Source of the DNA: Vibrio litoralis DSM 17657
Lineage (GTDB): Bacteria; Pseudomonadota; Gammaproteobacteria; Enterobacterales; Vibrionaceae
Assembly: GCF_000426765.1 (NCBI RefSeq)
Contig: NZ_AUFZ01000023.1
Coordinates: 62,001 to 126,000, forward strand
Reading direction: 5' to 3'
Length of the DNA stretch: 64,000 bases
Below the pieces are notes generated by a model. That model searched no databases and had not been told where the DNA came from. It was given only the letters and a program-made list of their open reading frames with translations. How positions within the stretch are numbered: the first letter of the stretch is position 1; the number at the start of each line of letters is the position of its first letter. Of the stretch, positions 1-64,000 are shown in pieces. The translations under genes were made by a program, and so were the position numbers.

Positions 1-997
1 CATTTACACTGCCGCCTTCGCCATCTAAGTTTTCAACGCGAATCGCAGATTCAAACTTCTTAGCTTCGGCTACTAACATCGCGCCAGGGCGAGCGTGTAA
101 ACCGTGGGTGTTTTTGATTTTAAATGTCGCGCTATTGGCGGCTTCTTCGCTCATTTCTGGTGCTTTTTCAGATAGGTCGAATAGCTCAAGTAGTTGATTG
201 CTATCGCCCTCTAAAATCTCATTTTGACGCTTAGATAAGATTAATTGAGTCAGTTTATAAAGCAGTGGCTTATGGCTGGCATTACAAGCGGCAAAAGCAA
301 TTAACCCTTTGACTGGTTTGCCTTCAAATTCACAATCATTAGCGGTTGAAACAAATGACATCGCAGAGCGATTAACGCCGGCACCACCACTGATTAACCA
401 TAGGCCGTTACCTAGATCGGTTGGCGTTTTGGTGATGATCTCTGAAATGTATTCATCAGTCGTGCAACCTGTATTACGAAGTAGGCCACCGGCGACAGCA
501 GTCATTTGCAGCATATCACTGGCTGGAAATTTCAACTGAATTAATGAAGCGTCAAAATCTGCCATTAACTGAGTTTGGCCATTTAACACATTGATGATGT
601 CTTGCTCGGTTTTGGCATCTTTCAGCGCGGTTTCAACACCATCGGCAGAAAGTACTTTGGTCAGTTGTTTTAAGATGCCCAAGTGCTCGTCAGATTTTGC
701 AGCAATACCAATCGCCACATAAACCGTACCATTTCCCCAATCCACACCTTCTGGGAAGTGATGCACACTCACGCCGGTTTTTTGCACTAGGCCACGTGTA
801 TCGGTAGTGCCGTGTGGAATGGCGATACCATTGCCTAAAAAGGTTGAAGATTGTCCTTCACGAGTCAGCATGCCTTCGACATAGCCGGATTCCACATAAC
901 CTTGTTGAGTTAATGTGGCGGCAATATTTTTAATGGCTGCAGTCTTGTCTGATGCCGTTTGAGCAAGCGTCACTTCTTGAGGTGTTAAAATAAGCAT
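1..997 (-). CDS. fruB: PTS fructose EIIA/HPr-type phosphocarrier FruB (3' end cut off)
   Basis: This minus-strand frame opens at the ATG at 997, behind an AGAGG ribosome site, and stays open to the window edge (about 332 residues visible). The N-terminal EIIA domain shows the phospho-histidine context GNGIAIPHG (His about 62). A middle linker domain follows, and an HPr domain begins near residue 293 with NTHGLHARPG (active His about 301). In the family, FruB takes phosphate from PEP through Enzyme I and passes it to the fructose-specific EIIBC, giving fructose 1-phosphate; fruK and fruA normally follow in the operon and would lie left of this window. The divergent cra gene and the Cra-type operators between them support the assignment. 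Confidence 0.93.
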   Translation of the reverse strand, partial: MLILTPQEVTLAQTASDKTAAIKNIAATLTQQGYVESGYVEGMLTREGQSSTFLGNGIAIPHGTTDTRGLVQKTGVSVHHFPEGVDWGNGTVYVAIGIAAKSDEHLGILKQLTKVLSADGVETALKDAKTEQDIINVLNGQTQLMADFDASLIQLKFPASDMLQMTAVAGGLLRNTGCTTDEYISEIITKTPTDLGNGLWLISGGAGVNRSAMSFVSTANDCEFEGKPVKGLIAFAACNASHKPLLYKLTQLILSKRQNEILEGDSNQLLELFDLSEKAPEMSEEAANSATFKIKNTHGLHARPGAMLVAEAKKFESAIRVENLDGEGGSVN

Positions 998-1030
998 TGT
1001 CGTGCCTCTGTTTGTTTGGGAGCCGATATC

Positions 1031-1156
1031 TATACCCGTCGTACTTGAAGCTGCAGCTTTGTTGCCGGCGTTCATTCGCCCCAATCACATAGGCGAGCTA
1101 TGCTCATGGGGCCTCATTCACTTGTCGCCTCACTGCAACTTCAATTACTTTGGGTA
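1031..1156. repeat. Dispersed intergenic palindromic repeat, copy 1
   Basis: The ends are imperfect inverted copies of TACCCAAGTNACTTGAAGTTGCAG, with inner inverted arms around CATTCGCC. Related units occur at 3959-4018, 12177-12250 and 20822-21089. It fills much of the fruB-cra intergenic space (998-1448), which otherwise holds the Cra operators and AT-rich promoter DNA. Confidence 0.65.
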
Positions 1157-1196
1157 ATTTATCAATGGTAGTAGTTCAGCTCTCTAATTATGTATG

Positions 1197-1212
1197 GCTG
1201 AATCGATTCAGC
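1197..1212. promoter_or_regulatory. Cra/FruR operator 1 (perfect palindrome)
   Basis: GCTGAATCGATTCAGC is a perfect 16-bp palindrome matching the Cra/FruR half-site TGAAWC. It lies between divergent fruB and cra. By analogy with known FruR regulation it would repress fruB, and fructose 1-phosphate would relieve this. Confidence 0.85.
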
Positions 1213-1329
1213 TGTTTAGTAAAAAAATTCAGCGAATCATGTCTTGTCTTCAATTAGGGTTAAAAATTCTTATTTATACAGCTTAGTAGATAAGAGATTT
1301 TTTAGTTAATGTGACCAGACTTCAAATTT

Positions 1330-1345
1330 GCTGAATTCTTTCAGC
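1330..1345. promoter_or_regulatory. Cra/FruR operator 2
   Basis: GCTGAATTCTTTCAGC keeps both GCTGAA/TTCAGC arms of the 1197-1212 palindrome but has a degenerate centre. It is closer to cra and could serve autoregulation. Confidence 0.7.
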
Positions 1346-1351
1346 TTTTAT

Positions 1352-1367
1352 ACTGAATCGATTCAGC
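1352..1367. promoter_or_regulatory. Cra/FruR operator 3
   Basis: ACTGAATCGATTCAGC repeats the perfect 14-bp core of operator 1. Its centre is 22 bp from operator 2, about two helical turns, so co-operative binding on one DNA face is plausible. It lies 82 bp upstream of the cra ATG. Confidence 0.8.
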
Positions 1368-1448
1368 TTATAATTCAAATAACATAATGATCGGAACGAT
1401 AGATTTTTGATCCAGTGCACAGAACCGTGAGTGAAAGGGGTTAACCAG

Positions 1449-2444
1449 ATGACACTTGATGAAATAGCCAAACTGGCAGGCGTGTCAAAAACCACCGCCA
1501 GTTATGTCATTAATGGCAAGGCAACCAAATACCGGATTAGCCAGAAAACTCAGCAAAAAGTAATGGCGGTAGTAGAAGAACATCAATATCAACCGGATCA
1601 TGCCGCTTCTTCTTTACGTGCCGGGCAAAGCCGTTCATTTGGGCTTGTGATCCCTGATTTAGAAAACAACAGTTATGCGCGTCTTGCTAAATTATTGGAA
1701 TTTAATTCTCGTCAGGCGGGCTATCAAATTTTGATTGGCAGTTCTGATGACGATCCGGAAACTGAAAAGTCAGTGGTCAATGCTTTAGTTAGTCGTCGAA
1801 TCGATGCGTTGTTTGTCGCAAGTTCTATTCCAGATGCCAATGAGTTTTACACTAGCATTCAAAAGCGCGGAATTCCTGTGATTGCGCTCGACCGACCATT
1901 AGATGATGAATATTTTAGCTGCGTGATCAGTGAAGATTTTGAGGGTGCTCTGAGCTTAACCTCTTCGGTATTGTTTGATGGTGTTGCCTCGGTGGGGTTG
2001 ATTGGTGCGTTGCCCGATTTGAATATATCGAAAGAGCGTCAACTTGGCTTTGAAGCGGCTGTTCGTCAACATGATAAGCCTTTAGAGATCCATATCGAGT
2101 ATGGCGCGCTGTTTAATTCTCAAACTGGTCGAGCAGCGATGCAAAAATGGCTAGATCAAGGCACTATGCCAGACGCGATCATTACCACCTCGTACACTTT
2201 GCTTGAAGGTGTGCTTGATGTGTTATTCGAACACCCAGAACTGATGAGTAAAATTAACGTTGCCACTTATGGTGACAATCGCTTGTTGGATTTCTTACCG
2301 ATAAAAATCAACTCGTTATCCCAACGTTTTGAAACCATTGCTGACAGCGCGTTAGAGCTTGCCCTTAATGCTTCCGCGAAACGCTATAAGCCCGGAGTAG
2401 AGCTGGTGGCACGTAGGTTGAAGGTCAGAAATAGAGTGGTCTGA
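1449..2444 (+). CDS. cra: Catabolite repressor/activator Cra (FruR), LacI family
   Basis: A 331-residue protein of normal family length. The N-terminal LacI-type helix-turn-helix (LDEIAKLAGVSKTTASYVING, residues 3-23, written here in two parts for reference: LDEIAKLAGVSKTTASY then VING) and hinge are followed by a periplasmic-binding-protein-like sensor domain (GLVIPDLENNSYARL). I chose the ATG at 1449 over the upstream GTG at 1431 because AAGGGG stands 8 bp before it and the resulting N-terminus matches E. coli Cra. Cra represses fru and glycolytic genes and activates gluconeogenic ones, and is released by fructose 1-phosphate. It is divergent from fruB with three operators in between, so local autoregulation and fru control are likely. 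Confidence 0.93.
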   Translation: MTLDEIAKLAGVSKTTASYVINGKATKYRISQKTQQKVMAVVEEHQYQPDHAASSLRAGQSRSFGLVIPDLENNSYARLAKLLEFNSRQAGYQILIGSSDDDPETEKSVVNALVSRRIDALFVASSIPDANEFYTSIQKRGIPVIALDRPLDDEYFSCVISEDFEGALSLTSSVLFDGVASVGLIGALPDLNISKERQLGFEAAVRQHDKPLEIHIEYGALFNSQTGRAAMQKWLDQGTMPDAIITTSYTLLEGVLDVLFEHPELMSKINVATYGDNRLLDFLPIKINSLSQRFETIADSALELALNASAKRYKPGVELVARRLKVRNRVV

Positions 2445-2556
2445 ATGGATTGAAATACTATTCTGAAGTTACTTGAGGATAAAAGTATGAGGGAGCCACG
2501 GAAGCCTTATGCTATTATGCACATGAGTTTATTTTTATTTCTTTTGGAGCACCCCT

Positions 2557-3885
2557 TTGCAGTTTAAAGATCTTGGTTTAGATAATCGTCTACTGAAAAA
2601 CCTACAACACTACAATTTTGCACAAGCAACGGATATTCAGCGTCAAGCGATTCCGGTTGCGATTGCAGGTAAAGACTTATTGGCTTCATCCAAGACGGGT
2701 TCGGGTAAAACATTAGCCTTTGTTTTGCCTATGCTACATAAAGCGTTAAAAACAAAATCCCTTTCAGCGAAAGATCCGCGTGGTGTGATTTTAGCTCCAA
2801 CTCGTGAGCTAGCGAAACAAGTATTCGGTGAGCTGAAAGCCATGTTAGGTGGTCTTTCTTACACTGGCACTTTGATTGTTGGTGGCGAAAACTTTAATGA
2901 CCAAGTGAAAGCACTGCGTAAATATCCGAAATTTATCGTGGCAACACCTGGCCGTTTAGCCGACCACCTTGAACATCGTTCTTTATATTTAGAAGGTGTT
3001 GAAACGCTGGTTCTTGATGAAGCAGACCGCATGCTAGACCTAGGTTTTGCTCCAGAATTACGCCGTATTCATAATGCTGCTAAACACCGTCGTCGTCAGA
3101 CCTTAATGTTCTCAGCAACACTCGATCACGCTGAAGTAAGCGGCTTGTCTAATGAAATGCTAACGGATCCAAAGCGCATTTCAATTGGCTTATCAGCGGA
3201 AGAACATAAAGATATCGACCAATCATTTTATCTTTGTGATCATCTCGATCATAAAGAAGCGATTCTTGACCGACTTCTTGAAGAAGCGGAATACAAGCAA
3301 GTGATTATCTTCACCGCAACCCGTAGTGATACGGAGCGTTTAACCATTAAGCTGAATGAGAAAAAGCTCAAAGCGGTGGCGTTAAGTGGTGGGTTAAATC
3401 AGACTCAGCGTAATAACATCATGAGTCAGTTTGAGCGTGCCGTTCATAAGATTCTTGTAACGACCGATATAGCATCTCGTGGTCTTGATATTGCTAACGT
3501 AACCCACGTGATTAACTTTGATATGCCAAAACATACTGAAGAATACGTTCACCGTGTGGGGCGTACGGGGCGTGCTGGTAATAAAGGTACGGCGATCTCA
3601 TTAGTTGGCCCGAAAGACTGGGTGAGCTTTAAGAATGTCGAAACCTACCTACAGCAAGATTTGACCTTCTCAGTACTTGAAGGCTTGAAAGGTAAATTTA
3701 AAGGCATTAAGCCACGCAAACCTTTTGTGAAGAAAGGCGCGGCGAGTGCGAAGAAAGTAACTAAGAAATCGAATACAGCTAAGAAGCCAGTGAAACGCGA
3801 TAAGAGCTTCTATAAAAATGTCGATGTTGGTGAACAAGTCTTCATGATCAAGAAGAAAAAGAAACCAGTCGTTGATGACGAATAA
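2557..3885 (+). CDS. DEAD-box ATP-dependent RNA helicase
   Basis: A 442-residue protein starting at TTG (2557), with GGAG 7 bp upstream; no in-frame ATG would keep the Q-motif region (FAQATDIQRQAIP). The motifs appear in order: ASSKTGSGKT (motif I), PTRELAKQ (Ia), TPGR (Ib), VLDEADRM (II), SAT (III), and in the second RecA domain RGLDI and HRVGRTGRAG (V-VI). The C-terminal 70 residues are rich in Lys, as in RNA-binding tails of the RhlE/SrmB group. The role is probably RNA unwinding in ribosome assembly or decay. The exact paralogue cannot be named from sequence alone. It is monocistronic and ends at a strong terminator. Confidence 0.92.
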   Translation: MQFKDLGLDNRLLKNLQHYNFAQATDIQRQAIPVAIAGKDLLASSKTGSGKTLAFVLPMLHKALKTKSLSAKDPRGVILAPTRELAKQVFGELKAMLGGLSYTGTLIVGGENFNDQVKALRKYPKFIVATPGRLADHLEHRSLYLEGVETLVLDEADRMLDLGFAPELRRIHNAAKHRRRQTLMFSATLDHAEVSGLSNEMLTDPKRISIGLSAEEHKDIDQSFYLCDHLDHKEAILDRLLEEAEYKQVIIFTATRSDTERLTIKLNEKKLKAVALSGGLNQTQRNNIMSQFERAVHKILVTTDIASRGLDIANVTHVINFDMPKHTEEYVHRVGRTGRAGNKGTAISLVGPKDWVSFKNVETYLQQDLTFSVLEGLKGKFKGIKPRKPFVKKGAASAKKVTKKSNTAKKPVKRDKSFYKNVDVGEQVFMIKKKKKPVVDDE

Positions 3886-3908
3886 GGTTTGAATTAGCCA
3901 AATAAAAG

Positions 3909-3954
3909 AAGGGCTTATCTACTTTAACTAGAAAGAGTAGATAAGCCCTTTTTA
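3909..3954 (+). terminator. Rho-independent terminator after the DEAD-box helicase gene
   Basis: A long near-perfect stem, AAGGGCTTATCTACTTT paired with AAAGAGTAGATAAGCCCTT, is closed by a short loop and followed by a T run. Confidence 0.85.
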
Positions 3955-3958
3955 TATC

Positions 3959-4018
3959 CTTGGTACTTGAAGTTACAGCTTTGTTGATGGCACTCATTCG
4001 CCTCGCTGTAACTTCAAT
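3959..4018. repeat. Dispersed intergenic palindromic repeat, copy 2 (short form)
   Basis: GTACTTGAAGTTACAGC and its inverted partner GCTGTAACTTCAA flank a CACTCATTCGCCTC core. It is the same family as 1031-1156 and 12177-12250. It sits between a terminator and the end of the DUF2057 gene. Confidence 0.65.
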
Positions 4019-4036
4019 GGCTGGTTGAAATAGGTA

Positions 4037-4699
4037 TTACTTTGCTTGAATAATCGCTTGTAGGAAACGTTGCTTAGTTTCACTGTCGGCCTTTTCATAC
4101 CAGTAGTGCAGCATTTGTTCTTCAGTAGTTTTGTACTGGCTGTTAGCCGGCATTTGTGGTGGAGCTGCGGCTGTTGTAGCTACTGCAGCGGTTGCTGGCG
4201 CGATGGCTGCTACGGCACCGGTTTTGTTGTAAGCAACTGATTCTTGATCGTAGTTACGACCAAGCTGCACACCCGGCTTTAACAACTTATCTTGTTTCAC
4301 TTCGATAGCATTGCCATCTTCATCAACCAATTTCCAATCTGGGTTACGGTCAAAGTCTCGTGCGAGATCGGCATTACGGTATTTAGGAAGGTCAAAATTT
4401 AACTCAGTATCTGAGGCCGTAAATTTGGTGATGATGGCATCAGTAGTAACAGTTGTTTGATCGTTACCTTGTTTGAATACTGGGCTATAACGGAAGACTA
4501 TTTGGTTTTCGCCATCCGGTAAAGTGATAGATTTAGTGCTTGAGAAAAAACCACCTTCAATCTCTGCTTCTTGGCCATTGGCTGCTAATACATCGACTTC
4601 AGAAGGGATATTAATGACAACATTAGCTAAAGCGGAAGAACTTAAGCCGAGTAGGACACAAAGTGTTATTGGTTTTAAAAGTACACGTTTCAGGGCCAT
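4037..4699 (-). CDS. DUF2057 family protein (YccT-like), exported
   Basis: 220 residues with a Sec signal peptide (LCVLLGLSSSALA, cleavage after residue 25). The mature part has the DUF2057 pattern: IPSEVDVLAANGQ near the N-terminus, then GENQIVFRYSPVF and FDLPKYRNADLARDF. A low-complexity Ala/Pro segment lies near residues 160-190 before a short C-terminal helix. AAGGAA stands 7 bp before the ATG. E. coli YccT has been described as a periplasmic inhibitor of curli assembly; whether that role holds in Vibrio is not shown. No operon partner is seen. Confidence 0.8.
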   Translation of the reverse strand: MALKRVLLKPITLCVLLGLSSSALANVVINIPSEVDVLAANGQEAEIEGGFFSSTKSITLPDGENQIVFRYSPVFKQGNDQTTVTTDAIITKFTASDTELNFDLPKYRNADLARDFDRNPDWKLVDEDGNAIEVKQDKLLKPGVQLGRNYDQESVAYNKTGAVAAIAPATAAVATTAAAPPQMPANSQYKTTEEQMLHYWYEKADSETKQRFLQAIIQAK

Positions 4700-4767
4700 T
4701 ATTATTTCCTTGTAGATTTAAGTGATTTCACATAAAGCGCGGTAAAGTTAAATCTCTACTAACGAAA

Positions 4768-4794
4768 CAAAGGCCTCATAGCAGAGGCCTTTTG
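4768..4794. terminator. Bidirectional hairpin terminator between DUF2057 gene and tmaR
   Basis: AAAGGCCTC, a short loop, then GAGGCCTTTT. The T-rich 3' arm on the plus strand and A-rich 5' arm make it usable from either strand; it lies 17 bp beyond the tmaR stop, on the minus strand. Confidence 0.75.
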
Positions 4795-4810
4795 TATATT
4801 AAAGAATCAG

Positions 4811-5131
4811 TTATTTTTTTGCGTTTGTGTGCTGTAGTTTGTCTGCTTCAGTCAGTTCGCGGATTTTACGGCTGATTTCACGACGTTGTTTAGAAATTTC
4901 AGCGCCTTTGATGATGTGATCATCAACACGGTCTTCATAATCAGCTTTCATGTTCTTGATGATTTCAACGATTTCTTCGTGAGTCATTCCTGCGTGAATG
5001 TAATCAAGTAGATTATCTAGCAGATCAACACGCTTGCGGTTATCACGAATTTTCTTTTCATTATCAAGAATTTCACGTTTTAGTTTATTCTTGCGACGAG
5101 CTTGGTTTACGATTTCAAATACGTTAGCCAT
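4811..5131 (-). CDS. tmaR: Pole-localizer protein TmaR (YeeX, DUF496)
   Basis: 106 residues, almost entirely charged alpha helix and predicted coiled coil, with the DUF496 core [19 protein letters not shown] and [14 protein letters not shown]. coli TmaR forms polar clusters that sequester PTS Enzyme I; the tyrosine reported there as phosphorylated lies in a DYED motif, which is conserved here at Tyr65. Its own terminator follows. Its placement about 4 kb from fruB/cra is suggestive only. Confidence 0.88.
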
Positions 5132-5440
5132 AGTTTCTTCCTAATTCAGAGTTGTTAACTAAAATCCTATTTATCTCATCAAATTAAACCATATACCTAA
5201 CAGACAAAACAGAGTTAAGATCAAAATATATAAGGATAAGTTTAAAAGCATAGTCTTACATTGTGATGAATTGAATTTAAGACGGTCGGTTTGCCTATAA
5301 ATGCATCATTTATTATAGGGAGGATGCCCTTTTCCATTTTGGGAGCTGGTATTTGTCGGCTTGACCCTTGATTTACTTCTATAGAAAACCAATATCTTAA
5401 TGACAGTATGTTGATCTAAATATAGATAATCTGATTAAGA
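5132..5440. other. Intergenic region, AT-rich, no gene seen
   Basis: 309 bp between divergent tmaR and a small plus-strand gene. It must hold both promoters. I see no RNA gene or confident operator. The GGGAGG at about 5339 directly abuts an ATG with only 15 codons and is not a credible start. Confidence 0.5.
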
Positions 5441-5650
5441 ATGACAGAGAATAATTCAACAGCAGGCAATAAAGCGCTAGCAGCGACGGAATCTTCTGAC
5501 CAAGATACTACGCGGCAGCGTTTTCAGAAAGCCTACTTAAAGTCGCGTAAGATGATGCAACGAATCGATTTAGATTTGAATCGAAGCCAAATTGTCGTCG
5601 TGGCGGATAATGGCCGCCAGATTTATCGCCCTTATCGCTGGGATCACTGA
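5441..5650 (+). CDS. Small conserved-looking protein of unknown function
   Basis: 69 residues. The N-terminus is polar and probably disordered. The second half (KSRKMMQRIDLDLNRSQIVV, then VADNGRQIYRPYRWDH) is compact, basic and aromatic. It has no signal peptide or membrane segment. It ends 33 bp before yceH in the same direction, so co-transcription is likely. I do not recognise the family. Confidence 0.6.
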   Translation: MTENNSTAGNKALAATESSDQDTTRQRFQKAYLKSRKMMQRIDLDLNRSQIVVVADNGRQIYRPYRWDH

Positions 5651-5683
5651 CTTTATGGGTAACAGGCCCAAGGAATAAATATT

Positions 5684-6340
5684 ATGAATATAGAGCTCAC
5701 CCCAGTTGAAGCCAGAATCATTGGCTGTTTAATTGAAAAAGAAGTGACGACTCCTGATTACTATCCACTAACGCTAAATAGCCTTACTACTGCTTGTAAT
5801 CAAAAAAGCAACCGCGATCCTGTGATGGCGTTGAGCGAGGCGGAAGTGATGGATGCCGCGCAAGCTTTAATTGATCGTCGTTTAATGACGGATGAAAGTG
5901 GTTTCAATAGTCGCGTGTCTAAATTTCGTCATCGCTTTTGTAATACCGAATTTGGTTCATTGAAGTTAACTGACCAAGAGCGTGGCATTGTATGTTGCAT
6001 GCTACTGCGTGGTGCGCAAACACCCGGTGAAATCCGTACTCGCACCAATCGTTTATGTGAATTTAGCGATGTGAAACAAGTTGAAGCGTTATTGGAGCAA
6101 ATGGCATCGCGCGAAGAAGGGGCTTTAGTGGTGAAATTGCCGCGTGAACCGGGTAAACGTGAATCTCGCTATCAGCATTTGTTCTGTGGCGAGGTGGATG
6201 TTGAATCTTATGCTACCGCAACGCCAACAGCGGTCTCTTCTAGTCATAATCAGTATGAAGAACGTATCAGCACGTTAGAGCAACAAGTCGCTGAATTGAA
6301 AGTGCAAGTTGAAGTGCTGAAAGCCTTGATTGCTGATTAA
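5684..6340 (+). CDS. yceH: YceH family protein (DUF480/UPF0502)
   Basis: 218 residues, the usual family length. The start MNIELTPVEARIIGCLIEKE and the following CNQKSNRDPVM are hallmark YceH sequences, predicted to form tandem winged helices. The last 30 residues form a coiled coil (ISTLEQQVAELKVQVEVLKA). The biochemical role is unknown. It is followed after 3 bp by the GIY-YIG gene, so the two are almost certainly translated from one message. Confidence 0.9.
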   Translation: MNIELTPVEARIIGCLIEKEVTTPDYYPLTLNSLTTACNQKSNRDPVMALSEAEVMDAAQALIDRRLMTDESGFNSRVSKFRHRFCNTEFGSLKLTDQERGIVCCMLLRGAQTPGEIRTRTNRLCEFSDVKQVEALLEQMASREEGALVVKLPREPGKRESRYQHLFCGEVDVESYATATPTAVSSSHNQYEERISTLEQQVAELKVQVEVLKALIAD

Positions 6341-6343
6341 CGT

Positions 6344-6613
6344 ATGCCAACCACTCCTTCTCAACCAATAGAAAAATCTTGGTTCGTGTATTTAATTCGT
6401 ACTCGAACCAAGACGCTTTATTGTGGCATTACCAATGATCTTGAACGACGGTTTGAGCAGCATCAAACGGGCAAAGGCGCTAAGTATTTAAGAGGTAAAG
6501 GGCCGTTGTCACTAGTCTGGTCACAACAAGTGGCGGATAAAAGCGCGGCGCTTAAAGAAGAGATTCGTATTAAAAAATTGAGTAAAGCGGAGAAAGAAAG
6601 TCTGATTGTTTAA
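6344..6613 (+). CDS. GIY-YIG superfamily nuclease-like protein (YhbQ type)
   Basis: 89 residues forming one GIY-YIG domain: WFVYLIRT (VYL as the GIY element), LYCGITNDLERRFEQH (CGI as YIG, with the conserved Arg), a late Glu (EEIRIKKLSKAEKE). The family includes E. coli YhbQ; some members cleave DNA in vitro, the cellular role is unclear. The ATG overlaps closely with the end of yceH. Confidence 0.85.
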   Translation: MPTTPSQPIEKSWFVYLIRTRTKTLYCGITNDLERRFEQHQTGKGAKYLRGKGPLSLVWSQQVADKSAALKEEIRIKKLSKAEKESLIV

Positions 6614-6628
6614 TAGTGTCATCTCATA

Positions 6629-7384
6629 TTATTGCTCAAACCACGCGAGTGACTGGTGTAGTGAAACCACGCTGCCGACAATGATAAGTGAAGGGCTGAT
6701 GGCCTGTGTTGCTAATGACTCTAATTCTTTTAATGTGCCAGTTAAAACACGTTGTTGAGGGGTAGTACCTCGTTCCACAATGGCACATGGGGTTTCAACT
6801 GATAACCCATTTTCTATTAAGTTTTGGCGAATCACCGGTGCTTGTTTGAGCCCCATATAGAAGACTAGAGTGTGGTTATTCTGTGCCAAACTCGGCCATT
6901 GAATATCTTGGCCTTCTTTCTTTAAATGCCCAGTAATGAACTGTACACTTTGCGCATGATCGCGATGAGTTAGTGGAATTCCTGCATAAGCACTGCAACC
7001 CGATGCCGCCGTAATCCCCGGCACGACTTCAAATTCAACGCCATTTTCGACGAGAGTTTCTAGCTCTTCACCACCACGACCAAAGATAAATGGGTCACCG
7101 CCTTTCAAACGTACCACATGTTTATTTTCCAGCGCTTTATCGACCAAGATTTGGTTGATTTGATCTTGCGGCACACAATGATGATTCAGTTTCTTACCCA
7201 CAAATAATAGCTCGGCATTAGGATTCACTAATGCCATGATTTCTTCAGAAACCAAGCGGTCATAAACCACTACATCCGCAGATTGAATCAAGCGGTAAGC
7301 TTTGATGGTCAGTAAATCCGGATCGCCAGGACCCGCGCCAACAAGGGAAACGAATGGACGAGCGTTAGAGTAGGTGGCCTGCAT
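6629..7384 (-). CDS. cobA: Uroporphyrinogen-III C-methyltransferase (SUMT)
   Basis: 251 residues from the ATG at 7384, preceded by GGAG at 6-bp spacing; the longer frame to 7507 adds 41 residues from inside a repeat and is unlikely. Motifs: [15 protein letters not shown] (SAM site), [35 protein letters not shown]. It methylates uroporphyrinogen III at C2 and C7 to precorrin-2, the step leading to sirohaem, the cofactor of NirB. Its position as last gene of nirB-nirD-nirC-cobA fits that role. Confidence 0.93.
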
Positions 7385-7440
7385 AGCGAACTCCGAAAAC
7401 CGAATAAAGTAGGAGACAATGATTGAGTTTAGTGTAGCGA

Positions 7441-7515
7441 TTCTCGTGACTCGTTGCTCGAACAAGATTTCATCAAAACCAGTGCCGAGTAACGAGTAAC
7501 GAGCCACGAGTAGCC
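7441..7515. repeat. Inverted repeat of ACGAG units between nirC and cobA
   Basis: CTCGTGACTCGTTGCTCG on the left pairs with CGAGTAACGAGCCACGAG on the right across about 35 bp. The same CGAGNAACGAG theme occurs at 8451-8492 between nirD and nirC. It is predicted to form a strong RNA hairpin within the operon transcript. Confidence 0.7.
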
Positions 7516-7524
7516 GAGGAACGT

Positions 7525-8340
7525 TTACGCTTTTACTTCCTGTACCTGTTCAACTTCTTCTTTATCAAAAACTGGACGTTCTGTTTTTGGAGTCGCTAAC
7601 CAGTAACCCACCGCCATAAAGATAGCACCTGAAACGATATTACCTAATGATACCCATAATAGGTTATGCCAGATACCACCTAGAGTGAACGCATCTGAAT
7701 GGTTGCCAAAATAAGAAAGTGCAAAGATAGTCATGTTAGCAATTGAGTGCTCAAACCCTGCGCCGATGAAAGCCAATAAACACCACCAGATCGCGATGAA
7801 TTTACCAGTACCTTCAACACGTTGACACATCCAAATTGCTAGACACACTAACCAGTTACATAGAATGCCTTTAAAGAATAATACGCTAGCAGGCGCTGCT
7901 GTTTTACCTAGGGCTGCTGCGTGTAAGAAGCTTTTTGCATCAGGTAGAAGATTACCACCGCCAGCAAGGAAGAATAGGTAAGCGACTAATACTGAGCCGA
8001 TTAAGTTACCTAGCCAAGTTTGTGGCAAGATGCGCGCATTATCTTTCCAAGACACTTGGCCGGTTAATGCGCCAAACGCCAAAAACATAGTGTGACCTGT
8101 GAACAGTTCAGAGCCTGCAATGATCACCAATGTTAATGCGATACCAAAAGTTGCGCCCATTACTAGCGAACGAATAGAAGGATCAACAAGGTTGCCGAAA
8201 GTGAAAATTAAAATAATGCCGATGCCGACATAAGCGCCCGCCATCGCTGAGCTAATCCAAAAACCCAGTGGGTTATTATCAGCAAGCTTGACGATACGAG
8301 CCGCGTTGTTCGAGCACTTTTTAATGGTGTCTGCGTACAT
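7525..8340 (-). CDS. nirC: Nitrite transporter NirC (FNT family)
   Basis: 271 residues with six hydrophobic segments and the FNT features [15 protein letters not shown] (omega loop), [14 protein letters not shown] and FEHSIANM with the central-pore His. FNT channels pass formate or nitrite through the inner membrane. Placement between nirD and cobA points to nitrite. The C-terminal tail is acidic ([12 protein letters not shown]). Confidence 0.92.
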
Positions 8341-8381
8341 AGTGATTTCCTACAAAAGTTAAAATTAAAGTTTGAATACTG

Positions 8382-8413
8382 ATAGCGATTCGGGATTGAA
8401 AGAGAATCGCTAT
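8382..8413. promoter_or_regulatory. Hairpin in the nirD-nirC spacer
   Basis: ATAGCGATTC pairs perfectly with GAATCGCTAT around a 12-nt loop. It lies just upstream of nirC and beside another repeat hairpin at 8451-8492. It has no T run, so it is more likely an mRNA-stabilising element than a terminator. Confidence 0.5.
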
Positions 8414-8450
8414 GAGTATGGAAACTTATTAACGGTGCTCGTTTATCGAA

Positions 8451-8492
8451 TCTCGTTTCTCGAAAGGGCAGTCCGAGAAACGAGTCACGAGA
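8451..8492. repeat. ACGAG-type inverted repeat between nirD and nirC
   Basis: TCTCGTTTCTCG and CGAGAAACGAG form a stem around AAAGGGCAGTC, followed by another CACGAGA. It is related to 7441-7515. Two members inside one operon suggest mobile or expanded repeat units tolerated as processing or stability signals. Confidence 0.7.
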
Positions 8493-8505
8493 TTTCGAAA
8501 ACCGT

Positions 8506-8868
8506 TTACGCTTTCACCTCAATCTCATTACCTTTCACACGAATCTCATAGGCTTGTACGCTCATGGTTTCATCTTCAAGGCAACGACCGGTTTCTAGGT
8601 TGAAGCGTTGTTTTTTCAGCGGGCTGGCCACCCAAAGCTCACCATCGTGTTCACAGATTAAACCGCGAGAGAGCACGTTCGATTGAGCAAACGGGTCCAT
8701 GTTGTTGATGGCAAAAAGTTGCTCATCAAAACGTGGACGGAAGATCGCAACTTGCTTACCGTTGACTAGGGCACAAACCCCAGTTTTTGGCGTAATGTCG
8801 CTCAGCGCACAAACTTTTACCCAGCTAAGTTTATGACTTTTTTGCGGTGTATTTGGTTGACTAGTCAT
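8506..8868 (-). CDS. nirD: NADH-dependent nitrite reductase small subunit NirD
   Basis: 120 residues with a Rieske-like fold typical of NirD (VCALSDITPKTGVCALV, then ALVNGKQVAIFR). The usual Rieske Cys/His pairs are not all present, as is normal for NirD, which does not bind the cluster. The start ATG overlaps the nirB stop by one base (TAATG), so translation is coupled. It forms the cytoplasmic nitrite-to-ammonia reductase with NirB. Confidence 0.93.
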   Translation of the reverse strand: MTSQPNTPQKSHKLSWVKVCALSDITPKTGVCALVNGKQVAIFRPRFDEQLFAINNMDPFAQSNVLSRGLICEHDGELWVASPLKKQRFNLETGRCLEDETMSVQAYEIRVKGNEIEVKA

Positions 8869-11450
8869 TACGCTTCCTCCGTTACTTTTTTATCGTTTAG
8901 GTCGGTGTGTAGGATGTCACCACGTAAGTGCGGGTGCTTCTCAGTAAATGTCGCAGGGCGGTGTTGTTCACGCTCTGGAACAAATACTACATTTTCATCG
9001 CGAGCATCACTGTTGATGAAGTGGGCAAAACGGGTTAGCTGGCTTTCATCATTAATCGTATCAGTCCACTCACAGGTGTAGCTGTCGACTAGTGTTTGAA
9101 CGTCTTTCTCAAGTTGCTCATTGATGCCTAATGTGTCATCGACAATCACTTTACGTAGGTAGTCTACGCCGCCTTCTAGGTTTTCTAGCCATACTGAAGT
9201 ACGTTGCAATTTATCCGCGGTACGGATGTAGAACATCATGAAACGGTCGATGTATTTGATTAGTGTTTCTTTATCTAAATCAGAAGCCAGTAGGTCACCG
9301 TGACGAGGGTTCATACCGCCGTTACCACACACATACATGTTCCAGCCTGCATCGGTGGCGATGATGCCTAAATCTTTACCTTGAGCTTCCGCACACTCAC
9401 GAGTACAGCCAGACACACCGAACTTCATCTTGTGAGGGGTACGAATGCCTTTGTAACGGTTTTCTAAGTACGAACCTAGTCCAACACTATCTTGCACCCC
9501 GAAACGACACCAAGTGCTGCCTACGCAGGTTTTCGCCATACGCAGTGCTTTGGCATAGGCTTGACCGGTTTCATAACCTGCTTCGATGAGTTTTTTCCAG
9601 ATGGCCGGAAGATCATCTTTTTGCGCGCCAAATAAACCAATACGCTGTGCGCCAGTGATTTTGGTGTAAAGATTGTATTCTGCTGCAACATCGGCCAGTG
9701 CTGCTAGCGCTTGAGGTGTCACTTCACCGCCAGCCATACGAGGGATAACAGAGTAAGTGCCATCTTTTTGCATGTTGCCAAGGAAGTTGTCATTGGTATC
9801 TTGCAGGCCAACGTGTTGTGGTTTTAATACGTGGTCGCCCCAGCAAGACGCTAAGATAGAGCCTACTGTTGGCTTACATACTTCACAGCCATAACCGTGA
9901 CCGTGTTTTTCAAGTAGTTGATCGAATGAACGAATGCCTTCAATGCGGCATAGGTGGAATAGCTCTTGGCGAGAATATTCGAAATGCTCACAGATATGAT
10001 TTTTAACTTCAATACCGGCTTTGGCTAATTCTGCGTTCAGCACTTGTGTGATCATTGGTACACAACCGCCACAACCTGTACCAGCTTTGGTGACCATTTT
10101 GATATCACCGAGTGTGGTGTGGCCTTCGGCAACCGCGGCAGCAATTTTGCCTTTCGTCACATCAAAACAAGAACAGATTACCGCTGAATCAGGTAGTGCA
10201 TCGGCACCCATTGATGGTTTTTCTGCACCAGCATGAGCAGGCAGAATTAAGGTGTCTGGATGCTCAGGTAGATCCATATCATTCAAGTGCAGCTGTAGTA
10301 GGTTGCCATAATCAGACGTATCGCCAACTAATACTGCACCGAGAAGCTTCTTGTTGTCTGCAGATACGATCAAGCGCTTATACACGTCTTCTTCATCGTT
10401 TTGGTAAACAAAGCTCTTACAGTTTGGGGTACGGCCGTTTGCATCACCAATACTACCCACTTTTACGCCCAGTAATTTCAGCTTGGCACTCATGTCTGCA
10501 CCAGTGAATTGGCTTTCTGTATTGCCTAGTAGATGGTCAACCGCCACTTGCGCCATTTTGTAACCTGGAGCCACTAAGCCAAAGAAGATGCCATTCCAAG
10601 AAGCACATTCACCAACTGCGTAGATATCTGGATCAGAGGTTTGGCAGTTATCGTTAATGGCGATTCCGCCGCGTGGGCCAATTTCTAATTCTGCTTGGCG
10701 AGATAGACGATCTTGTGGGCGAATACCCGCAGAGAACACGATAAAGTCGACTTCTAAATCGGTGCCATCTGCAAACTTCATGGTGTTACGGGCGCTGTCA
10801 CCTTGAGGTAAGATCTCTAATGTATTTTTGCTGGTATGAACTTGTACGCCCATACGTTCAATTTTGTTGCGTAGCTTTAAGCCGCCTTGTAGATCAAGCT
10901 GCTCCGCCATTAATACTGGCGCAAATTCGATTACATGAGTTTCAACACCGAGTGCTTTTAATGCACCAGCCGCTTCAAGACCCAGTAAGCCACCACCGAT
11001 TACTGCGCCGCTTTTGCTTTTCTTCGCAGTCGCTTCAATCGCTTTTAAATCTTCAATCGTACGGTATACAAAGCAGTCTTTACTTTCGTTGCCTTTAATT
11101 GGCGGCACGAATGGGTAAGAGCCGGTCGCCATGATCAACTTGTCATATTGCACTTCACGACCAGAGCTTGAGTACACGGTTTTGTTTTCACGACTAATAT
11201 TAATGGCACGTTCACCAATTAAGACATTGATGCCATGTTTTTGATAAAAGCCTTCTTTAACAAGAGATAGCTCATCAGCCGTGTGATGGGAGAAGTATGA
11301 AGAGAGATGAACTCGGTCATAAGCAACACGTGGTTCTTCACAAAAGGCGGTGATTTCGTACTGGTTTAAGTCACCTTTTTCGACGATATCTTCGATAAAA
11401 CGGTGGCCAACCATGCCGTTACCGATGACGACGAGTTTGATCTTATTCAT
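8868..11450 (-). CDS. nirB: NADH-dependent nitrite reductase large subunit NirB
   Basis: 860 residues, normal for NirB. The start MNKIKLVVIGNGMVGHRF at 11450 matches family N-termini; a GTG/ATG five codons upstream is less likely. Domains: FAD/NAD(P) oxidoreductase (VVIGNGMVGH; AVIGGGLLGLEAAGAL), BFD-like [2Fe-2S] (CSCFDVTKGKI, GCGGCVP), then sulphite/nitrite reductase ferredoxin-like half and the sirohaem/4Fe-4S domain (GSTWCRFG, SGCTRECAEAQ, GNGGMNPRHGD). It reduces nitrite to ammonia with NADH in the cytoplasm. An FNR-like and a NarP-like site lie 60-120 bp upstream. Confidence 0.95.
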   Translation of the reverse strand: MNKIKLVVIGNGMVGHRFIEDIVEKGDLNQYEITAFCEEPRVAYDRVHLSSYFSHHTADELSLVKEGFYQKHGINVLIGERAINISRENKTVYSSSGREVQYDKLIMATGSYPFVPPIKGNESKDCFVYRTIEDLKAIEATAKKSKSGAVIGGGLLGLEAAGALKALGVETHVIEFAPVLMAEQLDLQGGLKLRNKIERMGVQVHTSKNTLEILPQGDSARNTMKFADGTDLEVDFIVFSAGIRPQDRLSRQAELEIGPRGGIAINDNCQTSDPDIYAVGECASWNGIFFGLVAPGYKMAQVAVDHLLGNTESQFTGADMSAKLKLLGVKVGSIGDANGRTPNCKSFVYQNDEEDVYKRLIVSADNKKLLGAVLVGDTSDYGNLLQLHLNDMDLPEHPDTLILPAHAGAEKPSMGADALPDSAVICSCFDVTKGKIAAAVAEGHTTLGDIKMVTKAGTGCGGCVPMITQVLNAELAKAGIEVKNHICEHFEYSRQELFHLCRIEGIRSFDQLLEKHGHGYGCEVCKPTVGSILASCWGDHVLKPQHVGLQDTNDNFLGNMQKDGTYSVIPRMAGGEVTPQALAALADVAAEYNLYTKITGAQRIGLFGAQKDDLPAIWKKLIEAGYETGQAYAKALRMAKTCVGSTWCRFGVQDSVGLGSYLENRYKGIRTPHKMKFGVSGCTRECAEAQGKDLGIIATDAGWNMYVCGNGGMNPRHGDLLASDLDKETLIKYIDRFMMFYIRTADKLQRTSVWLENLEGGVDYLRKVIVDDTLGINEQLEKDVQTLVDSYTCEWTDTINDESQLTRFAHFINSDARDENVVFVPEREQHRPATFTEKHPHLRGDILHTDLNDKKVTEEA

Positions 11451-11513
11451 ATATATTTCGCCCATAAAAATAAATTAACTGAACTCATCATGGCGAAATC
11501 GTGACCAAGAATA

Positions 11514-11527
11514 CTGATTCAAATCAA
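11514..11527 (-). promoter_or_regulatory. FNR-like site upstream of nirB
   Basis: On the minus strand TTGATTTGAATCAG matches TTGATNNNNATCAA at nine of ten defined bases. It lies 64-77 bp before the nirB ATG, a position compatible with a class II activator site. Confidence 0.7.
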
Positions 11528-11554
11528 TTCTGGGCTCAAACTACCCTAAAGTGG

Positions 11555-11570
11555 TAGCCCTAAAATGGTA
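11555..11570 (-). promoter_or_regulatory. NarP-like 7-2-7 heptamer pair upstream of nirB
   Basis: TAGCCCTAAAATGGTA is an inverted pair of NarL/NarP heptamers (TACYYMT type) spaced by 2 bp, 28 bp further upstream than the FNR-like site. A related imperfect pair (TACCCTAAAGTGGTA) directly precedes it at 11542-11556. Confidence 0.6.
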
Positions 11571-11640
11571 GTACCAAAGAGTAGGTAAAAGTGTAAGGTG
11601 TAAATAGCTTTTGCAAGAAGATAATTAAGGAGTGATTTAG

Positions 11641-12174
11641 ATGAATGTACATGACTTTAAAGTAAGAGCGGTGTCGGGTGATTTAGTTAGCTTGTCTAAG
11701 TATCACGGCAAGACATTATTGATTGTGAATATTGCAACCAAGTGTGGCCTAACGCCGCAGCTAGAAGGTTTAGAAAAGCTACATCAAGCCTATAAAGAGA
11801 AAGGATTTGAAGTGCTGGGCTTTCCTTGTAATCAGTTTTTGGAGCAATCGCCAGAAGATGATCAAGGCATTATGGATTTCTGTCAGGTGAATTATGGCGT
11901 GAGCTTTACCAACTTTTCCAAAATTGAAGTCAATGGTCCAGATGCCGATCCATTATTTAAGCATTTGAAAATGCAGCGCCATGACGATAAATCTAATGAT
12001 GCCTCAGAAGGCCTACTTGAAAAGCTAACTTCAATTGGCCAAGTTTTTGATGATGGAGAACTCAAGTGGAACTTTACCAAGTTTCTTGTCGATGGAGAGG
12101 GTAAAGTGGTTGAGCGTTATTCGCCAACCTATTCGGCGGAAGAGCTTGCTGAAGATATTGAAAAGTTACTCTAA
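11641..12174 (+). CDS. Glutathione peroxidase family thiol peroxidase (BtuE/BsaA type)
   Basis: 177 residues. The peroxidatic residue is Cys35 in NIATKCGLTPQ (Cys, not selenocysteine), with Gln in GFPCNQF and Trp in KWNFTKFLV completing the catalytic set. Such proteins reduce hydrogen peroxide or lipid peroxides, mostly with thioredoxin in bacteria. AAGGAG stands 8 bp before the ATG. Compared with short family members it has an insertion near residues 105-125 (MQRHDDKSNDASEGL). No export signal. It is divergent from nirB, sharing its promoter region. Confidence 0.9.
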   Translation: MNVHDFKVRAVSGDLVSLSKYHGKTLLIVNIATKCGLTPQLEGLEKLHQAYKEKGFEVLGFPCNQFLEQSPEDDQGIMDFCQVNYGVSFTNFSKIEVNGPDADPLFKHLKMQRHDDKSNDASEGLLEKLTSIGQVFDDGELKWNFTKFLVDGEGKVVERYSPTYSAEELAEDIEKLL

Positions 12175-12176
12175 AT

Positions 12177-12250
12177 CCTTCGTACTTGAAGATGCAGCTT
12201 TGTTTACTGCACTCATTCGCCTCACTGCAACTCCAATTACTTTGGCTATA
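12177..12250. repeat. Dispersed intergenic palindromic repeat, copy 3
   Basis: GTACTTGAAGATGCAGC and GCACTCATTCGCCTCACTG followed by CAACTCCAATTACTTTGG. It is the same family as the units at 1031 and 3959, and lies right after the peroxidase stop. Confidence 0.65.
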
Positions 12251-12272
12251 GATAGTCTGAGGATGAATCCAA

Positions 12273-12305
12273 TAAAAAAGCTTCCAATTAACTGGAAGCT
12301 TTTTT
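12273..12305. terminator. Bidirectional terminator between peroxidase and SDR genes
   Basis: AAAAAAGCTTCCA, loop ATTAAC, TGGAAGCTTTTTT. The symmetric A and T runs serve both converging genes. Confidence 0.88.
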
Positions 12306-12344
12306 GTATGCGTTGCTTAATTATTATTGTGACTGCTACTGCTA

Positions 12345-13154
<810 letters not shown>

Positions 13155-13261
13155 CTATTGCAGTTAATCATACCGAGATAAATGAGGCATAACAAAGAAA
13201 TAGATGAGTGAATTTATCATCTAGTAGAAGTTATTTGGGTACCATTTTAGATCGGATAAAA

Positions 13262-13296
13262 AAATCGCCTGAATAATTAACTATTCAGGCGATTTA
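13262..13296. terminator. Terminator downstream of the nap operon
   Basis: AAATCGCCTGAATA, loop ATTAAC, TATTCAGGCGATTT is a perfect 14-bp stem with A/T-rich ends. It lies about 45 bp beyond the last gene of the nap cluster on the minus strand. The rest of 13101-13340 holds only the SDR promoter and a small palindrome (ACCCAGTTACTTCGGGT). Confidence 0.8.
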
Positions 13297-13340
13297 TATA
13301 CACCCAGTTACTTCGGGTATAAAAGCTAGTAAACGACAGG

Positions 13341-13478
13341 CTAGTCGATTTGCTTATCTTTAGTGAAAGATAAAATAGCGATGCAAATGGCCGCCACAGC
13401 AGCAAATCCACCTAGGATAATCGCAGGCATGGCTGCGTAACCTAATATATGCCAGATAACGTATTCTAGAGTACCCAT
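13341..13478 (-). CDS. 45-residue membrane peptide, TIGR02808-like, at the end of nap
   Basis: The reading frame from the ATG at 13478 encodes 45 residues: MGTLEYVIWHILGYAAMP, then IILGGFAAVAAICIAILSF and the charged tail TKDKQID. A GGAGAAAG ribosome site stands 5 bp before the ATG. It has one membrane span. The length, start and position next to nap match the very small TIGR02808 family, described from Vibrio and Photobacterium near nap genes. The function is unknown; an accessory role in the Nap electron path, as proposed for NapE, is a guess. It starts 27 bp after the napC stop. Confidence 0.82.
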   Translation of the reverse strand: MGTLEYVIWHILGYAAMPAIILGGFAAVAAICIAILSFTKDKQID

Positions 13479-13505
13479 AAATCTTTCTCCTTTTTATCTG
13501 GTGGT

Positions 13506-14081
13506 TTATTGCCAGCCTTCCACATCTCTCATGTCAGGCAATTTATGTGCGATGCCTTTATGACAATCTACACAGGTTTTATCGCCATCAGCAAGTGCTG
13601 TCGAGTGCTGCTTGATGGCACGCGGACCTTGTTCTGAGAAATCCATGTAGTTAAATTGGTGACAGTTACGACATTCTTTCGAGTCGTTATCTTTCATCCT
13701 TTGCCACTCACGGTGAGCAAGATGGCCACGACGCTCTTTAAATTTCTCTTCGGTATCAATGGTACCGATAAAGTGGAAAAGTAGTTCTTTTGATGCTTGT
13801 ACTTTACGTACAATTTTGTCTGTCCACTGATGTGGCACGTGACAGTCTGAACAAATGGCACGAACACCAGAGCGGTTAGAGTAGTGAATAGTTTCACGAA
13901 TCTCTTTCACGATAGGCGCGTGACAACCAGAACAAAATTCTTCTGTGTTGGTCGCTTCCATACCGGTGTTAAATGCACCCCAGAAGAGTAGACCACCCAT
14001 AAAGCCCATAAACAGGATAACGCCTGCAGCTGCTTTACTTGGGGTGGATAAACGCTTCCAAAAGTTTTTTAAGATTTTCAT
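13506..14081 (-). CDS. napC: NapC, membrane-anchored tetrahaem c-type cytochrome
   Basis: 191 residues: an N-terminal membrane anchor (AAAGVILFMGFMGGLLFWG, residues 18-36) and a periplasmic NapC/NirT domain with four CXXCH haem motifs (CSGCH, CSDCH, CRNCH, CVDCH). It takes electrons from quinol and passes them to NapB and NapA. It is cotranscribed with napFDAB. Confidence 0.95.
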   Translation of the reverse strand: MKILKNFWKRLSTPSKAAAGVILFMGFMGGLLFWGAFNTGMEATNTEEFCSGCHAPIVKEIRETIHYSNRSGVRAICSDCHVPHQWTDKIVRKVQASKELLFHFIGTIDTEEKFKERRGHLAHREWQRMKDNDSKECRNCHQFNYMDFSEQGPRAIKQHSTALADGDKTCVDCHKGIAHKLPDMRDVEGWQ

Positions 14082-14150
14082 AATCGTCTCTCTTTTGGCC
14101 TAGGCTTACTCTTTCATCTCATTGATTTAAAGCTCACCTAGGCGCAGCGT

Positions 14151-14630
14151 TTATTTTAATGAGTCTACTGGCTCATATTTGTTTTCTACTAACGGTTTGG
14201 CATCTGCTTGAGGTACGTGACATTGCAAACAGAAGTAACGACGAGGTGATACGTCAGACAATACGGCATCTTGACGGTTTACGTAGTGCGTTACACTGAT
14301 TTTTGTCGCGCCCATGTCTTTCGCATTTTTCCAGCTATGACAAGCAAGACATTTGTTCGCGTTTAGCGATACTTCGTAGTTACGAATAGTATGTGGAATC
14401 AATGGTGGTTGATATACATAGTTGCTATCGACTTTGTGGTCTTTTGGGAAACGTTTAAAGTCGTCGGCAGGGCGTGTTGCTTCAAGTTCAGCACTACCAC
14501 GTAATGATTGAACACCACCGATACCACCTGGGTTAGTTTCAGCAGGGGTAATGATGTCACCATCTTCAGCTTGTACAGCACCCATGATCAATGTACTTGT
14601 AGCGATCAATGCCATGATGATTTTTTTCAT
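14151..14630 (-). CDS. napB: NapB, dihaem cytochrome subunit of periplasmic nitrate reductase
   Basis: 159 residues from the ATG at 14630 (GGAG 6 bp before it); the longer frame to 14657 would spoil the signal peptide. Signal peptide KKIIMALIATSTLIMGAVQA, then two CXXCH motifs (CLACH, CLQCH) with the distal His residues typical of NapB. It is the electron-donating small subunit of NapA. Confidence 0.94.
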   Translation of the reverse strand: MKKIIMALIATSTLIMGAVQAEDGDIITPAETNPGGIGGVQSLRGSAELEATRPADDFKRFPKDHKVDSNYVYQPPLIPHTIRNYEVSLNANKCLACHSWKNAKDMGATKISVTHYVNRQDAVLSDVSPRRYFCLQCHVPQADAKPLVENKYEPVDSLK

Positions 14631-14709
14631 AATCTTCTCCGATTCTTTGTTGGTCACTCAGGTCTCTACTGAGTGACCTTCATTTCTTATTGCTCGTGCT
14701 TAAACAGGT

Positions 14710-17202
14710 TTAAACACTGCCAACTTTCGTGATCTTCACAGGACATTTCTTATAGTCAGTCTGCTTAGATAGTGGGTCGGTCGCATCTAAAATCAATTTA
14801 TTGACTAGGATGCGAGCATCAAAGAACGGTACGAAAACCAAGCCTTGTGGCGGACGGTTACGACCACGAGTTTCAACACGGGCGCGCACTTCACCACGTG
14901 GTGATGCAATCAGTACTTCATCACCACGACGTAAGTTACGAGCTTCTGCATCATCTGGGTGGATGAAACAGTGTGCATCCGGTACGGCTTTGTATAGCTC
15001 AGGTACACGACGTGTCATGGTGCCGGTGTGCCAGTGCTCAAGAACACGACCAGTACATAGCCATAAATCGAACTCTTCATTTGGCACTTCTGGTGGCGCT
15101 TCGTAAGGCGCTGAAATGATCAGAGCTTTACCATCTGGCTTACCGTAGAAGTCACGACCAGCACGTTTTGCGTATGGGTCATATTCTGGGTTAAAGCGCC
15201 ATAGCGTTTCTTTGCCATCGACAACCGGCCAACGTAGACCACGTACAGTGTGGTAAACATCGTAAGGCGCTAAGTCATGACCGTGACCACGACCAAATTC
15301 AGCGTATTCTTCAAACAGGCCTTTTTGTACGTAGAAACCAGCAGCTTTCGCATCATCGTTAAGCTCTTGCGCTTCTTCTAACGGGAACTTATCAACATTA
15401 CCGTTGCGGAATAAGATGTCGTACATGGTTTTTCCGCGAAGCTCTGGTGCTTTCGCCATCAGCTCTTCAGGCCACACTTCTTCAATCTTGAAGCGTTTTG
15501 AGAACTCCATGATTTGCCAAAGGTCAGATCTTGCCCCTTCAACAGGTGATACTTGTTGGTACCAAGCTTGAGTACGGCGTTCTGCGTTACCGTAAGCGCC
15601 TTCTTTTTCAATCCACATTGCGGTTGGAAGAATAAGGTCAGAGGCTTGCGCGGTGACTGTTGGGTATGGGTCTGAACATACAATGAAGTTATCAGGGTTA
15701 CGGTAACCCGGTAGACGTTCAGTGTTGATGTTCGGACCGGCTTGCATGTTGTTGTTACACATTACCCAGTAAGCATTTAGTACGCCGTCATTCAACATGC
15801 GATCTTGCTGTACTGCGTGGAAGCCTGGTTTTGGTGGAATAGTACCTTCAGGTAGTTTCCAAATTTTCTCAGCAATCGCACGGTGTTTAGGGTTTGCGAC
15901 AACCATATCTGCTGGTAGGCGGTGTGAGAATGTACCTACTTCACGAGCAGTACCACATGCAGATGGCTGGCCGGTTAATGAGAACGGGCTGTTGCCTGGT
16001 TCTGAGATTTTACCGGTTAGTAAGTGTAGGTTGTACACTAGGCTTTGCATCCAAACGCCACGAGTATGTTGGTTCATACCCATCGTCCAAAGTGACATCA
16101 CTTTACGGTTTGGATCCGCATATTGCTTGGCTAGTTCAATCAGATCTTCCGGTAGTACACCTGACATTTCAGAAGCTTTTTCTACCGTGTATGGCGCCAC
16201 TGATTTTTTGTAGGCTTCAAAGCTGATATCAGCCATATCGCCTGAGTTCGGGTTTTTCGCTTTTAGCTGTAGAGGATCGTCATCACGCAAGCCATAACCG
16301 ATATCGGTTGTTGCTTGTTTAAAGTGGGTGTGCTTATTTACGAAATCCCAGTTTACCGCATCGTTTTGGATGATGTAGTTAGCAATGAAGTTAGCAATCG
16401 CAAGGTCTGATTGAGGGTGGAAAACCATGCCGCGATCAGCTAATTCAAAAGAACGGTGATAGTAAGTTGAAAGAACGTTTACTTTCACATGTGGGTGACT
16501 TAAACGACGGTCAGTAATGCGAGTCCAAAGTACTGGGTGCATTTCTGCCATGTTTGAACCCCAAAGCACGAAAGAATCCGCGTGTTCGAAGTCATCATAA
16601 CAACCCATTGGCTCATCAATACCGAAAGTACGCATGAAACCCACTACCGCAGAAGCCATACAGTGACGAGCATTCGGGTCGATATTGTTAGAACGGAAGC
16701 CAGCCTTCATTAATTTAGAAGCCGCGTAACCTTCCATCACCGTCCATTGACCAGAGCCGAACATACCGACGCTAGTAGGACCTTTTTCTTTGATGGCTTT
16801 TTTGAATTTCTCAGCCATTACATCGAAAGCTTGATCCCAAGAAACCGGTGCAAACTCACCATTCTTATCGAACTTACCATCTTTCATACGCAGCAATGGC
16901 GTATTCAAACGGTCTTTACCGTACATGATTTTCGATAAGAAGTAGCCTTTAATGCAGTTCAGACCTTTGTTTACTGGCGCCTCAGGGTCACCTTGTGTTG
17001 CCACAACGCGGCCATTTTGAGTACCAACTAAAACCGAACAACCAGTACCACAAAAGCGGCATGGAGCTTTATCCCATTTGATGGCCGTTTCGTCTGAGCT
17101 TACAATCAGGTTAGTAGCAGAAGCGGGGAGGGTTATCCCTGCGACGGCGGCGGCGGAAGCGGCTGCGTTTGCTTTAACAAACGCACGTCTTGTCATTTTC
17201 AT
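14710..17202 (-). CDS. napA: NapA, catalytic subunit of periplasmic nitrate reductase
   Basis: 830 residues (E. coli NapA is 828). A Tat signal begins [18 protein letters not shown] and ends PASA near residue 29. [4Fe-4S] ligands are in [12 protein letters not shown] and [10 protein letters not shown], and the Mo-ligating Cys is in [11 protein letters not shown]. It binds bis-MGD and reduces nitrate to nitrite in the periplasm. NapD and NapF, encoded just upstream, act in its maturation. The product nitrite would feed NirC/NirBD encoded 4 kb away. Confidence 0.97.
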
Positions 17203-17263
17203 ACATCACCCTCGGGTTTTTAATCCAGTGTTTTACTTAAAATAATTAAGTACTTAATTGTTA

Positions 17264-17539
17264 TTATTCCGTTATTTCCGTTTCATCATCGAGATTGTCT
17301 TCGATTTGATGAAAAACTAATGCGGTGCTTAAGACGTGATCAAGTTGGTTGATCGCATCAATGGTGTCGGTGATGTAACCTTGATTTTCGGTTTCAATCA
17401 CCACCACTAATTTCCCTTCTTCACTTTCGCCGTATATTTCGGTTCCATCAAAAGACTCAATAGTCGTTTTTGTGGAAGCTAAATGCTCTGGCATAACATG
17501 AACGACTAAACTTGAGATATGAACTTCGTTAAGCGACAT
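17264..17539 (-). CDS. napD: NapD, NapA maturation chaperone
   Basis: 91 residues starting MSLNEVHISSLVVHVMPEHL, the ferredoxin-like NapD pattern with HISSLVV and a central DTIDAINQLDHVLSTALVFH. NapD binds the Tat signal of NapA and delays export until cofactor loading. It lies between napF and napA. Confidence 0.93.
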   Translation of the reverse strand: MSLNEVHISSLVVHVMPEHLASTKTTIESFDGTEIYGESEEGKLVVVIETENQGYITDTIDAINQLDHVLSTALVFHQIEDNLDDETEITE

Positions 17540-17568
17540 TGTGCTCTCTATAATATTTTAGTGTATTG

Positions 17569-18054
17569 CTATAAGTTTTTGATTGTAATCGCATTGGTCG
17601 GACAAACCGAAACACATGCGCCACAACCGGTACAACTATCTATGTCTATCTGCGGTTGAGCGACCGAGCCTACTGCTAACTTGAAGCGAATGGCTTGAGG
17701 ATCACAACTATCACCACAACTGCGACAGTCCACATTTCTTTTGGCTAGGCAAGCGTCGCTAATATCCGCTTTCACTTGCCATGCTGGTTCGGTTTTCGGG
17801 TGAAATAATGGCTCAGGACAAACCTCAGCACACTGGTAACAAAAAGTGCATTCACCTTGATTGAAATCGACTCTTGGAAAGCCACCATCCGAAGATTTAA
17901 TGATCTTTTCCGGACAAGCATTGCTACATTTGCCACACTGAGTACACACATCGGTAAAAAGGTGATTTTTGACCCAAGGTAAGTTGGGCTTATCGGCATC
18001 TTTTCGGCGAGTAAAGAGTTGTCGTCTAGATATGTTAATTTGAGAATTAGACAC
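17569..18054 (-). CDS. napF: NapF, cytoplasmic ferredoxin-type protein
   Basis: 161 residues from the GTG at 18054, preceded by AAGG; a TTG start at 18099 has no ribosome site. Three [4Fe-4S] clusters are indicated: CTQCGKCSNACPEKI, CTFCYQCAEVCPEPLF, CTGCGACVSVCPTNAI, plus a further CRSCGDSCD. The N-terminal SRRQLF segment is typical. NapF acts in NapA maturation. It is the first gene of napFDABC, with NarP- and FNR-like sites upstream. Confidence 0.92.
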   Translation of the reverse strand: MSNSQINISRRQLFTRRKDADKPNLPWVKNHLFTDVCTQCGKCSNACPEKIIKSSDGGFPRVDFNQGECTFCYQCAEVCPEPLFHPKTEPAWQVKADISDACLAKRNVDCRSCGDSCDPQAIRFKLAVGSVAQPQIDIDSCTGCGACVSVCPTNAITIKNL

Positions 18055-18158
18055 GCCAATTACCTTTGTAAAATACGAATAGCCTGACTTATAAAACAAA
18101 CAGCGCTAAATGTTTATTTCACCACATAAAATTGTAGTTTTTATAGGTCAAGCTGAAA

Positions 18159-18174
18159 TACCCCCAAAGGGGTA
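18159..18174 (-). promoter_or_regulatory. NarP-type 7-2-7 site between napF and narQ
   Basis: TACCCCCAAAGGGGTA is an almost perfect inverted pair of TACCCCY heptamers spaced by 2 bp, the arrangement NarP requires. It lies 105 bp before the napF start, in the region shared with the divergent narQ, so it may also serve narQP autoregulation. Confidence 0.85.
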
Positions 18175-18188
18175 ATTAGGGGTGTAAG

Positions 18189-18202
18189 TTGTTTTAGATC
18201 AA
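18189..18202. promoter_or_regulatory. FNR-like site between napF and narQ
   Basis: TTGTTTTAGATCAA matches TTGATNNNNATCAA except at one base. It stands 15 bp beyond the NarP-like site on the narQ side, as expected for a jointly anaerobic and nitrate-controlled promoter. Confidence 0.6.
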
Positions 18203-18341
18203 TTTTAGTCCTGTATAAACTTCACACATTTTTAAGGATTCAAGTAAAATCAAAAAATTCCTACATTAGTTCTTCGTTACTAATTTAAAACTAACTCATC
18301 AAAAATCATCATTTATTTGATTGTTAATCATAGGATAAAGT

Positions 18342-20075
18342 GTGAATCGGGCTCGTCATTCTGAACATTATTTTGCTCCACAAAAGCCAATTGCTTCGAC
18401 GATCGCAAAAGGGCTTATTTCCATTTTAATTTTTGTCATCGTGGCTATCATTGTGGCGACTTTTACCATTACTTATAGCTTGAAAGATGCCGAAATGATT
18501 AATGTGGCGGGTTCACTACGTATGCAAAGTTATCGCTTAGCCTACGACATAAAAACCGATTCTGATAAGTTGCAGCAGCACAGAAAAATGCTAGAGAAAT
18601 CATTAAATTCACCAGTTATGAAATCGTTGGATAATCCTGTAGTTCCAAATGATATCAAGTATCAATATCTTTCGATTCAAAATCGCTGGCACGGTCTTTC
18701 GATTGATATAAATACGGGCAGAGAAGCTGATTATCTGAGTGAAGTGGAAGCTCTCGTTGAGCAACTTGATACTTTTGTTCTGAACTTACAGCGATTTTCT
18801 GAAAATAAACTTAAAGCATTTGCGTTCGCGGGAGCTGGATGTTTATTACTTATTTTTATTGTCACCATGCTGATCATGCGTTTTGTGCGCAATAAAATTG
18901 TCAAACCGTTGGAAGACTTAGTGATCGCCAGTCAATCTATCCAAGATAAAAACTTTACCATTCAACTTGATATTAATTCCGACACTGAGCTCGATGTTTT
19001 AGGGCATTGTTATCAATCAATGGCCAGAGAATTAGCATTACTTTACCGAGGTTTAGAAGCTGCGGTTGATAAAAAAACTCATGAATTACAACAAGCAAAT
19101 GACGCTTTGAAGATTTTATACGATAGTTCGGAAGCTTTATCGAGCTCTCGATTAACTCTTCAAGATTTTCAATCAGTACTGGATGCTTTTGAAAAAGTGG
19201 ATGGTATTCAAGCATGCCGCTTACTGATTGATGAAAAAGAAGGCGGTGGCATTGAGTTGCTCGCGGGCCAGCAACAAGACAATATTGAATGGAGAAGCTT
19301 TCCACTAGAAGAGCAAGCTATGTCATTAGGGCTGCTGGAGTGGCAGCAAACATCGGGTCAGCTCGATCATTTATTAATGGAAAACTTGGGTCGCATTATG
19401 GCGCGTGCTTTGTACTTTAGCCACAACCAAAAACAGACTGAGCAATTTATCTTGATGCAAGAGCGTGCCACTATTGCGCGAGAGTTACATGATTCATTGG
19501 CACAATCACTGTCTTATCTGAAAATCCAAATAACCTTATTAAAGCGCAACTTAAACCAAGATTTATGTGCCAAACGTTGTGAAGCTGCCACCGGTATTAT
19601 CCAAGAAGTTGATGAGGTGCTTGCTCAGGCTTACACACAACTTCGAGAATTACTCAGTACCTTCCGCCTAAAAATTGAAGATGCGCATTTTGGCGAGGCT
19701 TTAAAGCAATTATTGCAGCCACTGCAAGCACAAACCAAAGCCTCTTTGAATGTAGACAATCAACTGCTTTCAATGGAATTAGATGCCCAGCAGCAGGTCC
19801 ATCTTCTACAATATATACGTGAAGCGGTACTGAATGCGATTAAACACTCTCACGCCAGTCAGGTAAATGTGTATTGCTATCAAGAGAACAGCGATATTTA
19901 TGTCAAAATTGAAGATGATGGGCAGGGCTTTGATGTTAATCATCCCAAACTGAATCATTATGGGTTAAGTATTATGCAAGAACGAGCCTCTAGACTCGGT
20001 GCTGAACATCATATTGACTCGATGTTAGGCAAAGGTTGCCTAGTGCGTTTAAAAATGACGCTAGGGGCGGCTTAG
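18342..20075 (+). CDS. narQ: Nitrate/nitrite sensor histidine kinase NarQ
   Basis: 577 residues from a GTG with AGGATAAA upstream. Order: TM1 (residues 25-45), periplasmic sensor with the nitrate-binding P-box (INVAGSLRMQSYRLAYD), TM2 (about 162-182), HAMP, a central GAF-like/cysteine region, HisKA_3 with RATIARELHDSLAQSL (phospho-His383), and an HATPase domain ending near DDGQGFD and GLSIMQERA. It senses periplasmic nitrate or nitrite and phosphorylates NarP. It is followed by narP after 65 bp and divergent from napF. Confidence 0.94.
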   Translation: MNRARHSEHYFAPQKPIASTIAKGLISILIFVIVAIIVATFTITYSLKDAEMINVAGSLRMQSYRLAYDIKTDSDKLQQHRKMLEKSLNSPVMKSLDNPVVPNDIKYQYLSIQNRWHGLSIDINTGREADYLSEVEALVEQLDTFVLNLQRFSENKLKAFAFAGAGCLLLIFIVTMLIMRFVRNKIVKPLEDLVIASQSIQDKNFTIQLDINSDTELDVLGHCYQSMARELALLYRGLEAAVDKKTHELQQANDALKILYDSSEALSSSRLTLQDFQSVLDAFEKVDGIQACRLLIDEKEGGGIELLAGQQQDNIEWRSFPLEEQAMSLGLLEWQQTSGQLDHLLMENLGRIMARALYFSHNQKQTEQFILMQERATIARELHDSLAQSLSYLKIQITLLKRNLNQDLCAKRCEAATGIIQEVDEVLAQAYTQLRELLSTFRLKIEDAHFGEALKQLLQPLQAQTKASLNVDNQLLSMELDAQQQVHLLQYIREAVLNAIKHSHASQVNVYCYQENSDIYVKIEDDGQGFDVNHPKLNHYGLSIMQERASRLGAEHHIDSMLGKGCLVRLKMTLGAA

Positions 20076-20140
20076 AATTTGTAATAATAAATGCAGCACT
20101 GGTGCATTAACCTCAAATAATAACAATATGTAGGTAACCG

Positions 20141-20776
20141 ATGACAAACACAGTATCAAAAGTTTTATTAGTCGATGATCACCCATTAATGCGTCGTGGT
20201 ATTGGCCAACTACTGAATTTAGAAAGCTGCTTTGAAGTAGTAGGGGAAGCCAGTAATGGGGTGGATGCTATCGCGCTTGCCAATGAACTCGACCCCGACA
20301 TTATTTTGTTGGACTTAAATATGAAAGGCATGTCAGGTTTAGATACCTTAAAAGCGATGCGCAAAGAAAATATCGATAGTCAGATTATTATTTTAACCGT
20401 ATCGGATAACCCTGCGGATATTGACGCACTAGTCAAAGCGCAAGCGGATGGTTATTTATTAAAAGATAGTGAGCCTGAAGAACTGATCGAGCTATTAAAG
20501 CAAGCACAGCAAGGTGAGCCGGTTTATAGCCACCTAGTAAAAGAACATTTAGAAACGCGTAGTGAAGGCGATAATTTGATGGATCAGCTCACTGACCGTG
20601 AAATGCAAATCTTGCAAGAAGTCGCTAAAGGTTATCGTAATAAGCAAATAGCCGATCACCTTTTTATCTCAGAATCGACAGTAAAAGTGCACATGAAAAG
20701 CCTATTGAAAAAGCTCAATGTTGCATCACGAACGGCTGCGACTGTGTTGTACCTAGATACTTATGGCCGAGACTAA
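20141..20776 (+). CDS. narP: Nitrate/nitrite response regulator NarP
   Basis: 211 residues: receiver domain with acidic pair VDDHP, phospho-acceptor Asp58 (IILLDLNMKG), Thr/Lys switch residues (ILTVSD; LLKDS), then a LuxR-type helix-turn-helix (LTDREMQILQEVAKGYRNK; ISESTVKVHMKSLLKKL). Like NarP and unlike NarL it is encoded with narQ and nap. Expected targets are the 7-2-7 sites at 18159 and 11555. Confidence 0.93.
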   Translation: MTNTVSKVLLVDDHPLMRRGIGQLLNLESCFEVVGEASNGVDAIALANELDPDIILLDLNMKGMSGLDTLKAMRKENIDSQIIILTVSDNPADIDALVKAQADGYLLKDSEPEELIELLKQAQQGEPVYSHLVKEHLETRSEGDNLMDQLTDREMQILQEVAKGYRNKQIADHLFISESTVKVHMKSLLKKLNVASRTAATVLYLDTYGRD

Positions 20777-20821
20777 TAACTTCTTTGTCTTGGTATCAAG
20801 CCACAATTTTGACAATATATA

Positions 20822-21089
20822 CATACCCAAGTGACTTCAAGATGCAGAATTCAGAGCTCTCATCCAAACCTTTAGACAAGGAAGATTGGTGAAGGAATGT
20901 GAACACCTTTTAAACCAATCTGACGCTGCATAAAGGTTTGAATGAAGCTCCCGAAGGGCAAGTTAAAACAAGCTTTATGCTGTGTTAAATTGAACAGAGA
21001 TAGAATAACTATGATCATATTCAATTTGCCTTGCCTAAAGCTTGTTTTATTCTTGCTGAAACTCGCTTCTTGAAGTTACTTGGGTATTT
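20822..21089. repeat. MITE-like dispersed repeat, long form (copy 4), narP-ribE spacer
   Basis: About 268 bp whose ends are inverted copies (ATACCCAAGTGACTTCAAGA on the left; TTGAAGTTACTTGGGTAT on the right, 20 of 22 positions pairing). The interior has further inverted segments, among them CCTTTAGACAAGG and CTCCCGAAGGGC. The termini match the shorter repeats at 1031, 3959 and 12177. No protein is encoded. It nearly fills the 340-bp space before ribE, where I looked for an FMN riboswitch and found none. Confidence 0.7.
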
Positions 21090-21116
21090 CCCCTTTCGTT
21101 TAATGCTGGATGTTTT

Positions 21117-21815
21117 ATGTTTACAGGTATTGTTCAAGCTGTTGCAACACTGAAAAAAGTTACCGATCACCAAGGTATTCGTAGCTTTGATATTGCTTTC
21201 CCTGAAGGCTTTTGTCACGAGATTGAAATTGGCGCTAGTGTTGCCATTGATGGAGTTTGCTTAACGGTGACTGAAATAGTAAGCGCTCACATTCTACGTT
21301 TTGATGTGATGTTAAAAAGCCTGCAAATTACTACACTCAGTGAAGTGGCAGAAAATGATACAGTGAATGCAGAACGTGCCGCGAAAGATGGTGCTGAGAT
21401 CGGCGGACATCCACTTTCTGGCCATGTCGACTTTTGCGCTCAAGTCGTCAGTGTTGAGCATATTGAAGAAAACTACCGCATCCGAATTGGGGTAGAGCCT
21501 CAGTGGTTACGTTATATCTTCCCAAAAGGTTATATTGCGATTAATGGCGCGAGCTTAACTATCTCCGATGTTGATAAAAAACAAGGTTGGTTTGATGTTT
21601 GGCTAATCCCTGAAACTCGCCGAATGACGACTTTTGAATTGAAGCAAGCTGGTTCAAAGTTGAACATCGAAATTGAACGCAGTACCCAAGTGCTAGTTGA
21701 TACCGTACGTGAAACCTTGGAAGAGAATCTAGGTGAATTATTCCCTGCTTTAGAGCAATTATTAGAGAAAAATAATATTCACTTAGACCAATTAGCAAAA
21801 ACGAAAAACAAATAA
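21117..21815 (+). CDS. ribE: Riboflavin synthase, alpha subunit
   Basis: 232 residues made of two similar beta-barrel halves. The first starts MFTGIVQAVATL and carries VAIDGVCLTVTE (active Cys) and GGHPLSGHVDF; the second carries IAINGASLTISD and IPETRRMTTF. It dismutates two 6,7-dimethyl-8-ribityllumazines to riboflavin. It resembles E. coli RibC, but the usual ETL/TTL motif of the first half reads KSLQITTL. It is slightly longer at the C-terminus. Lumazine-protein-like paralogues lack activity; retention of Cys and His argues for an enzyme here. Confidence 0.85.
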   Translation: MFTGIVQAVATLKKVTDHQGIRSFDIAFPEGFCHEIEIGASVAIDGVCLTVTEIVSAHILRFDVMLKSLQITTLSEVAENDTVNAERAAKDGAEIGGHPLSGHVDFCAQVVSVEHIEENYRIRIGVEPQWLRYIFPKGYIAINGASLTISDVDKKQGWFDVWLIPETRRMTTFELKQAGSKLNIEIERSTQVLVDTVRETLEENLGELFPALEQLLEKNNIHLDQLAKTKNK

Positions 21816-22123
21816 GAATTATTTTTCTTTGGCTAACTTTGGGTTTTTATTTATTAGTAAAATACGCATGTAAATAAATTGTTTCCTATAATTGATTAGC
21901 CGATATTGTTTGTTTTTTATTATTTTCCTGTTAAATGGGAAGTAATTATAGGACTAAATAATATTATAATTTAACCTAAGCTTGACTGGAAAATACAAAT
22001 AATGAGCGTATTATCTGTGCGGTTAATAATATTCCGACAAAACTTATGGTAGATAAGACTTTGGCAAGAAATGCTGTGGTATTTATTTAGTAAGTTTATT
22101 GCTCTTTATTAGGCTTAACTCTC
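21816..22123. other. AT-rich intergenic region before the diguanylate cyclase gene
   Basis: 308 bp, rich in A/T, ends in the promoter of the following gene. I see no RNA gene, repeat or confident operator. Confidence 0.5.
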
Positions 22124-24115
22124 ATGTTGCAAAAAGATAAAGCACTTAGAAATCAAACGATTATTCTAAGTGTGTTTGTGTCCCTCTTTATTACTGCAGG
22201 CTTTGCTCTTCATGAGTATCGTAATTTAAAAAACCGTATTAACACTGATATTTTGCCAAGTATCGTGATGGAATTAAATTCTGTTGCCAGTCACACTCAA
22301 AGTCAGTTTGAGTTTTTGCGATTTACCGCTTTGCAACATACACCGGGGCAGAACCCTTCCCTCACGGATAAAACTCAATCTGATTTTGTGAAAGAGTGTC
22401 TAAGCCTCATTGATAATGACCTTGAAACTAAGGAATATAGCAATCGAGCTGCTCAAGCATTAAATAAAGGAACGGATACCCGTAGTGGTATATTGCTAGG
22501 TAAGGGGGATATTCAGCAATATTCAGATGAAACAATGAAGTTGTTGTGTACTGTACTAACAAGCTCAAGCGCCAACTCAGAAATGGTGCGGTTAGTTAAA
22601 TCTCACCCATCCCTTCCTGCACTGTTTTATTTTGTGGCGAAAGATGCGGATTTTATGTTTTTATTTGATCGTGCTTATTCAGAGGTCTCGGCAAGTGAGT
22701 ACTTTTCGCCAGAGATTAAAGAACAATATGAATCTTTTGGTAATCAATATTCGGGTTTATGGATTTCTAATCCGTATTCAGATGGGGTAACGGATAAGCA
22801 GACCATTACTTTCGTACAAAATATTAAAAACTATCGCAGTCAAACCGTAGGCTTTTTGGCAAGAGACCTTTATGTCGATGATTTATTGAATTTACTCGAT
22901 AATTCGTTAGAAGAACGTAGTAGCCATATCCATATAATGCGTTATGGCCAACTTGATATCTTAGATCAGGGTAGAGTGTTACTCAGTCATACCGTTAAAG
23001 GTATGGATTTGAACAGTAGAAAGCTTTTAACATTTGAATCCGTTAATTCGGAACAGAATCAATCGGCTTTTGGTCAGCTGAACGTGAATCTATCGGTACC
23101 ATTATTGGGGATGATTCATTGGGTTTTAGATGAGCAGTCTTACCTATTCTTTATGCCATTTTTTGTGTTCTTGTTTAGCTACACTATTTTGCAACAAATG
23201 CTGCGTGGTATTAGAGAAAGTGATAAGCAATATTTTGACTCACTAACTCAAGTTTATAACCGCCACGGTTTATACCAAAAAGTGTATAAGAAAATTGATA
23301 AGGCTATCGCCAATGATAAAGATGCGCATATCTTTTCAATTGATGCCAATAAGTTTAAACAAATCAATGATAAATATGGTCATGATACCGGCGATAAAGC
23401 GATCGCTTTAATTGCCAATGCGGCCAAGCACATCTGCCAACCCCATGATGATATCGTACGCTTAGGTGGTGATGAGTTTTTAATCGTGCTTTACATCGGC
23501 ACAAAGCATGAGTTCGATCCTAGTCAGTTTATGACCCGCTTAAATCAAAAGCTGGCGTATGACTGTAAAGCGACTTCGATTCCAGTCTTCTCTGTGAGCG
23601 GCGGCTATATATTATTTGGTGCGCAAAGTCATCAAAGCTTACCTCAAGCGATTAAAGATGCAGATTCTATTTTGATGAGTAAAAAGTCGGTCGATAAAAT
23701 TGATACGATTTGTCATGAATTCGATAGTTTTGATATTAACCTATCAGAAGACGAACAGGATATTAAGCTACAAATGGTTGATAAACTTAACTTTGTCGAA
23801 GCGGAACATTTACTGCAAAGTGAGTTAAATGAAGCGGTTCTATCCGCTTATCATGGTAAGTTGAACTACTTGATCAGCAATTATTTCAAGATGATCTACT
23901 CATGTACCCGTGATAACGATAATTTGCATAACTATCGCTTGAAAATCGCAGAGAGCCATTATAACGCTGGGATCCCAATGTCGGTGTTCTATTTCCTTTT
24001 TATTAAGTACGGTAACTTTTTATTCCGCGACGTTGAAATTAACCATGATGAGTTTGTAATCAATAACCGACTGCATTCTTATGAGCTGCACTTTATGTCT
24101 AGCTTAAAAGGCTAA
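22124..24115 (+). CDS. Membrane diguanylate cyclase with extra C-terminal helical domain
   Basis: 663 residues. TM1 (residues 9-28), a periplasmic sensor of about 310 residues, TM2 (about 340-362), then a GGDEF domain (FDSLTQVYNRHGLY start, intact RLGGDEFLIV with GGDEF at 448-452). The usual RXXD inhibitory site before GGDEF is missing (HDDIVRL). About 130 residues follow the cyclase; they are helical and contain KIAESHYNAGIPMSVFYF, resembling the proximal-His helix of globin-coupled sensors. It makes cyclic di-GMP in response to an unknown signal. From memory, a GGDEF gene (cdgA) sits beside pstB on V. cholerae chromosome II, and the prophage here would have separated that pair. Confidence 0.87.
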   Translation: MLQKDKALRNQTIILSVFVSLFITAGFALHEYRNLKNRINTDILPSIVMELNSVASHTQSQFEFLRFTALQHTPGQNPSLTDKTQSDFVKECLSLIDNDLETKEYSNRAAQALNKGTDTRSGILLGKGDIQQYSDETMKLLCTVLTSSSANSEMVRLVKSHPSLPALFYFVAKDADFMFLFDRAYSEVSASEYFSPEIKEQYESFGNQYSGLWISNPYSDGVTDKQTITFVQNIKNYRSQTVGFLARDLYVDDLLNLLDNSLEERSSHIHIMRYGQLDILDQGRVLLSHTVKGMDLNSRKLLTFESVNSEQNQSAFGQLNVNLSVPLLGMIHWVLDEQSYLFFMPFFVFLFSYTILQQMLRGIRESDKQYFDSLTQVYNRHGLYQKVYKKIDKAIANDKDAHIFSIDANKFKQINDKYGHDTGDKAIALIANAAKHICQPHDDIVRLGGDEFLIVLYIGTKHEFDPSQFMTRLNQKLAYDCKATSIPVFSVSGGYILFGAQSHQSLPQAIKDADSILMSKKSVDKIDTICHEFDSFDINLSEDEQDIKLQMVDKLNFVEAEHLLQSELNEAVLSAYHGKLNYLISNYFKMIYSCTRDNDNLHNYRLKIAESHYNAGIPMSVFYFLFIKYGNFLFRDVEINHDEFVINNRLHSYELHFMSSLKG

Positions 24116-24165
24116 ATTAGTCTGATATCTCAAGTCACTGGGTATAAACGATATTGAATAATAAG

Positions 24166-24195
24166 AGGGTAGGCTGAGGCTTACCCTTTTTTTAT
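24166..24195 (+). terminator. Terminator of the diguanylate cyclase gene
   Basis: GAGGGTAGGC, loop TGAG, GCTTACCCTTTTTTT: an 8-9 bp stem with one G-U pair and a T run. Confidence 0.8.
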
Positions 24196-24305
24196 ACCTA
24201 TGAAATTGCCTTACTTAAAATTTTTAGCTACTCCTGAACTTAACTACTTCGTTTGTTTGAGTCACTCACAATTATACTTTCGCCCAGCGAGAACCAAATA
24301 AACAC

Positions 24306-24327
24306 AAAAAAGCCCCTCAGTAAGGGG
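24306..24327. repeat. Prophage attL core (22-bp direct repeat)
   Basis: Six A residues then GCCCCTCAGTAAGGGG, identical to 57794-57815. Here it is followed by TTTTT, so the left copy also folds as a terminator (GCCCC/GGGGT). It lies between the diguanylate cyclase terminator and the first prophage gene. Confidence 0.85.
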
Positions 24328-24367
24328 TTTTTATTTGATTTAACTTATTGTTATAATTTGTTTTTAT

Positions 24368-25450
24368 TTATTTTGTGACCACATTTTGACCCAGTGGTTT
24401 GTATGGTGTGCTTAATTCCACTATTGTTTTATCGTAAGTTTCTTCTTCCATCTCAATTCCAATAAACCGTCTATTAAGTTTCAAACAAGCCTTTCCGGTT
24501 GAGCCTGAACCCATAAATGCATCGAGCACAACGGCACCTTCACGGCTACTAGTTGATATGATGTGTTCGAGTAAATCAGCCGGCTTTTCACAGGGATGCT
24601 TACCCGGGTAATATTGCACCGGCGCAAACGTCCAAACGTCAGTATAGGGAACGTCACTACTTACGCTAAACGGGCGACGCAAGGTTTCATATTCTGCCTT
24701 TAGTTCGTCATAGTCTTTTAGTAAATGTGCATATTGGCGGCTTAGTGATTGGTATTCATCAGCAAGCTCAGAGTGAGGACGAGAGAGCGCATTGCTCTTT
24801 GTTGCAAATAAGGTTTGAAGCTTTTGGTATTGCTCTTCGGTTGGTAACTTCCATTGACTGTATGAAAACCAATGCGAACACATTTGTGTACCCGTGATTC
24901 CATTAATTTCTTTTGCGGATACCTGCAGCGTTTCTTTGGCATTTTTAAAGTAATCAATCAGTGGTTTGAATACCGCCTGTTTGAGTTCGGTACATTTGGT
25001 GGCGTATTGGCAACTGCCTTTTGCAAAACCTTCTGATCCATAATGACCCGCAAAAATGATTCGCTCTGTAGATGGAAAGAAAGAACGTAAACTTGGTTTA
25101 TGAGTGCGTTTCCATGGCCCTGATGGTTTCGCCCATACAATATGGTTGAACACTTCAAAGCGCGAGCGTATGAGCATTTCAGTATCAGAGGCGAGCTTCG
25201 AGCCGCAGAAAAGGTATAAGTTACCTGACGGCTTTAATACGCGCCAAAACTCAACAAGCACTTCATCTAGCCACGCAAGGAAGCTTTCCACATCTGGCCA
25301 CTGATTATCCCAAGCATTGTTTTTAACTTGGAAATAGGGCGGGTCGGTGAGAACAAGATCAATAGAATTGGTTGGTAAGGTTTTTAGATAAGGTAGGCAA
25401 TCGGCTTGAATAAGCTGTAGTTGCCCATTGTGTAATGCGGTAGTTTTCAT
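24368..25450 (-). CDS. DPPY-type DNA methyltransferase (phage-encoded, N6-adenine or N4-cytosine)
   Basis: 360 residues from the ATG at 25450 (GGAG 7 bp upstream; a longer frame to 25540 runs through a hairpin). Motifs: LVLTDPPYF (motif IV, residues about 34-42) near the N-terminus and, late in the chain, LDAFMGSGSTGKA (motif I) followed by IGIEMEEE, i.e. the beta-class order. A coiled insert sits near residues 225-270. There is no cognate nuclease next to it, so it is probably a solitary methylase that protects phage DNA or alters host methylation. It is separated from the tail genes by a hairpin terminator and a LexA-like box. Confidence 0.85.
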   Translation of the reverse strand: MKTTALHNGQLQLIQADCLPYLKTLPTNSIDLVLTDPPYFQVKNNAWDNQWPDVESFLAWLDEVLVEFWRVLKPSGNLYLFCGSKLASDTEMLIRSRFEVFNHIVWAKPSGPWKRTHKPSLRSFFPSTERIIFAGHYGSEGFAKGSCQYATKCTELKQAVFKPLIDYFKNAKETLQVSAKEINGITGTQMCSHWFSYSQWKLPTEEQYQKLQTLFATKSNALSRPHSELADEYQSLSRQYAHLLKDYDELKAEYETLRRPFSVSSDVPYTDVWTFAPVQYYPGKHPCEKPADLLEHIISTSSREGAVVLDAFMGSGSTGKACLKLNRRFIGIEMEEETYDKTIVELSTPYKPLGQNVVTK

Positions 25451-25482
25451 TCTTTGCTCCAATAAAATAGAGCCTTGAATAC

Positions 25483-25518
25483 GAAAAAGAAACTCAGCCA
25501 CGCAATGGTGGCCGAGTC
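25483..25518 (-). terminator. Terminator between tail operon and methyltransferase gene
   Basis: On the minus strand ACTCGGCCAC, loop CATTGC, GTGGCTGAGT, then TTCTTTTT: a 10-bp stem with one G-U pair. It would end the tape-measure transcript, or attenuate transcription from the LexA-like box. Confidence 0.75.
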
Positions 25519-25605
25519 GGTTTATATGCTTCCTCTCCAAAAAATGATTTGGGTCTCAGGTACTCAAGGCATAAAACAAAATGATTCTACCAATAAAAAT
25601 AAATA

Positions 25606-25621
25606 CTGTATGTTTACACAG
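25606..25621. promoter_or_regulatory. LexA-like SOS box upstream of the prophage methyltransferase gene
   Basis: CTGTATGTTTACACAG fits CTGT-N8-ACAG exactly and is flanked by TA...TT as in strong SOS boxes. It is between the tape-measure stop (25657) and the methyltransferase start. On the minus strand TAGAAT lies 17 bp from a weak -35 inside the box. Confidence 0.6.
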
Positions 25622-25656
25622 TTCTATATGCGCTATTTAATACGAGGTGGTTGATA

Positions 25657-27537
25657 TTAATAGCTCATGACCATGTTGCCGGTGTTCACGTTTAAATTAG
25701 TTCTATTATCACTTTTGGCTTTATCTACCGTGACCGGCTTATCTGATTTAATCGTAAGCGCGACCTCCGATTGGCTTTTTACTGTGTGGGCATTTAAAGG
25801 CTGATACGCTGATAATGCAGGGTTATTTGATAAGCCTTTATCTTGTCCCGCGGCAGCATCACGAGTAGTGCGATTGATGGTTTCATCGGTGGTAATACCA
25901 AGTTTGGCATTGGTGTCTTTTACTTGTTTCAACTTGTTATTGAGGGTATCAACCTCAGTACCTGCATTTTCAACCGATTTTTGCCAACTGTCCGGCACAA
26001 GTGCATCCGGTAACATGCTGATGAGAGACTTGATGCCTTCCCATAAAAAACCAATCGCATCGGTTACCGCTTTGATGATCACATCAAAGCCGATAAATTT
26101 ATCAATTAAGTAAGTGATCGCAATAATTGCCGCACCAATAGCAGCCACCATTAATCCGATAGGGTTCATCATAATCACAGCATTTACAGCAATCATGGCG
26201 ACCTTAAAAATAGCAAGCGCGGCGATAACACCTTTGATATTTTGAGTAACAAAGATGGCCACTTTCGCTATGAGCTTGAAAGCATCACAAAGCCCGATCA
26301 CGGTTTTTGTGATTTTTTCGATTAGGTCGGTGCGAAATTGCTCATTTTTAAATTTGTTTGAAAATTCAGTAAAGAGTTTGGTGACTTTTTCCATGACCGG
26401 CGCGAGTGCGGCAAATTTTATCGAGCGAATGCTTTCTTGTACCTTTTGCATTGCATCGTTATAGGCCTCCGCTTTTTGTGCGTCGTCCGTTTTCACGCCT
26501 CCGCCAGTTTCGTTGAATTCCTTTCTTGCGGCGGTGAGTCCTTCCGTTCCTTGGCGCAGCATAATAAGCATTTTTCGGCCATCATTGCCAAATGCAGCAT
26601 CAGCAAAGGCCATTTGTTCTTGGTTCGTTTTAAGTTTGGAGAATGCCGCTAGTACCTTATCGTAGGCTTCTTGAGTATTTTGGGCGTGTTTAAGCTCGGC
26701 AAATAGTGGATTTTTAGATTTCTTTAAATAGGCACCGAGTGCGCCAGAGCCTGTTGATTGCAATGAGCCAAGTCGCTTCGTAAAGCGCGTCATTGAGCCT
26801 GTCATTTTATCGGCGCTAACACCGGCATGTTCGGCTTGAGATTGCATCGCTTGCAGCTCTTCGACCGGCATATTGAGGTTTTGAGCCGATTTCGAGAGAT
26901 GATCCATTTCACCTGCAGCGCTATTGATTTGCTGAAAGAGACCGGCAAAGCTAAGACCACCCAATAACGCGGCACCTTTACCCATCGCAGCTCCTTTGAT
27001 ATTGGGGAGCCGAATAGACTTACTGATTTTTTGAACCGGTGCCATTGCCGCTCTCAGAGTTTTATAGCGACGGCTCACTTTATCTAAGCTTTTAGAGTGG
27101 GCTTCCTGTTCTTTCGATAACCGGGCAAATTCATGATCAAGCTTGTTGACGTTCACGCCAGCTTTTTTCATCTGGTTGCTCGTTTGTTTCAGGCTGCTAT
27201 CGTATTTCTGGTTTTTAGCCGTAAGTAGTGAGACTTTCTCTTCTTGTTTTGCGAGCTTATTGGTTAAGGCGGCGCTCGGGGTTTCTGTTGCGGCCATTTG
27301 GGTTTTTAATTTGGCAAGCTTCTCATTGGCTTCATTGGTTTCAAGCGCGTTTTTGTCGAGCTCTTTTTGTATCTTCTGATAAGAGGCGATCATAGTGAGG
27401 GCACTGGAATCATCCGCCTGTGCTTTTTGAATCGCCTTTATCTTTTTTGCATAATAATCAGAGTCACTGGCCATGCTTTGGAGTGGTTCGCTGACTTTAT
27501 CAACCACGCCCATCACTACCGATAAATTCATTTTCAT
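25657..27537 (-). CDS. Tail tape measure protein
   Basis: 626 residues. An N-terminal long coiled coil (about residues 25-170, many Gln/Lys/Ala heptads), a central conserved region (AAGEMDHLSKSAQNLNMPVE, ALAPVMEKVTKLFTEF) and a hydrophobic stretch at about 437-482 are typical of P2 gpT / Mu gp42 tape measures. It sets tail length and occupies the tube. It is last in the tail block and preceded by the frameshifted chaperone gene. Confidence 0.9.
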   Translation of the reverse strand: MKMNLSVVMGVVDKVSEPLQSMASDSDYYAKKIKAIQKAQADDSSALTMIASYQKIQKELDKNALETNEANEKLAKLKTQMAATETPSAALTNKLAKQEEKVSLLTAKNQKYDSSLKQTSNQMKKAGVNVNKLDHEFARLSKEQEAHSKSLDKVSRRYKTLRAAMAPVQKISKSIRLPNIKGAAMGKGAALLGGLSFAGLFQQINSAAGEMDHLSKSAQNLNMPVEELQAMQSQAEHAGVSADKMTGSMTRFTKRLGSLQSTGSGALGAYLKKSKNPLFAELKHAQNTQEAYDKVLAAFSKLKTNQEQMAFADAAFGNDGRKMLIMLRQGTEGLTAARKEFNETGGGVKTDDAQKAEAYNDAMQKVQESIRSIKFAALAPVMEKVTKLFTEFSNKFKNEQFRTDLIEKITKTVIGLCDAFKLIAKVAIFVTQNIKGVIAALAIFKVAMIAVNAVIMMNPIGLMVAAIGAAIIAITYLIDKFIGFDVIIKAVTDAIGFLWEGIKSLISMLPDALVPDSWQKSVENAGTEVDTLNNKLKQVKDTNAKLGITTDETINRTTRDAAAGQDKGLSNNPALSAYQPLNAHTVKSQSEVALTIKSDKPVTVDKAKSDNRTNLNVNTGNMVMSY

Positions 27538-27573
27538 AGTTCATCTTCTCTTTAGATAAAAAGCCTTGATATA

Positions 27574-27597
27574 AAAAAGAGCGCTAAGTGCGCTCTG
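27574..27597 (-). terminator. Hairpin with T run between tail chaperone and tape measure genes
   Basis: On the minus strand AGAGCGC, loop ACTTA, GCGCTCTTTTTT. The loop lies over the stop codon of the GpE-like frame. It looks like a real terminator inside the tail operon and could reduce tape-measure expression. Confidence 0.65.
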
Positions 27598-27748
27598 GTG
27601 GTTGATGACGGATACGCGCTTCTTCCCGAAACAGCATCAAATCATCTAGGCTGAGTAAATCCATTTCACTAGGCGGCCAATGAAACACTAATGCGATATC
27701 AGCATAGAAATATTCAACACGCTCAATCAGTGTTTCGTATCCACGAAA
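27584..27748 (-). CDS. GpE-like tail assembly chaperone extension, read by -1 frameshift
   Basis: This frame has no own start but continues the gp41-like gene after a -1 slip at 27745-27751. It encodes RGYETLIERVEYFYADIALV, FHWPPSEMDLLSLDDLMLFR and EEARIRHQPPERT, the P2 GpE/E' pattern (YADIAxVFHWPPSE). The frameshift is a known requirement in long-tailed phages: two forms of the chaperone wrap the tape measure during tail assembly. Confidence 0.85.
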   Translation of the reverse strand, partial: FRGYETLIERVEYFYADIALVFHWPPSEMDLLSLDDLMLFREEARIRHQPPERT

Positions 27749-27996
27749 AAACCAGCGATTTCCGTTTGCAGTGGTGCCCAGTTTGCAGGATCCATATTGA
27801 GTAAATCCCGCTCGTTGAGCGATGAAATTCGCGGCAACAACGTGCTGTGAGCATCAAAGTCCATTTGGCATACATCGACAAGATTTAAGCCACGTAAATC
27901 ACCGGCGCAGGGCTTGCGTATTTCAATGGTGGTGAGTTCTTTTCCGTCCTTTTCAATGGGGACCGCTAATTCAATAGGGATAAATACTTTATTCAT
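27727..27996 (-). CDS. Tail assembly chaperone, Mu gp41-like (zero-frame product)
   Basis: 89 residues from the ATG at 27996, which overlaps the stop of the preceding gene (TTATGAATAA). The segment TTIEIRKPCAGDLRGLNLVDV matches the Mu gp41/TAC family; note its split here: TTIEIRKPCAGD plus LRGLNLVDV. The slippery heptamer T TTT TTC stands six codons before the stop, and a -1 shift joins it to the GpE-like frame (27584-27748). Confidence 0.87.
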   Translation of the reverse strand: MNKVFIPIELAVPIEKDGKELTTIEIRKPCAGDLRGLNLVDVCQMDFDAHSTLLPRISSLNERDLLNMDPANWAPLQTEIAGFFVDTKH

Positions 27997-28921
27997 AACC
28001 AAGAGCCTCTTTGAGTTCGTTTACTTTTGTTTTTCGGCCGCCTTTGTTGGGGTCAATCATCATGACTCTTTCAAAGAGTGCCAGTGCTTCAGCTTGTTTT
28101 CCTTCGCTTTCAAACCAATCTCCGACCAGGCGAAACATTTTCACTTTTAATGGCGCATTGGTAGCAATGGCGCCGCTTAATAAATCCTGTACCGCATCCA
28201 TTAAATATTGACGGTTGAAAGGCGTCTTGGCTTTGTGTGCTTTGTGCGAATATTGAAAAACAATATCGCAGTAGGCGGTTTCACCGTTGGACTTCCAACC
28301 GCGAGGCGTATCAAGGCCACGAAGAATTAAGGCTTTAAAAGAATCATGAAACTCTTCGAATTGGCCACAATCAATTTGCCATTGATACCACCACCAAATA
28401 ACATCCAGCCCTTCTAAGTTTTCATGGGTTTGAAGTAGCGCCATTACGTGAGGTTTATATTTTTTAATAAGCTCAAGTTTAAAAGGGATTTTATCTTCTG
28501 AGCCGGCTAGCGTTCTCGCGTACTCCAAGTCCATTTTTAACTTATGCTGCATCTCACTCCATGAGTTATCCGCTACCTGATTGTGTGCTTTATCAATGGC
28601 GTCACTAAGTGAGTCTTCGGCATATCCCGCCGCTTCAATAATGTCATTAAGTGTCTCGGTAGCTTCTTGTGCATTATGAGTGGCATCTTGCGCCTCAATG
28701 GTCGCTTGTTCGGCTAACTCAATTGCTGCTTGGATTTCATCTAGGTTGCTTTCATCCACTTGCTTAAGGTTCGTTTCCGCTTCCTTTTTGGCTTTATCCG
28801 CTTGTTGTTGAATGACTAAGGCTTTAGCGACTTTCTCTTTGGCCTGAGCAATAGTTTGCTTTACCGCGTGATGGGCTTTTTGTTCGGCCTGAATTTTTCG
28901 TTTTCGCAATAGTGTGAGCAT
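27989..28921 (-). CDS. Terminase small subunit, P2 gpM-like, with long N-terminal coiled coil
   Basis: 310 residues. Residues 1-115 are an Ala/Glu/Gln/Lys-rich coiled coil. The rest resembles P2 gpM: LELIKKYKPHVMALLQ, LEGLDVIWWWYQWQIDCGQF, and near the end LVGDWFESEGKQAEALALFE with MMIDPNKGGRKTKVNELKEAL, which parallels gpM GLFLRDGGDAAGALAHLQRA. Small terminases bind the cos/pac site and cut with the large subunit gpP (34384-36159). P2 has M next to N; here it sits between tail tube and tail chaperone genes, and it is longer than the usual 250 residues. Confidence 0.7.
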   Translation of the reverse strand: MLTLLRKRKIQAEQKAHHAVKQTIAQAKEKVAKALVIQQQADKAKKEAETNLKQVDESNLDEIQAAIELAEQATIEAQDATHNAQEATETLNDIIEAAGYAEDSLSDAIDKAHNQVADNSWSEMQHKLKMDLEYARTLAGSEDKIPFKLELIKKYKPHVMALLQTHENLEGLDVIWWWYQWQIDCGQFEEFHDSFKALILRGLDTPRGWKSNGETAYCDIVFQYSHKAHKAKTPFNRQYLMDAVQDLLSGAIATNAPLKVKMFRLVGDWFESEGKQAEALALFERVMMIDPNKGGRKTKVNELKEALGYE

Positions 28922-28931
28922 GGTTGTCGCC

Positions 28932-29297
28932 TTACTGTGGTATTAATTCCGTGCCAAGAAACATCACTTCAAGCTGTCCATCTTTGACGGTGAGCTCTAG
29001 TGGTTCGCTTACCCAAGCGCCCATTAATGTATAGCTTTTTCCACTGTTGGTATTGAGCGTGACATTCTCACCGGTGAAGTTACGAATGGCGGTTTCATCG
29101 GTGGTGCTTGCGTGTACGATGGTGGCTTTAATACTTGGCGCGCCATCGAATGTTTCGCTAAACCCTAAGACCCCAGCATCGCCCATCACAGCATCGCGTT
29201 TGACGCCGCCAAAGTTGACGGTTGCACCTTCTTTGGTTGGCAGGCGACCTAGGGAGCCTGCATCTAAAAAACCACGGCTGGTAATAGTGGTACTCAT
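28932..29297 (-). CDS. Tail tube protein, Mu gpM-like
   Basis: 121 residues, beta-rich: SRGFLDAGSLGRLPTKEGAT, FDGAPSIKATIVHA, LELTVKDGQLEVMFLGTEL. This matches the Mu-type contractile tail tube family. It follows the sheath gene by 11 bp. Confidence 0.88.
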   Translation of the reverse strand: MSTTITSRGFLDAGSLGRLPTKEGATVNFGGVKRDAVMGDAGVLGFSETFDGAPSIKATIVHASTTDETAIRNFTGENVTLNTNSGKSYTLMGAWVSEPLELTVKDGQLEVMFLGTELIPQ

Positions 29298-29308
29298 AAC
29301 AAACTCTC

Positions 29309-30442
29309 TTATTTTCTAAATTGAATTTTACCCGCAACGATAATTAAACCGTTCACGAACTGAGGGCTATCAAGGTAGTTAATGCGCGTCTTGTCGGTTG
29401 CATCAAGTTCAACCGTGAGCGATTTCTTATACCCTTCAAAATCTTGCACAATGCCGTCGAGCTCTAATTGTTTGTAAAGCGATAGCAAGTCACCAGCAAT
29501 GATACTTGGCGTCACAATCGCTTGACCGGTCGCAAAACTGGTACCATCTTTCGCTAATTTGTGGCGGCCATATTTACTTAAAATTAATGAGCGCTGTTTT
29601 TCACGAAAATACATCGCGGTGGCTGGCGTCATGACATCGAGATAGCTGTCATCGGCCACGCCGGCAGCATTTTCAGTGTAAGCGGTGACAGGGCGTTCAA
29701 CTTGAACTTCGCCGGTACTGGTGACGGTGTAGGTCCCAATGCCTTCATGAAGTAATAGGTTTCGTTCCGTCCAATTGAATTCACGATCAGCAATGGAGTA
29801 CACCCCATTCATTTTTAAGGTTTGGAGGGGGCGACATGGGTCGGTTGCCAATGATGGGGCAATTTGACCTGCCCAAGCCGCGACCGCTTCGGCTTCACTA
29901 ATGGCTTTATTGCTGGAATCACCGAGTGCATTAATTGGCATAAAGCTGATTAATGGACAGTTGCACGTTGAGCCAAAAGTGATGAGTTCCGCATGAGTGC
30001 CTTTTTTGGGTAAATAGGCAATGCCGGGGATCATTTCTAAGGCTTTGTAGCGCTCTTCTAAAAACTCGCTTAAATCACGAATACTGATTTCGTCATTCAG
30101 GGCGCATACAATGTGGTGGTATTGAGTGTCGCCCAATGAGGCCAGTGCGCTCATCAAATCAGCATCGGCCACACTGATAGCGTAAATCGGCAGCGTTTCA
30201 TCTTGCTTGGTGAAGTAGGTCACCATTTTGGTGATGTCCGAATCCCCAAATTGCTCTAATGCTGAATCTTTATTAAGACACAATACGGCCTTATTGGGTG
30301 GCACGCTGGCACCTTCAATGGCGTTGCCGATAATTAAAACTAACTGCTGAGCTTCTGCACTATTGGCGAGACTATTATCAATTTCAATATAAACACCGGG
30401 TACGCGTGCATTGCTTGGGACTTCCGAAAAGCTGATACTCAT
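29309..30442 (-). CDS. Contractile tail sheath protein, Mu gpL-like
   Basis: 377 residues. N-terminus FSEVPSNARVPGVYIEIDNS and the C-terminal part (RINYLDSPQFVNGLIIVAGK) are typical of Mu-type sheaths (which are shorter than Mu gpL, 495 residues). It polymerises round the tube and contracts at infection. The start overlaps the DUF2635 stop by 4 bp. Confidence 0.9.
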   Translation of the reverse strand: MSISFSEVPSNARVPGVYIEIDNSLANSAEAQQLVLIIGNAIEGASVPPNKAVLCLNKDSALEQFGDSDITKMVTYFTKQDETLPIYAISVADADLMSALASLGDTQYHHIVCALNDEISIRDLSEFLEERYKALEMIPGIAYLPKKGTHAELITFGSTCNCPLISFMPINALGDSSNKAISEAEAVAAWAGQIAPSLATDPCRPLQTLKMNGVYSIADREFNWTERNLLLHEGIGTYTVTSTGEVQVERPVTAYTENAAGVADDSYLDVMTPATAMYFREKQRSLILSKYGRHKLAKDGTSFATGQAIVTPSIIAGDLLSLYKQLELDGIVQDFEGYKKSLTVELDATDKTRINYLDSPQFVNGLIIVAGKIQFRK

Positions 30443-30645
30443 ACGTTATCCTTTTTTGTTTCGGCTTTTACTTTTGTTGCCGTCGCCGTTGGTTGCTTGG
30501 TGATAAGCTCACATGAGCCATCTTGAATTCTACGTAGCCAGTAGGTATTACGCGGTTTGGTTTCGCCTACTTTGTTGAGGGGAGACCGCGTTATCGGATC
30601 TCGTACGAGTAGTCCTTGTTTGGGTTTAATTAATATTTCACGCAT
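30439..30645 (-). CDS. DUF2635 protein, Mu gp38-like
   Basis: 68 residues: REILIKPKQGLLVRDPITRS, then PLNKVGETKPRNTYWLRRI. It is the small basic protein that precedes the sheath gene in Mu-like phages; its role in virion assembly is not established. It overlaps the sheath start (ATGA). Confidence 0.8.
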   Translation of the reverse strand: MREILIKPKQGLLVRDPITRSPLNKVGETKPRNTYWLRRIQDGSCELITKQPTATATKVKAETKKDNV

Positions 30646-30682
30646 GCTTTCTCTCCCATGCTGTCAGTGATTGTTATTGGCG

Positions 30683-31204
30683 CTATTTTTTTGCGCCATT
30701 GACAAAGTTTTCCGCAATCATGGCGAGTAACTCCCGCTCAATTTTTGGCGTCCAACCAATGAAGGTGCGCTTGGTCATTTTGTAATTGCCTTTCACGCCA
30801 GTGCCGCCTTCCCAACGATGGGTTTTTGAGTTGTAAAACCCATTCACGCGAGTGGTAAATGAAATCCCTAACCCTTCGTTATGCTCTCTTGCCATGTTGC
30901 CGGCAACACCTGAAATACCCACTTCAAAGCTTTGTTTGTCCACGCGAGTGGTCAGCGCGCGGCTAAAACCGGTTAGCATGTTTTTATTGTCTTTGGCTCG
31001 CTTGGTTTTACTGTCTAATGTGATTTTTCGTTTTTTGCGAGATTGATAAGGTTTGTCGTCCACATCTCGCTGCTTGCGAATTTGCTCACGAAAATATTGT
31101 CGTGTTCGGTTGGCCAGCTTGCGATTTAAGTCAAACCTTTCATCATCGGTTAAAGCGAGCGCATTCAATGCCCGAGTGAGTTGGTCGGGATTAGTCAGTT
31201 TCAT
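30683..31204 (-). CDS. Virion morphogenesis / tail completion protein, P2 gpS-like
   Basis: 173 residues. Basic N-terminal helix (RQYFREQIRKQRDVDDKPYQ) and a C-terminal FIGWTPKIERELLAMIAEN give the P2 gpS family pattern. P2 gpS and gpR act in tail completion and head-tail joining. It overlaps the gpR-like stop by 4 bp. Confidence 0.85.
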   Translation of the reverse strand: MKLTNPDQLTRALNALALTDDERFDLNRKLANRTRQYFREQIRKQRDVDDKPYQSRKKRKITLDSKTKRAKDNKNMLTGFSRALTTRVDKQSFEVGISGVAGNMAREHNEGLGISFTTRVNGFYNSKTHRWEGGTGVKGNYKMTKRTFIGWTPKIERELLAMIAENFVNGAKK

Positions 31205-31668
31205 GCGGATATATCCGGTTTAACTAGGCTGAGATATTGAAATGGAGGCGCAGTTTGCTCGGTTGGCGCTTGGGTAAAGTGGCTGACACACTCAAAGCGA
31301 GTGTCGTCTTGTCGCCAATTTCCTTGGTCGTTTTCTTCCAGCCCATAACTTTCTTGAATGTCGATAGTGAGCTTAATGTCGCATAGCCCTTTATCGAGTA
31401 ATTGAACGGCGAAGGCTGGCGGTGGCAGTCCTTTTTCCGCTCGGTCAACATCGTATTGATTGAGCCAGTTCACGAGGTGCATCATCAGGATATGAGGCTG
31501 AACATCAACGGCGCTCATTGATATGATCACGGTGTAGGCAATATCAAACCCATCAACACTAAGACCTTGAGTACATTTCAATTCGCCATCTTCAGCCCAC
31601 ACTTCTAAGTTGCCGGCGTCGGTGACTTGGTTGGTGAAAAGGGTGGTTAAACTTTGCAGCGCTTTCAT
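31201..31668 (-). CDS. Tail completion protein, P2 gpR-like
   Basis: 155 residues. ALQSLTTLFTNQVTDAGNLE, HLVNWLNQYDVDRAEKGLPP and the tail ending in YLSLVKPD agree with the P2 gpR family. It lies between the gpL-like and gpS-like genes, as R and S are paired in P2. Confidence 0.75.
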   Translation of the reverse strand: MKALQSLTTLFTNQVTDAGNLEVWAEDGELKCTQGLSVDGFDIAYTVIISMSAVDVQPHILMMHLVNWLNQYDVDRAEKGLPPPAFAVQLLDKGLCDIKLTIDIQESYGLEENDQGNWRQDDTRFECVSHFTQAPTEQTAPPFQYLSLVKPDISA

Positions 31669-31677
31669 GTTTTCTCC

Positions 31678-32127
31678 TTACACCACTTCAAAACAATAGG
31701 TCTCGACACCATTGCCAAGTAAGTCCATCGCGCGTCGGTATTGCACTAGGCAGTTTTCCGCTTTTTGTTGCAACGCCTCTTGCCTGTCACTGGCTTCACT
31801 GGTGGCGTTCGTGCTGAGTTGATTGCCGACAATAAAGTTTGCCGCCAATGAAAACACCGCTTGTTTGTAAAGCGTGGTGCCAGTTTGCGTTTCTCCAAAT
31901 TGCTGCTGTGAAAATTCATCTAAGGTGACATTAGCGGGAAACACATCGAGCAATTCACGGTTTACCGTCACTCTGGCGATTGTGGTTTGGTGCAAAATGC
32001 CAGCCTCTGTTTCATTGCTTAAAAAATGGAACAGAGACTGAAACTCTGAGACCTTAAGTTCAGGGTATTGAGTGGTCGCTGGCAGTGTTGAGTCGTAAAT
32101 TTCATCTTTGTTGCCGACAAATTCCAT
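31678..32127 (-). CDS. Head completion/stabilisation protein, P2 gpL-like
   Basis: 149 residues from the ATG at 32127; an alternative TTG start at 32148 lacks a ribosome site. TLYKQAVFSLAANFIVGNQL and LVQYRRAMDLLGNG resemble P2 gpL, which closes the filled head with gpX/gpS partners. It follows the capsid gene after 145 bp. Confidence 0.78.
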   Translation of the reverse strand: MEFVGNKDEIYDSTLPATTQYPELKVSEFQSLFHFLSNETEAGILHQTTIARVTVNRELLDVFPANVTLDEFSQQQFGETQTGTTLYKQAVFSLAANFIVGNQLSTNATSEASDRQEALQQKAENCLVQYRRAMDLLGNGVETYCFEVV

Positions 32128-32272
32128 GCTCACAATATTGATTCCCAATAAAAAAGTGTGGGGAGTAGGCTAAACACTTGTGCATCAATTCGCGGTTAAT
32201 CACCGGCTTTGATAAACAATTGATAGCCTACTGAGGGGTTGTTCTTATTTAACTAATGAACAAACGTTTGGG

Positions 32273-33361
32273 TTATACCCATTCACCGTTAATCCATAAT
32301 TTGACGTTATCAAATTCAAGGGCTGCCGCTTTTTCAAGATGCTCGACCACATACGCCATGTTCATTGATTCAAAGTTTTCAATCTGATCAAGTTTGTCAT
32401 TCTTAGTCGCAACAGAGCGGCGGACCGAACCTTCTTGAATATAAATCGATAGATTGCTGTAGCTTGTGACTAAGATGCCGGTTGCTGGAAAACCGGGTAC
32501 CGAAACCGCCGGTAGGCCGCCATAAGTGCCGATCACTTGCATATCTTCAATACGCGCTTTTTCACTTGGTTTATTGCCATTGGCAGCGTAAAACTTCGCT
32601 TTGTCATACGACAATAAATCCGTACCAATAATGGAGATTAAATCTGCTGAATTGATGCAAGCATCACCGAGTAGACCTTTCACATTCATTACGGCTAAAT
32701 CTAGGTTGATGAAGTCACCTAGACCCGCACCAACTAAGGTATCGGTGCCTGTACCATCATCGACCAGTGGTTCACCTTCACCGATACGGATTTCACCTGG
32801 TGTTGCACCTTCTTTAAGCATGCCGTCAGGGTTGTGCTCACGTATTGCTTGGAACCAACCTTTGTTGACATCTTCACCGTTTGGATTTGCTTCGGCGTCG
32901 GTGTTGGCCTCGCATGATTTACCATAAAAACCAATGGTGATTTTGTTAGCGTCAATCTGCTCACGGGTTTGGTTTGAGATGATTTGATTAAAGTTTTTTA
33001 GATGCGCAAAGGCATCTAATTGAGCGTAACGAATATGGGAATCAAAGTTAGTCTGTTCACACATATAAGGCATCGGCTTCATATTGTAGACAGCCTTGGT
33101 TTTGCGCTCTTTGCCTGAGCTTGTATCTGTGCGGCTTGCAATCATGCCAGTGACGCCAAGCCCCAACGCTTCACCTTTTTGATTTTTTACGCTTAGGATA
33201 TTAATTTTCTTTAAAAACTCATTACTTTCACGAATTTGAGCAATGATTTTTTGAGTGGCAGCCGGTGTGACATTAAATCGCTCTGTCGCATCGTCTACAC
33301 CGTTTTGTTTTGCGACCGTTGCGGTATACAGAGCAACGGCTTTTTTAGTGGTTTCTAACAT
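32273..33361 (-). CDS. Major capsid protein, P2 gpN-like
   Basis: 362 residues. VTPAATQKIIAQIRESNEFL near the start, VYNMKPMPYMCEQTNFDSHI, IGFYGKSCEANTDAEANPNG and VVEHLEKAAALEFDNVKL are all standard P2 gpN landmarks. The N-terminal region would be removed by the gpO protease. It is expressed after scaffold gene O in the usual P2 order. Confidence 0.94.
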   Translation of the reverse strand: MLETTKKAVALYTATVAKQNGVDDATERFNVTPAATQKIIAQIRESNEFLKKINILSVKNQKGEALGLGVTGMIASRTDTSSGKERKTKAVYNMKPMPYMCEQTNFDSHIRYAQLDAFAHLKNFNQIISNQTREQIDANKITIGFYGKSCEANTDAEANPNGEDVNKGWFQAIREHNPDGMLKEGATPGEIRIGEGEPLVDDGTGTDTLVGAGLGDFINLDLAVMNVKGLLGDACINSADLISIIGTDLLSYDKAKFYAANGNKPSEKARIEDMQVIGTYGGLPAVSVPGFPATGILVTSYSNLSIYIQEGSVRRSVATKNDKLDQIENFESMNMAYVVEHLEKAAALEFDNVKLWINGEWV

Positions 33362-33419
33362 AGAAATACCTTAACAATTGAAAATGAATTGAGGGAATAA
33401 AGCGCCTTTTATCGCTTTG

Positions 33420-34265
33420 TTATAGATAACCGCCTTCGTTACCACCGCCGGCAAGTTCACGTTCTTGTTCATCCGTCACCTTGCTTAGCTTTTCGGTGAG
33501 TGTATCGAACTTGGCTGCAAGGTCGTCCACTTTGGCGCTTAGCTTGGTGGTATCGCCTTGTTCGGCTTCGGGCTCTGCGGCTGGCGGCGTTTCTGGCTCT
33601 TGGGGTGTTAATCCAGCGACCGCTGCAGTTAATAGTGTTACGGCAGAAGTTAATGCGACCGTTTGCTCTGCTTGCTTTTCAAATAACGCTTTTGTTTCTT
33701 TATCCATTTCAACGTCCTCGACATCATCTTGAGTTGCGGCATCTTGTTTGATGCCCAGTAATTCTTTTAACCGGCTTAAAAACTTCCGATCATCGTGTTC
33801 TAGGTTCGGCTCGTCTGCTGCCATCCAGTTATCTAAGCTCAATGTTGCACCTGAGCTAAGGAAATCACGGCTTTTACTTATTTTCGTACTGGCTGATAAG
33901 TGCATTTCGGTGGTGCCAATAGAGGCAGGTTCGTCGGTTAACGCAAGACCAGTTAAATAGGAACGACCGGTTTTTAGATAATCGTGTTCAATTTCACAAG
34001 ATGTATGCAGTAATTGCCCTTGTTCAATAGTTTTGAGTAATAAAGAGTTGGGCTTGAGAACGGCAAATAGTTGATCGTCACGTTTTTCGATTGATAAAAC
34101 TGAACCGTATTTCGGACCCCATTGAAAATGCTCAGGGTTGATACGAGCATTGTATTTTTTAGGGTCGTAAAGCTCGGCCATATCATCAATGACTTTTTGC
34201 TCAATGAAGCGACCGTCAATGGTTGGTCCTGCTGTTAATATGCAAATGGGTTCGGATTGAAACAT
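33420..34265 (-). CDS. Capsid scaffolding protein and protease, P2 gpO-like
   Basis: 281 residues from the ATG at 34265, with AGAGG 8 bp upstream; the longer frame to 34310 is not needed. The N-terminal protease half has the Asp/His/Ser-type context (NARINPEHFQWGP with the catalytic His, and SYLTGLALTDEPASIGTTEM with the serine region). Residues 185-281 form a scaffold tail rich in Ala/Pro/Glu and helix. It cleaves itself and capsid protein during maturation. It is divergent from terminase gene P. Confidence 0.9.
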   Translation of the reverse strand: MFQSEPICILTAGPTIDGRFIEQKVIDDMAELYDPKKYNARINPEHFQWGPKYGSVLSIEKRDDQLFAVLKPNSLLLKTIEQGQLLHTSCEIEHDYLKTGRSYLTGLALTDEPASIGTTEMHLSASTKISKSRDFLSSGATLSLDNWMAADEPNLEHDDRKFLSRLKELLGIKQDAATQDDVEDVEMDKETKALFEKQAEQTVALTSAVTLLTAAVAGLTPQEPETPPAAEPEAEQGDTTKLSAKVDDLAAKFDTLTEKLSKVTDEQERELAGGGNEGGYL

Positions 34266-34383
34266 ACTTTTGCCTCTTGTGATTTCTGAGTTTAATTTAG
34301 CGAAAAGCACCGACCTTTTATATTCATCTTGATCCTAAAAACGTTATCGAGAAGTTGGATAAGCTGAGGAAAAATAAAGCTTA

Positions 34384-36159
34384 TTGCACACTGCTAACAT
34401 GAACGATAAATGCCAATCCATTGACGAACCGCTTTACACCAGTGCGCAAACTTACGCGCTGGGGTATTACTTGCGTCAGTACAAACCTGCAGAAATTGCG
34501 GAAAACTTAAACGTGGCCACACGAACCATTCAGCAATGGATTGCTAAGTTTGGTTGGAAAGCCATGCGTGATGACGCACCGGTTGAATTGATGATGAGGC
34601 AACGTATTGCCTATTTGATGTGGGTTGAGAAAAAGCACGAATCGCAACTTAAAGAATTAGAGTTATTACTTGAGCAAAAACGCAAACGGGACCAGGCATT
34701 AAAACCCAAAGAAACGTCGAGTCCTGGTACTCAATCCGGCCAGCAAAAACGAGGGCGACCATCCAATAAAACCAAGAATGATATTTCAGGTATCACGGCT
34801 GAAATGCTGGCCGATTTTCGAGAGAAAACCTTTTTTCAATATCAAAAAGATATTCATGGACATAAGCTCAATAATGACATTAATGAATTCCGCTTCTATC
34901 TAAAATCTCGCCAAATTGGACTGACTTACTACTTCGCATTTGAAGCTTTTGAAGATGCCATTCTTAACGGCGACAACCAAATATTCTTATCGGCCTCACG
35001 CAAGCAAAGTGAAATATTTAAAAACTACATTCGCCGCTTTGCGCTTGAAATTGGTGATGTGGAATTAAAGGGCAAGGACGAGCTGTGGCTTTCAAACGGT
35101 GCCTGTTTAAATTTCTTATCGACCAATGCGCGAACCAGCCAAGGCTTCAATGGCCACTTGTATTTTGATGAAGTCTTTTGGATACCAAAATTTAAAGAGT
35201 TAGATGATTTTGCCGGCGGCATGTCTATTCAGTCTCAATACCGCACGACGTATCTTTCTACGCCATCGAGCACCGCACATGAAGCTTATTCAAAGTGGGC
35301 GGGCAAGAAAGAGCACAACATCGATGTGAGTCATAAAGGTTTAAAAAATGGCTCAATGGGTGTGGATGGCATTTTCCGTCAGGTGATCACCGTTGATGAT
35401 GCCATTGCCGGTGGGGCGAACTTCTTTAACCTAGATAAGCTTCATCGCAAATACCCTGATAAATCGGTGTTTGATAACTTGCTGCGTTGTGTGTTCCTCG
35501 ATGATGCGAGCTCATTTTTCAGTATCAAAGCGCTGTTGATGTGTAAAACCGATACGTCGCTATGGGAAGATGTGGCATTAGATAGTTTGCATCCAGTGGG
35601 GCGGCGTGATGTGTTGGTGGGTTACGATCCCCGTGGTGGCGGGCAAGGTGAAGGCTCGGATGATGCCGGCTTAATCGTCGCCTTAAAACCGGAAAAGAAA
35701 GGCGGCGTATTCCGATTGCTTGAGCGTATTCGCTTAAAAGGCGCGAGTTATGAAGCGCAAGCCACGGCGATTGAAGCGATCACCAAGAAATACAACGTTG
35801 TGCATCTTGAAATGGATGTGGGCGGTGTTGGTTCTGCGGTGGCGGAATTGGTTCGTAAATTCTACCCAGCACTGATTGAAGTGGATTACTCGCCAGAAAT
35901 GAAACGCATGATGGCATATAAGGCGCGAGAAATTATCAATGCTGGGCGTCTTCAGTTTGATGATGAATGGGACGACCTTGTGCACTCATTTTTGATGATA
36001 AGACAGCACACCACTAAAGCCAGTAACCAAATAACCTTTATTTCTAATCGTAGCAAAGTGGGCTCTCATGCGGATTTAGCGTGGGCAGCGATGCACGTTT
36101 TACATTGGGAGCCGATTGATATTTTACGCGATGACTCTACAACAGTTTCATTCCTATAG
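34384..36159 (+). CDS. Terminase large subunit (ATPase), P2 gpP-like
   Basis: About 590 residues; the ATG is at 34399, with a TTG 15 bp earlier. It has an N-terminal helix-turn-helix (PAEIAENLNVATRTIQQWI), ATPase part (FRFYLKSRQIGLTYYFAFEA, LYFDEVFWIPKF as Walker B) and a nuclease part (VGYDPRGGGQGEGSDDAGLI, VHLEMDVGGVGSAVAELV). It packages DNA with the gpM-like small subunit (27989-28921). Divergent from gene O; the 118-bp gap holds both promoters. I could not see a clear Ogr box there. Confidence 0.92.
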   Translation: MHTANMNDKCQSIDEPLYTSAQTYALGYYLRQYKPAEIAENLNVATRTIQQWIAKFGWKAMRDDAPVELMMRQRIAYLMWVEKKHESQLKELELLLEQKRKRDQALKPKETSSPGTQSGQQKRGRPSNKTKNDISGITAEMLADFREKTFFQYQKDIHGHKLNNDINEFRFYLKSRQIGLTYYFAFEAFEDAILNGDNQIFLSASRKQSEIFKNYIRRFALEIGDVELKGKDELWLSNGACLNFLSTNARTSQGFNGHLYFDEVFWIPKFKELDDFAGGMSIQSQYRTTYLSTPSSTAHEAYSKWAGKKEHNIDVSHKGLKNGSMGVDGIFRQVITVDDAIAGGANFFNLDKLHRKYPDKSVFDNLLRCVFLDDASSFFSIKALLMCKTDTSLWEDVALDSLHPVGRRDVLVGYDPRGGGQGEGSDDAGLIVALKPEKKGGVFRLLERIRLKGASYEAQATAIEAITKKYNVVHLEMDVGGVGSAVAELVRKFYPALIEVDYSPEMKRMMAYKAREIINAGRLQFDDEWDDLVHSFLMIRQHTTKASNQITFISNRSKVGSHADLAWAAMHVLHWEPIDILRDDSTTVSFL

Positions 36160-36193
36160 CGCGTTAACCTTACCATTTTATAAGAGGCACATT

Positions 36194-37153
36194 GTGATCA
36201 CATTTGATTCCCCTGAAAGCGTCATGAGCACCGATATTTTAAGTTACATGGAAGTGGCTTTGGTTGATGGATTATACGAGCCGCCCATCGCACTCGATAC
36301 ATTGGCGAAAGCGGTGCGCGCCAACCCAATGCATGGGTCGGCGCTATATGTAAAAAGTAATATGGCATCGAGTTCGGCGGAACTGTCGCCTTTAATTAAG
36401 CGCCGTGAGTTTAAACGTTTTATGGGCGACTTTTTAACTTTTGGTAATGGCTACCTTTCGATTGTGCGCAACCGGCTTGGCGATGTGGTGGAAATTAAGC
36501 ATTTGCCGGCGCTGTATATGCGTCGCAAACAAAACATTAACGAATATGTGTATAAACCTCGCGAATACAGCGATGAAGGGCGAGTGGATTATCGCGCTGG
36601 CCAAGTATTCCACTTAGGTGAATACGATGTATGCCAAGAAATCTACGGCCTGCCGCAATATATCGGGGCGCTGAGTTCAATTTGGCTCAATGAAGATGCG
36701 ACCTTGTTTCGCCGTAAGTATTACTTAAACGGCTCTCATGCTGGTTACTTGCTGTATATGAACGATCCCAATTTAACTGGCGAACAAGAAAAGGATATTA
36801 AGGAAAAGTTATCGAAGAAAATCGCCTTTAAAAATCTGTTTATTAACGGCAAGGGCAAAGATGGAAAGCCGCCAACCTTAACCCCCATCGGGCAGGTAGA
36901 AGCAAAAGACGAATTTAAAAACATCAAGAGTAAAACCACTGAAGATGTGCTCGCCAGTCACCGCATCCCACTCGATTTAATGAGCATCGTACGCGAAGGT
37001 TTCGCTTCCAGTTCTGACCTTAACAAAGTTGATCGCGTGTTCTACAAAAATGAACTGGTACCGCTACTTGAGCAAGTATGCGAACTGAATGAGTTTGTGG
37101 GGCTTGAGGTTGTGAAGATTAAAGAATATGCGAGTTTGGAATCAGAAGTTTAG
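36194..37153 (+). CDS. Portal protein, P2 gpQ-like
   Basis: 319 residues from a GTG at 36194 that has AGAGG at 6 bp; upstream in-frame ATG/TTG starts within the terminase gene lack ribosome sites. ITFDSPESVMS, LVDGLYEPPIALDTLAKAVR, FKRFMGDFLTFGNGYL and HRIPLDLMSIVREG match gpQ. Twelve copies form the DNA entry ring. It is cotranscribed with gene P; convergent with the RloB gene. Confidence 0.92.
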   Translation: MITFDSPESVMSTDILSYMEVALVDGLYEPPIALDTLAKAVRANPMHGSALYVKSNMASSSAELSPLIKRREFKRFMGDFLTFGNGYLSIVRNRLGDVVEIKHLPALYMRRKQNINEYVYKPREYSDEGRVDYRAGQVFHLGEYDVCQEIYGLPQYIGALSSIWLNEDATLFRRKYYLNGSHAGYLLYMNDPNLTGEQEKDIKEKLSKKIAFKNLFINGKGKDGKPPTLTPIGQVEAKDEFKNIKSKTTEDVLASHRIPLDLMSIVREGFASSSDLNKVDRVFYKNELVPLLEQVCELNEFVGLEVVKIKEYASLESEV

Positions 37154-37232
37154 TTTTTTAAGTACTTTTCCGATTATTTTCGTTAAATTAAAGTAGTTAA
37201 GGCTTTTTTAAATCTCAAGAAGTAATAGCATA

Positions 37233-37277
37233 ATCCTAGGTCTTAGTTTTATCATAGATAATATTAAGGCCTAGGAT
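37233..37277. terminator. Inverted repeat between portal and RloB genes
   Basis: ATCCTAGGTCTTA and TAAGGCCTAGGAT (12 of 13 pairs) bracket a 19-nt AT-rich loop. It lies between two converging genes and could be a terminator with poor T run, or mark the edge of the cargo insertion. Confidence 0.5.
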
Positions 37278-37285
37278 CTGCAGTT

Positions 37286-37930
37286 CTAATGATTGTTTTT
37301 AATGTTTTGTAGGTATTCAACAAGAGTATGTATCTGTGTGGATGGATTATCACACTCATTTTTTTCTGCTGAATTTTGCGCATTCGTAGCATTTATTTTT
37401 GCAGTTTCTAATTTATCTAATAATTTTATAAAAATTCCTTTTTCACCTTTTTCATAACTTCCCATTCCTGGTTTATTTTTTAAGTCTCTAATTACTTGAG
37501 TACCAACACTGTTACCTGTTTGAGATACATAAGCACGTGTTGTGTATTCAAAATGTAACAGTAGCCAGTATTCAAAACATGGTATAGATTGGACACTTTT
37601 AAATACATCACCTTTTTGAGCTTTTATTTTATCTAGTGCTTCAAAATAACAAGTATGATTATCTTTATCTATAACACAAAAGACTTTATCAAAAGGAGAA
37701 CCTAACTTCTCTTCTTTTTTTGCTAAGGCTTTTGCATGATTGACAACACAAATGGGACTTGACCCACAGTCGCCATCTATAATGATATTTAATGATGATA
37801 TCTCATATAGATTTTTTATTTCATTAAAATAATTAGGTTCGGTTTTTGATCCTTCGGAAACAATAAGAATTTTATCATAAGGATCTTTTTTATTTGAAGT
37901 TCGTTTCGAACCTTTCGGTTGTCTAGCCAT
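37286..37930 (-). CDS. RloB-family protein (Toprim-like nuclease subunit of an AbiL/RloAB-type system)
   Basis: 214 residues. KILIVSEGSKTEPNYF (first Toprim Glu), KVFCVIDKDNH (the DxD-like acidic motif) and SIPCFEYWLLLHFE are RloB family hallmarks. The start overlaps the stop of the ATPase gene (TAATG), so the two are translationally coupled. In related defence systems the Toprim subunit is the effector, released or activated by the ATPase upon phage sensing. That this pair is active is inference. Base composition is clearly more AT-rich than the flanking head and lysis genes. Confidence 0.85.
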   Translation of the reverse strand: MARQPKGSKRTSNKKDPYDKILIVSEGSKTEPNYFNEIKNLYEISSLNIIIDGDCGSSPICVVNHAKALAKKEEKLGSPFDKVFCVIDKDNHTCYFEALDKIKAQKGDVFKSVQSIPCFEYWLLLHFEYTTRAYVSQTGNSVGTQVIRDLKNKPGMGSYEKGEKGIFIKLLDKLETAKINATNAQNSAEKNECDNPSTQIHTLVEYLQNIKNNH

Positions 37931-39213
37931 TATTTATCATCCATGAAAATCTTTTTAATGAATGGAAGAGCACCATATTTTCCAGATAAATAGTTGCGTT
38001 CAATATTTTCAATGCCTTTTCTAACATGGAAATCGCTCAATGAATATATTGATGTGGATTGTTCTTTATTTTTTTCACAGAACCAAATTTGATCTCGCCT
38101 AAATACTTCTTGGCTCAAAATTGATGTTTCATGTGTAGTAAAAATCAATTGAGCATTGTTTTTATTTTTAATTGGATCATTAAACAGTGAAACCAAAAAC
38201 TTCACCATTGATGGGTGGAGGCTATTGTGTAATTCATCTATAAATACAACCAAACCTTCTTCGAGACTTTCAACTAATGGAGCAGCAAGAGAAAATATTC
38301 TTTGAGTTCCATCAGATTCATCATTTAGATCTAAATAATGAATACCACCATTTAGTGACTTATGCCCAGTTTTTACTGTTAGTGTTTTTGTATCTTTTAG
38401 TTTTTCGGCTACTGCTTTTTTTAATTCAGTAGGAAGGCCATCGGGTAATTCGGATAAGTTGAACTCTTTAGCTTCAACTTGGATATCATCTATACCGAGA
38501 TCGCCAGCTTTGAGGAAGTCCAATACATCTTTGATATCTTTATTTTCGTGTATTTTCTTTGCTGTATAAGTAGGGTCTATACCATCAAAACCAACGGCAT
38601 TTAACTTTTGTGTAAACCATGTATAGATTGGTTCCAGTTGCTTACTATTTAGCTGTATAGCTGTAGATAGAAATAAGGCGTTATCTCTAGTTGCCTCTTT
38701 CCATACAGATTTAGTGCCAGTTAAGTAGCTATCTTTAGACCAAATGTATGCGTGGCTTTCTTCATTATATTCACGATTAAACCATGTTTGAGCTCTACCA
38801 TTTGGATAAGCAAATAACCACTCTTCAATAATCCTTTGTTTGGTCGCACTAAAGCCATACTGGTATCGTGTGCCATCAATTATAAAATCAATGTCAAATT
38901 CAGTAGGTTGGCTGATTGAATCAGATGCAAACATAAAAGGTTCCACATCAAGAGTATCTTCTGACTGGAGCTTACTTGCAGAAGAACTTACTAACCATTT
39001 CATCTCGGCTAATGCTTTGATTATATTTGATTTTCCAGCAGCATTTGCACCATATATAACAGCGCTTCTTACTAACCCCATGTTTGCCGCACCTTTAGCA
39101 TCTACATCAAAGGTGTTTGTTTTTGATAGTTCGTTACCTGAACCTTTGATGAGCTGAAGGGTGATTTCATCTTTTATTGAACGGAAATTCTTTACTGAAA
39201 ACTGTATTAGCAT
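37930..39213 (-). CDS. AAA15-family ATPase (RloA/AbiLi-like) of a putative phage-defence pair
   Basis: 427 residues. N-terminus IQFSVKNFRSIKDEITLQL, Walker A GANAAGKS (residues 55-62), Walker B LVVFIDELHNSLHP and the switch His in TTHETSILS give the ABC-type AAA15/COG1106 signature. It is first in a two-gene operon with RloB, a pairing known from abortive-infection (AbiL) and restriction-linked (Rlo) loci. It probably senses a phage product and controls the Toprim partner. A 292-bp AT-rich gap before it would hold the promoter. Confidence 0.85.
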   Translation of the reverse strand: MLIQFSVKNFRSIKDEITLQLIKGSGNELSKTNTFDVDAKGAANMGLVRSAVIYGANAAGKSNIIKALAEMKWLVSSSASKLQSEDTLDVEPFMFASDSISQPTEFDIDFIIDGTRYQYGFSATKQRIIEEWLFAYPNGRAQTWFNREYNEESHAYIWSKDSYLTGTKSVWKEATRDNALFLSTAIQLNSKQLEPIYTWFTQKLNAVGFDGIDPTYTAKKIHENKDIKDVLDFLKAGDLGIDDIQVEAKEFNLSELPDGLPTELKKAVAEKLKDTKTLTVKTGHKSLNGGIHYLDLNDESDGTQRIFSLAAPLVESLEEGLVVFIDELHNSLHPSMVKFLVSLFNDPIKNKNNAQLIFTTHETSILSQEVFRRDQIWFCEKNKEQSTSIYSLSDFHVRKGIENIERNYLSGKYGALPFIKKIFMDDK

Positions 39214-39505
39214 CTTCTTTAAGCTCTTTTTTTGACTTATTTTGTTAAATTTAACTTCTTTAGCCTGAAAATGAAAGGTATGAATGATAATTTCTGTTTA
39301 ATGTGAAAATGGAGGGGGGGCAGTTGGTAGAGTTATATGAATGATTTGATTTAAGTAAAGTCGCTCGCGTATTTTAAAAAAATGAATTAGTACGACTACC
39401 AGAACAATGCGTGAACTAAATGATTTTGCAGAATGGAAGTAATGATGATTAAGTAATATGCAAATTTTGAGTTAGAACCTTCAAGCGTATTTCCATAAAT
39501 ATATA
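39214..39505. other. AT-rich gap between defence pair and spanin genes
   Basis: 292 bp with no open frame of note. It contains a G run near 39314 and must hold the promoter of the ATPase gene. The spanin transcript may end here, but I see no convincing hairpin. Confidence 0.5.
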
Positions 39506-39973
39506 TTAGCTTCCTGTAATACATTCGACTGGTAGGTTATCAATGTAACCTTGTAGTCCCTTTATTTGGGTGTTGACGGTGACGATTTCTCGTCTGAGAC
39601 GAATATAATTTTGTCTAAGCTGTTCTGCAGATTTGGCGGCTGCTGCATCAACCACGCTGGCGGTGGCGGCGTGGTTGGGCACTGGACAATTGGCGTCGGT
39701 GATGCGCAACCTGCTAGGGTCACGCTCAATGTCGCTATTGATAGCGTCGATTTTATTCCTTTCATTACTTAATTCCTGCTGTAAGCGTTCATCTAATTTT
39801 TTGTTTTTGGCAATTTGTGCATTCATGCCATTGATCGTAATCAACTGTGCACTAACTTGGCGTTGAGCCTCATTCAAGTCAATTTCCAACTGATTATTTT
39901 TAAGATGCAAAAAAGCCAATATGGACACCAAGACGATAAGCCCAATAGATTTAACGTTCGCTAAAATGTTCAT
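39506..39973 (-). CDS. i-spanin, Rz-like (inner membrane)
   Basis: 155 residues: N-terminal signal anchor (GLIVLVSILAFLHLK) and a periplasmic coiled coil (LNEAQRQVSAQLITINGMNA). This is the Rz/LysB architecture. It bridges the periplasm with the o-spanin (39562-39765) to fuse inner and outer membranes at lysis. It overlaps the holin stop by 4 bp. Confidence 0.82.
   Translation of the reverse strand: MNILANVKSIGLIVLVSILAFLHLKNNQLEIDLNEAQRQVSAQLITINGMNAQIAKNKKLDERLQQELSNERNKIDAINSDIERDPSRLRITDANCPVPNHAATASVVDAAAAKSAEQLRQNYIRLRREIVTVNTQIKGLQGYIDNLPVECITGS
39562..39765 (-). CDS. o-spanin, Rz1-like lipoprotein nested inside Rz
   Basis: 67 residues in another frame wholly inside the i-spanin gene. 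Signal peptide ending in lipobox VTLAGC (Cys20), then a proline-rich mature part (ASPTPIVQCPTTPPPPAW). The embedded layout is the classic Rz/Rz1 arrangement. Confidence 0.85.
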   Translation of the reverse strand: MKGIKSTLSIATLSVTLAGCASPTPIVQCPTTPPPPAWLMQQPPNLQNSLDKIIFVSDEKSSPSTPK

Positions 39974-40353
39974 GGTTTATCTTCTTCTTTTTTGATTGCA
40001 GGTTGTGTGCCGTTGATATCATTTCCGCTGCCAAATTTGATGTTGATACCTTGCAGTTGTCGGTTAAGAACATTCTCTAAAACCTGTACCGTTTTACCCC
40101 CGGCATGCCCCGATACCCCCACGAACACGGCAGTGATTAAAGGCTCTATTTGGTAGTGCACGCACAGATAGAATGTGAGTAATCCAGAAAAACCAGAAAT
40201 GCACAATTCACCCAGAAGGGTAAGAAATCGAAATGAAGGCTCATTACCGCTTTTTATACGGCTAATATAGTTCGCAGCGCCGCCCCAACAAGCAATGAGC
40301 AACATCCAAATGTAAGTGATTAATGAATAGTTACCGGGCTCTTTATATGGCAT
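39970..40353 (-). CDS. Phage holin-like membrane protein
   Basis: 127 residues with three hydrophobic segments (YIWMLLIACWGGAANYI, LGELCISGFSGLLTFYLCV, LITAVFVGVSGHAGG) and a charged C-terminus. The position between endolysin and spanins, overlapping both, supports a holin that opens the inner membrane for the endolysin. Confidence 0.78.
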   Translation of the reverse strand: MPYKEPGNYSLITYIWMLLIACWGGAANYISRIKSGNEPSFRFLTLLGELCISGFSGLLTFYLCVHYQIEPLITAVFVGVSGHAGGKTVQVLENVLNRQLQGINIKFGSGNDINGTQPAIKKEEDKP

Positions 40354-40694
40354 TACTTGTGTCCTTGATGTTCAAGTGAAAAGTGATTAGCGTCATTAAA
40401 ACGACCGCCCCAACTGCCACCTAGCGATTCCCAGTATTGGCCTAAATCAAGATAGGCTGGGTGTTCGCCAGTGGTGATGTATTCGCCGTTAACGAACAGG
40501 TTAAAATCGACCGCTAAGCGGATTTTGTGGTTGCTGTTGATAGCGCTGTAACCTTTTTTGACTCCTTGTTCACCAAATACGCGAGGGTCGCGATAAGCAT
40601 CCCCAAAAGTGAGTTCATAACCTGCGTTGTAGGCGTATTGAATAAGTTCGCCAATCATGCGAGTAAAGGCACGTTGTTTTTTAGATAAGCTCAT
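40353..40694 (-). CDS. Endolysin, M15-family L-alanyl-D-glutamate peptidase-like
   Basis: 113 residues, a single M15 peptidase domain: LTFGDAYRDPRVFGEQG, SNHKIRLAVDFNLF (Zn ligands His and Asp) and NDANHFSLEHQG (catalytic Glu/His region). It has no signal peptide, so it relies on the holin. First gene of the lysis cassette; the 155-bp gap upstream contains the tail terminator and probably a promoter. Confidence 0.88.
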   Translation of the reverse strand: MSLSKKQRAFTRMIGELIQYAYNAGYELTFGDAYRDPRVFGEQGVKKGYSAINSNHKIRLAVDFNLFVNGEYITTGEHPAYLDLGQYWESLGGSWGGRFNDANHFSLEHQGHK

Positions 40695-40787
40695 AGGGTG
40701 CTCGTGTTTGGTTATTTAATTTGAGCTTTAGCTTATCGCGCGAAGAAGGGAGGATATATCGGTGATCGTTCTATATGTAATAGATAG

Positions 40788-40821
40788 GAAAAAGCCTCTA
40801 AGGTATGAATCAATAGAGGCT
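40788..40821 (-). terminator. Terminator at the end of the tail/fibre operon
   Basis: On the minus strand AGCCTCTA pairs with TAGAGGCT over a 13-nt loop and is followed by TTTTTCC. It separates the fibre operon from the lysis cassette, which must then have its own promoter in 40695-40790. Confidence 0.75.
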
Positions 40822-40849
40822 AATAATGTTTGATTTAGAGTGAGTTATA

Positions 40850-41869
40850 TCATTCTGATGGTGAGATTGGCCACGGGTTCTCATCACGAATCTTTAGATA
40901 TAAATCTTTGGCTTGTTGTTCGTAGTCTAGGGCTTTAGCTTCATCACCTTCGGTTAGCCGTATCATGGCTGCCTCATTACGTAAGGCATCAACGTTGGTA
41001 TAAAGCGCGCGACGTGTGGATTCGACTTCTTGTATTTGCAGCTCGTAATATTTTTGGTCGTTTGTTATCCATTTCCCATTAATCCATTCATCACACTGGG
41101 TTTGAGGTTGCTCAAGAGTGTATTCATCAGGAATTTCACCTAGTACCCCCATTATAAAGCGAGTACCTGTCGCTTTTTCCCAAATAGGTTTATCTCGATG
41201 ATCTTCTTTTTGAACCCAGTCTCCATCTATGAGAACAAAATCAAACCCTTTCACTATTTCGGGTTTAGGGTTCCAGCTACAATTTTGAGGTAATTCAAAA
41301 TTAATATCTGTTACGTATACCTTCTCACCGTTTTCCATGTAATACGGTGTGCCAATGAGAATGTCATAGGTAAGCCACTTATTATCTTTAAATAAAATGG
41401 TTTGATTTTTACTATCATAAATCGGTGGTTGCGTTGTAATCGCCCATTCTGGTAATTCAATGGCGTCACCAATTGGAAACTCATATCCATGTTCATTCCA
41501 AAATATATTGGTAAGAACATGCCATGCGTTACCATCAAAACGTAGAGCTTCATTAGCTTCGCATTTTGGTGGCGCTATAGTTACGCCCCAATCTGGTATG
41601 TCACCGTTCACGACTTGGATAACATAGCTATTTCCTTGTATGTCCCAAAATGGAGTGCCACGCATATCGTTTATTTCACTCCATTTACCATTTTCGCTGT
41701 TAAATACTCCCCACTTACCTTCATTGCTTGGCGTGTATAAAATATCGGTACAATAAGGTGGTAATTTAGTTCCAGCCGCTACTGATTCTTCACCGTTCCC
41801 TTCCCATATACCATTGGCATTAAAAAACGATACATTTATAACTTGAGTTGTCTTATAGAATTCTCTCAT
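40850..41869 (-). CDS. Tail fibre-associated protein with five tandem repeats and Tfa-like C-terminus
   Basis: 339 residues. Five degenerate units of 49-53 residues (each ends in an Asp/Asn-Gly-x-Trp-like element; Trp at about 63, 116, 165, 218 and 267) contain patterns such as GTPFWDIQGN, IPDWGVTIAP, LPEWAITTQPP and IPDEYTLEQPQ. Residues 268-339 resemble the helical end of tail fibre assembly chaperones (ESTRRALYTNVDALRNEA). It may be a fibre chaperone that duplicated its substrate-binding module, or a fibre component. It overlaps the fibre gene stop by one base. Confidence 0.65.
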   Translation of the reverse strand: MREFYKTTQVINVSFFNANGIWEGNGEESVAAGTKLPPYCTDILYTPSNEGKWGVFNSENGKWSEINDMRGTPFWDIQGNSYVIQVVNGDIPDWGVTIAPPKCEANEALRFDGNAWHVLTNIFWNEHGYEFPIGDAIELPEWAITTQPPIYDSKNQTILFKDNKWLTYDILIGTPYYMENGEKVYVTDINFELPQNCSWNPKPEIVKGFDFVLIDGDWVQKEDHRDKPIWEKATGTRFIMGVLGEIPDEYTLEQPQTQCDEWINGKWITNDQKYYELQIQEVESTRRALYTNVDALRNEAAMIRLTEGDEAKALDYEQQAKDLYLKIRDENPWPISPSE

Positions 41870-43011
41870 TATGCAAGCCTTACAATATAATTAAATTTAC
41901 GGTTACGAATAGTGTTGTGGTTATTACCAAAAGGCGAAGCAGTAGCGGCATGATTGTGGGAGCCAATAACAACAGAATGAACATGGCTATCGCTTGATGT
42001 TGTACCAGACCATGCTCTTGAGGCTTTAAAATCAAGAATATTGCTATCGTTTAGTTTTTGAGCTTCAGTTGTTTGACTGTCTGGTAATCCAAATTCGCCA
42101 TTACCACCTGTTTTGTAAAAAGCGCCACTCGATGTAATGCCATATTTACCAGCCCCACCTTGAGCCGCTAATTCACTCACACGGCCAGTAATCTCCATTG
42201 AACCTCGACTATGCGTGTGAGAATCTGAACTGGTTGATTTTGAACCTAAATCTTTATTAGAGACGGTAATGTTGTGCGTATGAGATTTAACCCCATCAGC
42301 TTCATAAGCGAGAATTATGTCATTATCACCTTTACCTACAATGGCAAGTTCACGCATGTCAGGAAGGATGCCATTGGTGTAAATGTTGGCTAGTGTTTTA
42401 TAGGTTTCAGTGTCAAATTCTTGCCCTTTCATGAATGCCCAATAGCCCTCGACAGGTAAAACATCACTTGGCCAAGGAATGGGGGAGCCTACAGGGTAAG
42501 CTACAAGTTTGAGCTTCTTAGCCGTCACTATCTTTTCATCATCCACCCCAGCCGCGACTTCTGCCTCAGTTGCGATTTTCGCTATGCCGGCAACGGTTTC
42601 GGTTGCATACGGCGTTCCCATTATTTCAACGGTGATATTGCTAATTTCAGAGCCGGCAAGGTTGAGCTCAAAGGCTTCGGTGATGATGGTATTTGAGCGC
42701 TTTAGCGATAGGATTTCACCATCACGGCTATCGACCGCAAAGAGCGTTCCATCCTCTAAAAAGTAGCCAATCTCTTTACCTTCAAAAGCAGAGTTATCAT
42801 CAAATACCGCTTCAAAATGCAATTGACCAGGAGCGATAATCGCGCCTCGGCTTAATGGCTTTCGTATGAATTCTTGCTTCAATTCGGTTTGGTCTACGGT
42901 AGGTAAATAACCCTCAAGACCAATCGCAATATGAGTAATTTTATATTCTACGCCTAGCGTTTGGGCGTTAATTGATGCGGCAATACCAGCATCGGTAATG
43001 ACGAGACTCAT
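41869..43011 (-). CDS. Tail fibre protein with phage tail-collar N-terminal domain
   Basis: 380 residues. The N-terminus (SLVITDAGIAASINAQTLGV, LKQEFIRKPLSRGAI) is the P2 gpH-type baseplate-attachment domain. A short connector repeats TETVAGIAKIATEAEVAAGV. The C-terminal part (PVEGYWAFMKGQEFDTETY, then His-rich SHTHNITVSNK and SDSHVHSVVIGSHNH, end NRKFNYIVRLA) is a short-fibre receptor-binding tip in which HxH motifs likely bind iron. It would determine host range. Confidence 0.87.
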   Translation of the reverse strand: MSLVITDAGIAASINAQTLGVEYKITHIAIGLEGYLPTVDQTELKQEFIRKPLSRGAIIAPGQLHFEAVFDDNSAFEGKEIGYFLEDGTLFAVDSRDGEILSLKRSNTIITEAFELNLAGSEISNITVEIMGTPYATETVAGIAKIATEAEVAAGVDDEKIVTAKKLKLVAYPVGSPIPWPSDVLPVEGYWAFMKGQEFDTETYKTLANIYTNGILPDMRELAIVGKGDNDIILAYEADGVKSHTHNITVSNKDLGSKSTSSDSHTHSRGSMEITGRVSELAAQGGAGKYGITSSGAFYKTGGNGEFGLPDSQTTEAQKLNDSNILDFKASRAWSGTTSSDSHVHSVVIGSHNHAATASPFGNNHNTIRNRKFNYIVRLA

Positions 43012-43472
43012 GATGTGACCTCATGTTTAGTAATATTTCGAATGTGGTGAGCATTGGCCGCTTGTACGTATTCTGTCGCTAGAGTTTTGGCTATCCACTG
43101 AATTTCAGTGTGGGGAAGCCGAACGCGCTCAAAATCATAAAAAGCGGTTTCACTTCGACTGTTTGCGACCAATGCCACCATGATTAAGTTCGGTTGCGCT
43201 TTATCGTCAAACACCAACCCCGTTGTGCTTTGGTTGAGAAGGCTTTGATAATCTGCAATTTTCCAACCAAATAAGCTTTCAGAAAAATCAGAGAGTAGGG
43301 CTAATTGAATTTCATCGTGTGTGATCTTGAAATCAATGGCCATGCCAGCAATGACATTGTTTAGCTCGACATTGGTTGATTCTTGCCAATATTGTCCTTG
43401 AGGTAATAAGTGCCGGATGGCTTGTTCAAAATCTTGGGCGGTGCAATCAATGACTAAGTCAGAGGTGTCCAT
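43008..43472 (-). CDS. Baseplate protein, Mu gp48 / P2 gpI-like
   Basis: 154 residues: AIRHLLPQGQYWQESTNVEL, FKITHDEIQLALL, and SETAFYDFERVRLPHTEIQW, in agreement with the DUF2313/gp48 family. It starts within the end of the gp47-like gene and ends over the fibre start, in the order J-I-H common to P2 and Mu. Confidence 0.82.
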   Translation of the reverse strand: MDTSDLVIDCTAQDFEQAIRHLLPQGQYWQESTNVELNNVIAGMAIDFKITHDEIQLALLSDFSESLFGWKIADYQSLLNQSTTGLVFDDKAQPNLIMVALVANSRSETAFYDFERVRLPHTEIQWIAKTLATEYVQAANAHHIRNITKHEVTS

Positions 43473-44506
43473 ATCACCTCCCCAAGCACATGAATTTCAC
43501 TATCGGTAATAAATTGCTCTTCAGTCGGTTGCTTCACAATGTAATTACTGGTGATAGGGGCAATGGCAAGGACGATTTCAGTCGGGGTGATACTGACTTG
43601 CACCGGTGGATTGACCGATTCGTCACGTTGTCCCATCTTATCTTTAAATAGCCCTTCTAATGCGACGATGATGTCGGCGCGAGTGGCTTCGTCTTGCACG
43701 TTTTGAATTTCAATATCAATGGGCTTATGAGTCGGAATATCCACTGTTGGGTGGCAACCGGCTAGGCGTTCTTTATCAATAAATTGCTGAACAGCATCGA
43801 TGACTTCTGGGCCAAGTGTTGGGTCGTTTTCTCTTGCACCAATATACACCTGAACAAGCCCACGCTCTGGTGTGTTATCCAGCGCCCACGCGTAATCGAC
43901 ATCAGCATGAGCGGACAGCGCCCAGCTTTCGTAATCTTCACGACGTCCGATTTCCTCGCCTTGATTAGAAGCGGTGCAAATACGCTCTCGCCAGTGTTCA
44001 GTGTCTTCAATCGGCGCGCCGCCATCAAACCCTAAACAAAGCACATTGTCAGGACTCACACCACTAATGGCTTTAGCCAACGATAAAAGACTACCTGCAG
44101 GTAAATTGCCATCCACACCAGAAAGTAGGGCGAAAGTGGCCACGTCTTCATTTGACATTTGAGCGTCTAGCGTTTGATATTCATTCCCAGCTTTGTCGAT
44201 CAAAAGAGTAAATTGAGGGATAAGAACCGGCTCGCTTAATGATTCAAATTGCACAAAGCCTTGGGCGCAAGAAGGTTGCAATCTTTCCACATCGTTACGC
44301 TGAGCATGCAGATACAGCCAAGGCTCAGAGGCTGTTTCGGGCTGCATTTCTCGAAAGAGTTGATCTTGATACCCATACTGGCCATAACTCACGCCAGCAA
44401 TGGCACAAGCGATAGCATGAATCGCGGGGTTATTTTGCCCTGTGGTTGCAATTAGCGTTGAAGTTGCTCGGTTTATTAAGGCTTGCAGGCTACGTTGTGT
44501 GCTCAT
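43454..44506 (-). CDS. Baseplate wedge protein, Mu gp47 / P2 gpJ-like
   Basis: 350 residues. SLQALINRATSTLI, GNEYQTLDAQMSNEDVATFA, GEEIGRREDYESWALSAHAD and PERGLVQVYIGARENDPTLG correspond to the gpJ/gp47 baseplate family. Overlaps its neighbours at both ends by 4-19 bp. Confidence 0.9.
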   Translation of the reverse strand: MSTQRSLQALINRATSTLIATTGQNNPAIHAIACAIAGVSYGQYGYQDQLFREMQPETASEPWLYLHAQRNDVERLQPSCAQGFVQFESLSEPVLIPQFTLLIDKAGNEYQTLDAQMSNEDVATFALLSGVDGNLPAGSLLSLAKAISGVSPDNVLCLGFDGGAPIEDTEHWRERICTASNQGEEIGRREDYESWALSAHADVDYAWALDNTPERGLVQVYIGARENDPTLGPEVIDAVQQFIDKERLAGCHPTVDIPTHKPIDIEIQNVQDEATRADIIVALEGLFKDKMGQRDESVNPPVQVSITPTEIVLAIAPITSNYIVKQPTEEQFITDSEIHVLGEVIWTPLT

Positions 44507-44889
44507 AAAGGTACCTCAAATTGAGAGCCGTCGTTTAATGTCAATGTGACGCTTCGAGCCAGTGTGGTATCGGATAGCCTTTGAACATCTACCTTAAGCG
44601 CCGCGATATATTCACCATCGACGAGCCATTGCAGCGCTTCTTCATAAAAGCGCTTTGCTCTGATTGCCGTTTGCTCGGTATTTTTCTCACGCTGCAGTGT
44701 CCAATCTCGCGAGCCGACACTGGTAACATATTGCTCAAACCATACGCCGCCACGCTCGTGATTATTCATGCGAGCGCGGTCGTTCTTGGTCGATTCGGCA
44801 TGGTTTAAAATGCTTTGCAGAACCGCATGTTTGAGACCATCTTGGCTGCTTATTGGGGAGGTTAATGAAGATAACGTAAAATGATTCAT
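44503..44889 (-). CDS. Baseplate protein, Mu gp46-like (gpW position)
   Basis: 128 residues: LKHAVLQSILNHAESTKNDR, RGGVWFEQYVTSVGSRDWTL, ALQWLVDGEYIAALKVDVQR. This is the phage GP46 pattern (GGWW/GSRLW-type core). It lies between the spike and gp47-like genes. Confidence 0.85.
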   Translation of the reverse strand: MNHFTLSSLTSPISSQDGLKHAVLQSILNHAESTKNDRARMNNHERGGVWFEQYVTSVGSRDWTLQREKNTEQTAIRAKRFYEEALQWLVDGEYIAALKVDVQRLSDTTLARSVTLTLNDGSQFEVPL

Positions 44890-45089
44890 GTGACTTTATA
44901 ACTCCCGGCTGAACTGCCTTTGTTCACGACTACAACGGCATTGGATGTGATTTCGTCTACGACTGCGTTCGCTATGGCTTCGGCTAAATCAGCGGACTTG
45001 GCAAATTCACCTTCGGTCACAAATCCTTTCCCTTTCATCTGTGTCACGATTTTGGCTTTTAATGAGCTGTTTGAAATTGGCATGGTCAC
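44886..45089 (-). CDS. Small tail-region protein of unknown function
   Basis: 67 residues, no cysteine or membrane segment. The middle is a helix (AKSADLAEAIANAVVDEITS) and the end a short beta hairpin. It stands between spike (gp45-like) and gp46-like genes and overlaps the latter by 4 bp, so it is probably a baseplate or assembly factor. I do not recognise the family. Confidence 0.6.
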   Translation of the reverse strand: MTMPISNSSLKAKIVTQMKGKGFVTEGEFAKSADLAEAIANAVVDEITSNAVVVVNKGSSAGSYKVT

Positions 45090-45098
45090 TCTCTAGGG

Positions 45099-45575
45099 TT
45101 ATTTTTCAGCGGTCACGGTTTTTGAACCATCGACGTGGCCACTACCGGTGAAAGGGCAAATGCTTGCGCAAGTGATAACGCCGGTACCGTTATTTAATTT
45201 GATGTTTTTGGCATTCACCGTCACATCACCAAGAGAGGTGATGGATATGCCATTACTGGTAAAGTGAACGAGGTTGCCTTTGTCATCGAGCATCGCCACT
45301 TCGCCTTCTTTTAATTCCATTTCATGACGTTCATCTTCGGTACATACCGAAACGCCTCGGCTCAATACACCGCCAAGAAATAAGACATAACTACGAGCGC
45401 CCACTTTTGGCCGGCTCATGAATCCGTAATTGTGCAGGCGTTTAATGCGGTCGTTGGTTCGATTTGTTGAGGTTTGGATTTGTAGCATTTTGGTTTCCGC
45501 CCCCGTGACAGAGCCGATCACAATCATGTTCTTTATGCGGCTCATTAATCGGTTAAACATGCTTTGATTAGACAT
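45099..45575 (-). CDS. Baseplate spike protein, Mu gp45 / P2 gpV-like
   Basis: 158 residues from the ATG at 45575 (overlapping the preceding stop). An OB-fold part (GSVTGAETKMLQIQTSTNRT, RPKVGARSYVLFLGG) is followed by a beta-helical spike (GDVTVNAKNIKLNNGTGVIT). It forms the membrane-puncturing trimer at the tail tip. Confidence 0.87.
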   Translation of the reverse strand: MSNQSMFNRLMSRIKNMIVIGSVTGAETKMLQIQTSTNRTNDRIKRLHNYGFMSRPKVGARSYVLFLGGVLSRGVSVCTEDERHEMELKEGEVAMLDDKGNLVHFTSNGISITSLGDVTVNAKNIKLNNGTGVITCASICPFTGSGHVDGSKTVTAEK

Positions 45576-46503
45576 TGGCTTGCTCGGCAAAAGGACGGAA
45601 TAGGGTTAATGATGTTTTTACCGCGGAATCATCAACGGATAAGGCAATGGACTTGATCAAGAGCGTTTCATTAAAGCGTTGATATGTATCACTCACTCGA
45701 ATGGTGCGATTGATGGCATTGCCAGTTAGTTCATAAATGAGGTTGTCAATGGAAGCAGAGGCATTGAGCCCTTTTGCTATTGCAAGAGAGCGCTCATAAA
45801 CCGCGCGTGATTGACAAGCTTCTGTGCTTTGTAATTGGTCGCAAACAAACACCGTTTTTCGCGTGGTGTTGGCGGGTGCATAAGTGACCACCGCATGCGC
45901 ATCATCCCATTGGCCTTGCACTTCGATGTGATAGAACTGATTAGTGAAGTTGCGCTCTAGGTTTAAGGATTCAATGTTAAGACCGACTTCTAAGGCATCC
46001 GTATTGATTGCGGCATGTGCTGGCTTTTCAAGCGTTAATACACTGTCTCTTTCCACTAAGATAAAGCCTTGCTCTTTGACGAGCTGCGCAAGGTTATCAA
46101 CGGGAGATTCAGCGTTAATTTGAAACTCTTCGACGATTTGAGTTTCGACCAGGCTTGTGACATCGAGTCCAAATTCTCTCGCAACATTGCGCAATAGCGT
46201 TTCCAAGGTTTGGCCGTATTGAGCATCCATCGTAATCCGTGAATCAATCATGTTGGCACTTTTTGAACGACCTGAAATTTCCATCGAGTAGGAACTGGTT
46301 TGCGTCGATGTGGATGCGGTATCAATCGCGCCTGAAAAGATGCGTTTATCACCTAATTTAAATTCAACCGGTAGTGGTCGGGTAATCGTCATCGGCTCAA
46401 TACTGCAGCGAAAGGTATGCGCCAATTGTTCTATGTCGTAGTTCAATTCAGCGCTGAGAAAGACCGTCGGTTTTTTATCAATCAATATCGTGAGCTGACT
46501 CAT
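45568..46503 (-). CDS. Baseplate hub protein, Mu gpP (gp44) / P2 gpD-like
   Basis: 311 residues: LSAELNYDIEQLAHTFRCSI, LGDKRIFSGAIDTAS, VDNLAQLVKEQGFILVERDS and a C-terminal DTYQRFNETLLIKSIALSVD match the late control D/gp44 hub family. It follows gpN with a 4-bp overlap. Confidence 0.88.
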   Translation of the reverse strand: MSQLTILIDKKPTVFLSAELNYDIEQLAHTFRCSIEPMTITRPLPVEFKLGDKRIFSGAIDTASTSTQTSSYSMEISGRSKSANMIDSRITMDAQYGQTLETLLRNVAREFGLDVTSLVETQIVEEFQINAESPVDNLAQLVKEQGFILVERDSVLTLEKPAHAAINTDALEVGLNIESLNLERNFTNQFYHIEVQGQWDDAHAVVTYAPANTTRKTVFVCDQLQSTEACQSRAVYERSLAIAKGLNASASIDNLIYELTGNAINRTIRVSDTYQRFNETLLIKSIALSVDDSAVKTSLTLFRPFAEQANV

Positions 46504-47696
46504 TGGCTAACCTCCACGGCAACATGGCCACGAATGAACAAGGGGTGCTGTTGCGGATTAAGCGCGGTAATTAATGCTTCATCACTGTCGGTGCTGTGAC
46601 CAATGGTAAGAGCGGGTTGAAAGCGGGCGAGTTCTATATAGTTTTTGGGCGTACTTCCTTTTTCGACTTTGTTGCTTTGAGCACTGACGTTTTCTTTTAA
46701 TGACGTTAATGCATCAAATAATTCTAGGCTTTCTAACGTTGAGACGGTGGTGACATCGGTAATACACGCATCAAGCTGGACGGTAATGTGGTTTATATCA
46801 CTGATGGTGATCGCCGGTTGTGTCGTGGCATCAACCAAATTAAAAGAAGGCATTTCTTCCAAATGCACAATGTCTTTACTCATTTTGACCGCCGCCACGG
46901 TCGTCTGAATATTGTAATGGGCGCTCGGTGTGCTTGGGTTGATATTGTCTAACATGATCGCTTGTGCCATGCGTGAGTGATCAACCGCTTCATTGGCAGT
47001 GTTATCTTCTGATTGCACTGCATCGGCGACACTGTCAATGGTTCGACTGAGCTGCTCGGCAAATTGTGCCGGCGCATTGGCTATGCTTGAAATGGCGACC
47101 ATTGCGCTGTTTATCTCTTGGTTTAATGAGGACAATACTTGGCTTGGTACATTGAGCTGGGTGGCGATACCGGTGAGGTCTCCCACCAGTTCGGTGAAAT
47201 CAGTTTGCAAGCTGCGGATGTCGCTAATACTCATACCATCGACGTCATTAACAAAGCTTTGAGTCGAAAGGCTTTCAACGGCGTCGGTTTGTTCTTTGAG
47301 GGTAGTGGTTACGGTTTGGGTGCTTATCGTTGAAACGCGGTTAGCATCTCGAATGAACGACAGGCTTAATGTGACCACACCTAATGTGGTGCTGATTTTT
47401 TGTGAATAGGTTTTAAAGACTAAAGACAGCTCGCCAAGCCAAGGGTGTTCAAGCTCGCCGCGAGGGGTTTTATTGAAGTTGTCGAGTAAAGCATTGGCGT
47501 CATTAAGTGAATGGTTTCCCACAAACACGACATCAATATCAATCTTATTGGCAGCGCTGCCCATGACCTTAATGTTCGGCAAATCGGCATAAGGGATTTC
47601 GGAAACTTGAAGACGCTTTCCGCCATCTAGCGCAGTGCTCAGTATATTAAGCGTGAGCCCATTCCAGCGGCCTTGTTCGTATTTCCTTTCCCACAT
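46500..47696 (-). CDS. DNA circularisation/tail protein, Mu gpN-like
   Basis: 398 residues from the ATG at 47696 (AAAGG 9 bp upstream). The N-terminal 110 residues (WERKYEQGRWNGLTLNILST, FNKTPRGELEHPWLGELSLV) are the DNA_circ_N domain found in Mu gpN. The rest is helical and less conserved. It forms part of the central baseplate. First gene of the second tail block; its operon runs to the terminator at 40793. Confidence 0.86.
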   Translation of the reverse strand: MWERKYEQGRWNGLTLNILSTALDGGKRLQVSEIPYADLPNIKVMGSAANKIDIDVVFVGNHSLNDANALLDNFNKTPRGELEHPWLGELSLVFKTYSQKISTTLGVVTLSLSFIRDANRVSTISTQTVTTTLKEQTDAVESLSTQSFVNDVDGMSISDIRSLQTDFTELVGDLTGIATQLNVPSQVLSSLNQEINSAMVAISSIANAPAQFAEQLSRTIDSVADAVQSEDNTANEAVDHSRMAQAIMLDNINPSTPSAHYNIQTTVAAVKMSKDIVHLEEMPSFNLVDATTQPAITISDINHITVQLDACITDVTTVSTLESLELFDALTSLKENVSAQSNKVEKGSTPKNYIELARFQPALTIGHSTDSDEALITALNPQQHPLFIRGHVAVEVSQ

Positions 47697-48024
47697 ACGC
47701 CACAACCTTTAAAGCTCGCTCAGAGCGGCAGAAAATAGCATCGGGGTGGGTGCCATATTGGCTTATTCGGACTCACCCCCTCCTCCCCACCAAAATTCAG
47801 ACCTATAAAAAAACGAAAAATAGGCGCAATTGGTTAGGTTATGGATATTATGGGCAAGTCTTTGTGTGACGGGAACTTAGGGCTGTTTTAGATGAGGGTT
47901 TTAGAGATCCTTAGAGATCGCAAACGTGCGTTTTTTAAATCTTTCAGACGAGTATTTTAAAAAGAGGTTAATGGAAATTACAATTAGCCTCTTTCGGATA
48001 ATAAGTATGAGTAAAATACAAAAT
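47697..48024 (-). other. Intergenic region between tail operon and C5 methyltransferase gene
   Basis: 328 bp. It must hold the late promoter of the tail operon on its left side. At 47960-47995 AAAGAGGTTAAT pairs with ATTAGCCTCTTT and, on the minus strand, is followed by TTTTTAAA: a terminator for the methyltransferase gene. A short direct repeat TTAGAGATC occurs near 47901-47920. No gene seen. Confidence 0.6.
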
Positions 48025-49602
48025 TTAGGTGAGTAGTTGAATTAGACATTCGCCAAGCTTTAAGCCTAATAATGGCGGGACCGCATTCCCAACTTGGGTA
48101 TATTGAGGTACTTCAAACTTTCTCATTTGTCCTCCTGTTGTTACTTTAGAACGGAAAACAAAGTTGTCTGGAAACGACTGAATCCTAGCCATTTCGCGAA
48201 CAGTTAAGACTCGTAATTCATGTTCATCATAATGACAAGCATCATCAGGAATGGATAATGCAGCAGGAGCTGGAGCATTCGCTACCAGAGCTCTTTGAGT
48301 TTGTTTTTTTGTTGGATGAGCTAGAAGGTAATCAATAAACCCTTGTTTAGTCGCAAATGGCAACAACTCTCCATTTTTGTGAAGGTACTTATATGTGCGG
48401 CAGATCTCCCATACATCATCAGCTAACTCAGTCGAGTTACCTTTTAGGATACTGAAAACCTGCTTGGTTATTGAACTGTCATTAATTGATTGCAGGATTT
48501 GGTATAACCTAAATCTGCGTTGAACGATTTCTCCATTATTGCGAAAGTCATGGTTAAACAGTTCGGTTCTTTGAGGCAGATGTTCAAATGTTGTATTAAG
48601 AGTTGTAATAAACTCCGAAGGCCCCGATGGAGAATTTTGTTTTAAATCGTCAAGTGCATCACGAACAGTAACATTATTTCCATTAACCAAAGGTGCTAAA
48701 AATGATTTTTCAAATAGTGGACGATGTAGTGGTTTTGTCGCATCAAAGTAGTCTAAGTGTCCAAATTCTAAGCCATCGCCAACTTGTTGAACTAGGTTAT
48801 AAAAATTTAATGATGGGGCAAATAATTGTTTATTTGAACTGCCATTTTCAAAGTGTTTCGAAATAAAGTTGTAATGATCAAGCCTAACCGCGATCATTAT
48901 AAATCGAGGTCTGTTTTGCGCTATTCCAGCTAATCTTGCATTGATGTGTAGGCATAGCGGCACATATCCAATAGAAGCAAATACCTTCGCAACTTCATAC
49001 CAAGCATGAAAACTATTACCTTCTTCATCTTTGAAAGCACGCAGAATTCCAGTCACATTCTCAAGCATGGCAATTTTAGGTTGAGTATGTCGAACAAATT
49101 TGGCGAATTCCCAAGGGAGGGTATTTTTCTCACAATCTCGCTTACGGAGACCTGCCATGCTAAAACTTTGGCATGGTGGGCCTCCAGAAACTAAATCAAG
49201 TCCATTGGTCGAACCAAATGCCGTTCTTAATTGTGTTAGTAGCTCTTTATCTGAATCTAATAAACGGTTTAATTCAACGATACTACCAACAACTAATTTG
49301 CCTTGTAATTCTTCTGGACTATTAGGAATGTCGCTATTACCAACATCATCAAATGCAGGAAAAGTGAACGGGTTTTCACGTAGTCTTGGTTTCAATTCTG
49401 CAAAGTTACTGTTTAACCACAGTGTGTTTTGGGCTTTTTGCCCTTTTTTTGCGAGTTCTTCTAGGTTTTCATTAAAGAAGTTATAGGCAAATGATTCGGC
49501 TGCCATAGGAGAAAGTTCGTTTGCCATTGTTAGCTCAAAACCACTATGTTCAAGTCCTAGAGAAAGGCCACCGCAGCCGGAAAATAATTCTATATGATTC
49601 AC
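48025..49602 (-). CDS. C5-cytosine DNA methyltransferase (type II restriction-modification)
   Basis: 525 residues. Motif I ELFSGCGGLSLGLEHSGF (residues 5-22), motif IV GGPPCQSFSMAG with catalytic Cys144, motif VI ENV (181-183), motif VIII QNRPRFIMIAV and motif X YTQVGNAVPPLLG are all present. An insertion of about 80 residues separates motifs I and IV. It methylates cytosine C5 within a specific site and protects DNA from the adjacent nuclease (49997-51427), with which it is divergent. Confidence 0.93.
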   Translation of the reverse strand: MNHIELFSGCGGLSLGLEHSGFELTMANELSPMAAESFAYNFFNENLEELAKKGQKAQNTLWLNSNFAELKPRLRENPFTFPAFDDVGNSDIPNSPEELQGKLVVGSIVELNRLLDSDKELLTQLRTAFGSTNGLDLVSGGPPCQSFSMAGLRKRDCEKNTLPWEFAKFVRHTQPKIAMLENVTGILRAFKDEEGNSFHAWYEVAKVFASIGYVPLCLHINARLAGIAQNRPRFIMIAVRLDHYNFISKHFENGSSNKQLFAPSLNFYNLVQQVGDGLEFGHLDYFDATKPLHRPLFEKSFLAPLVNGNNVTVRDALDDLKQNSPSGPSEFITTLNTTFEHLPQRTELFNHDFRNNGEIVQRRFRLYQILQSINDSSITKQVFSILKGNSTELADDVWEICRTYKYLHKNGELLPFATKQGFIDYLLAHPTKKQTQRALVANAPAPAALSIPDDACHYDEHELRVLTVREMARIQSFPDNFVFRSKVTTGGQMRKFEVPQYTQVGNAVPPLLGLKLGECLIQLLT

Positions 49603-49996
49603 AATAAACCCAGTATTTTAAATTTAGATGGAGGATTCTATTCAATCATTTAGCAAATGTCCAGGCCTAATTTATGCTGGTTATGTACATTGACATGTAA
49701 TCTTTCACTAATGTATTGTTATTCAAGGCTAATGAGAGCAGCCAACCATCAAGTGTAAAGACCCCTTCTGGTCCTCTCTGTAGATAAATCGACATGTATG
49801 TTGGTGTCTATTTGCAGTTGTGACTGACTTCGATAAAACAACCCAATCGTTATTTATCTACTTAGACATCCGTTTAGGTGGTTCAACTGTGTCCCACCTC
49901 GCTGACGTCTATGTTGGGCTGAGAAGGGGAGCCTTAATAAAAAGCGCTAATGCGTACCCAATGTTGATTATTAATTCCAGACGTTGGGGCGACATC
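49603..49996. other. Divergent promoter region of the restriction-modification pair
   Basis: 394 bp between methyltransferase and nuclease genes. Frame-open sequence continues 59 codons upstream of the nuclease ATG (from 49820), but its composition and lack of a ribosome site do not support coding. I see no gene for a controller protein and no clear C-box. Confidence 0.5.
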
Positions 49997-51427
49997 ATGA
50001 GTACATCGAGTACTAACCTACCTACTATTGACCGAATCAAGCAACGAGCTAAAAAACTAAAGAAAGAACAAGGGATTACACATTCAGAGGCACTAGAAAT
50101 AATCAGTGTTTCATTTGGGTTTAATGATTGGCCTTCTTTCCAAAAAGAATTAAAAAAAAATGAGCAGACTAATAGCCTTAGTCTATTAGTGGATACTATT
50201 CCACCAGATATGATAATTAATGACGAGACTGAGAATATAGCTCAAAATCGATCAGCAGACCTCGCCAATGATTTAAAAACACAAATAATTGATAATAAAA
50301 AACAGCTGACCAAAGTAGGGGCTGAGTTCTCAATATTTGAGCCTACGATTACGGGACTTAAAAAATCCATTTTAGATGCTACACAGCCTGTCCGGACTCA
50401 TTTTGAGTTAGAAGATTTTCATTTTTATTATAATCAAGAACAAGGGCCTGAATTTAAGGTTCAAAAAGACGCTTATTTTGTAACAGATGAAGCGATAACA
50501 AAATCTATTGTTAGCCTCTATCGACCTAAAACTAAAAAGGGTGATCCTCGAATGTGGTTTAGAGGCTTACCTAACTTTGCAAAGCCAGAAGATAAAATTG
50601 CCATTGTCCTTAAGGAAGGTATACCACACCTTATAAATTTGAGTTCGACTCTACTTAAAAATTCATTAAAGAAAGATAATTCTTATATTAAGGACTTTTT
50701 AGCGAGCTTTATTGTTTTAGAAAATAGGGTTGCTGATGAGCTACTTTATAAAATTAAAATGTTAGCTAAAACTCCATTTCCAGCTTTACGTCAAGGTGAT
50801 ACTGCTATTGGTTACACATTAGAAACGATGTTAGGCATTGTTGCTAACTCAAGTAAAGAACCTGACTATCAGGGCATTGAAATAAAGTCAGGTAGAGGGG
50901 TTAAAACTCGAACAACTCTTTTTGCTCAAGTTGCAGACTGGGGAAAAAGCCCATGTAAAAAAAGTGCTGAAATATTAGATAAATATGGTTATGAGCGTGA
51001 AGGTGAGTTCAAACTGTATTGTACCATATCAACTCAGAGAGAAAATTCACAAGGTTTAAGCTTTATCTATGATCAGTCGAAGGATGAACTTCAAGAATGG
51101 CACAATAAGAATACTCTTGTTGCTGTTTGGCCGGGAGACTTATTACGAAAAAGATTAAAAGAGAAACATGCTGAAACGTTTTGGGTTGAAGCAATAAGTG
51201 AGTTAGTTGATGGTGTTGAGACTTTTCAGTTGTTAACTGTAACTCACACAAAATCTCCGATTGTCAGTCAATTAATGCCATTGATTGAATCTGGTGTTAT
51301 TACCATGGATCATTTAATCAAGAGAAACGATAAAGGGCGTGTTAGTGAAAAAGGGCCATTATTTAAAATAAATAAAAGGGATTTAGATTTGTTGTTCCCA
51401 GAGCCCATTATATATCAATTAGTTTAA
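49997..51427 (+). CDS. MvaI/BcnI-family restriction endonuclease with N-terminal helical domain
   Basis: 476 residues from the ATG at 49997, with GGGGCG upstream; earlier starts give a less plausible N-terminus. Residues 5-50 (IDRIKQRAKKLKKEQGITHS, ALEIISVSFGFNDWPSFQKE) resemble the small helical domain annotated as glyoxalase-related, seen in several toxins and plasmid proteins. Residues about 200-470 resemble MvaI/BcnI nucleases: FRGLPNFAKPEDKIAIV, LRQGDTAIGYTLETMLGI and DYQGIEIKSGRG, the D...ExK catalytic core. MvaI and BcnI cut CCWGG and CCSGG; a CCNGG-like site here is inference. Convergent with ogr (21 bp apart). Confidence 0.85.
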   Translation: MSTSSTNLPTIDRIKQRAKKLKKEQGITHSEALEIISVSFGFNDWPSFQKELKKNEQTNSLSLLVDTIPPDMIINDETENIAQNRSADLANDLKTQIIDNKKQLTKVGAEFSIFEPTITGLKKSILDATQPVRTHFELEDFHFYYNQEQGPEFKVQKDAYFVTDEAITKSIVSLYRPKTKKGDPRMWFRGLPNFAKPEDKIAIVLKEGIPHLINLSSTLLKNSLKKDNSYIKDFLASFIVLENRVADELLYKIKMLAKTPFPALRQGDTAIGYTLETMLGIVANSSKEPDYQGIEIKSGRGVKTRTTLFAQVADWGKSPCKKSAEILDKYGYEREGEFKLYCTISTQRENSQGLSFIYDQSKDELQEWHNKNTLVAVWPGDLLRKRLKEKHAETFWVEAISELVDGVETFQLLTVTHTKSPIVSQLMPLIESGVITMDHLIKRNDKGRVSEKGPLFKINKRDLDLLFPEPIIYQLV

Positions 51428-51448
51428 TTGTATTTGATATCAGTTGTA

Positions 51449-51685
51449 TTATGCATGCTCAAAGATCTCTAATTGACCATTGTCTTTCCGTAATTCTGGC
51501 TGTAAATCAAAGTCGGGCTTTTTTCCGGTCGATTGAATGAAGTGCGAAAACGAAATATGAGCCACAAAGGTCTTGCCACAATTTAGGTTTAGGCACTGAC
51601 AATACAATTCTCTTGTTTCGTGCGAGATAGCGCGAGAGGTAGCAATACGTGTTTTGGTTAAGCATTGAGGGCAAGTAATTAACAT
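51449..51685 (-). CDS. ogr: Ogr/Delta-family zinc-finger activator of late genes
   Basis: 78 residues: CPQCLTKTRIATSRAISHE, then ELYCQCLNLNCGKTFVAHIS. The four Cys (CPxC...CxNxxC) bind zinc as in P2 Ogr, which with host RNA polymerase alpha activates the P, O, V and F late promoters. The gene lies after the replication gene on the same strand. Confidence 0.92.
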   Translation of the reverse strand: MLITCPQCLTKTRIATSRAISHETRELYCQCLNLNCGKTFVAHISFSHFIQSTGKKPDFDLQPELRKDNGQLEIFEHA

Positions 51686-51725
51686 AATGTGATCCTTTTA
51701 TCGTGTTTGTGAGCTTGTTTACTTC

Positions 51726-51977
51726 TCACTTAACTGATTTTATCCAGTCAATTTCTTTTATTTTTTCTATCGTGCCAGCTACCTTTTCAAGGCGATTCAT
51801 TGCCCGTTGAAAGTTCGGCTCAGTTATCTCGTTGAGTGAGGCGGATAAAGAAAAACTTAACCCATCAACCAGATACATTCTTAGCGCTTTAACTTGGCTA
51901 TCACTGCGTATTTTTGTCAGCGATAGTAGAAGCAGGAAGCGTTCTTCGGTTTCTAAACCTTGTGATAAATAGTTCAT
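51726..51977 (-). CDS. PapB/FocB-like helix-turn-helix regulator
   Basis: 83 residues: EERFLLLLSLTKIRSDSQVK, ALRMYLVDGLSFSLSASLNE, then NFQRAMNRLEKVAGTIEKI. This is the pattern of fimbrial regulator PapB (helix ... IRSxxxxxALxxxLVxGLS ... RAxNRL). It overlaps the stop of the replication gene by 4 bp. Its role in the phage is unknown; autoregulation or DNA oligomer binding as in PapB is conceivable. Confidence 0.7.
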   Translation of the reverse strand: MNYLSQGLETEERFLLLLSLTKIRSDSQVKALRMYLVDGLSFSLSASLNEITEPNFQRAMNRLEKVAGTIEKIKEIDWIKSVK

Positions 51978-54124
51978 TGGTCGCTTTCCATTCTTGATAA
52001 AGCTGCTGTTTGTTTTCCTGCATAAACATATTCACCTTTTTCATGTTTCTCCCTTAGAAAGTGGTGATAGCTTCGTTGTCGTTCGTATTCATCTTCATCT
52101 ATGGCTATTGGTACAGAATCGTTAATGACGGCTTTCCAATAGCATTGTTTGTCTATGTGCCGGTTTCGTTCTTGTTGGTATTGTTGATCAGCCGCTTGTT
52201 TGATATCTGCCATGTCCATATCTCGGCATTTCATTCCCCAGCCGCGAGCACCCGCCGCCCAAAACATAAACTGGTCGACTTTCTCTGCAGCGTCTTTACC
52301 TTCAAAGGTAATGCAAAAGCGATTGTCGGCGCTAACGTGCACACCTCTTTCTTTGATGTTTTGATTGAGCTTTTCGGCTTGTTTTTCTAACCGAATAATC
52401 CGTGCTTGCATTTTCTTTAATTGCTCTTCTGGTTTACCTTGCTTTTGAGCAATAGCTTTCGCTTTGATGGTTTGATTTTTGGCAAAGTGCAGTTTGTTGA
52501 CCTGCCTTTTTAGTGGCTTTTTCCACTGGTCTAGCTTGTAGCCCATTTCTTTGATGACAGCGATCATGTTGTCGGCTTCAAATGAGGTTAAACATTCCCA
52601 TGCCGGAGCACGTGAGCATTTAGCAATGCTGTATCGATTGCCACGAATAAGACCTTGGCCACCGTTCTCGCCTTTAGCTGCATAACCCACGGCTTTGATA
52701 ATGTATGAACCCGCAGCTTTCGGTTTTCTTAATTTTTCGACCTTTACCGTGCCATGTCCCCATAAGCTTTCGATTCTCTTTGCCCACGGGCTAAATTGAT
52801 GGTGCGGTACAGACCAACGAATGAGGATGTGCACATGCGGGTTCGGCTCTCCATATTCATTGGCCGGGCATTCAGCAACCCAAATGTAATGAAAATCACC
52901 AGGCACATTTGTGGGACCAAATTCACTTGGGTTGGAGTGACCGGGAATTTTCTCATACGTTAAGTCACAATATGGTTGTCCCGTTTCAGAGTCATTTTGA
53001 ATGGTGTGATCGGCTATCCAACCACGTTGGTACATTTTTTTGAGACCATCTAAAAATCGCGATACTTCTTTACCAATAGTGGTTTCTAATGTTTTTTCCA
53101 TCGTGAATTCTTGCGGCGGCTTGAATCGTAAATCGCAATAATCCCCTGCAATTTCACCGCCTCGGTTCATGCACTTAGGAATGGGATTGTCTTTGCTTGG
53201 AATGGTCCAATATTCGCCGGCAATATCACAAACAGGGTCCATATATTTCTTCTCGCCTTTGCTTGCGCGTTTAGTCACCATGTTTCGTTTGTATTGGATA
53301 GGGTGGTGTGCACCTGCGCTGACATATTTTTCACCGTCAGTCATGCCGCCAAATATGGCTAATCGTTGTTCTTTTGAAAATGTTGGGGTCAGGAACGTGG
53401 TAAAGCCGCCGTGACATTGTGCGGTGTACGCAGCGGCTTCAAAAATTCGACTTACCGAACGTGGTGTCAGTTTTTCTGTGAATCGCTTGCCGGTGTTTAC
53501 ATCAGGGGCATTGCTTGATGGTGTTTCCCTGACCGCCTGAAATTTAAATGTTTCATTCCATTCTCGATGCATAAGTTGCATTGAAATAGGGGATTTGTCG
53601 GTTTCGCCAATAGCTTTACGGCCATTATGATTTAGAACCTGCGGCGTGGTGAGTTCTGCGCCCTCATATAAGGAGTAGTGGTCACCGTTGGCTCTGTGGT
53701 CATAATCAATAAAACGTGGGCGCTTGCTTCGATTTAGCACACGTAAAAACGCTTCTTGACGGGCTCTACGTTCTCTAAAATTACGTGTCGGACTTTTGCG
53801 CCCTTTGACAAGCCTATGTCTTTCTGCCGTTCCGGCAGCCGCTTCGCGGTTGTGTTCGGTGGCTCGATTTATCGAACGATAAACCTCAGTCGTCTCTTTT
53901 AGTTTTTTTAAACGAATTGGCTCAGCACCAATAACACGATCATAAACTGGGATAGATTTAAATAAACCTGAATCAATTAACGCTTGTACTTGCTTGCTAT
54001 GTTTTGGTGCGTCATTGATTTTTGATCTAAAAAAACCAGTCTCGAAACTGGCATTGTGTTTTTTGATTTGGTCTTGGGGCATGACCGCCCCAGCAATGTA
54101 ATGGAGGTCGTTGGCATCTAACAT
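51974..54124 (-). CDS. HUH replication endonuclease, P2 gpA-like
   Basis: 716 residues. Motif 2 of HUH nucleases appears as PHVHILIRW (about residue 430) and a Tyr motif GSYIIKAVGYAAKG (about 475; two Tyr seven apart rather than the YxxxY of P2 gpA). Before that, VSRIFEAAAYTAQCHGGFTT with FLTPTFSKEQRLAIFGG is motif-1-like. It nicks the phage origin and starts rolling-circle replication. C-terminal residues 520-650 are coiled coil. Close to Rep of Vibrio P2-like phages, by eye. First start ATG 54124 lies inside the preceding gene. Confidence 0.88.
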   Translation of the reverse strand: MLDANDLHYIAGAVMPQDQIKKHNASFETGFFRSKINDAPKHSKQVQALIDSGLFKSIPVYDRVIGAEPIRLKKLKETTEVYRSINRATEHNREAAAGTAERHRLVKGRKSPTRNFRERRARQEAFLRVLNRSKRPRFIDYDHRANGDHYSLYEGAELTTPQVLNHNGRKAIGETDKSPISMQLMHREWNETFKFQAVRETPSSNAPDVNTGKRFTEKLTPRSVSRIFEAAAYTAQCHGGFTTFLTPTFSKEQRLAIFGGMTDGEKYVSAGAHHPIQYKRNMVTKRASKGEKKYMDPVCDIAGEYWTIPSKDNPIPKCMNRGGEIAGDYCDLRFKPPQEFTMEKTLETTIGKEVSRFLDGLKKMYQRGWIADHTIQNDSETGQPYCDLTYEKIPGHSNPSEFGPTNVPGDFHYIWVAECPANEYGEPNPHVHILIRWSVPHHQFSPWAKRIESLWGHGTVKVEKLRKPKAAGSYIIKAVGYAAKGENGGQGLIRGNRYSIAKCSRAPAWECLTSFEADNMIAVIKEMGYKLDQWKKPLKRQVNKLHFAKNQTIKAKAIAQKQGKPEEQLKKMQARIIRLEKQAEKLNQNIKERGVHVSADNRFCITFEGKDAAEKVDQFMFWAAGARGWGMKCRDMDMADIKQAADQQYQQERNRHIDKQCYWKAVINDSVPIAIDEDEYERQRSYHHFLREKHEKGEYVYAGKQTAALSRMESDQ

Positions 54125-54351
54125 AATGTTTGCTTTTGTAGTTCGGCTATTGTGGCAGTTAGTACATTGGCTTGCTTTTCAATGCTTTTTTTAACGTAAT
54201 CACGTGTTTCGTCTTTGTATTTTTCTCGTAACAAAGAGAGCCTTAATTCACACACCTTGATTCTGGACGCTTTTACTTTTTCAGAAGACATCACAAACCC
54301 TGCTAAGTCAGGGCAGGGACGATGTATTAAATTAGGGCTGCTTGTGTTCAT
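54118..54351 (-). CDS. Small early phage protein of unknown function
   Basis: 77 residues. The second part is a strongly charged helix (SSEKVKASRIKVCELRLSLL, REKYKDETRDYVKKSIEKQA). It overlaps its neighbours at both ends, so it is clearly part of the early operon. No family recognised. Confidence 0.65.
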   Translation of the reverse strand: MNTSSPNLIHRPCPDLAGFVMSSEKVKASRIKVCELRLSLLREKYKDETRDYVKKSIEKQANVLTATIAELQKQTLC

Positions 54352-54569
54352 AACTCACTAAACTCCTGTGCATCCATAAGCACCAATAGACATTTATTTG
54401 TTGCAGTAAAAACACCACGATGAATATGACGTATATTTAGCTGCAACTCTGCTTGGCAAGCGGCATCATAAAAATTATCGAACTCACCGATTAACGAGCT
54501 TTTCACCTCACCGCTATCGTTACGGATAGCGGTTCCGGTTTCATCGCAGTGAACAATGAAGTAGTTCAC
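54348..54569 (-). CDS. Small early phage protein of unknown function
   Basis: 73 residues, mixed alpha/beta (NYFIVHCDETGTAIRNDSGE; CQAELQLNIRHIHRGVFTAT). It overlaps both neighbouring genes by 4 bp. No family recognised. Confidence 0.65.
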   Translation of the reverse strand: MNYFIVHCDETGTAIRNDSGEVKSSLIGEFDNFYDAACQAELQLNIRHIHRGVFTATNKCLLVLMDAQEFSEL

Positions 54570-54775
54570 ACCGCCCCCATAACATCGTCTTTGATTTCAC
54601 AAAGAGCATTAATGAGTGAATTGAAATTCTTATCGCAGTTTGATTCGTTCGATAAATCGAAATCAGATAGGCCATGCTGAACAAACATTACGTTGTTACG
54701 CTCTGTTTGTTTGCGTTGCTCTTTGATGAGTTCTATTGCGGTTTCAATGGCGAGTGCTTTGGTAAATCTGTTCAT
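54566..54775 (-). CDS. Small early phage protein of unknown function
   Basis: 69 residues from the ATG at 54775, with AAGGGG 6 bp upstream. Mainly helical (FTKALAIETAIELIKEQRKQ). Overlaps the next gene by 4 bp. No family recognised. Confidence 0.62.
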   Translation of the reverse strand: MNRFTKALAIETAIELIKEQRKQTERNNVMFVQHGLSDFDLSNESNCDKNFNSLINALCEIKDDVMGAV

Positions 54776-54867
54776 GTCCAACCCCTTGGAATGTGTGTTT
54801 AAAATTTGAAATACTTTTAAAGCAATAAAGGCATTTCAAATTGGCTCTGCTTGAAAGCCAATAATCA

Positions 54868-55134
54868 TCAATAAGAAAACTGATCAGAAGGAACACGCAC
54901 ATCCCAATCAGCAGCTTGAAGTGAGCTCATTACCATTGCCGCTTGGTTCACGTAAATGGTTGTGCCTTTTGCGCGTTGAATGGTTGGGATTAGTCCACGT
55001 TGGGCTTGGTCACGAACTGCTCTCAATGTTTGATTTGTTTTTCTTGCATAGGCATCAAGCGTGAGTGGCAATAAATCTGGTTGGATCACAACTGTTACGG
55101 CTTGTTGATTTTTTTCTTCATTAGGAACAGCCAT
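54868..55134 (-). CDS. cox: Cox-like regulator/excisionase
   Basis: 88 residues from the ATG at 55134 (GAGGA 8 bp upstream). A winged-helix-like core, LDAYARKTNQTLRAVRDQAQ then RGLIPTIQRAKGTTIYVNQ, parallels P2 Cox (FAKLIGKSTGAVRRMIDKGKLP). It is first gene of the early operon and divergent from the repressor. By analogy it directs excision and represses the repressor promoter. Confidence 0.78.
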   Translation of the reverse strand: MAVPNEEKNQQAVTVVIQPDLLPLTLDAYARKTNQTLRAVRDQAQRGLIPTIQRAKGTTIYVNQAAMVMSSLQAADWDVRVPSDQFSY

Positions 55135-55160
55135 TTGTAGTATCCTCAATCAATTAAATA

Positions 55161-55190
55161 AATGCGGTTAAATGCGTTAACTTGCGTTGT
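55161..55190. promoter_or_regulatory. Direct repeats in the cox-repressor switch region
   Basis: Three units with the pattern AATGCG, AATGCG and CTTGCG, each followed by GTTA/TTAA/TTG, at 9-10 bp spacing. They are in the 116-bp space between divergent promoters and are the obvious candidates for repressor or Cox binding. Confidence 0.6.
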
Positions 55191-55250
55191 GTTTATTCTT
55201 GGAATCTTAGGATTTTAATTTAAACATGTCAATTTATTTTTGGAGTTTTT

Positions 55251-55934
55251 ATGCGCGAATGGTTTCTAAGTTCTGAGTTAATGGAGATAGATGGGCTGCC
55301 TAGCTCACCTCAAGGGCTTAGCCAGAAAGCAAAAAGGAATGATTGGAAAAGTCGTAAGGCAAGTGGAAAAGGTACTGCTTTGGAATATCACATTTCCAAC
55401 TTTAGCAATGATGTAATTGAGCAGTTACAAGCCAAGTACGGGCAAGAAGCTGAAATTACACCTCTTCACAGTAATGCTGGCGAGATGAGAGAATTGACTA
55501 GCCTTGAAGTGGAGCCGATCCCTGTTTACAACGTTTATGCCGCTTGTGGTTTTGGTTCTTTGGTAGACACTGAATATCAAATTCGTACGACTTATTTACC
55601 TAGCGACATGCTTAGACGTTTTGGGTTATGCACGAAAACAGGCCGGATTATCACGTGCCAAGGTGATTCGATGGAAGATACCTTGAGTGATGGTGATGAA
55701 GTCTTAGTTGATATCCGCGAACTGGATCACCCAGTAAAGAATGGTGTGTATGTGGTTCGAATTGGTAAGCATGTTTTTATCAAGCGCCTAAAGTACAACA
55801 TCCTTGCTGAAAGCTATGACGTGGTTTCAGATAACACAGAAGAATATGACCCGTTTACTTTGACCAAGCAGCAACTAGAAGAGTTTGCGATTGAAGGTAA
55901 AGTGGTCACAACAGTGATGAAAGCGGTTTTGTGA
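55251..55934 (+). CDS. Phage repressor: Mu-type DNA-binding domain fused to S24 peptidase
   Basis: 227 residues. N-terminal EWFLSSELMEIDGLPSSPQG, LSQKAKRNDWKSRKA resembles the DNA-binding domain of Mu repressor/transposase. The C-terminal LexA/S24 part has a Cys-Gly cleavage site (YAACGFGS, 99-100), Ser140 (QGDSMEDTL) and Lys178 (VFIKRL). It keeps lysogeny and would self-cleave with RecA-ssDNA after DNA damage. First gene of a plus-strand lysogenic operon with the SEFIR and integrase genes. Confidence 0.9.
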   Translation: MREWFLSSELMEIDGLPSSPQGLSQKAKRNDWKSRKASGKGTALEYHISNFSNDVIEQLQAKYGQEAEITPLHSNAGEMRELTSLEVEPIPVYNVYAACGFGSLVDTEYQIRTTYLPSDMLRRFGLCTKTGRIITCQGDSMEDTLSDGDEVLVDIRELDHPVKNGVYVVRIGKHVFIKRLKYNILAESYDVVSDNTEEYDPFTLTKQQLEEFAIEGKVVTTVMKAVL

Positions 55935-55976
55935 TTTTTATGCCCACGTTTGTGGTTTTTTTATATAAGGTTAAAT

Positions 55977-56717
55977 ATGAGCAGTACACCAACAGTTTTT
56001 ATTTCATACTCTCATGATAGTGTTGAACACAAACAGTGGTCATTAAATTTAGCTATAAGGTTAATGCACTCCGGTATTGATACAATTATTGACGCATGGA
56101 GCCTAGAACCTGGCGATGATTTACCACATTTTATGGAAACATCGCTAAACAGATCAGATCGAATAATTATGGTTTGTACTGATAATTATGTAGCTAAAGC
56201 TAATAAAGGATCTGGAGGCGTTGGATATGAAAAAATGATAGTAACATCAAGTTTAATGACTAATATTGATAACAATAAAGTTATTCCTATTATTAGGCAA
56301 AAAGGTTCTTCAGATGTGCCTACTTTTCTAAAGTCTAAGCTTTATATCGACTTTTCAAATGATGATGAATATGAAGCTGTAATTGATGATCTTATTCGAG
56401 CAATTCATGGTGAACCATTATTTAAAAAGCCGGATCTAGGTAGTAATCCTTTTTTACCTGTGGAAAACAAATTAGCTGAAAAAAATAATGACTTTAAAGA
56501 AAAAGTGTTATTTACCATTATTTGGTTTTATGAGAAGAACTATACAGGCTTGACTATTGATACATTATGCAGCCATATGGGTGCGTCAAAGATACTAATA
56601 GAATTTCAATTGGAAGAATTAGTTGAAGATGGTTTTATTGATATTATTGCTGAGATGTTTATCAATCTTCAGAAGAAAGCAAAATTATTTGCAATTCAGA
56701 AAGGTTGGGTAGGTTGA
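55977..56717 (+). CDS. SEFIR/TIR-like domain protein (putative prophage defence gene)
   Basis: 246 residues from the ATG at 55977 (AAGG 7 bp upstream). The N-terminal half is SEFIR-like: TVFISYSHDSVEHKQWSLNL, IDTIIDAWSLEPGDDLPHFM, SDRIIMVCTDNYVAKANKGS, GGVGYEKMIV, VIPIIRQ, YIDFSNDDEYE. The Glu in GYEKMI may be catalytic. The C-terminal 70 residues look like a winged helix (LTIDTLCSHMGASKILIEFQ). TIR/SEFIR proteins in defence systems often degrade NAD or bind nucleotide signals. It is AT-rich relative to its neighbours and expressed from the lysogenic operon. Function here is inferred. Confidence 0.82.
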   Translation: MSSTPTVFISYSHDSVEHKQWSLNLAIRLMHSGIDTIIDAWSLEPGDDLPHFMETSLNRSDRIIMVCTDNYVAKANKGSGGVGYEKMIVTSSLMTNIDNNKVIPIIRQKGSSDVPTFLKSKLYIDFSNDDEYEAVIDDLIRAIHGEPLFKKPDLGSNPFLPVENKLAEKNNDFKEKVLFTIIWFYEKNYTGLTIDTLCSHMGASKILIEFQLEELVEDGFIDIIAEMFINLQKKAKLFAIQKGWVG

Positions 56718-56733
56718 TAGACTACTTTTATAT

Positions 56734-57702
56734 ATGAGCATTAAATCAATTAAAAACGGCTACGAAGTCGATTGCCGTCCACAAGGCCGTGATGGTAAGC
56801 GTTATCGTAAAAAATTCGCCACTAAAGCAGAAGCTCAACAGTACGAACGTCACTTACTGGCTACCCGTAACAACAAAGAATGGTTAGAGAAACCGCAGGA
56901 TAAACGCTCTTTAACTGAGCTTATTGAACTGTGGTTTTTTCACCACGGGCAATATTTGAAACGTGGGACCAGGGACAAAGTTATCCTTGAATTGATGAAC
57001 AAGGAAATGGGCTACCCAAAGGCATATCAGATCACCGCTAAACGTTTTTCAGAGTATCGCGCATCCGCACTCGCTAAAGGCAACAAGCCCAGCACAATCA
57101 ATCGTAACTCTAATCGCTTGAGTAGTGTGTTTACTGCTTTAATTAAAGTCGATGAATTTCACGCTGAACATCCATTAAAAGGTATTGCTAAATTAAAAGA
57201 GCAGCCGACGGAAATGGGGTTTCTAAGTAAAGATGAAATTAGGCACTTACTTTCGGTTCTGCGTGGTGACCACCTTAAAGTCGCTAAAGTCTGCTTGTCT
57301 ACAGGGGCTCGTTGGGGAGAAGCGCAAAACTTGCGAGGTTCTGATATCGTAAATGGTACCGTGACTTTTCACGATACTAAAAATGGTAAGAATCGTTCGA
57401 TACCGATCAGCCCTGAGTTATATCAAGAAATTTATACGGGCAAGAGTGGGCGCTTATTTAAAGATTGCTATGGCGCATTTTATTCTATGCTTAGAGAGCA
57501 AAACTTTGATTTACCAAAAGGGCAGGGAGCACATGTTTTACGCCATACTTTTGCTAGTCACTTTATGATGAATGGCGGTAATATTCTCACTCTGCAAAAA
57601 ATCTTAGGCCATGGTACCGTGCTTCAAACTATGCGTTATGCGCACCTTTCCCCTGACTACCTCAATGAAGCACTCACGCTTAATCCCTTGTCCACAATTT
57701 GA
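56734..57702 (+). CDS. int: Tyrosine-recombinase integrase
   Basis: 322 residues: Arm-binding N-terminus (RPQGRDGKRYRKKFATKAEA), SAM-like core-binding domain, then catalytic residues Arg (LSTGARWGEAQNLRG), Lys, HVLRHTFASHF (His-x-x-Arg), LGHGTVLQTMRYAHLSP (His and nucleophile Tyr). It ends 92 bp before attR (57794), as in P2-like phages. It integrates at the pst terminator. Confidence 0.94.
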   Translation: MSIKSIKNGYEVDCRPQGRDGKRYRKKFATKAEAQQYERHLLATRNNKEWLEKPQDKRSLTELIELWFFHHGQYLKRGTRDKVILELMNKEMGYPKAYQITAKRFSEYRASALAKGNKPSTINRNSNRLSSVFTALIKVDEFHAEHPLKGIAKLKEQPTEMGFLSKDEIRHLLSVLRGDHLKVAKVCLSTGARWGEAQNLRGSDIVNGTVTFHDTKNGKNRSIPISPELYQEIYTGKSGRLFKDCYGAFYSMLREQNFDLPKGQGAHVLRHTFASHFMMNGGNILTLQKILGHGTVLQTMRYAHLSPDYLNEALTLNPLSTI

Positions 57703-57793
57703 CCCAAACCATGCTAAAAAACCTGTATTTCATGCGTTAGTAATATGGCTTAACTTACTGTTTTTAAAGTTAAGTATATGTTTTTATGGGTAT

Positions 57794-57815
57794 AAAAAAG
57801 CCCCTCAGTAAGGGG
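57794..57815. repeat. Prophage attR core and pstSCAB terminator
   Basis: Identical 22-bp copy of attL (24306-24327). On the minus strand it reads GCCCCTTACTGAGGGGC then TTTTTT, i.e. a Rho-independent terminator about 84 bp after pstB. So the phage att core restores the host terminator after integration. Confidence 0.85.
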
Positions 57816-57849
57816 CAAACGTTCCATCGCTTTTTTATAGTTATTTGTT

Positions 57850-57876
57850 GAGCTAGGCTTTGCGTTAGCCTAGCTC
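57850..57876. terminator. Hairpin after pstB
   Basis: GAGCTAGGCT, loop TTGCGTT, AGCCTAGCTC: a perfect 10-bp stem 23 bp beyond the pstB stop. No strong T run on the minus strand; it may protect the 3' end, with termination at 57794. Confidence 0.6.
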
Positions 57877-57898
57877 TTTAATTGGTAGGACAGGTTAA

Positions 57899-58648
57899 TT
57901 AACCAAAGTCACCATTTACATAGCCTTGTGTGCGGTCATCTTGTGGGTTGCTGAAGATGATTTGCGTTTCATCATGCTCAACCAGTTCACCCATTAAGAA
58001 GAAGGCGGTACGGTCTGAAATACGACGTGCTTGCTGCATTGAGTGAGTCACGATAACGATGGTGAACTCTTTCTTTAGAGATTCCATCAACTCTTCAATT
58101 TTATGCGTGGCAATTGGGTCAAGAGCGGAGGTTGGTTCATCCATTAAAATCACATCAGGTTGCATTGCAATGGTACGAGCAATACATAGACGTTGTTGCT
58201 GACCACCAGATAGACCAAATGCGTGTGATTTTAAGCGATCTTTCACTTCATCCCATAACGCTGCGCCACGTAGTGACTTTTCTACCACTGAATCAATGTG
58301 TTTTTTGTCTTTAATCCCTTGAGCGCGTAAGCCGTATGCAACGTTCTCATAAATGCTCATTGGGAATGGGTTCGGCTTTTGGAATACCATGCCGACTTTA
58401 ATGCGTAGGTCTGATACATCGATATTGCCATAAATGTCGTTTTCATCCATGGTCACTTTACCGGTGATTTTCACTCCTGCGATCAAGTCGTTCATACGAT
58501 TTAAGCAGCGTAGTAGGGTCGATTTACCACAACCAGAAGGGCCAATTAATGCGGTTACTTTCTTTTGTGGAATCGGCAAGTTAATACTTTTTAATGCCTG
58601 GTTTTCGCCGTAAAAAAGATCTAGGTTTTCGATGTTAAATTTATTCAT
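57899..58648 (-). CDS. pstB: Phosphate ABC transporter ATP-binding protein PstB
   Basis: 249 residues: Walker [11 protein letters not shown]-loop [13 protein letters not shown] signature [14 protein letters not shown], Walker [14 protein letters not shown], switch His in VIVTHSMQQ. It powers phosphate import by PstCA. phoU, which usually follows pstB, is absent; the prophage starts within 110 bp. Confidence 0.96.
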
Positions 58649-58766
58649 TGTGTTATCTCTTTGTCGTGGTAGCCGCTGATATATTTATCGAGCCACTACT
58701 ATCATTCATTTAAGGTTTAATTCGTGTGTTAGCTAATAACGAGCTTATAAATTACGTTTGTGTGAA

Positions 58767-59648
58767 TCAGTAGTTCGCTTTATTGATGCGACTAGCGATT
58801 AACTTGGTCAACATATTGATGATGAGAACCAACACAATCAAAACGGTGGCAGTGCCGTAAGCTTGGTTCCATTCATCGACCGTAAATAGCTCTGTCGTTA
58901 ATTTATATAGGTGAACGGTTAGCGTACGGCCTGAATCAAGTAGTGATTCTGGGATACGAGCAACCATACCTGCGGTTAAGAAAACCGGGGCAGATTCACC
59001 GATGACACGACCAATACTTAGAATGACCGACGTTAGAATACCTGGCATTGCACTTGGCAAGATTAAGCGCCAGATAGTGTAGATTTTTGAAGCGCCAAGG
59101 CCGTAAGAACCTTCGCGGTAAGTTTGTGACACTGCCATTAATGCTTCTTCGGTGGTACGAATAATCACTGGTAGAATCAAAATACTGAGCGTTAGAGCAC
59201 CCGATAAAATTGAGAAACCAAAGCCCATTACCGCAACGAAGAACGTCATACCGAATAGACCAAAGATGATCGATGGAATACCGGCTAATGATTCAGTACA
59301 AAAGCGGATAACCTTAACCAACTTACTACCCGGTTTGGCGTATTCGGTTAAGTAAATCGCCGTCATAATCCCGAGTGGGGCAGCCACGGCAATTGAGGCA
59401 ATCACCATATAAATAGTTGCCACAATCATTGGGAAGATACCGTGCTCTTCACCCGTACGAGTGTAGTCATCGGTAATGAAGTTCCAATCTACGTACTGTA
59501 GGCCATTGGATAAGATGTACCAGATAATCCAGAACAAGAAGCCAACGGTTAAGCCTGCCGAAATCCAGATGAATACATTTAAAATAAGATCTTTATTTTG
59601 ACGTTGTTTTTTTAGTTTGATTAAATCTGAGTCTTTTGCGAAATTCAT
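58767..59648 (-). CDS. pstA: Phosphate ABC transporter permease PstA
   Basis: 293 residues, six membrane segments, EAA-type loop YREGSYGLGASKIYTIWRLI and GRVIGESAPVFLTAG. It starts 5 bp after pstC, so they are coupled. Forms the inner-membrane channel with PstC. Confidence 0.95.
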   Translation of the reverse strand: MNFAKDSDLIKLKKQRQNKDLILNVFIWISAGLTVGFLFWIIWYILSNGLQYVDWNFITDDYTRTGEEHGIFPMIVATIYMVIASIAVAAPLGIMTAIYLTEYAKPGSKLVKVIRFCTESLAGIPSIIFGLFGMTFFVAVMGFGFSILSGALTLSILILPVIIRTTEEALMAVSQTYREGSYGLGASKIYTIWRLILPSAMPGILTSVILSIGRVIGESAPVFLTAGMVARIPESLLDSGRTLTVHLYKLTTELFTVDEWNQAYGTATVLIVLVLIINMLTKLIASRINKANY

Positions 59649-59653
59649 TGTGC

Positions 59654-60619
59654 TTACCTCGCTTTCTGACGGTTAAGGTACAGAAGAGCTGCATTTAACA
59701 TCATGATGAAGACCAATAACACCACACCCGTTGCGTAAAGCGCGTTAGCGTGAATACCACTTGCGTAAGACATTTCAATCGCAATGTTGGCAGTTAAGGT
59801 ACGAGCTGAATCAAGAATGCCTTCTGGCATCGCAGGTGCGTTACCCATCACCATAATAATGGCCATGGTTTCACCTAAAGCGCGGGCGATACCTAGGATG
59901 ACACCGGTCATGATGCCTGAGCGAGCAGCAGGTAAGAGGATTTTAAATATGGTGAAGGTTTTTGAAGCACCGAGCGCCAACGAACCTTCTTTATAAGCAT
60001 GAGGTACCGCGCGGATAGACGTTTCGGATACCGTAATAACGGTTGGTAGAATCATCACACCAAGCACAATGATACCGGCAAGAATAGTATTACCAGCAGG
60101 TACATCAAAGACTTGTTGAATCAGCGGGACAATGATCACCAGACCAAAGAAGCCGTACACTACCGATGGGATACCGGCTAACAATTCAACCGCAGGACGA
60201 ATGACATCGGCGACACGTTTAGGGGCAATCTCAGCAATAAAAATCGCCGTGAGTAGGCCAACTGGGACACCAAGCAGTACAGCACCAAAGGTTGACACAA
60301 TTGACGCGACGATCATGGTGTAGACACCATATAGCGCCGGTGGTAGCCAGTTATCACCTAGTACTATCCCCGAAACGCCCACTGCTTTAAACGCAGGGAT
60401 ACTTTCAGCAATAATGAAGTAAGCAATAAGGGCAAGAGAAACGATACCAATAATGGCACTACCTAGAAATAGACCGTGGAAGATTTTTTCTTTCCAATCA
60501 ATGCCTTTTTTCTGGCGTAGGTTGCCATTGTTTTCAGAAGTTTGACCTTCTGAGTTTGCGACAGTATTCATAAGCTTGTCACTATCTGTTGTTTTGTCAC
60601 TATAAGTGGCGATGGTCAT
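59654..60619 (-). CDS. pstC: Phosphate ABC transporter permease PstC
   Basis: 321 residues from the ATG at 60619; a GTG at 60631 is an alternative. A 45-residue polar N-terminal extension (KTTDSDKLMNTVANSEG) precedes six membrane spans. Loop AYKEGSLALGASKTFTIFKIL and ARALGETMAIIMV match PstC. It pairs with PstA. Confidence 0.94.
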   Translation of the reverse strand: MTIATYSDKTTDSDKLMNTVANSEGQTSENNGNLRQKKGIDWKEKIFHGLFLGSAIIGIVSLALIAYFIIAESIPAFKAVGVSGIVLGDNWLPPALYGVYTMIVASIVSTFGAVLLGVPVGLLTAIFIAEIAPKRVADVIRPAVELLAGIPSVVYGFFGLVIIVPLIQQVFDVPAGNTILAGIIVLGVMILPTVITVSETSIRAVPHAYKEGSLALGASKTFTIFKILLPAARSGIMTGVILGIARALGETMAIIMVMGNAPAMPEGILDSARTLTANIAIEMSYASGIHANALYATGVVLLVFIMMLNAALLYLNRQKAR

Positions 60620-60715
60620 AATAAAACTCACATATCGAAAAATGTTTTAAGACATTCCGAGATGGAAAATAAGCTCAGCCCTTGCGAGCTGAGCAATTAA
60701 AGTTAAATGTGTTGC

Positions 60716-61537
60716 TTAGTGGATATCGATGTAACCTTGAGCTGATACTAGCTTTTGAGCATCTTTAGTTAGCATCCAATCTAGGAATTTTTGTGTTGTT
60801 GGTGTTGGGCGACCTTCGTGGTAAAGCACTAGGAAAGGACGAGCTACTTTGTAAGAGCCGTTCTTAACGTTATCAACACTTGCTTCAACACCGTCTACTG
60901 CAAGAGGGTGAACCGAGTTATCAACCGTACCTAAAGAGATGTAGCCGATAGCATAAGGGTTGCTTGCGACCATTGTTTTTAGACCGCCGTTACCGTTAGC
61001 AACTTGAGCACGTTGAGAGATAGCCGATACTTTAATATCGTTCACTTTCATTTTTAGACCCATGATGTCTTCAAATGCACCGCGAGTACCAGAAGCTGTA
61101 TCACGTGTAATCGCAACGATAGGCTTATCTTCGCCACCCACTTCTTTCCAGTTGCTGATTTCACCTTTGTAGATCTTAGTGATTTGCTCAGAAGTTAAGC
61201 CTTTCAATGTGTTTTTTGGGTTAACAACAACGGCGATACCATCACGAGCAACCACTTCTTCCTTAAGTGTTGGCTCTTTTTCTTCTGCTTTTAAATCGCG
61301 AGAAGACATGCCAAGGTCAGCTGAGTTGTTTTTTGCTGCTTTGATACCAGCAGAAGAACCAGGACCTTGAACTTCGATAAATACATCAGAATTCGTTTTC
61401 ATGTATGTTTCAGCAAAGACTTCCATTAACGGAGTAACACTACTTGAACCTACCGCAGAGATAGTTTCTTTGGCTGATACTGGGTTTACTGTTAGCGCGC
61501 TTAGGATAGCTAGAGCGCTGATTACTGTCTTTTTCAT
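60716..61537 (-). CDS. pstS: Periplasmic phosphate-binding protein PstS
   Basis: 273 residues with a Sec signal peptide (KKTVISALAILSALTVNPVSA, cleavage near 22). AVGSSSVTPLMEVFAETY, GPGSSAGIKAAKNNSADLGM, TRDTASGTRGAFEDIM are phosphate-ligand loops of the short PstS family. It is the first gene of pstSCAB, with a Pho box about 70-90 bp upstream. Confidence 0.95.
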   Translation of the reverse strand: MKKTVISALAILSALTVNPVSAKETISAVGSSSVTPLMEVFAETYMKTNSDVFIEVQGPGSSAGIKAAKNNSADLGMSSRDLKAEEKEPTLKEEVVARDGIAVVVNPKNTLKGLTSEQITKIYKGEISNWKEVGGEDKPIVAITRDTASGTRGAFEDIMGLKMKVNDIKVSAISQRAQVANGNGGLKTMVASNPYAIGYISLGTVDNSVHPLAVDGVEASVDNVKNGSYKVARPFLVLYHEGRPTPTTQKFLDWMLTKDAQKLVSAQGYIDIH

Positions 61538-61607
61538 ACTTTCATTTCCTTTATGGCTTCATGCCGTTAAGTCGTTGAGTTGACGAAAGCCACTTTAGGG
61601 TTGAAAT

Positions 61608-61625
61608 ATGACAGTTGTGTTACAG
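61608..61625 (-). promoter_or_regulatory. Pho box upstream of pstS
   Basis: On the minus strand CTGTAACACAACTGTCAT is two PhoB heptamers (CTGTAAC, CTGTCAT) in direct repeat with 11-bp period. It stands 71 bp before the pstS start, fitting activation by PhoB under phosphate starvation. The rest of 61538-61920 shows no gene. Confidence 0.85.
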
Positions 61626-61920
61626 TAATTTGAAAACTAGATGACATGAGGATTATTCTTACAAGGGTTTTCTTCAAGAACCCTGCTATTGTTGCAATCT
61701 CATTACTGTCATCTTTAAATTAAAATACTGAATAAGCTCACTTTTTATATTGATTTCGCACAGGCAGTCCGTAATGTGGTACTAAGGTTGGTGTTGGTTT
61801 GGTGCGGATAAAAAAATAGTGTATTTATTGGATTAGATTTCCGTTATTAACACTGTGCTATTACCGTATTGTGGGTAAGCACGCTCGAATTTAAAATGAA
61901 CAAGATCTGTAGGTATCGTT

Positions 61921-62898
61921 ATGAGAAAAGTTTGGTTAGCGGCAGCAAGTTTATTATTGACCGCTTGTAGTACCACGACGAATTTATACGTAAATCACCT
62001 TGCCTCAAATGTCGCGGATGAAGGGTTTACCGAGCATACTCTCACTTTGAATGATGACGATCATCATACTCAAGTGCATTATTGGGATAACCAAGTTGCC
62101 AGCCAAGATACCGTGATTTTGATTCATGGAGTCGGTGGTGATGGTTTATCTAACTGGCAATCGACTATGCAAGCACTGGGCAGCCAATATCGAGTGATCG
62201 TGCCGGATATACTATGGTACGGCAAGTCGACCAGTGATCTTCAACCTACCTTAGAAGATCAAGTGACAGTGATTGCTGATTTATTAAAAAACCTCGATCT
62301 TGATGGCAATGTGCATATTGTGGGTCATTCTTATGGTGGTTTTATCGTCTATGGTTTATTGGCTAACTATGATATTGCGACTACCGCGACATTCATTTCT
62401 AGCCCGGGCGGGGCGTTTGAGCAAAAAGATCTTGATGCGTTATTAGCTCGCTTTGAGATTGAAAAGCCGAGTGATTTATTCGTACCGAAAAATGATGCGG
62501 ATTTGAAGCGCTTAATGAATGCCACCAGTGAAGACCCGCTGCACGTACCAGCCTTTACGATGGATGGATTCTACGAAAAGTATTTTGCCAGTAATTCAGA
62601 GCAAAAGATTTATATGCTGGATCACTTGATGGATTCACGGGAAGAGTTTGTGTCTAAAATCGCCAACAGAGAGCTTCCACCGGTTCAAGTGATTTGGGGG
62701 GAAGATGACCGAATTTTCCCTCTGGGAAGCGGGATGTTGTTATCTAAACAAACCAAAGGGTCTTTATATATCGTGACCGATTCTGCACATAATATTTTAT
62801 TAGAACAGCCCGATACCGTGAATCGACTATTGAAAGGCTTTATTGCTCAATACCATCATCAGCAAAATTGTGTTCCTCAAGAATCGAAAAGTCTGTAA
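61921..62898 (+). CDS. Alpha/beta-hydrolase lipoprotein
   Basis: 325 residues. Lipobox LLTAC (Cys16) after a short signal peptide, so it is lipid-anchored. The hydrolase fold shows the oxyanion region VILIHGVGGDG, nucleophile elbow GHSYGG (Ser about 141), the acidic residue in WGEDDRIFP, and catalytic His in DSAHNILLEQP. The substrate is unknown. It precedes the DUF4056-like gene by 18 bp. Confidence 0.88.
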   Translation: MRKVWLAAASLLLTACSTTTNLYVNHLASNVADEGFTEHTLTLNDDDHHTQVHYWDNQVASQDTVILIHGVGGDGLSNWQSTMQALGSQYRVIVPDILWYGKSTSDLQPTLEDQVTVIADLLKNLDLDGNVHIVGHSYGGFIVYGLLANYDIATTATFISSPGGAFEQKDLDALLARFEIEKPSDLFVPKNDADLKRLMNATSEDPLHVPAFTMDGFYEKYFASNSEQKIYMLDHLMDSREEFVSKIANRELPPVQVIWGEDDRIFPLGSGMLLSKQTKGSLYIVTDSAHNILLEQPDTVNRLLKGFIAQYHHQQNCVPQESKSL

Positions 62899-62916
62899 GT
62901 TTTTAGGGTAAATAAC

Positions 62917-64000
62917 GTGATGTTTGCAAATAAAAAATACGCTATGACAGCCTTATGGATGACGGCTTTTTTGTCAGGGTGCTCAACTTACTCATGGACA
63001 GAAACCACGCAACCTCAGCCAGAAGATGTCGCCGCCATGCTGTCAACGGCAGCGCCAGTATCACAAGATAATCTGACGACTAGTACTGACTTTGATTTAC
63101 CCGGTAGTGTGCGTCCATGCTGCGCGTTTGGTAATCGCCAGCATGTTGAAGTGGGTAAAATGAAAGTGCCCTTTTTCCAACTACCCAATACTGCTGATAT
63201 TGATGATATAGGCCCGCATATTTATAGCTCTAGCCAGTTTTCTATGCGAGATAATGACACCACAGGTTCGCTGCAAGGTGAGCACAATGGCGTGTTATAT
63301 ACCTTGCAAGGCGGCTTTATCGATCTCGCCCATGTCAGAGATACCGCAGATAACACCACAGGGCTTTTTTATAAAATTTACCCTAAGCTCGGCCAAGCGT
63401 TCACGATTAAGCTCGACCCTGAACTAGGTGAACGAGAAATTCACTTTCAAGCATTTGATACCTCCCATTTTACCGCTGCACAAAAAAGGCGTTTAAGTAT
63501 TGAGCTTGCTGCTTACTACGGTTTTAAAATGGCGCAGGGGCATGAGATTTCTCAGTGGCACGGTTATAAAAGCTTCCCACTATTTCCTGAGCTAGTGTCT
63601 GCTTATTCGTTAGAAGATTTGTATTCCAATATGTTAGGAACCAAATTAGCCTCAAAACTGCTGGTAGAAGAGTTGTCGCTATCGGTGGATGACTATAATC
63701 GCAATATGTCGATTTGGCTGTATCAAACATTACAATACTTGCAGCCTTTAAATAAGCAATTGAGTGCCCAAGCTTTTGATGCGGTGGATGGGACATGGTG
63801 GGATTCAGAAACCCCGATCCCTGAAAAGTATATGATCTTAAAGCGTAACTATAACCTCACTATGCAACAAACTCCTGCGCTCCTGAGTGAAGCGAATGTG
63901 GTGACGCGTCCAGATTCAGAATTGGTCGATCATATTCATGATGATATCGAGCCTTTAACTCTATCGTTAAGCTCGCAGGATTTTGGCATTGTATTTGACG
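62917..64000 (+). CDS. DUF4056-like lipoprotein (3' end cut off)
   Basis: Open to the window edge (at least 361 residues). The start is GTG 62917 (AGGG 8 bp upstream) or ATG 62920. Lipobox FLSGC, then SVRPCCAFGNRQHVEVGKMK and TGSLQGEHNGVLYTLQGGFI, which I associate with DUF4056. HTSHFT-type and EELSLSVDDYN segments follow. Function unknown. Cotranscribed with the hydrolase gene. Confidence 0.75.
   Translation, partial: MMFANKKYAMTALWMTAFLSGCSTYSWTETTQPQPEDVAAMLSTAAPVSQDNLTTSTDFDLPGSVRPCCAFGNRQHVEVGKMKVPFFQLPNTADIDDIGPHIYSSSQFSMRDNDTTGSLQGEHNGVLYTLQGGFIDLAHVRDTADNTTGLFYKIYPKLGQAFTIKLDPELGEREIHFQAFDTSHFTAAQKRRLSIELAAYYGFKMAQGHEISQWHGYKSFPLFPELVSAYSLEDLYSNMLGTKLASKLLVEELSLSVDDYNRNMSIWLYQTLQYLQPLNKQLSAQAFDAVDGTWWDSETPIPEKYMILKRNYNLTMQQTPALLSEANVVTRPDSELVDHIHDDIEPLTLSLSSQDFGIVFD

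Follow-up and report, generated by a model that had tools for sequence, protein, structure and literature searches.

The window analysed here is a stretch of 64,000 nucleotides of the Vibrio litoralis DSM 17657 genome, and it contains a 33.5 kb P2-related prophage bounded by a perfect 22-bp repeat. Within the prophage a gene for a SEFIR-domain protein lies between the phage repressor gene and the integrase gene (int), starting 42 bp after the former and ending 16 bp before the latter, with all three genes on the forward strand (Table 1). This order and spacing, reported in an initial annotation of the DNA, are correct as measured. A mechanical open reading frame opens further upstream at a TTG (55950), although the ATG that we have chosen as the start is preferred because it fits better to the relatives, and close relatives start at the same position. 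The three SEFIR-type blocks named in the same annotation, FISYSHDS (residues 8–15), GVGYEKMI (81–88) and YIDFSNDD (123–130), are all present in the product, far beyond chance expectation, and the gene is much richer in AT than its neighbours, as was also claimed: its GC content is 31.7% compared to 42.7% for the repressor gene and 42.4% for int, and its GC3 is 0.22 compared to 0.40 in both flanking genes.

Table 1. Features of the SEFIR locus and its prophage (positions in the window).
Feature	Position	Strand	Basis
Left copy of 22-bp direct repeat, probable attL	24306..24327		Perfect repeat
Cox-like excisionase/repressor, divergent from the lysogeny genes	54868..55149	-	PHROG 575, E 7.3e-8
Phage repressor (HTH_Tnp_Mu_1 + Peptidase_S24), in the place of cI	55251..55934	+	Pfam
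Weak hairpin (4 bp, -4.5 kcal/mol) followed by a T-run, possible attenuator	55944..55962	+	Folding of the repressor-SEFIR gap
SEFIR-winged-helix gene, putative compact bSEFIR-like defence protein, 246 aa	55977..56717	+	Pfam, PADLOC, relatives, AlphaFold2
SEFIR domain, residues 5-147	55989..56417	+	Pfam, PDB, structure matches
Codon of Glu85, aligned with the invariant Glu of TIR rows	56229..56231	+	Profile-profile alignment
C-terminal winged helix, residues 169-246	56481..56714	+	AlphaFold2, fold matches
P2-type tyrosine integrase (int)	56734..57702	+	Pfam, BLASTP comparisons
Right copy of 22-bp direct repeat, probable attR	57794..57815		Overlaps a terminator-like hairpin of the - strand

The prophage encodes capsid, portal, terminase and sheath proteins of the P2 family, and its integrase is 52% identical to those of P2-like coliphages. 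The gene beside the right copy of the repeat is one that we take to be pstB, and because the repeat overlaps the terminator-like hairpin next to it, the phage apparently uses a transcription terminator as its integration site. Other genes of the prophage are also of a kind associated with defence. An AAA ATPase gene and a RloB-like gene (37286–39213, reverse strand; PADLOC AbiLi 1.8e-102, AbiLii 4e-27) sit beside the portal gene and are likely a second defence cassette, and divergent genes for a cytosine-5 DNA methyltransferase and an MvaI/BcnI-family restriction endonuclease (48025–51427) likely constitute a third, of the type II restriction-modification kind. An N6/N4 DNA methyltransferase gene (24368–25540, reverse strand; PADLOC MTase_II, E 7.6e-111) is located just inside the left repeat.

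The N-terminal domain of the protein passes the curated cut-offs of two Pfam models, TIR_2 (E 4.7e-21, 76 bits against a cut-off of 28) and, at a lower score, SEFIR (PF08357; E 5.1e-14, 53.2 bits against 23). In PADLOC the bSEFIR model matches with an E-value of 4.6e-81, the match being limited to model positions 35–241 of 412, and ThsB matches only at E 0.026. None of the NCBIfam models scores above its cut-off, and ThcB4 (E 0.0018) is far under its own. A profile built from alignment A2, which holds 76 relatives from a search that kept the best 80 of 284, matches the prokaryotic SEFIR domain 5y8e among solved structures (E 3.1e-41). An AlphaFold2 model of the whole protein (mean pLDDT 86.6, pTM 0.59) matches 5y8f best among solved structures (Z 18.5; 135 residues at rmsd 2.2), and further structure matches include the TIR domains of SPARTA and SARM1 (Z 13–17). 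The SEFIR/TIR fold expected from the initial annotation is thus found both by profile search and by structure prediction. When aligned by hhalign with nine TIR-type Vibrio rows, Glu85 falls on their invariant Glu, at the TIR active-site position; it is present in all 76 relatives of A2 (again from the best 80 of 284), and the V. litoralis protein keeps each of the 29 positions that are invariant in that alignment. By analogy with TIR enzymes, Glu85 is presumably the catalytic residue.

A C-terminal winged helix that may sense nucleic acid had also been proposed, and these two parts of the claim fared differently. The winged helix itself is well founded: it is predicted with high confidence in the full AlphaFold2 model, and the last 82 residues, folded alone from 48 rows, give a winged helix again with a mean pLDDT of 91.7. 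Foldseek searches with the C-terminal part place IdeR/DtxR in the best rows (E 1.2e-3, with none below 0.001), and VIA matches it to MepR and DtxR-like structures with Z about 11 and rmsd about 2–3.5 over 69–80 residues. This is the fold of DNA-binding winged helices, so that contact with phage DNA or RNA might activate the SEFIR effector, and a Lys or Arg at position 205 in 70 of the 76 rows could be explained by DNA contact. However, a common fold proves no function, and the recognition helix (residues 205–217) is on average not basic. Its mean net charge is -0.33 in the 76 relatives, 22 of which are at +1 or more and 37 at -1 or less, and -3 in the V. litoralis protein, compared to a mean of +0.74 in 23 MarR-type helices (Mann-Whitney p 6e-4, with relatedness ignored; this control is a single family, in which the helix was readable in 23 of 24 domains and at least two are apparently out of register). 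Position 209, moreover, is Asp or Glu in 70 of the 76 rows. The charge of the recognition helix speaks mildly against DNA binding by the winged helix, and the claim that the domain is a nucleic-acid sensor, which found no support in these data, is in our view unlikely to be right.

We also searched for the same winged helix fused to other effectors, using a profile (A5) against 274 genomes of the class. The sole strong match was the V. litoralis gene itself (3.4e-20), and the 17 other matches were at 3.2e-4 or weaker, with partial coverage of the model and the look of generic HTH domains; no domain swap was seen in this set.

Anti-phage systems of the bSEFIR (or SEFIR) type, PADLOC PDLC03957, were reportedly described by Millman and colleagues in 2022. 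The V. litoralis gene resembles bSEFIR in being a single gene with an N-terminal SEFIR domain, but the bSEFIR model has 412 positions compared to 246 residues here, and the match stops at position 241, after which the V. litoralis protein has its short winged helix. With the C-terminal half of the model unmatched, the gene is a variant and not a canonical bSEFIR, and results obtained with bSEFIR need not carry over to a protein that matches positions 35–241 alone. The major capsid protein is cited in a passage of PMC10884400 as what SEFIR recognises; given the difference in the C-terminal half, another trigger is conceivable here. Passages of PMC12322248, PMC12774641 and PMC11559045 list SEFIR systems among those that deplete NAD+. 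The solved prokaryotic SEFIR structures 5y8e and 5y8f have the GGVG-x-E block in common with the V. litoralis protein, although they are isolated domains and are 35–39% identical to it, and the SPARTA TIR-APAZ and SARM1 TIR domains share the TIR-type fold but have 18–24% identity and other sensor parts. In the passages of the literature that we searched, mostly open-access, we found no description of a short SEFIR form with a winged-helix tail.

Compact relatives with the same architecture have 243–260 residues as trimmed for alignment, with a median of 248. They occur in records named Pseudomonadota, Bacteroidota, Verrucomicrobiota, Planctomycetota, Acidobacteriota, Chloroflexota and Thermodesulfobacteriota, among others, and many of these are MAGs. 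Some match is present in 22 of 227 Vibrio genomes and the full compact form in eight, V. litoralis being included in both counts, and in one further genome (G136) the gene is split in two frames. At the level of the order, 11 of 295 genomes match at 1e-40, eight over the compact length and three in the SEFIR part only. Other SEFIR proteins from the same searches have different, mostly longer C-terminal parts. The two halves of the compact proteins have diverged very unequally, with mean pairwise identities of 63% for SEFIR halves but 25% for winged helices (2850 pairs, in none of which the order is reversed), a gap that is partly biased because the relatives were found by motifs of the SEFIR half and the best 80 of 284 were kept.

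A tree of the 76 SEFIR halves contains ten rows from viral contigs or prophages, and these correspond to eight changes of label, at least five of them across strongly supported branches. Shuffled labels give 9.6 changes on average, and 30 of 500 shuffles were as low as eight. The pattern agrees with repeated exchange between phages and chromosomes, and the remaining rows may include prophage copies. The V. litoralis row groups with two viral-contig rows and with V. splendidus (support 100/100).

No conserved partner gene was found beside the compact relatives. In Pfam tallies of the nearest neighbours of at least 75 aa given by a simple ORF picker (77 of 78 on each side), the commonest family occurs in 4 of 77 upstream and 3 of 77 downstream neighbours, and in an all-against-all clustering of 347 neighbours within three genes the largest cluster covers 5 of 81 loci. 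TIR families are seen in 3 of the 77 downstream neighbours. The absence of a conserved neighbour in these data agrees with a one-gene system, as had been supposed at the outset. Many of the neighbours are ordinary chromosomal genes, and the prophage setting is therefore not general for the compact relatives.

The neighbourhoods also bear on a Thoeris-like arrangement. The TIR protein of Thoeris makes a messenger from NAD+ (main text of PMC9122126), and the SEFIR domain might similarly make a product, such as a modified nucleotide, that activates a separate effector. In Thoeris, however, the effector gene is adjacent, and here the neighbours are the repressor and int; the SEFIR gene is alone in its interval, and there is no conserved gene beside the 81 clustered loci, both statements applying to the adjoining genes. 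We consider such a signal maker quite improbable.

The cI-int interval of P2-related Vibrionaceae prophages is a published defence hotspot. For the two hotspots that it describes, the main text of Rousset et al. 2022 (PMC9122126) names restriction-modification, Septu, Helicase+DUF2290 and PARIS and nowhere mentions SEFIR, a statement that covers the main text alone. The V. litoralis gene is situated in this interval, between the phage repressor and the integrase of a P2-related Vibrionaceae prophage. Repressor relatives were located at 37 places in Vibrio, from which 20 long stretches were fetched; 17 of these have both repressor and integrase (14 with cargo, three empty), and eight further empty intervals were taken from short loci. 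Among the 25 with both genes visible, 14 thus have varied cargo and 11 are empty, a count in which two loci (L290 and L292) have identical cargo lengths, the integrase of four long intervals (L284, L289, L298 and L299) possibly belongs to another element, and that of L293 is short. Eight of the 14 cargo-bearing relatives have the integrase gene on the opposite strand, so that the interval is often not a single operon. The nearest relative by integrase (87%) has a repressor-int gap of 163 bp with no gene called inside, and the SEFIR gene is therefore an insert and not part of the core lysogeny circuit. Among viral contigs whose integrase is related (the best 80 of at least 599), the gap is shorter than 200 bp in 68 and mostly empty; of the rest, four have an ORF between the two genes, one has a 5-kb interval, six have no recognised repressor and one has no integrase.

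Much of the cargo in related prophages is defence-like. Six of ten cargo proteins tested against PADLOC, from six of eight prophages or phages, match a model (PDC-S33, Argonaute-like, Hp1, REase_II, PDC-S31 and Hp2), and a wider scan of 57 of 66 cargo proteins gave further matches such as PifA, AbiTii and PDC-S21; the wider scan left out four proteins of L292, four of L298 and one of L299, and included the V. litoralis SEFIR protein and two proteins of phage K139. The published hotspot and these matches support this part of the initial annotation, in which lysogeny operons of P2-like phages are said often to carry superinfection-exclusion cargo. In one P2-like phage (L184, 5285–5989) a gene between repressor and int encodes a protein of 234 aa that starts with a zinc-ribbon-like stretch and matches WYL in part.

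Several known phages can be compared at this position. K139 has cI, orf2, glo and int on one strand with an annotated lysogenic promoter, and glo is noted for phage exclusion, although K139 is distant kin: its integrase is 40% and its capsid 28% identical, and BLASTP finds no likeness between the two repressors. Judged by terminase (72%) and repressor (53%), the closest phage record is V. cyclitrophicus phage 10N.237.312.G08_PE003, in which four genes, three of them noted as Rst_3HP, lie between the repressor and an integrase on the opposite strand. Two P2-like enterobacterial phages, Klebsiella phage ST15-OXA48phi14.1 and Escherichia phage 500465-1, encode a SEFIR protein that is 37% identical over residues 5–158, but their SEFIR gene is at another place, flanked by the portal gene and a DinI-type gene, and the Klebsiella protein is longer (1434-bp gene) and has another C-terminal part. 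The SEFIR gene family and the cI-int storage spot are thus already known; the difference from the PADLOC bSEFIR model lies in the C-terminal half of the compact architecture.

We considered, and rejected, the idea that the SEFIR family as a whole has a fixed slot. Among 82 members, scanned with narrow models built from the V. litoralis repressor and int, the order repressor-SEFIR-int was seen in V. litoralis only. Looser associations do occur. In a viral contig from a distant phage (L135, 7052–10535), a BRCT gene like K139 orf2 (40%) is followed by a compact SEFIR gene, a gene for 200 aa that does not resemble K139 glo, and an integrase gene with an interrupting stop; a repressor could not be recognised upstream of the orf2-like gene, and the upstream gene is presumably trpS. 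Its SEFIR row is on another tree branch, outside the 57-row group of the V. litoralis protein (support 100/99), and compact SEFIR genes may therefore have entered such intervals more than once. A Pseudoalteromonas locus (L047) has an S24 repressor gene 79 bp upstream of the SEFIR gene and a downstream gene without a Pfam match, a Duganella locus (L087) has an integrase gene two genes downstream, and in another prophage (L130, 592–2387) int is followed by a compact SEFIR gene with a 4-bp overlap. In viral contigs longer than 35 kb, the SEFIR gene is within 1.8 kb of an end in six of seven (the V. litoralis prophage included), these ends being predicted borders.

The position between repressor and int, and the winged helix, could suggest that the protein is a lysogeny-control gene, in which the winged helix would regulate the repressor or int and the SEFIR part would merely assemble the protein. 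We think this very improbable, since relatives of the prophage have no SEFIR gene or have unrelated genes at that place, relatives of the SEFIR protein occur in many phyla, and the catalytic-type Glu is invariant. It is just as improbable that the gene is a decaying or inactive passenger, as its composition, foreign to the phage, and the split Vibrio relative might suggest, given an open frame with all the invariant positions kept and the full-length form in eight Vibrio genomes.

No forward-strand promoter-like site was found just upstream of the SEFIR gene or of the repressor gene, in a scan that is weak evidence (6 sites compared to 9.7 in shuffled sequence). The gap between the two genes contains a weak hairpin followed by a T-run, and uninterrupted co-transcription of repressor and SEFIR gene is accordingly not assured. 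When the 32-nt piece was shuffled 200 times, the hairpin was equalled 7 times; in the 56-nt piece it is not unusual, and its 4 bp fall under the minimum of five pairs in our hairpin scan.

Homology and genomic context give good support to a predicted role in defence, and we consider it likely that the gene is a single-gene SEFIR-type abortive-infection system, carried as cargo of the cI-int hotspot in a P2-related Vibrio prophage. In such a system the N-terminal SEFIR domain would be the effector, which when activated would assemble and consume NAD+, and the loss of NAD+ would stall or kill the infected cell before the rival phage matures. Sensing or regulation would fall to the C-terminal winged helix, which diverges fast and would recognise a phage or host product, a protein being a more likely trigger than bare DNA. 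If the gene is on the repressor transcript, it would be on in the lysogen, providing immunity, and would be turned down on induction, so that the phage's own lytic cycle would be spared. We infer the NADase activity, sensing, trigger, expression and protection from the homologies and gene order described above.

More tentatively, and with somewhat less than even confidence, we suggest that compact SEFIR-winged-helix proteins, of about 248 residues, found in many phyla and spread by phages among others, may be immune receptors of a distinct one-gene class, whose winged helix has gone over from DNA binding to become a quickly evolving detector of phage or host proteins that switches on a TIR-like, NAD-consuming domain. 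The protein is a small candidate for a complete immune receptor, in which a single chain would combine a TIR-like effector with a sensor of about 80 residues, and because the C-terminal part diverges far more than the effector, the question of sensing would be testable by swapping halves and by selecting escape phages. The Vibrionaceae defence hotspot, although published, has been little explored, and a SEFIR gene can now be added to its cargo; the prophage concerned apparently has two more defence cassettes.

Some loci of compact relatives have further features of their own. At three of them (L030, L032 and L041) a resolvase-type gene of about 178–204 aa precedes the compact SEFIR gene, and the two may be a mobile unit; at a fourth (L124) a resolvase-type gene is two genes upstream. 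In a Verrucomicrobiales MAG (L098, 7084–8762), two compact SEFIR genes are arranged in tandem.
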